Of a stretch of 13,550 nucleotides of DNA, positions 1 to 13,550 are shown piece by piece. The DNA lies in assembly GCA_945899335.1 (NCBI GenBank), contig CAMDIP010000019.1:1-13550 (forward strand), read 5' to 3'. A program made the position numbers and the translations under genes. The DNA comes from Bordetella parapertussis (GTDB lineage Bacteria; Pseudomonadota; Gammaproteobacteria; Burkholderiales; Burkholderiaceae_C). Each line of letters opens with the position of its first letter. Position 1 is the first letter of the stretch. The notes beneath the pieces are model-generated. The model saw nothing but the letters and a program-made list of their open reading frames with translations. It was not told the DNA's origin and made no database searches.

Positions 1-1308
1 GAGGGTATTGCCAAGGTGCCCTTTGATCGCGGCTTGGGCCACAACGCACGTGCCTTGGCACAGCTGGTGCAAAGCGACGATCAAACAGTGCGCTTTTCTT
101 TTCCCCAGCCAGCCCACGAAATTTTGCACGCCGACGAAACCGATGAGGTGTACTACCAAGTCTTGGGTGCCAAGGGAGAGTTTTTAAGCGGGGACAGCGA
201 GTTACCCCTGCCGCAAGAGGATGAAAAACTGGTCACCGATGAACTGCGAATGCGGGACGATGTGCGCAAAGGCGTGCCCATACGCGTGGCCTACATCTGG
301 GTGCGGGTCAAGGCACAAAACGCCAGACCGGCTTTGGTACAAGTCGCTGAAACCTTGGAAAAACGCTCAGTGCTGGCCAATGAAATCATCAAGGGCGTGA
401 TGCTGCCGCAGTTCGTCATCTTGCCCTTAGCGGTCTTGCTGATTTGGTTGGCACTTGCGCGGGGCATACAACCGCTGAATGAACTTGAACAACGCATAAG
501 ACAGCGTAAGCCTGACGATATGAGCCCCTTGGATGAAAGCGTGGTGCCTATCGAAGTTTCGCCACTGGTCTCATCCATCAACGATTTGCTGCAACGCCTG
601 CAAGACTCCATCGCCACCCAAAAACGCTTTTTGGCCGATGCAGCGCACCAACTGAAAACTCCGCTCGCGGGACTGCGTATGCAAGCCGATTTGGCACTGC
701 GCAAAGACGCCAATGCAGATGATTTGAAACAATCGCTTCACCATATTGGTCGCGCCAGCATTCGCGCCACCCACACCGTGAACCAACTGCTGGCTTTGGC
801 GCGCGCAGAGAGCAGCGGCGCGCCTGTGGCCAAACAAGCCTGCGACCTGAGTGCTCTGACCATGGAGGTGGTGAAAGACTGCTTGCCCCGCGCCATGGAC
901 AAACATATCGATTTGGGCTTTGACGACGCTTGCGACTCGGCTGGACTGCAAGGTAACCCGACATTGCTCAAAGAGATGGTACGTAACCTGATTGAAAACG
1001 CTTTGAACTACACACCGTCCACGCCTGAGCACCCTGGCGTGGTGACAGCGCGGGTCTACCGCAATGCCAAAAATGCGCTGGTGCTGCAGGTGGAGGACTC
1101 AGGGCCAGGCATTACTGAGGCTGAGCGCGAACGAGTGTTTGAGCCCTTCTACCGAATACTGGGTACCGAGGCCGATGGTTCTGGGCTGGGTTTGCCCATC
1201 GTGCTTGAAATTGCCCACAAGCACGGCGCAGCAGTGGATTTGCAAGAAACCCATCCAGGCCAGAAGCCCCCTGGGGCGCAATTCAACGTGGTGTTTGAAC
1301 AGCCCTAA
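1..1308 (+). CDS. TctE-type sensor histidine kinase (5' end missing)
   Basis: Membrane sensor kinase of a two-component system. The reading frame is open from base 1, so the gene starts before the window and the first transmembrane helix is missing; the GTG at 16 is internal. Numbering visible codons from base 1 (435 residues): a periplasmic sensor region resembling the TctE/QseC N-terminal sensor domain (about 1-130), one transmembrane helix (about 133-153), a short HAMP-like linker, the H-box FLADAAHQLKTPL with phospho-accepting His216, the N-box NLIENALNYTP (329-339), the G1 box DSGPGI (366-371) and the G2 box GSGLGLP (393-399). All catalytic motifs are intact. TctE kinases are known for controlling tricarboxylate uptake with the regulator TctD; the signal sensed here is unknown. 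A partner response regulator would be expected just upstream, outside the window. The stop overlaps the fbpC stop on the other strand. Confidence 0.93.
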   Translation, partial: EGIAKVPFDRGLGHNARALAQLVQSDDQTVRFSFPQPAHEILHADETDEVYYQVLGAKGEFLSGDSELPLPQEDEKLVTDELRMRDDVRKGVPIRVAYIWVRVKAQNARPALVQVAETLEKRSVLANEIIKGVMLPQFVILPLAVLLIWLALARGIQPLNELEQRIRQRKPDDMSPLDESVVPIEVSPLVSSINDLLQRLQDSIATQKRFLADAAHQLKTPLAGLRMQADLALRKDANADDLKQSLHHIGRASIRATHTVNQLLALARAESSGAPVAKQACDLSALTMEVVKDCLPRAMDKHIDLGFDDACDSAGLQGNPTLLKEMVRNLIENALNYTPSTPEHPGVVTARVYRNAKNALVLQVEDSGPGITEAERERVFEPFYRILGTEADGSGLGLPIVLEIAHKHGAAVDLQETHPGQKPPGAQFNVVFEQP

Positions 1309-2372
1309 GCAGGCGCTTTGGCGAAGGTCACCACATGATCGACTTCTGCGCGTATGCCTATCCACTCGCCAAGATGATGGTCATGGTGGCTGGGCACATG
1401 GGCCATCAGGGTTTGGCCGCTGTCGAGCAACAGCGTGTACAAAAACTCAGAGCCACGAAAAGCTTTGCGAATGATTTGGGCTTTGACCAGCGCGGCATCG
1501 TCGTGGACGATGTCGTCAGCGCGCAAGAGCACATCACAAGCACCCATCTGCGGTAGTTGCGAATGGGCCGCCATGGTTTCGCGCAATTCACCCAGCGGGG
1601 TGTGAAGCACGACATCATTGCCTTCTTGGCGCATGGTGGCAGGCGCAAACACGCCATGACCGATGAACTCCGCTACAAAGCGGGTGGCTGGTCGGTGGTA
1701 CAGATGGTAGGCGTCGTCCCACTGCTCTAACTTGCCTTGGTGCATCACCCCAATCACATCCCCCAACGCAAACGCTTCCAACTGGTCGTGGGTGACAAAC
1801 AAGGCGGTGGTGTTGGCCATCTTGAGAATAGAGCGCAACTCGTGCGCCAAACGCTCGCGCAAGTCCACGTCCAGATTGGAGAAAGGCTCATCAAGCAAAA
1901 GCAACTGCGGTTGTGGTGCCAAGGCTCGCGCCAAAGCCACCCTTTGCTGCTGCCCGCCCGAAAGTTCGTGGGCGAAACGCTGCCCACTGTTGTCCAATCC
2001 CACCAAAGCCAAGACATCTTTGACGCGGGCACGCTGTCTGTCCAAGGGCCAACGGTGCAAGCCAAACGCGATGTTTTGCGCCACATTCAAATGCGGAAAC
2101 AAGGCATAGTCTTGGAACACCATGCCGATGCGGCGCTCCTCAGGGGGCAGATGGACGCCATTGCCGCTGACAACTACGTCATCAATACAGATCTCACCTG
2201 CGGTGATTTTTTCCAAGCCCGCCACGGCGCGTAGAAGCGTGGTCTTGCCGCAGCCCGAGGGGCCGATCAGCACACCCATCTGGCCTGCTTGCAGCTGCAG
2301 GCTCACGCTGTCAACTGCTGCGACTTGGCGGCCAGGGTAGTGCACTTGCAAAGCGTTGACTTGGAGAAACAT
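1305..2372 (-). CDS. fbpC: Ferric iron ABC transporter, ATP-binding protein
   Basis: Cytoplasmic ATPase driving a ferric-iron importer with the neighbouring FbpB and FbpA. The 355-residue protein has every ABC motif: Walker A GPSGCGKT (37-44), Q-loop Gln87 in FQDYALFP, signature LSGGQ (137-141), Walker B LLLLDEP with catalytic Glu162, and switch His195 in FVTHDQ. The C-terminal 115 residues form the regulatory extension (TOBE-like) usual in the FbpC/CysA/PotA group, and the length is normal for FbpC. I chose the ATG at 2372 because family members begin a few residues before this first strand. The frame stays open upstream to 2588, but that part is antisense to fbpB and looks like nothing in the family. 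No Shine-Dalgarno sequence precedes the ATG; a -10 element lies 6 nt upstream, so translation may be leaderless. Iron is the best-supported substrate given FbpA, but related importers carry other anions. Confidence 0.93.
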   Translation of the reverse strand: MFLQVNALQVHYPGRQVAAVDSVSLQLQAGQMGVLIGPSGCGKTTLLRAVAGLEKITAGEICIDDVVVSGNGVHLPPEERRIGMVFQDYALFPHLNVAQNIAFGLHRWPLDRQRARVKDVLALVGLDNSGQRFAHELSGGQQQRVALARALAPQPQLLLLDEPFSNLDVDLRERLAHELRSILKMANTTALFVTHDQLEAFALGDVIGVMHQGKLEQWDDAYHLYHRPATRFVAEFIGHGVFAPATMRQEGNDVVLHTPLGELRETMAAHSQLPQMGACDVLLRADDIVHDDAALVKAQIIRKAFRGSEFLYTLLLDSGQTLMAHVPSHHDHHLGEWIGIRAEVDHVVTFAKAPA

Positions 2373-2378
2373 GCAACG

Positions 2379-2388
2379 GATTGTAGGC
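2379..2388 (-). promoter_or_regulatory. -10 element of fbpC (GCCTACAATC)
   Basis: Read on the minus strand this is GCCTACAATC, with hexamer TACAAT (one mismatch to TATAAT). Only 6 nt separate the motif from the fbpC ATG, so a start point 6-8 nt after the hexamer would fall at or next to the A of the ATG. No good -35 hexamer is visible. Together with the copy at 2413-2423 it forms an exact 11-bp inverted repeat. Confidence 0.55.
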
Positions 2389-2413
2389 ACCTGACTGTTT
2401 TCATACACCCGCT

Positions 2414-2423
2414 GCCTACAATC
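2414..2423 (+). promoter_or_regulatory. -10 element of fbpB (GCCTACAATC)
   Basis: GCCTACAATC with hexamer TACAAT, 37 nt before the fbpB ATG, predicting a leader of about 30 nt. The best -35-like sequence, CTGACT at 2391-2396, is 20 bp away and weak. The motif is identical to the divergent fbpC element and nearly identical to those before the SET gene and yajC. Confidence 0.55.
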
Positions 2424-2460
2424 TGCTTTTTGACACTGTGTCGCTGACTGCGACGACTCC

Positions 2461-4065
2461 ATGCGCCTGATTTCCTTGCTGCGGTTGTTGGTAATTGTGC
2501 TACTGGCCCTGCCCGTGCTGATGGTGCTGGCTGCTTGGCTGCAATGGAACGACGGCTCAGCCGATATCTTGCTTGGCATGGCCAGCACCGTCTTGCCCAG
2601 CTATGTGGTGAGCAGTTTGGGCCTGTGTTTTTGGGTCGCCATTGGCGTGATCAGTATGGGCAGTGTGAGCGCGGCGGCCGTCACCTTGTTTGACTTCAAG
2701 GGACGACGCAGCTTGGAGTGGGCGCTGCTCTTGCCCTTGGCCATGCCAGCGTATGTGGTGGCTTATGCCTACAGCGATTTTTTGCAATTCAGCGGCCCCT
2801 TGCAAACCGCTTTGCGTGCGTTGTTTGGCTGGCAAGGTGCTCTTTGGCCTGATGTGCGCAGCCTGTGGGGCGCTGCTGCAGTTCTTAGTTTTGCGCTTTA
2901 CCCCTATGTGTATTTGTTGGTGCGTGCCGCTTTGGTGGAACGTGCGCCTCAGTTGATGGAGGCTGCTCGCTTGCTGGGTGCCGATTTGCCGCGCCGTATT
3001 TTTCGCGTAGCGCTTCCTTTGGCACGTCCCGCCATTGCCGCAGGAACGGCTTTGGCGTTGATGGAGACGCTGGCAGATTTTGGCGTCAGCAGCTACTTTG
3101 GCGTGACCACTTTTTCAACCGGTATTTACAAAGCTTGGTTGGTGATGGATGACCGCGTGGCCGCGGCTCAATTGGCGACTTTTTTGTTGCTATTGGTCGC
3201 CCTCATGCTGCGTCTAGAGCAAAAAGCCCAAGCCCGACTGCGCTTTGCCAGTCAGCGCAGCATGGGCCGCGGCGCTGAGTCACAGCCTTTGCAGCTAAAA
3301 GGTTGGCCAGCGGCTTTGGCTTTGCTGCTGTGTGCCATGCCGGTGGTGCTGGGCTTTGTCTTGCCCTTGTTGATCATGTCCCATGCCCTGTGGGTGCATA
3401 GCCAAAGCATGTGGATTGATTGGCTGACATTTTCAGTCTGGATGGGCAACAGCTTGTATCTGGGCTTGTTAACCGCCTTGTTGGCTGTTGGCATGGCGCT
3501 GTCCTTGGCGTTCAGCCAGCGCGTTCATCCCGGCGTTTGGCAGCGCTTGAGCACACAGGCCGTTGGTTTGGGCTATGCCGTACCTGGCGTCATCATCGTG
3601 GTGGGCTTGTTGCTGCCCATTGGCTGGTTGCAAAAAACTTGGCCACAAAGCCAAGCAGGCTACTGGTTGACTGCCACCATCTTGGGCTTGGTTTGGGCCT
3701 ACCTTGTGCGCTTTATCGCAGTGGCACTGCAAGCGGTGCAAACCGGCTACACCCGCATCCCCATCAGCACAGATGAGGCATCTCGCACCTTGGGAGTGTT
3801 TCGCACCGCCTTGTTCACCCGCGTGCATTGGCCTTTGCTTAAACGCTCTACCGCCGCGGCCCTGTTGTTGGTGTTGGTGGATGTGATGAAAGAGCTGCCT
3901 GCCACCTTGGTGCTGCGCCCCTTTAATACCGACACCTTGGCGGTCATGGCCTACCAGTTGGCCAGAGATGAGCGCCTTGGGGAAGCGGCCCTGCCTTCGC
4001 TGGCACTGGTGTTGGTGGGTCTATTACCCGTCATGCTTTTGAGCCGAACCTTGCGAAAAACCTGA
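2461..4065 (+). CDS. fbpB: Ferric iron ABC transporter, fused permease
   Basis: Inner-membrane channel of the ferric-iron importer. The 534 residues contain two permease halves in tandem, as in FbpB/SfuB/HitB, with about 12 hydrophobic helices. Each half carries the cytoplasmic EAA loop that docks on the ATPase: EAARLLG at residues 167-173, and DEASRTLG at 438-445 in the second half, each followed by a basic segment and a Pro/Leu stretch. A hydrophilic linker near residues 250-280 separates the halves. The ATG at 2461 leads straight into the first helix, which is normal for the family; no clear Shine-Dalgarno sequence precedes it. fbpC is divergent across 88 bp and fbpA starts 84 bp downstream. 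The more usual order is one fbpA-fbpB-fbpC operon, so this locus appears rearranged. Confidence 0.93.
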   Translation: MRLISLLRLLVIVLLALPVLMVLAAWLQWNDGSADILLGMASTVLPSYVVSSLGLCFWVAIGVISMGSVSAAAVTLFDFKGRRSLEWALLLPLAMPAYVVAYAYSDFLQFSGPLQTALRALFGWQGALWPDVRSLWGAAAVLSFALYPYVYLLVRAALVERAPQLMEAARLLGADLPRRIFRVALPLARPAIAAGTALALMETLADFGVSSYFGVTTFSTGIYKAWLVMDDRVAAAQLATFLLLLVALMLRLEQKAQARLRFASQRSMGRGAESQPLQLKGWPAALALLLCAMPVVLGFVLPLLIMSHALWVHSQSMWIDWLTFSVWMGNSLYLGLLTALLAVGMALSLAFSQRVHPGVWQRLSTQAVGLGYAVPGVIIVVGLLLPIGWLQKTWPQSQAGYWLTATILGLVWAYLVRFIAVALQAVQTGYTRIPISTDEASRTLGVFRTALFTRVHWPLLKRSTAAALLLVLVDVMKELPATLVLRPFNTDTLAVMAYQLARDERLGEAALPSLALVLVGLLPVMLLSRTLRKT

Positions 4066-4091
4066 ATTTTTCATGGTTTTTTGATCGATCG

Positions 4092-4114
4092 CAAATGCGA
4101 ATAGTTCGTATTTG
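4092..4114. promoter_or_regulatory. Fur-like operator before fbpA
   Basis: An imperfect 23-bp palindrome with arms CAAATGCGAA and TTCGTATTTG around TAG; 9 of 10 arm positions pair. It resembles the inverted-repeat Fur box of the form AAATGAGAAT-n-ATTCTCATTT, agreeing at about 17 of 21 core positions by eye. It covers the region just upstream of the fbpA -10 hexamer, where a repressor would block RNA polymerase. Iron repression through Fur is the natural control for an iron importer, but that is inference. Another dimeric regulator could use the same site. Confidence 0.55.
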
Positions 4115-4117
4115 ATC

Positions 4118-4123
4118 TATGAT
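4118..4123 (+). promoter_or_regulatory. -10 element of fbpA (TATGAT)
   Basis: TATGAT has one mismatch to TATAAT and lies 4 bp after the Fur-like palindrome, 26 nt before the fbpA ATG. No good -35 hexamer is seen at 16-18 bp. It differs from the TACAATC motif used by four other genes here, which fits separate control of fbpA. Confidence 0.45.
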
Positions 4124-4133
4124 GAAGCTTCAT
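4122..4133. repeat. Perfect 12-bp palindrome at the fbpA start point
   Basis: ATGAAGCTTCAT is its own reverse complement. It overlaps the end of the -10 hexamer and covers the predicted transcription start (about 4130). It could be a second operator half or chance; nothing else in the window repeats it that I noticed. Confidence 0.4.
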
Positions 4134-4137
4134 TGAC

Positions 4138-4143
4138 AGAGAG
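4138..4143 (+). promoter_or_regulatory. Ribosome binding site of fbpA
   Basis: AGAGAG ends 6 nt before the ATG at 4150. It is a modest Shine-Dalgarno match but supports that start, which also gives a complete signal peptide. Confidence 0.45.
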
Positions 4144-4149
4144 CTCATC

Positions 4150-5217
4150 ATGTTTTCCAAGTTGGTTTTTGCTGGTTTTACCCGTCGCGCCTTAGTTGCT
4201 TTGGCTTTGTTGGCCAGTTTGAGCGGCGCAAGCCTTGCGCAAGAGGCAGAGCTGAACCTGTATTCCGCCAGACACTATGCCACCGACGAGGCCTTGTACG
4301 CCGACTTCACCCGCGCGACCGGCATTCGCATCAACCGTGTGGACGCAGATGATGCCGGCATTTTGTCGCGCCTAAAAGCTGAGGGCTCGGCCTCGCCTGC
4401 CGATGTGATTTTGTTGGTGGATACCGCGCGTTTGTGGAAAGGCGAAGTCGAGGGCTTGTTCAAACCGATCCATTCAAAGTTATTGGAAAAGGCCATTCCT
4501 GAGCACCTGCGCGCCCGTACCCGCACAGAAGGGACATCTTGGTTTGGCTTTTCAACACGTGCGCGTGTCATTGTGTACGACAAATCGCGGGTCAAGCCAG
4601 AAGACGTTGACAGCTATGAAAAGCTCGCTTTGCCTGTGAACAAAAACAAGCTCTGCGCTCGCTCGGGCTCTCATCCCTACAACCTGTCATTGTTCGGCTC
4701 TATGGTTGAGCATCTTGGCGCACCCGCCACCGAGGTTTGGCTCAAAGACTTGGTGGGCAATATGGCGCGCAGCCCCAAAGGCGGCGACACAGACCAAATC
4801 AAAGCGGTGGGCAGTGGTGAGTGCGGCATAGCGCTTGCCAATTCTTACTATGTGGCGCGTCTGCTGCGCTCTGGAGCACAGCAAGACCAAGCGCTGATGC
4901 AGCGTGTTGGGGTTATTTTCCCCAACCAAGCAAGCTGGGGCACGCACATGAACATAGCAGGCGGCGCGGTGGCCCAATATGCCAAACACCCCGCCAACGC
5001 GCAAAAGTTTTTGGAGTACTTGGCCAGCCCCTCCGCCCAAAGCTATTTTGCCGACGGCAACAACGAGTGGCCGGTGGTCAAGGGTGTGCAAATCAACAAC
5101 CCCGCTTTGCAAGCCATGGGCGGGGTGAACTTCAAGACAGACCCCTTGCCCGCGAGCTTTATTGGCATGAACCAAATCAAGGTTCAGCAAATGCTCGACC
5201 GCGTTGGGTTTCGCTGA
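4150..5217 (+). CDS. fbpA: Periplasmic ferric iron-binding protein
   Basis: Substrate-binding protein that delivers Fe3+ to FbpB/FbpC. The 355-residue precursor begins with a Sec signal peptide: charged FTRR, hydrophobic ALVALALLASL, then a likely signal peptidase I cut after ALA (SLA|QEA, residues 30/31). The mature protein opens with the family motif NLYSARHY (36-43), and the adjacent tyrosines Y233-Y234 in NSYY match the iron-binding tyrosine pair of FbpA/FutA proteins. C169 (in NKLCARS) and C225 (in GECGIAL) are the only cysteines noted in the mature part and may form a disulfide. It has its own promoter and a Fur-like operator, so it can be induced apart from fbpB. It converges on the 61-residue membrane-protein gene, with 15 bp between stops. 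Ligand identity is family inference; a minority of close relatives bind organophosphates or sugars phosphates. Confidence 0.92.
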   Translation: MFSKLVFAGFTRRALVALALLASLSGASLAQEAELNLYSARHYATDEALYADFTRATGIRINRVDADDAGILSRLKAEGSASPADVILLVDTARLWKGEVEGLFKPIHSKLLEKAIPEHLRARTRTEGTSWFGFSTRARVIVYDKSRVKPEDVDSYEKLALPVNKNKLCARSGSHPYNLSLFGSMVEHLGAPATEVWLKDLVGNMARSPKGGDTDQIKAVGSGECGIALANSYYVARLLRSGAQQDQALMQRVGVIFPNQASWGTHMNIAGGAVAQYAKHPANAQKFLEYLASPSAQSYFADGNNEWPVVKGVQINNPALQAMGGVNFKTDPLPASFIGMNQIKVQQMLDRVGFR

Positions 5218-5232
5218 TGCAACAACGGCGTA

Positions 5233-5418
5233 TTACGGACGCGGATTTACAGACTTCAGACGCAGCGCCTCGGGGCTCAACTGCTCTTCCACGCGCTGCG
5301 GTTCACGCGGGTCGTTAGGCGCCCAGCCCAACACGCGCAGCCCGCCATGTGACCACGCCCAAAACAGCACATTTGCAATCACCAAAGCCAGTGCCAGCGC
5401 GGTGATGTATTTCCTCAT
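5233..5418 (-). CDS. Small membrane-anchored protein, SPOR-protein N-terminus without the SPOR domain
   Basis: A 61-residue protein of unproven function. Residues 4-22 (YITALALALVIANVLFWAW) form one transmembrane helix after a short basic start, and the rest is a soluble tail. The tail contains REPQRVEEQLSPEALRL, which resembles, from memory, the segment after the membrane anchor of a SPOR-domain protein often coded near birA and coaX in Comamonadaceae. Here there is no SPOR domain and no coaX: the frame stops 15 bp before the end of fbpA. The ATG is certain because it overlaps the birA stop (ATGA), with AGGTG a few bases upstream inside birA. It is the last gene of the SET-birA operon. It may be a decayed SPOR protein or a functional short anchor; the identification is tentative. 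Confidence 0.65.
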   Translation of the reverse strand: MRKYITALALALVIANVLFWAWSHGGLRVLGWAPNDPREPQRVEEQLSPEALRLKSVNPRP

Positions 5419-6233
5419 GCGACACCTGCTGTCAGACGAACACTGACCTCGTCGCTGCTGACCGCGATGCGGCCGTGGGCGGCGTCGACTTGCAACACGC
5501 CACGGGCGTCCACACCGCAAGCCACGCCCTCTTGCCCATTGCTTAACCGCACGGCCTGACCGCGCAACACATCGCGCTGATCAAACTTGGCTTTGAATGG
5601 CGCAAAGCCTTGAACTTCAAACAAGCGCAGGCCATCCACCAAGGGGGCAATCAAGCGCTGCAACACTTCGGGTGGCAGCAAGGCCTCGCCCAGCCATTCG
5701 CGCAAACCTGCTGCGGGCGTACTTAATTCGCTGTCCAAAGGCCCATGCAGGTTGATGCCAATGCCAATCACTGTGTAGCGCGAAGCGCTGTTATCGCCCG
5801 CAACCCACACAGTTTCAATCAGCATGCCCGCCAGTTTTCGCGGCGCTTGGGGCGCACCTACCCACACATCGTTAGGCCACTTCAAACCCAGGCCAAGGCT
5901 TTGCTGCGGGTCTAACGCCTCGGCCATGCACACCCCAACCGCCAAGGACAGCCCAGACCAATCGGGCGGGGCCAACATCAGTCCCAAAGAAAAGGTGAGC
6001 GCATCAGCGCGCTGCCCCTGCCAAGTGCGGCCCTGCCGTCCTCTGCCCGCGCTTTGTTGCTCGGCCACCAACAGACAAGGGCGGGTGTCGCCAAGACGAG
6101 CACGGCGCATGAGTTCGCTGTTGGTGGAATCGATGGTTGGCAATACCTCGACATGGGCCAGATCGGCCAAAGGCTTGACCGCAGCTTGCAACGCTGTCAG
6201 CGGCCAATGCAAGGGAGCATTGCCAGCGCGCAT
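5415..6233 (-). CDS. birA: Biotin--[acetyl-CoA-carboxylase] ligase
   Basis: Activates biotin with ATP and attaches it to the lysine of the biotin carrier protein of acetyl-CoA carboxylase. The 272-residue protein has the biotin-adenylate loop GRGRQGRTW (63-71), KWPND (118-122), KLAGMLIE (133-140) with the conserved lysine, and GIGIN (157-161). A small C-terminal domain follows (about 225-272). The N-terminus has no helix-turn-helix of the E. coli type, so this is a ligase without repressor function. The ATG at 6233 shares its A with the stop of the SET gene (TGATG), indicating translational coupling; a TTG three bases earlier is less likely. The 3' end overlaps the next gene by ATGA. birA is often followed by coaX (type III pantothenate kinase) in this group, but not here. 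Confidence 0.95.
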   Translation of the reverse strand: MRAGNAPLHWPLTALQAAVKPLADLAHVEVLPTIDSTNSELMRRARLGDTRPCLLVAEQQSAGRGRQGRTWQGQRADALTFSLGLMLAPPDWSGLSLAVGVCMAEALDPQQSLGLGLKWPNDVWVGAPQAPRKLAGMLIETVWVAGDNSASRYTVIGIGINLHGPLDSELSTPAAGLREWLGEALLPPEVLQRLIAPLVDGLRLFEVQGFAPFKAKFDQRDVLRGQAVRLSNGQEGVACGVDARGVLQVDAAHGRIAVSSDEVSVRLTAGVA

Positions 6234-6697
6234 CAAGACTTAGGGGATAGCAAGGTGCCGCGACACACGCGGGAGCCGCAATGGCAAGGGTAATCGGCCA
6301 GCAAAGTGGCGGTGTAAGGCTCGTCAATCACCAAGCCGTAGTCGTAATTGATTTCTTCACCCGCTTTGATTTTGCGCAGTGTGCGGATGAAAATGCGCTC
6401 ACCGGCTTCATCGGCCTCGCAGTTGGGCGCGCAGGAGTGGTTGATCCAGCGCGCATCATTGCCGCCATAAAGTGCATCAATCACATGTTTTTTGCTGACA
6501 TGGAAGTAAAACGTGTGGTGCGGGTCTTTAGGATTGTGGGGGTGGCGCTTTTGCGCTTTTTTCCAACTGATAACCTCACCGATGTATTCGATCAGAATCT
6601 CGCCTTTGGCGATGTCTGTCAGGGCAAACACCCCTTTGCCGTGAACGCCTGAGCGGCGCACCTGAATGCGTTTACCGCTGTTGCTAGAAGAGGTCAT
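6233..6697 (-). CDS. SET-domain protein-lysine methyltransferase
   Basis: A compact 154-residue S-adenosylmethionine-dependent lysine methyltransferase; its substrate cannot be read from sequence. It is almost only a SET domain. It shows the N-terminal SxxHGKGVFA (16-25) with the Gly pair of the cofactor site, the family signature RWINHSCAPNC (83-93), GEEINYDY (113-120) with catalytic-type Tyr118/Tyr120, and a post-SET CxCx4C (C138, C140, C145) that with C89 can hold a zinc ion. All catalytic elements are present. I chose the ATG at 6697 because the domain starts 8 residues later; an in-frame extension to 6799 has no family likeness. It leads the operon SET-birA-small membrane protein and is divergent from topB. 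A 14-codon leader ORF overlaps its ATG. SET proteins in bacteria are known to methylate histone-like or ribosomal proteins. Confidence 0.92.
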   Translation of the reverse strand: MTSSSNSGKRIQVRRSGVHGKGVFALTDIAKGEILIEYIGEVISWKKAQKRHPHNPKDPHHTFYFHVSKKHVIDALYGGNDARWINHSCAPNCEADEAGERIFIRTLRKIKAGEEINYDYGLVIDEPYTATLLADYPCHCGSRVCRGTLLSPKS

Positions 6698-6738
6698 GGG
6701 AGCCTGTTGGAAAATTCTGATATGTTGAATACGTACAT
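6694..6738 (-). CDS. Possible 14-residue leader ORF overlapping the SET start
   Basis: An ATG at 6738 opens a 14-residue frame, MYVFNISEFSNRLP, whose TGA overlaps the ATG of the SET gene (ATGA). It lies within the predicted SET leader (start point about 6758). No Shine-Dalgarno sequence precedes it, and the SET start itself has only a weak one. The arrangement could couple translation of the two, as at the two later junctions of the operon, but the peptide is unremarkable and coincidence is possible. Confidence 0.3.
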   Translation of the reverse strand: MYVFNISEFSNRLP

Positions 6739-6755
6739 GTGCGCGTGCGCGCGCG
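6729..6755. repeat. 27-bp alternating purine-pyrimidine tract (Z-DNA candidate)
   Basis: Every base from A6729 to G6755 alternates purine and pyrimidine. The first 10 bases are mixed ATACGTACAT, and the rest is GC/GT dinucleotides ending in eight bases of CG repeat. Such tracts flip to left-handed DNA under negative supercoiling. It lies between topB and the SET gene, inside the predicted SET leader and upstream of the topB ribosome binding site. Confidence 0.8.
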
Positions 6756-6763
6756 AGACGACA

Positions 6764-6773
6764 GATTGTAAGC
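6764..6773 (-). promoter_or_regulatory. -10 element of the SET-birA operon (GCTTACAATC)
   Basis: The minus strand reads GCTTACAATC with hexamer TACAAT, 66 nt before the SET ATG. The predicted start near 6758 gives a leader of about 60 nt that begins with the CG-rich alternating tract. A -35 would lie inside the first codons of topB; no good match is seen. Confidence 0.5.
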
Positions 6774-6780
6774 AAGGAAG
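6774..6780 (+). promoter_or_regulatory. Ribosome binding site of topB
   Basis: AAGGAAG ends 6 nt before the ATG at 6787. It is the best Shine-Dalgarno match among the genes here and fixes the topB start. I could not pick a convincing topB promoter in 6698-6773. Confidence 0.75.
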
Positions 6781-6786
6781 AATTGC

Positions 6787-9741
6787 ATGAGTAAAACACT
6801 GGTCATCGCCGAGAAGCCCTCTGTGGCACAAGACATCGTTCGCGCCTTGACGCCAAGCGCAGGCAAGTTTGAAAAGCACGACGATCATTTCGAGAACGAC
6901 ACCTTTGTGGTCACCAGCGCGGTGGGCCATTTGGTGGAAATCCAAGCGCCCGAGGAGTTTGATGTCAAACGCGGCAAGTGGAGCTTTGCCCACCTGCCGG
7001 TCATCCCGCCTTACTTTGACTTGAAGCCGGTGGAGAAAACCAAGTCGCGCCTGTCGGCGGTGGTCAAACAAGCCAAGCGCAAAGACGTGAGCGACATCAT
7101 CAACGCCTGTGACGCGGGGCGCGAGGGTGAGCTCATCTTCCGATTGATAGAGCAATACGCCGGCGGCAAAAAACCTTTGGACAAACCTGTGAAACGGCTG
7201 TGGCTGCAGTCCATGACGCCACAAGCCATCCGCGACGGTTTTGGCAGCTTGCGCACCAGCAAACAAATGCAAGGCTTGGCCGACGCCGCGCGCAGCAGGT
7301 CGGAAGCCGATTGGCTGGTCGGCATCAACGGCACCCGCGCCTTCACCGCGTTCAACTCCCGCGATGGCGGGTTCTTCCTGACCACCGTCGGTCGGGTGCA
7401 AACACCCACCCTGTCGGTGGTGGTTGAGCGTGAAGAACTGATCCGCAAATTCATCAGCCGCGACTACTGGGAAGTCCACGCCAGCTTTGCAGCCGCCGCA
7501 GGTGCGTATGCCGGCAAATGGTTCAACCCCACGCACAAAGCCAACGCCGACGACAAAGAAATCAAGGAAGACCGTGTTTGGACATTGGGCGAAGCGCAAG
7601 CCATTGCCGAGGCGGTGCGTAACCAAACCGCCACGGTGACGGAGGAAAGCAAACCCAGCAGCAAGGGCAGCCCCGGCCTGTTCGACCTGACCACCTTGCA
7701 GCGCGAGGCCAATGGCCGCTTTGGCTTCTCGGCCAAAACCACGCTGTCGCTGGCGCAAAGCCTGTACGAGCGCCACAAGGCCTTGACCTACCCGCGTACC
7801 GACTCCAAGCACCTGCCCGAGGACTACCTGCCCACCGTCAAAGAGACCATGCAAATGCTGGCTAACAGCGGCATGGGGCACCTCGCGCCGTTTGCCAAAA
7901 CCGCCATCGCGCAGGGTTACATCAAGCCCAGCAAAAAGGTGTTTGACAACGCCAAGGTCAGCGACCACTTTGCCATCATCCCCACACTCGAAGCACCCAG
8001 CGGTTTGTCCGACGCCGAGCAAAAGCTGTACGACTTTGTGGTGCGCCGCTTCATCGCTGTGTTCTACCCCGCCGCGCAATTCATGGACACCACCCGCATC
8101 AGCCAAGTAGCAGCTGCGGGCAAAACCCACCACTTCAAAACCACTGGCCGCGTGTTGGTGGAGCCGGGTTGGCAAGCCATTTACGGCAAAGAGGTGGATG
8201 AGGAAGAAGACAAAGAGTCCGGCAAGATTTTGGTGAAACTCAATGCGGGCGAAAAACCCAAAGTGTCTGAGGCCGACCCCAAAGGCCTGAAAACCCGCCC
8301 ACCGGCGCGCTACACCGAGGCGACCCTTTTGGGCGCGATGGAGGGTGCTGGCAAAACCGTGGAAGACGACGAGCTGCGCGAAGCCATGCAAGAAAAAGGC
8401 TTGGGCACGCCTGCCACACGCTCGTCCATCATTGAGGGCTTGCTGAACGAAAAATACATGTTGCGCGAAGGCCGTGAGTTGATCCCCACCGCCAAAGCCT
8501 TCCAGCTGATGACGCTGCTGCGTGGTTTGGGCGTGGAAGAGTTGTCACGCGCCGACCTGACCGGCGACTGGGAGTTCAAGCTCTCGCAAATGGAAAAAGG
8601 CCAGTTGTCGCGCGAAGACTTCATGAAAGACATCGCCGAGATGACCGCTCGCATGGTGAAAAAAGCCAAGGAATACGACCGCGACACCATCCCTGGCGAC
8701 TATGCCACCCTCACCACGCCCTGCCCCACATGCGCTGGCGTGGTGAAAGAAAACTACCGCCGCTACACCTGCATCGGCAAAGCCGGTGCAGTGGCCACCA
8801 CCAATGCAGACGGCGAGATTGAAGGCCCAGGCTGCGGCTTCTCGTTTGGCAAAACACCGGCAGGCCGCACCTTTGAGCCCACCGAGGTGGAGCAGTTTTT
8901 GCACGACAAAAAAATCGGCCCCTTGGAAGGTTTCCGCTCCAAAGCCGGTTGGCCTTTCACCGCCGAAATTGCGCTCAAGTTCAACGAGGAAGAAAAAAAC
9001 TGGAAGCTGGAGTTCGACTTTGGCGACGACAAAAACGCCGAGAGCGGCGAGATTGTGGAGTTTGGCGAGGCCGAGAACTTGGGCGCTTGCCCCAAGTGCG
9101 GTTCTGCGGTGCACGAGCACGGCGCCAATTATGTGTGCAGCAAATCTGTGCCCACCATCGCCCAGCCCACGCCGAGCTGCGACTTCAAAAGCGGGCGCGT
9201 CATCTTGCAACAGGTGATTGAGCACGACCAAATCAAAAAACTGCTGGCTGAGGGCAAAACCGATTTGCTGGAGAAATTTGTCTCCATGCGCACCCGACGT
9301 GCCTTCAAGGCCTACCTGAGCTACGACGCCGAAGCCGGCAAGGTGAGCTTTGCGTTTGAGCCCAGCAAGTACCCGAAAAAAGGCGGCGCACCCACCACCC
9401 GCGCCTTGGTGAAAGCAGCGGGCAAAACCATACCCGGCAAAAAGACGCCTGCGGCCAAGAAAGCTGCAGCGAAAGTTGCCAAAGACCCCAAACCCAAAGC
9501 CCCGCGCAAAACCGCAGCCGGCAAAGCACCCAGCGCGGCCTTAGCCGCAGTGATTGGCCCCGAGGCCGTGGCCCGCACCGAGGTGATGAAAAAACTGTGG
9601 GACTACATCAAGGCAAATGGCTTGCAAGACCTCAAAGACAAACGCACGATTCAGTGCGACGCCAAACTCAAAACCGTGTTTGGCAAGGACAGTGTGGGGA
9701 TGTTTGAGTTGGCAGGGTTGATTGGGGCGCATTTGAGTTGA
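6787..9741 (+). CDS. topB: DNA topoisomerase III with C-terminal zinc ribbons, Lys-rich tail and SWIB domain
   Basis: Type IA topoisomerase that passes single strands through a transient nick and decatenates DNA. At 984 residues it is about 330 longer than E. coli TopB. Order of parts: Toprim domain with AEKPS (8-12) and DAGREGE (109-115); GRVQTPTL (202-209); active-site Tyr335 in TYPRTDS; the rest of the core to about 640; two zinc ribbons (C646, C649, C662, C683 and C768, C771, C784, C798); a Lys/Ala/Pro-rich tail (about 879-918) like histone H1; and a SWIB domain (about 931-984) beginning TEVMKKLWDYIKANGLQD. DAGREGE in place of DPDREGE occurs in other TopB proteins. SWIB domains are known from eukaryotic chromatin remodellers and from chlamydial topoisomerase I. 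It is divergent from a SET methyltransferase and 152 bp upstream of yajC. Confidence 0.96.
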   Translation: MSKTLVIAEKPSVAQDIVRALTPSAGKFEKHDDHFENDTFVVTSAVGHLVEIQAPEEFDVKRGKWSFAHLPVIPPYFDLKPVEKTKSRLSAVVKQAKRKDVSDIINACDAGREGELIFRLIEQYAGGKKPLDKPVKRLWLQSMTPQAIRDGFGSLRTSKQMQGLADAARSRSEADWLVGINGTRAFTAFNSRDGGFFLTTVGRVQTPTLSVVVEREELIRKFISRDYWEVHASFAAAAGAYAGKWFNPTHKANADDKEIKEDRVWTLGEAQAIAEAVRNQTATVTEESKPSSKGSPGLFDLTTLQREANGRFGFSAKTTLSLAQSLYERHKALTYPRTDSKHLPEDYLPTVKETMQMLANSGMGHLAPFAKTAIAQGYIKPSKKVFDNAKVSDHFAIIPTLEAPSGLSDAEQKLYDFVVRRFIAVFYPAAQFMDTTRISQVAAAGKTHHFKTTGRVLVEPGWQAIYGKEVDEEEDKESGKILVKLNAGEKPKVSEADPKGLKTRPPARYTEATLLGAMEGAGKTVEDDELREAMQEKGLGTPATRSSIIEGLLNEKYMLREGRELIPTAKAFQLMTLLRGLGVEELSRADLTGDWEFKLSQMEKGQLSREDFMKDIAEMTARMVKKAKEYDRDTIPGDYATLTTPCPTCAGVVKENYRRYTCIGKAGAVATTNADGEIEGPGCGFSFGKTPAGRTFEPTEVEQFLHDKKIGPLEGFRSKAGWPFTAEIALKFNEEEKNWKLEFDFGDDKNAESGEIVEFGEAENLGACPKCGSAVHEHGANYVCSKSVPTIAQPTPSCDFKSGRVILQQVIEHDQIKKLLAEGKTDLLEKFVSMRTRRAFKAYLSYDAEAGKVSFAFEPSKYPKKGGAPTTRALVKAAGKTIPGKKTPAAKKAAAKVAKDPKPKAPRKTAAGKAPSAALAAVIGPEAVARTEVMKKLWDYIKANGLQDLKDKRTIQCDAKLKTVFGKDSVGMFELAGLIGAHLS

Positions 9742-9743
9742 GG

Positions 9744-9812
9744 TCGTCATTGCGTTAATTCGTCATTGCCAGGGGCTTTAGCCCCGAAGCAAGGACAGCG
9801 CCATCCAATGAC
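9744..9812. repeat. REP-like palindromic repeat between topB and yajC
   Basis: TCGTCATTGC occurs twice as a direct repeat (9744-9753, 9760-9769). From 9762 to 9812 a 51-bp unit is bounded by GTCATTG and its complement CAATGAC, with an inner palindrome GGGGCTTTAGCCCC (9772-9785) followed by GAAGCAA. This matches the layout of the small dispersed CGTCATTGC...GAAGCAA repeats of many proteobacterial genomes, as I remember them. The inner stem lacks a T-run, so it is not a standard terminator, though it may protect or pause the topB transcript. Confidence 0.55.
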
Positions 9813-9832
9813 TGAATCTTGTAATGACCACG

Positions 9833-9864
9833 TTGGCATGCAGAAAACCCAACCGCATACAATC
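9833..9864 (+). promoter_or_regulatory. Promoter of yajC-secD-secF
   Basis: The -10 motif GCATACAATC (9855-9864, hexamer TACAAT) is 29 nt before the yajC start. TTGGCA at 9833-9838 differs by one base from TTGACA but is 19 bp away, slightly long. A start near 9870 gives a leader of about 24 nt. Confidence 0.6.
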
Positions 9865-9881
9865 GCCGGTTGCCCGAATTT

Positions 9882-9885
9882 GGAG
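9882..9885 (+). promoter_or_regulatory. Ribosome binding site that fixes the yajC start
   Basis: GGAG lies 8 nt before the GTG at 9894. It argues for that GTG and against an in-frame TTG at 9870, which lies at the predicted transcription start. Confidence 0.65.
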
Positions 9886-9893
9886 AATTTACT

Positions 9894-10226
9894 GTGTTCA
9901 TTTCATCTGCCTACGCCCAATCCGCACCCGCCGCCACCGCCGGTGGTGACCTCGGTTCCTCGCTCATGAGCATGCTGCCTTTGGTGTTGATGTTTGTGGT
10001 GCTGTATTTCGTCATGATCCGCCCCCAAATGAAACGCCAAAAAGAACTCAAGGCCATGCTCGACGCATTGGCCAAGGGCGACGAAGTGGTCACCTCGGGC
10101 GGCATGTTGGGCAAGATCGCCCAACTGGGCGACAACCAAATTGGTTTGGAAGTGGGCAACGGCGTGACACTGCAACTGCAGCGCTCAGCGGTGGTGCAAG
10201 TGCTGCCCAAAGGCAGCATCAAATAA
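9894..10226 (+). CDS. yajC: Preprotein translocase subunit YajC
   Basis: Small inner-membrane partner of SecD and SecF in the holo-translocon. The 110-residue protein starts with GTG: a short N-terminus FISSAYAQSAPAA, one transmembrane helix (about 26-46, SMLPLVLMFVVLYFVMI), the family motif RPQMKRQKELKAM just after it, then a small cytoplasmic domain with GDEVVTSGGMLGKI. Length and layout match E. coli YajC (110). The start is set by GGAG at the right spacing. It begins the yajC-secD-secF operon, with 21 bp to secD. In many proteobacteria queA and tgt precede yajC; here topB does instead, and yajC has its own promoter. Confidence 0.96.
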   Translation: MFISSAYAQSAPAATAGGDLGSSLMSMLPLVLMFVVLYFVMIRPQMKRQKELKAMLDALAKGDEVVTSGGMLGKIAQLGDNQIGLEVGNGVTLQLQRSAVVQVLPKGSIK

Positions 10227-10247
10227 TTTAACACTGACGCCTGCGCC

Positions 10248-12143
10248 ATGAACCGTTACGCCATTTGGAAATACCTGGTCATCCTGATCGCTTTTTGCGT
10301 GGGTGGCTTGTACACCGTGCCCAATTTCTTTGGCGAAGCACCGGCGGTACAAGTTTCTCCTGCCCGAGCCAGCGCCAAGGTCGACACCGCCACCTTGGGC
10401 AAAGTGGAAGAGGCGCTCAAAGCCGCGTCGCTCACACCCACCTTGATCGGCCTTGAAAACAACTCGCTCAAAGCGCGGTTCGAAACCACCGAACAGCAAC
10501 TTCAAGCCAAAGACGCCATGCAACAGGCGCTCAACCCTGATGCGGCCAACCCCGCGTATGTGGTGGCGCTGAACTTGATACCGCGCACGCCCACTTGGTT
10601 GTCGACCTTGAATGCTGCACCTATGTACCTGGGTCTGGATTTGCGCGGCGGTGTGCACTTCATGTTGCAAGTGGACATGCAAGCAGCTCTGACCAAAAAG
10701 CTCGACTCTTTGAGCGGCGACTTGCGCAGCGCTTTGCGCGAAAAAAACCTGCGCCACAACGGTATTTCTCGCGAAAAAGAAACGATTCTGATGGGGTTTC
10801 GCGACCAAGCCACAGCTGATGCGGCGCAATCGCTGATGCGCGACCAGTTCCCCGATTTGGCGTCTACCCTCAACCCGCAAGGCGATGAAGTCAAGCTCAG
10901 CGCCAGCTTGAAACCCGAAGCAGCACGTCGCGTACAAGACCAAGCCCTCAAGCAAAACATCACCACGCTGCACAACCGTATCAACGAGCTGGGTGTGGCT
11001 GAACCCGTCATCCAGCAACAAGGCTTAGACCGCATCGTGGTGCAGCTCCCCGGTGTGCAAGACACCGCCAAAGCCAAAGACATTTTGGGTCGTACGGCAA
11101 CCCTTGAAATCCGCATGGTTGAAGAAAGCAGCGAAGCACGTTTGGCCGAGGTGGGCAGCGGCGCCGTGCCTTTTGGTGCGGAAAAATACCTGGACCGCAA
11201 TGGCCAAGCGGTGATTGTGAAAAAGGTCGTGGTGCTGACGGGCGAAAACCTGACCGACGCCCAACCCGGCTTTGACAACCAAACACAAGAAGCGGCGGTT
11301 CACCTGACCTTGGATGCCAAAGGCGCTCGCATCTTCAAAGAAGTCACCCGTGAAAACGTGGGCAAGCGCATGGCCATCTTGCTGTTTGAAAAAGGCAAAG
11401 GCGAAGTGGTGACCTCTCCCGTGATTCGCAGCGAAATTGGCGGCGGTCGGGTGCAAATTTCAGGTCGCATGACCACCGTGGAAGCTGCGGACACCTCATT
11501 GCTGCTGCGTGCTGGTTCCCTGGCCGCACCCATGGAAATCATCGAAGAGCGCACCATTGGCCCAAGCTTGGGTGCTGAGAACATCGCCAAAGGCTTTGAC
11601 AGTGTCACTTGGGGCTTTGTCGCTGTTACCGCCTTCATGTGCCTTTATTACGCCTTGTTTGGCGTCATCTCCAGCATTGCACTGGCAGTGAATTTGCTGT
11701 TATTGGTGGCGGTGCTCTCTATGCTGCAAGCCACGCTCACGCTACCAGGTATGGCGGCCATGGCACTGGTGCTTGGCATGGCGATTGACGCCAACGTTCT
11801 GATCAATGAACGGGTTCGCGAAGAACTGCGCAACGGCGCGGCACCGCAAACCGCCATCCACATGGGCTACGACCGTGCGTGGTCAACGATTTTGGACTCC
11901 AACGTCACCACCTTGATCGCTGGTTTGGCGTTGTTGGCCTTTGGCTCGGGACCGGTGCGCGGTTTCGCGGTGGTGCATTGTTTAGGCATTCTCACCAGCA
12001 TGTTCTCAGCGGTGTTTTTCTCGCGCGGCTTGGTCAACCTTTGGTATGGCCGCCAAAAACGTTTGCAAACCGTCTCGATTGGCACGGTGTGGAAGCCTGA
12101 CGCCACCACCCAAGACGTGATTGCCAAAGCCAAAGCCGATTAA
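10248..12143 (+). CDS. secD: Protein translocase subunit SecD
   Basis: Inner-membrane protein that with SecF uses the proton gradient to pull preproteins out on the periplasmic side. The 631 residues match the family (E. coli 615). One transmembrane helix lies at about 7-25, followed by a large periplasmic region with the P1 motif LGLDLRGGVHF (128-138) and then five C-terminal helices (about 450-610). Asp514 in GMAIDANVLINERVREE is the conserved charge in the proton path. The periplasmic part also has GRTATLEIRMVEE and EIGGGRVQISG, typical of the substrate-gripping head. The ATG follows yajC by 21 bp and has no strong Shine-Dalgarno sequence. secF starts 12 bp after its stop. Confidence 0.97.
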   Translation: MNRYAIWKYLVILIAFCVGGLYTVPNFFGEAPAVQVSPARASAKVDTATLGKVEEALKAASLTPTLIGLENNSLKARFETTEQQLQAKDAMQQALNPDAANPAYVVALNLIPRTPTWLSTLNAAPMYLGLDLRGGVHFMLQVDMQAALTKKLDSLSGDLRSALREKNLRHNGISREKETILMGFRDQATADAAQSLMRDQFPDLASTLNPQGDEVKLSASLKPEAARRVQDQALKQNITTLHNRINELGVAEPVIQQQGLDRIVVQLPGVQDTAKAKDILGRTATLEIRMVEESSEARLAEVGSGAVPFGAEKYLDRNGQAVIVKKVVVLTGENLTDAQPGFDNQTQEAAVHLTLDAKGARIFKEVTRENVGKRMAILLFEKGKGEVVTSPVIRSEIGGGRVQISGRMTTVEAADTSLLLRAGSLAAPMEIIEERTIGPSLGAENIAKGFDSVTWGFVAVTAFMCLYYALFGVISSIALAVNLLLLVAVLSMLQATLTLPGMAAMALVLGMAIDANVLINERVREELRNGAAPQTAIHMGYDRAWSTILDSNVTTLIAGLALLAFGSGPVRGFAVVHCLGILTSMFSAVFFSRGLVNLWYGRQKRLQTVSIGTVWKPDATTQDVIAKAKAD

Positions 12144-12155
12144 AGAAAGCCTGAC

Positions 12156-13115
12156 ATGGAATTTTTCAAAATCCGCAAAGACATCCCGTTCATGCGCCAT
12201 GCTTTGGTGTTTAACGCGATTTCGTTGATCACCTTTTTGGCGGCGGTGTTTTTCCTCTTCAGCCGTGGATTGCATTTGTCGGTGGAGTTCACCGGCGGCA
12301 CCCTGATGGAGGTCAGTTTTGCACAACCTGCGCCGCTTGAACCCATGCGCGAGCGCATTGCGGCCTTGGGCATCAACGATGTGCAAGTGCAAAACTTTGG
12401 CTCTTCGCGCGATGTGCTGATCCGCATGCCTGCCGCCAAAGGCAGCAACACCGCCGAGCTGAGCAACAAAGTGTTTGGCAGCCTTAAAGAGATGGACGCC
12501 AGCGCCGAGTTGCGCCGCACCGAGTTTGTCGGTCCGCAAGTGGGCGACGAGCTGGCCATCGATGGCCTCAAGGCCTTGGCCTGTGTAGTCATTGGCATCA
12601 TGATTTATTTGGCCATTCGCTTTGAATGGAAATACGCGGTGGCGGGCATCATTGCCAACTTGCACGATGTCATCATCATCTTGGGCTTTTTTGCTTACTT
12701 CCAGTGGGAGTTTTCGCTGCCCGTGCTGGCTGCGGTGCTGGCGGTCTTGGGCTATTCAGTGAACGAGTCGGTGGTGATTTTTGATCGGGTACGAGAAAAC
12801 TTTCGCCGATTCCGCAAAATGAACACGGTCGAGATCATCGACAACGCCATCACTTCCACCATCAGCCGAACCATCATCACCCACGGCTGTACCCAATTGA
12901 TGGTCTTGTCCATGCTGCTGTTTGGTGGCGCCACATTGCACTACTTCGCCATGGCGCTGACCATCGGTATTTTGTTTGGCATTTATTCTTCAGTGTTTGT
13001 GGCCGCTGCGATTGCCATGTGGCTGGGTATACGCCGTGAAGACTTGATCAAACCGGTGAAAAAAGACGGCCCTGAAGAAGACCCGAACGACCCTAACTCG
13101 GGTGCAGTGGTTTAA
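12156..13115 (+). CDS. secF: Protein translocase subunit SecF
   Basis: Partner of SecD in the Sec accessory complex. The 319-residue protein (E. coli 323) has a first transmembrane helix at about 18-37, the periplasmic motif LSVEFTGGTLMEV soon after, and five further helices. The signature GYSVNESVVIFDRVREN (199-215) includes conserved Asp210 and Arg211. Its C-terminus is hydrophilic and acidic (GPEEDPNDPN). AAAGAAAG before the ATG is a weak ribosome binding site. It ends the yajC-secD-secF operon and converges on smg with 6 bp between stops. Confidence 0.97.
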   Translation: MEFFKIRKDIPFMRHALVFNAISLITFLAAVFFLFSRGLHLSVEFTGGTLMEVSFAQPAPLEPMRERIAALGINDVQVQNFGSSRDVLIRMPAAKGSNTAELSNKVFGSLKEMDASAELRRTEFVGPQVGDELAIDGLKALACVVIGIMIYLAIRFEWKYAVAGIIANLHDVIIILGFFAYFQWEFSLPVLAAVLAVLGYSVNESVVIFDRVRENFRRFRKMNTVEIIDNAITSTISRTIITHGCTQLMVLSMLLFGGATLHYFAMALTIGILFGIYSSVFVAAAIAMWLGIRREDLIKPVKKDGPEEDPNDPNSGAVV

Positions 13116-13121
13116 GCCTGC

Positions 13122-13550
13122 TCAGTGCGCGATGCGCGACTCTTGGTCGTCGCACAACTCATCGAGCACCAGCGCATCGGGTTCGATGCCAGCACTCCAG
13201 TAAACCATCAAGACGATGATTTTCAAGTCGTCTAAGCTGATGGGGTGGGTGGTCACTGCCATGGCGCGGTCCACCACAATCTCGCGCACCTGAGGTGGCA
13301 AGACGCCTGCACCTTCCATGAAGGTGATAAAGCCCAGTCCGGCGGCACCCAACTGCTGCTGCTCATTCACAGAATACACACGCATGCTGATGGGTGACTG
13401 CACATACGCAGTTTCCCAAGCAGTTTTGGGTGCATTGATTTGAATGGTTTCGGCATTGTTGGCAGCGGTGTGTAAGCCCGCGAGCCAAGACAGCGCTTGC
13501 TCTATTTCGTCGGCGTCAAAGCCGGCGGCACTGAGTTTGCGTCCTAAGAG
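13122..13550 (-). CDS. smg: Smg family protein, DUF494 (N-terminus missing)
   Basis: The frame is open to the last base, so the start lies beyond the window; a GTG at 13403 is internal. The 142 visible residues match E. coli Smg along their length: LSAAGFDADEIEQALSWLAGL aligns with the [22 protein letters not shown] region, SPISMRVYSVNEQQQL with DPLSMRIYTPEECERL, and LDDLKIIVLMVYWSAG with LEDLKWVILMVLFNIPG. About 25 N-terminal residues are missing. Its molecular role is unknown. In many proteobacteria smg sits with dprA/smf and a gene for a topoisomerase or its zinc-finger relative; dprA would be expected upstream, outside the window, and topB is 3.4 kb away here. Confidence 0.92.
   Translation of the reverse strand, partial: LLGRKLSAAGFDADEIEQALSWLAGLHTAANNAETIQINAPKTAWETAYVQSPISMRVYSVNEQQQLGAAGLGFITFMEGAGVLPPQVREIVVDRAMAVTTHPISLDDLKIIVLMVYWSAGIEPDALVLDELCDDQESRIAH

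Follow-up and report, generated by a model that had tools for sequence, protein, structure and literature searches.

A conserved alternating purine–pyrimidine tract between divergent topB and SET genes of a Burkholderiales family, a candidate supercoiling-sensitive control element

The SET gene, its partner topB and the conserved order of the locus

A histone-type SET methyltransferase gene stands back to back with a topoisomerase gene in the 13,550-nt stretch of DNA analysed here (the window), raising the question of what holds the two together: an enzyme acting on its neighbour, shared control from the gap between them, or inherited gene order. The SET gene (6233..6697, minus strand) encodes 154 aa and starts at 6697, as does its close homologue P0001. 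Its product matches the PF00856 profile at 90.8 bits (curated cut-off 22.4) over positions 1–105 of 105, covering the whole domain, and its translation contains RWINHSCAPNC, GEEINYDY and CxCx4C, confirming the intact SET protein reported in the first-pass annotation. An NHSC core and a post-SET CxCx4C motif are characteristic of SET-domain lysine methyltransferases. In the protein alignment, the three post-SET cysteines are invariant in 12 of 12 rows, while the core reads NHAC in one row of the 12 (P0005). The closest solved structures are MLL-type SET domains (E 5.8e-25), homologues number 6810 at E 0.001, and comparison with four near relatives places dN well below dS; the predicted structure, from a shallow alignment, has a mean pLDDT of 41.8 and was set aside. 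Domain and motifs identify the protein as a predicted lysine methyltransferase.

Facing away from SET, topB (6787..9741, plus strand) encodes a 984-aa DNA topoisomerase III with a C-terminal tail and SWIB domain. It matches NF011313/PRK14724 (topoisomerase III with SWIB) at 1802.6 bits (cut-off 1088) over model positions 1–988 of 988, making it an ordinary full-length member with no essential difference from that family. The two start codons bound a divergent control region of 89 bp (6698..6786), exactly the spacing first noted, and alignment of this gap from the window and 13 relatives contains long invariant blocks. On the other side of SET lies birA (5415..6233, minus strand; TIGR00121, 141.5 bits), the gene for a biotin-protein ligase. 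The SET stop codon and the birA ATG share one base (TGATG), an arrangement suggesting a single operon.

Among sampled family genomes with both genes, topB and SET are divergent within 1 kb in 133 of 138; the pair is also seen in 74 of the 80 loci of another set, the remaining six ending at a contig edge; because the loci are related, these counts and the tract counts given below are not independent. The adjacency is far above chance and marks a real conserved gene pair. Additionally, birA is present in 68 of the 70 SET-bearing family loci and follows SET downstream in all of 80 loci (2.4 kb off in L027); its place next to SET is conserved about as well as that of topB. In this Comamonadaceae-type family within the Burkholderiales, topB and SET(-birA) constitute a nearly fixed divergent pair.

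There is an appreciable chance, somewhat short of even, that this order is frozen synteny, with SET and topB functionally untied. The constancy of birA speaks for such inheritance, as does the situation outside the family, where in most genomes SET lies 4–90 kb from topB, is convergent with it or sits on a separate contig. Moreover, of 13 SET-less loci whose upstream context is available, 12 have birA directly next to topB, which shows that SET can be lacking with the rest undisturbed; absence here means that nothing was found at a threshold of E 1e-30, and the genomes concerned are not necessarily complete. Against frozen synteny stand the retention of both divergence and a short gap in nearly all of the 138 genomes and the presence in the gap of a conserved element of its own, which supports shared control rather than an enzyme–substrate tie.

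The TopB tail, the SWIB domain and candidate substrates of SET

As first described, TopB ends in a Lys/Ala/Pro-rich tail containing KKTPAAKK and PRKTAAGK (about residues 858–914, bounds by eye; 9358..9528, plus strand), followed by a SWIB/MDM2 domain (residues 915–983; 9529..9735, plus strand; PF02201, 88.6 bits). Within the tail, KAPRK (residues 904–908; 9496..9510, plus strand) has the same five letters as residues 14–18 of histone H3. The motif K[AT]PRK occurs just N-terminal of SWIB in 67 of 98 SWIB-bearing TopB tails vs 0.65 expected from shuffles, and K.PRK is found in none of 59 TopBs without SWIB. At E 0.001 the window TopB matches neither HC2 nor Hc1, and the tail region of a family relative (G001) matches HC2 (PF07382) at 21.6 bits, under the cut-off of 40.

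That SET methylates lysines of this neighbouring tail, for example in KAPRK, tuning DNA binding, appears improbable. The conserved adjacency is consistent with such an activity, and so is the frequency of the motif; the motif is also missing in all four TopBs that keep SWIB at loci lacking SET, with birA next to topB, four genomes that form one clade and so represent one event. This loss and the commonness of K[AT]PRK are weak hints. In complete family loci with SET beside topB (n = 70, SWIB flagged by BLAST), however, SWIB is carried by TopB in 37 and lacking in 33, and in one clade all 27 rows combine the topB-SET pair with a TopB that lacks SWIB; on the TopB tree SWIB needs four changes. 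Among the 37 SWIB-bearing TopBs of this SET-adjacent family draw, the motif is present in 22 and missing in 15, while L209 retains it with no SET found, though the L209 contig ends there. Of 12 loci in which SET is missing and birA adjoins topB, 8 retain lysine-rich tails (9–12 K; L082–L084, L201–L203, L205 and L206), and three SET-adjacent TopBs of another lineage (L171–L173) have 0–1 lysine in the tail. The ties first proposed between SET and the lysine tail, and between SET and TopB-fused SWIB, fail on these distributions. Co-evolution of SET with the tail, considered as a candidate link, is unsupported; because SET changes only twice on one tree and five times on another, no co-evolution test could reach significance. 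A neighbouring SET and SWIB-bearing TopB need not be enzyme and substrate.

Acquisition of the tail and SWIB domain would be an event separate from the gene pairing, probably a fusion with a lysine-tailed SWIB protein like those these genomes encode alone, and should give TopB added DNA binding. Among standalone SWIB proteins, about 15 of 20 examined have a clear Lys/Ala/Pro N-terminal tail by eye.

A possible, if somewhat doubtful, alternative is that SET modifies another nucleoid protein, above all a standalone lysine-tailed SWIB protein or an Hc1/HC2-like protein, with its place beside topB being inherited synteny. Across 200 genomes of the order, SWIB is found somewhere in the genome in 31 of 37 with a strong SET match vs 42 of 163 others, kinship uncorrected; the expected co-occurrence of SET with SWIB is thereby seen at genome level but does not extend to SWIB fused to TopB. 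This association, together with the H1-like tails frequent on standalone SWIB proteins, favours a separate nucleoid substrate, whereas the 42 genomes with SWIB but no strong SET match, and the neglect of kinship, weigh against it. Hc1 occurs in just two of the 200 genomes, both SET-positive and SWIB-negative, which fits a nucleoid target and discounts Hc1 as a general SET partner. HC2 matches appear in 92 of the 200 at E 0.001, 47 of them over the cut-off, and are judged largely low-complexity. Precedents exist in cpnSET, reported to act on chlamydial Hc1, and Go1-SET, reported to act on archaeal MC1-alpha (PMC3980110), but the Hc1 results are termed discordant in PMC6426960. SET would be a lysine methyltransferase of endogenous function; its substrate would not be dictated by the topB pairing, and a nucleoid protein is the likeliest target.

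The view that such a pair is undescribed holds in part: TopB with tail and SWIB is already NCBI family PRK14724, and a chromatin complex of SET, SWIB and topoisomerase I (CT737/NUE, CT460 and CT643) has been proposed for Chlamydiae (PMC6426960); the rest of the claim holds as far as searches of an open-licence library go. Like that chlamydial set, the family genomes combine a SET enzyme, a standalone SWIB protein and a topoisomerase–SWIB fusion. Unlike it, the fusion is to topoisomerase III rather than I, and the genes for SET and the topoisomerase are divergent neighbours, an adjacency independent of SWIB.

Members of the Limnohabitans lacus family are largely free-living. The SET gene occurs in 307 of 329 sampled genomes of this family, beside birA in a housekeeping neighbourhood unlike that of BtSET/LegAS4-type proteins, with which it has the SET domain in common; this distribution argues against an injected, BtSET-like effector acting on host histones, which is very improbable. 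BtSET and LegAS4 are described as host-directed (PMC3980110 and PMC10117894), and a LegAS4 model does match the window SET weakly, at 40.4 bits, yet this is far under the LegAS4/AnkI (NF043024) cut-off of 550.

An alternating purine–pyrimidine tract in the gap

The gap contains a perfect alternating purine–pyrimidine, Z-DNA-prone tract of 27 nt (6729..6755), the longest such run in the window. Runs of at least 16 nt occur in 126 of 157 topB-SET gaps vs 4.35 expected from dinucleotide shuffles, and runs of at least 24 nt in 69 of 157 vs 0.025; the other 31 gaps hold runs below 16 nt. The gap tract is the longest run in 49 of 65 loci of at least 9 kb, and runs of at least 20 nt outside it occur at 0.009 per 10 kb (1.135 Mb). 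In a survey of 22-nt runs, whose genomes were mostly picked for a long tract, the seven fully listed genomes carry them at one to six places each, the topB-SET gap always among them, and two of the 28 surveyed genomes carry none. In the SET-less clade L082 and L201–L203 the tract is missing (runs of 6–9 nt), with topB and birA still adjacent. Other rare alternating runs were seen at 11 places in five genomes, for which no pattern is claimed.

Across the family the letters of the tract vary widely and the alternation is retained. Specifically, variable columns that cross the purine/pyrimidine class number 0 of 5 in the tract vs 19 of 30 in the flanks. Over six gap clusters the figures are 15 of 52 vs 127 of 213, a count partly circular because tract columns there were chosen for alternation; crossing columns number 13 of 22 in one cluster and, with cluster bounds, 1 of 6 in that of the window. 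Stem length in the tracts is 5.13 vs 5.03 in alternation-preserving shuffles (17 of 100 reach it), so it is alternation that is kept, not a hairpin. Selection on the tract, for its alternation more than for exact letters, is well supported by these patterns in most sampled family members.

For the window tract the predicted B–Z sigma is −0.0215, and no other window tile (n = 204) equals it in Z-proneness; family gaps have a median predicted sigma of −0.022, and 137 of 155 exceed the 99th centile of the background (986 tiles) on this calculation. It uses dinucleotide B–Z energies and 5 kcal/mol per junction from PMC3024258, with assumed values for the superhelical constant and junction twist. 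By sequence, the window tract has the makings of a Z-DNA-forming element, being a long alternating CG/CA/TG-rich run with a low predicted B–Z threshold. It resembles in this the alternating CG/CA/TG runs of low threshold upstream of start codons in that report; unlike that mouse gene survey, it concerns one bacterial locus, family-wide, at a topoisomerase gene.

Retention for a non-Z reason seems rather unlikely; the tract would then be a loosely defined binding site for a protein, a stiff G+C-rich spacer separating promoter elements, or a piece of an mRNA leader. Z-DNA in the tract is a prediction, and CGCACATGTACGTAT, a part of the region, is itself nearly invariant across the 14 aligned gaps, both of which favour such a role. 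G+C-rich promoter discriminators matter for supercoiling sensitivity. The study of promoter discriminators as determinants of this sensitivity (PMC8422995) points the same way. Against it, the family-wide freedom of letters under constant alternation, and hairpin potential no higher than in alternation-preserving shuffles, are more in keeping with selection on alternation.

Possible supercoiling-sensitive control of topB and SET-birA

With confidence a little short of even, the gap may be read as a Z-DNA-prone, supercoiling-sensitive control element in a divergent topoisomerase promoter. Transcription of the outward-facing topB and SET-birA would drive negative supercoils into the gap, where the tract could switch from the B to the Z form once a moderate threshold is passed, absorbing or signalling torsion; expression of topoisomerase III and SET-birA would then track local superhelicity. 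A fuller form of this proposal, a B–Z torsion switch in which the gap is a natural supercoiling sensor conserved for alternation and coupling topoisomerase III and a histone-type methyltransferase to torsion from their own divergent transcription, is offered tentatively and may well prove wrong. A promoter scan of 6600–6900 returned no sigma-70-like promoter. Decatenation is the main known activity of topoisomerase III, and a tie between this enzyme and bulk supercoiling is therefore not obvious. As with the regulated topoisomerase genes of Streptomyces coelicolor (PMC5055605), a topoisomerase gene is possibly under topological control, but unlike the case described there, sensing would fall to a Z-prone tract flanked by divergent promoters.

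Retained next to a topoisomerase gene in over 100 genomes, the alternation offers a direct, testable natural case for possible regulatory roles of Z-DNA in bacteria. If the proposal is true, the tract might enable the cell to register torsion in its DNA at the very gene from which a topoisomerase is made.

SET, topB and birA in the window and across the family

In the window, the gene for a SET-domain lysine methyltransferase (SET; 6233–6697, minus strand; PF00856, 90.8 bits over the whole profile) and topB, which encodes DNA topoisomerase III (6787–9741, plus strand; Topoisom_bac, Toprim, Toprim_Crpt and SWIB matches), are both intact and lie divergently, 89 bp apart, as the first-pass annotation described. 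The closest solved relatives of the SET protein are MLL-type SET domains (E 5.8e-25). The entire TopB, with its Lys/Ala/Pro tail and SWIB domain, is covered by NCBI family PRK14724 (1802.6 bits vs a cut-off of 1088), an already catalogued family of this form, and a second match, PRK08173, spans residues 1–898 and leaves the SWIB part outside. The start of birA, the biotin-protein ligase gene, overlaps the SET stop codon (TGATG), which suggests that SET and birA probably form one operon. Against loci L001–L004, the SET dN/dS pairs are 0/0.22, 0.014/0.34, 0.046/0.53 and 0.058/0.78, and dN well under dS argues that SET evolves under constraint. Relative to the window, SET has a median identity of 74% (80 loci), BirA 50% (78 loci) and the TopB core 78% (74 loci).

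On either side, the genes at 1305–5217 resemble an iron-type ABC transporter set (ORFs named by eye), and 9870–13115 carries yajC, matched in the domain search, and after it genes that by eye look like secD/secF; 6 of the 80 best SET loci contain yajC and secD. Eight SET homologues, several named Limnohabitans (P0007, P0011, P0035, P0038, P0054, P0083, P0090 and P0111), carry their own Lys-rich C-terminal tail of ~40–80 residues, absent from the window SET, for which self-methylation or DNA binding is possible.

Among the best 80 of 584 SET loci from a contig search, TopB adjoins SET divergently in 74, and the remaining six stop at a contig end there; BirA lies on the opposite side of SET in all 80, at a distance of 2.4 kb in L027. 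A sample of 150 genomes from the Comamonadaceae-type family that includes G001 (Limnohabitans lacus, source of locus L017) holds SET in 140 (E 1e-30), SWIB in 148 and beta-type topB in 145 (E 1e-200). SET and topB are divergent and <1 kb apart in 133 of the 138 genomes with both, the exceptions being separate contigs in four and a distance of 8 kb in one. The pair is thus real and retained across the family, and no report of it was found in the open-licence literature. In a sample of 200 Burkholderiales genomes, 47 have SET (E 0.001; 37 at ≥140 bits), 73 have SWIB and 98 have topB above its cut-off. The pair has no fixed arrangement beyond the family: the genes are adjacent and convergent in G008, G057 and G100, 4–17 kb apart in G060, G098, G133, G135 and G195, and farther apart or on separate contigs in the rest. 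The convergent loci (L172, L173 and L171, respectively; gap 9–117 bp) represent a separate adjacency, with TopB tails almost without lysine. Some genomes carry a more distant second SET copy (G001 C12:1724-2155, G288 C1:721295-721738, G281 C1:300496-300933).

SET and the C-terminal end of TopB

The first-pass annotation proposed that SET may methylate the Lys-rich tail of the neighbouring TopB, or another H1-like protein, and the expected association of SET with this tail and SWIB holds in part. Across the order, SWIB anywhere in the genome accompanies SET (31/37 SET-positive genomes vs 42/163 others; Fisher 7e-11, kinship ignored). The association does not extend to SWIB on TopB, compared in 80 of 145 family topB loci (79 with complete TopBs) and 20 from the order sample, one of which (L174/G130) belongs to the family. 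Among 70 family loci with SET, TopB bears SWIB in 37 and lacks it in 33, and SWIB is on TopB in one of seven family genomes without SET. A 112-row TopB tree places SWIB in one large clade (53/61 rows) and requires four changes to account for it; another clade of 27 rows has SET in every locus and SWIB in none, so the SET–topB pair is independent of the SWIB fusion. Hc1-type matches occur in only two of the 200 order genomes, G033 and G077, both SET-positive and without SWIB.

Loci lacking SET bear on the lysine tail. In a larger family sample of 329 genomes, which includes the first 150, SET is found in 307; none of the 20 SET-less genomes listed exceeds 3.1 Mb, and a number of these could be incomplete. 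Upstream context is available for 13 SET-less loci, and is cut by a contig edge at L085, L087 and L209. In 12 of the 13 (L081–L084, L201–L208), birA directly adjoins topB; the other, L086, whose genome has a long branch and 41.5% G+C, shows no SET or birA in the 2 kb upstream of topB. The 12 belong to two clades on the TopB tree. One (L082, L201–L203) retains SWIB and 11–12 tail lysines. The other has lost SWIB, as has the SET-bearing L128, and keeps 9–12 tail lysines in four members, with 0–1 and several arginines in their place in L081, L204, L207 and L208, a subclade of 71–74% G+C; these tails may stem either from drift once SET was lost or from the high G+C content. The lysine tail thus neither requires SET nor is always retained with it, and an enzyme–substrate link between SET and TopB is not supported. 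In L210 (G506), SET may be decaying, since only a short match remains between topB and birA (about 1712–1810).

A motif points weakly the other way. K[AT]PRK stands directly before SWIB in 67 of 98 SWIB-bearing TopB tails, vs 0.65 in shuffled tails, and in 22 of 37 SWIB-bearing TopBs of the SET-adjacent family sample; K.PRK occurs in 0 of 59 TopBs without SWIB. It is absent from all four TopBs that keep SWIB, lack SET and have birA adjoining topB, which belong to one clade and represent one event; L209 keeps it, with no SET found where its contig ends. This loss alongside SET loss is a weak hint in favour of TopB methylation. Two published bacterial SET proteins, BtSET and LegAS4, are presented as acting on the host (PMC3980110, PMC10117894). 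Inspection by eye of 20 standalone SWIB proteins, each from a different genome, shows a clear Lys/Ala/Pro-rich N-tail ahead of SWIB in about 15 and a short one in L183, L185, L186, L199 and L200. Because these proteins share the layout of the TopB end, its simplest origin would be fusion with a Lys-tailed standalone SWIB protein.

An alternating tract between topB and SET

When the gap is aligned between the window and 13 close relatives, long invariant blocks stand out, among them a perfect purine–pyrimidine alternation that spans 27 nt in the window (6729–6755). Across 157 topB–SET gaps, taken up to 130 nt ahead of topB, the longest alternating run reaches ≥16 nt in 126, ≥20 nt in 85 and ≥24 nt in 69, vs 4.35, 0.53 and 0.03 in dinucleotide-preserving shuffles, and is <16 nt in 31. 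Runs of ≥16 nt occur in 67/74 contig-search loci, 50/71 of the family sample and 7/9 extra family loci; of three other gaps, the window and L174 reach this length and L210 does not. The longest, 41–47 nt, are in L146, L136 and L156 (G283, G265 and G297). Among 65 loci at least 9 kb long, the tract ranks first by run length in 49 and second or third in nine, and is <16 nt in seven; other runs of ≥20 nt occur at 0.009 per 10 kb. A 22-nt alternating pattern matches 26 of 28 family genomes, most picked for a long tract, with 0–29 overlapping matches per strand. In the seven with full place lists, the topB–SET gap is among the places every time: one place in G206, G221 and G283 (opposite-phase counts allow one more in G206 and G283), two in G093 and G286, four in G253 and six in G130. 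The 19 non-family topB loci (L161–L180 minus L174) have no run above 11 nt in the 200 nt upstream. The SET-less clade L082, L201–L203 lacks the tract (runs of 6–9 nt), and six of eight members of the other have 17–21 nt runs.

Tract letters vary widely among lineages. Variable columns cross the purine/pyrimidine class in 0/5 tract positions vs 19/30 in the flanks of the 14-sequence alignment, and in 15/52 vs 127/213 across six gap clusters (13/22 in one cluster), a partly circular count because tract columns were selected for alternation. Stems inside tracts are no longer than in alternation-preserving shuffles (5.13 vs 5.03; 17/100 reach 5.13), which argues that a hairpin is not what is preserved.

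B–Z transition thresholds were predicted from published dinucleotide energies (PMC3024258, Table 1) with a single-site model and a 5-kb domain; that source also states that negative supercoils remain behind a transcribing polymerase. The predicted median threshold of 155 gaps is sigma -0.022, a value reached by 0/986 background tiles, and 137 of the 155 exceed the background's 99th centile for predicted Z-proneness. In the twin-domain model, negative supercoils sum between two outward-facing genes. Outward transcription of topB and SET would accumulate them in the gap. A Z-prone tract at precisely this place, next to a topoisomerase gene, is best read as a putative torsion sensor or buffer. 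Against this reading stand the short runs in 31 gaps, the absence of the tract from one SET-less clade and a promoter scan of 6600–6900 that found no sigma-70-like site. The open-licence literature searched yielded no report of a bacterial topoisomerase gene with a Z-DNA tract. The most interesting part of the locus is the conserved, predicted Z-DNA-prone control region between SET and topB.
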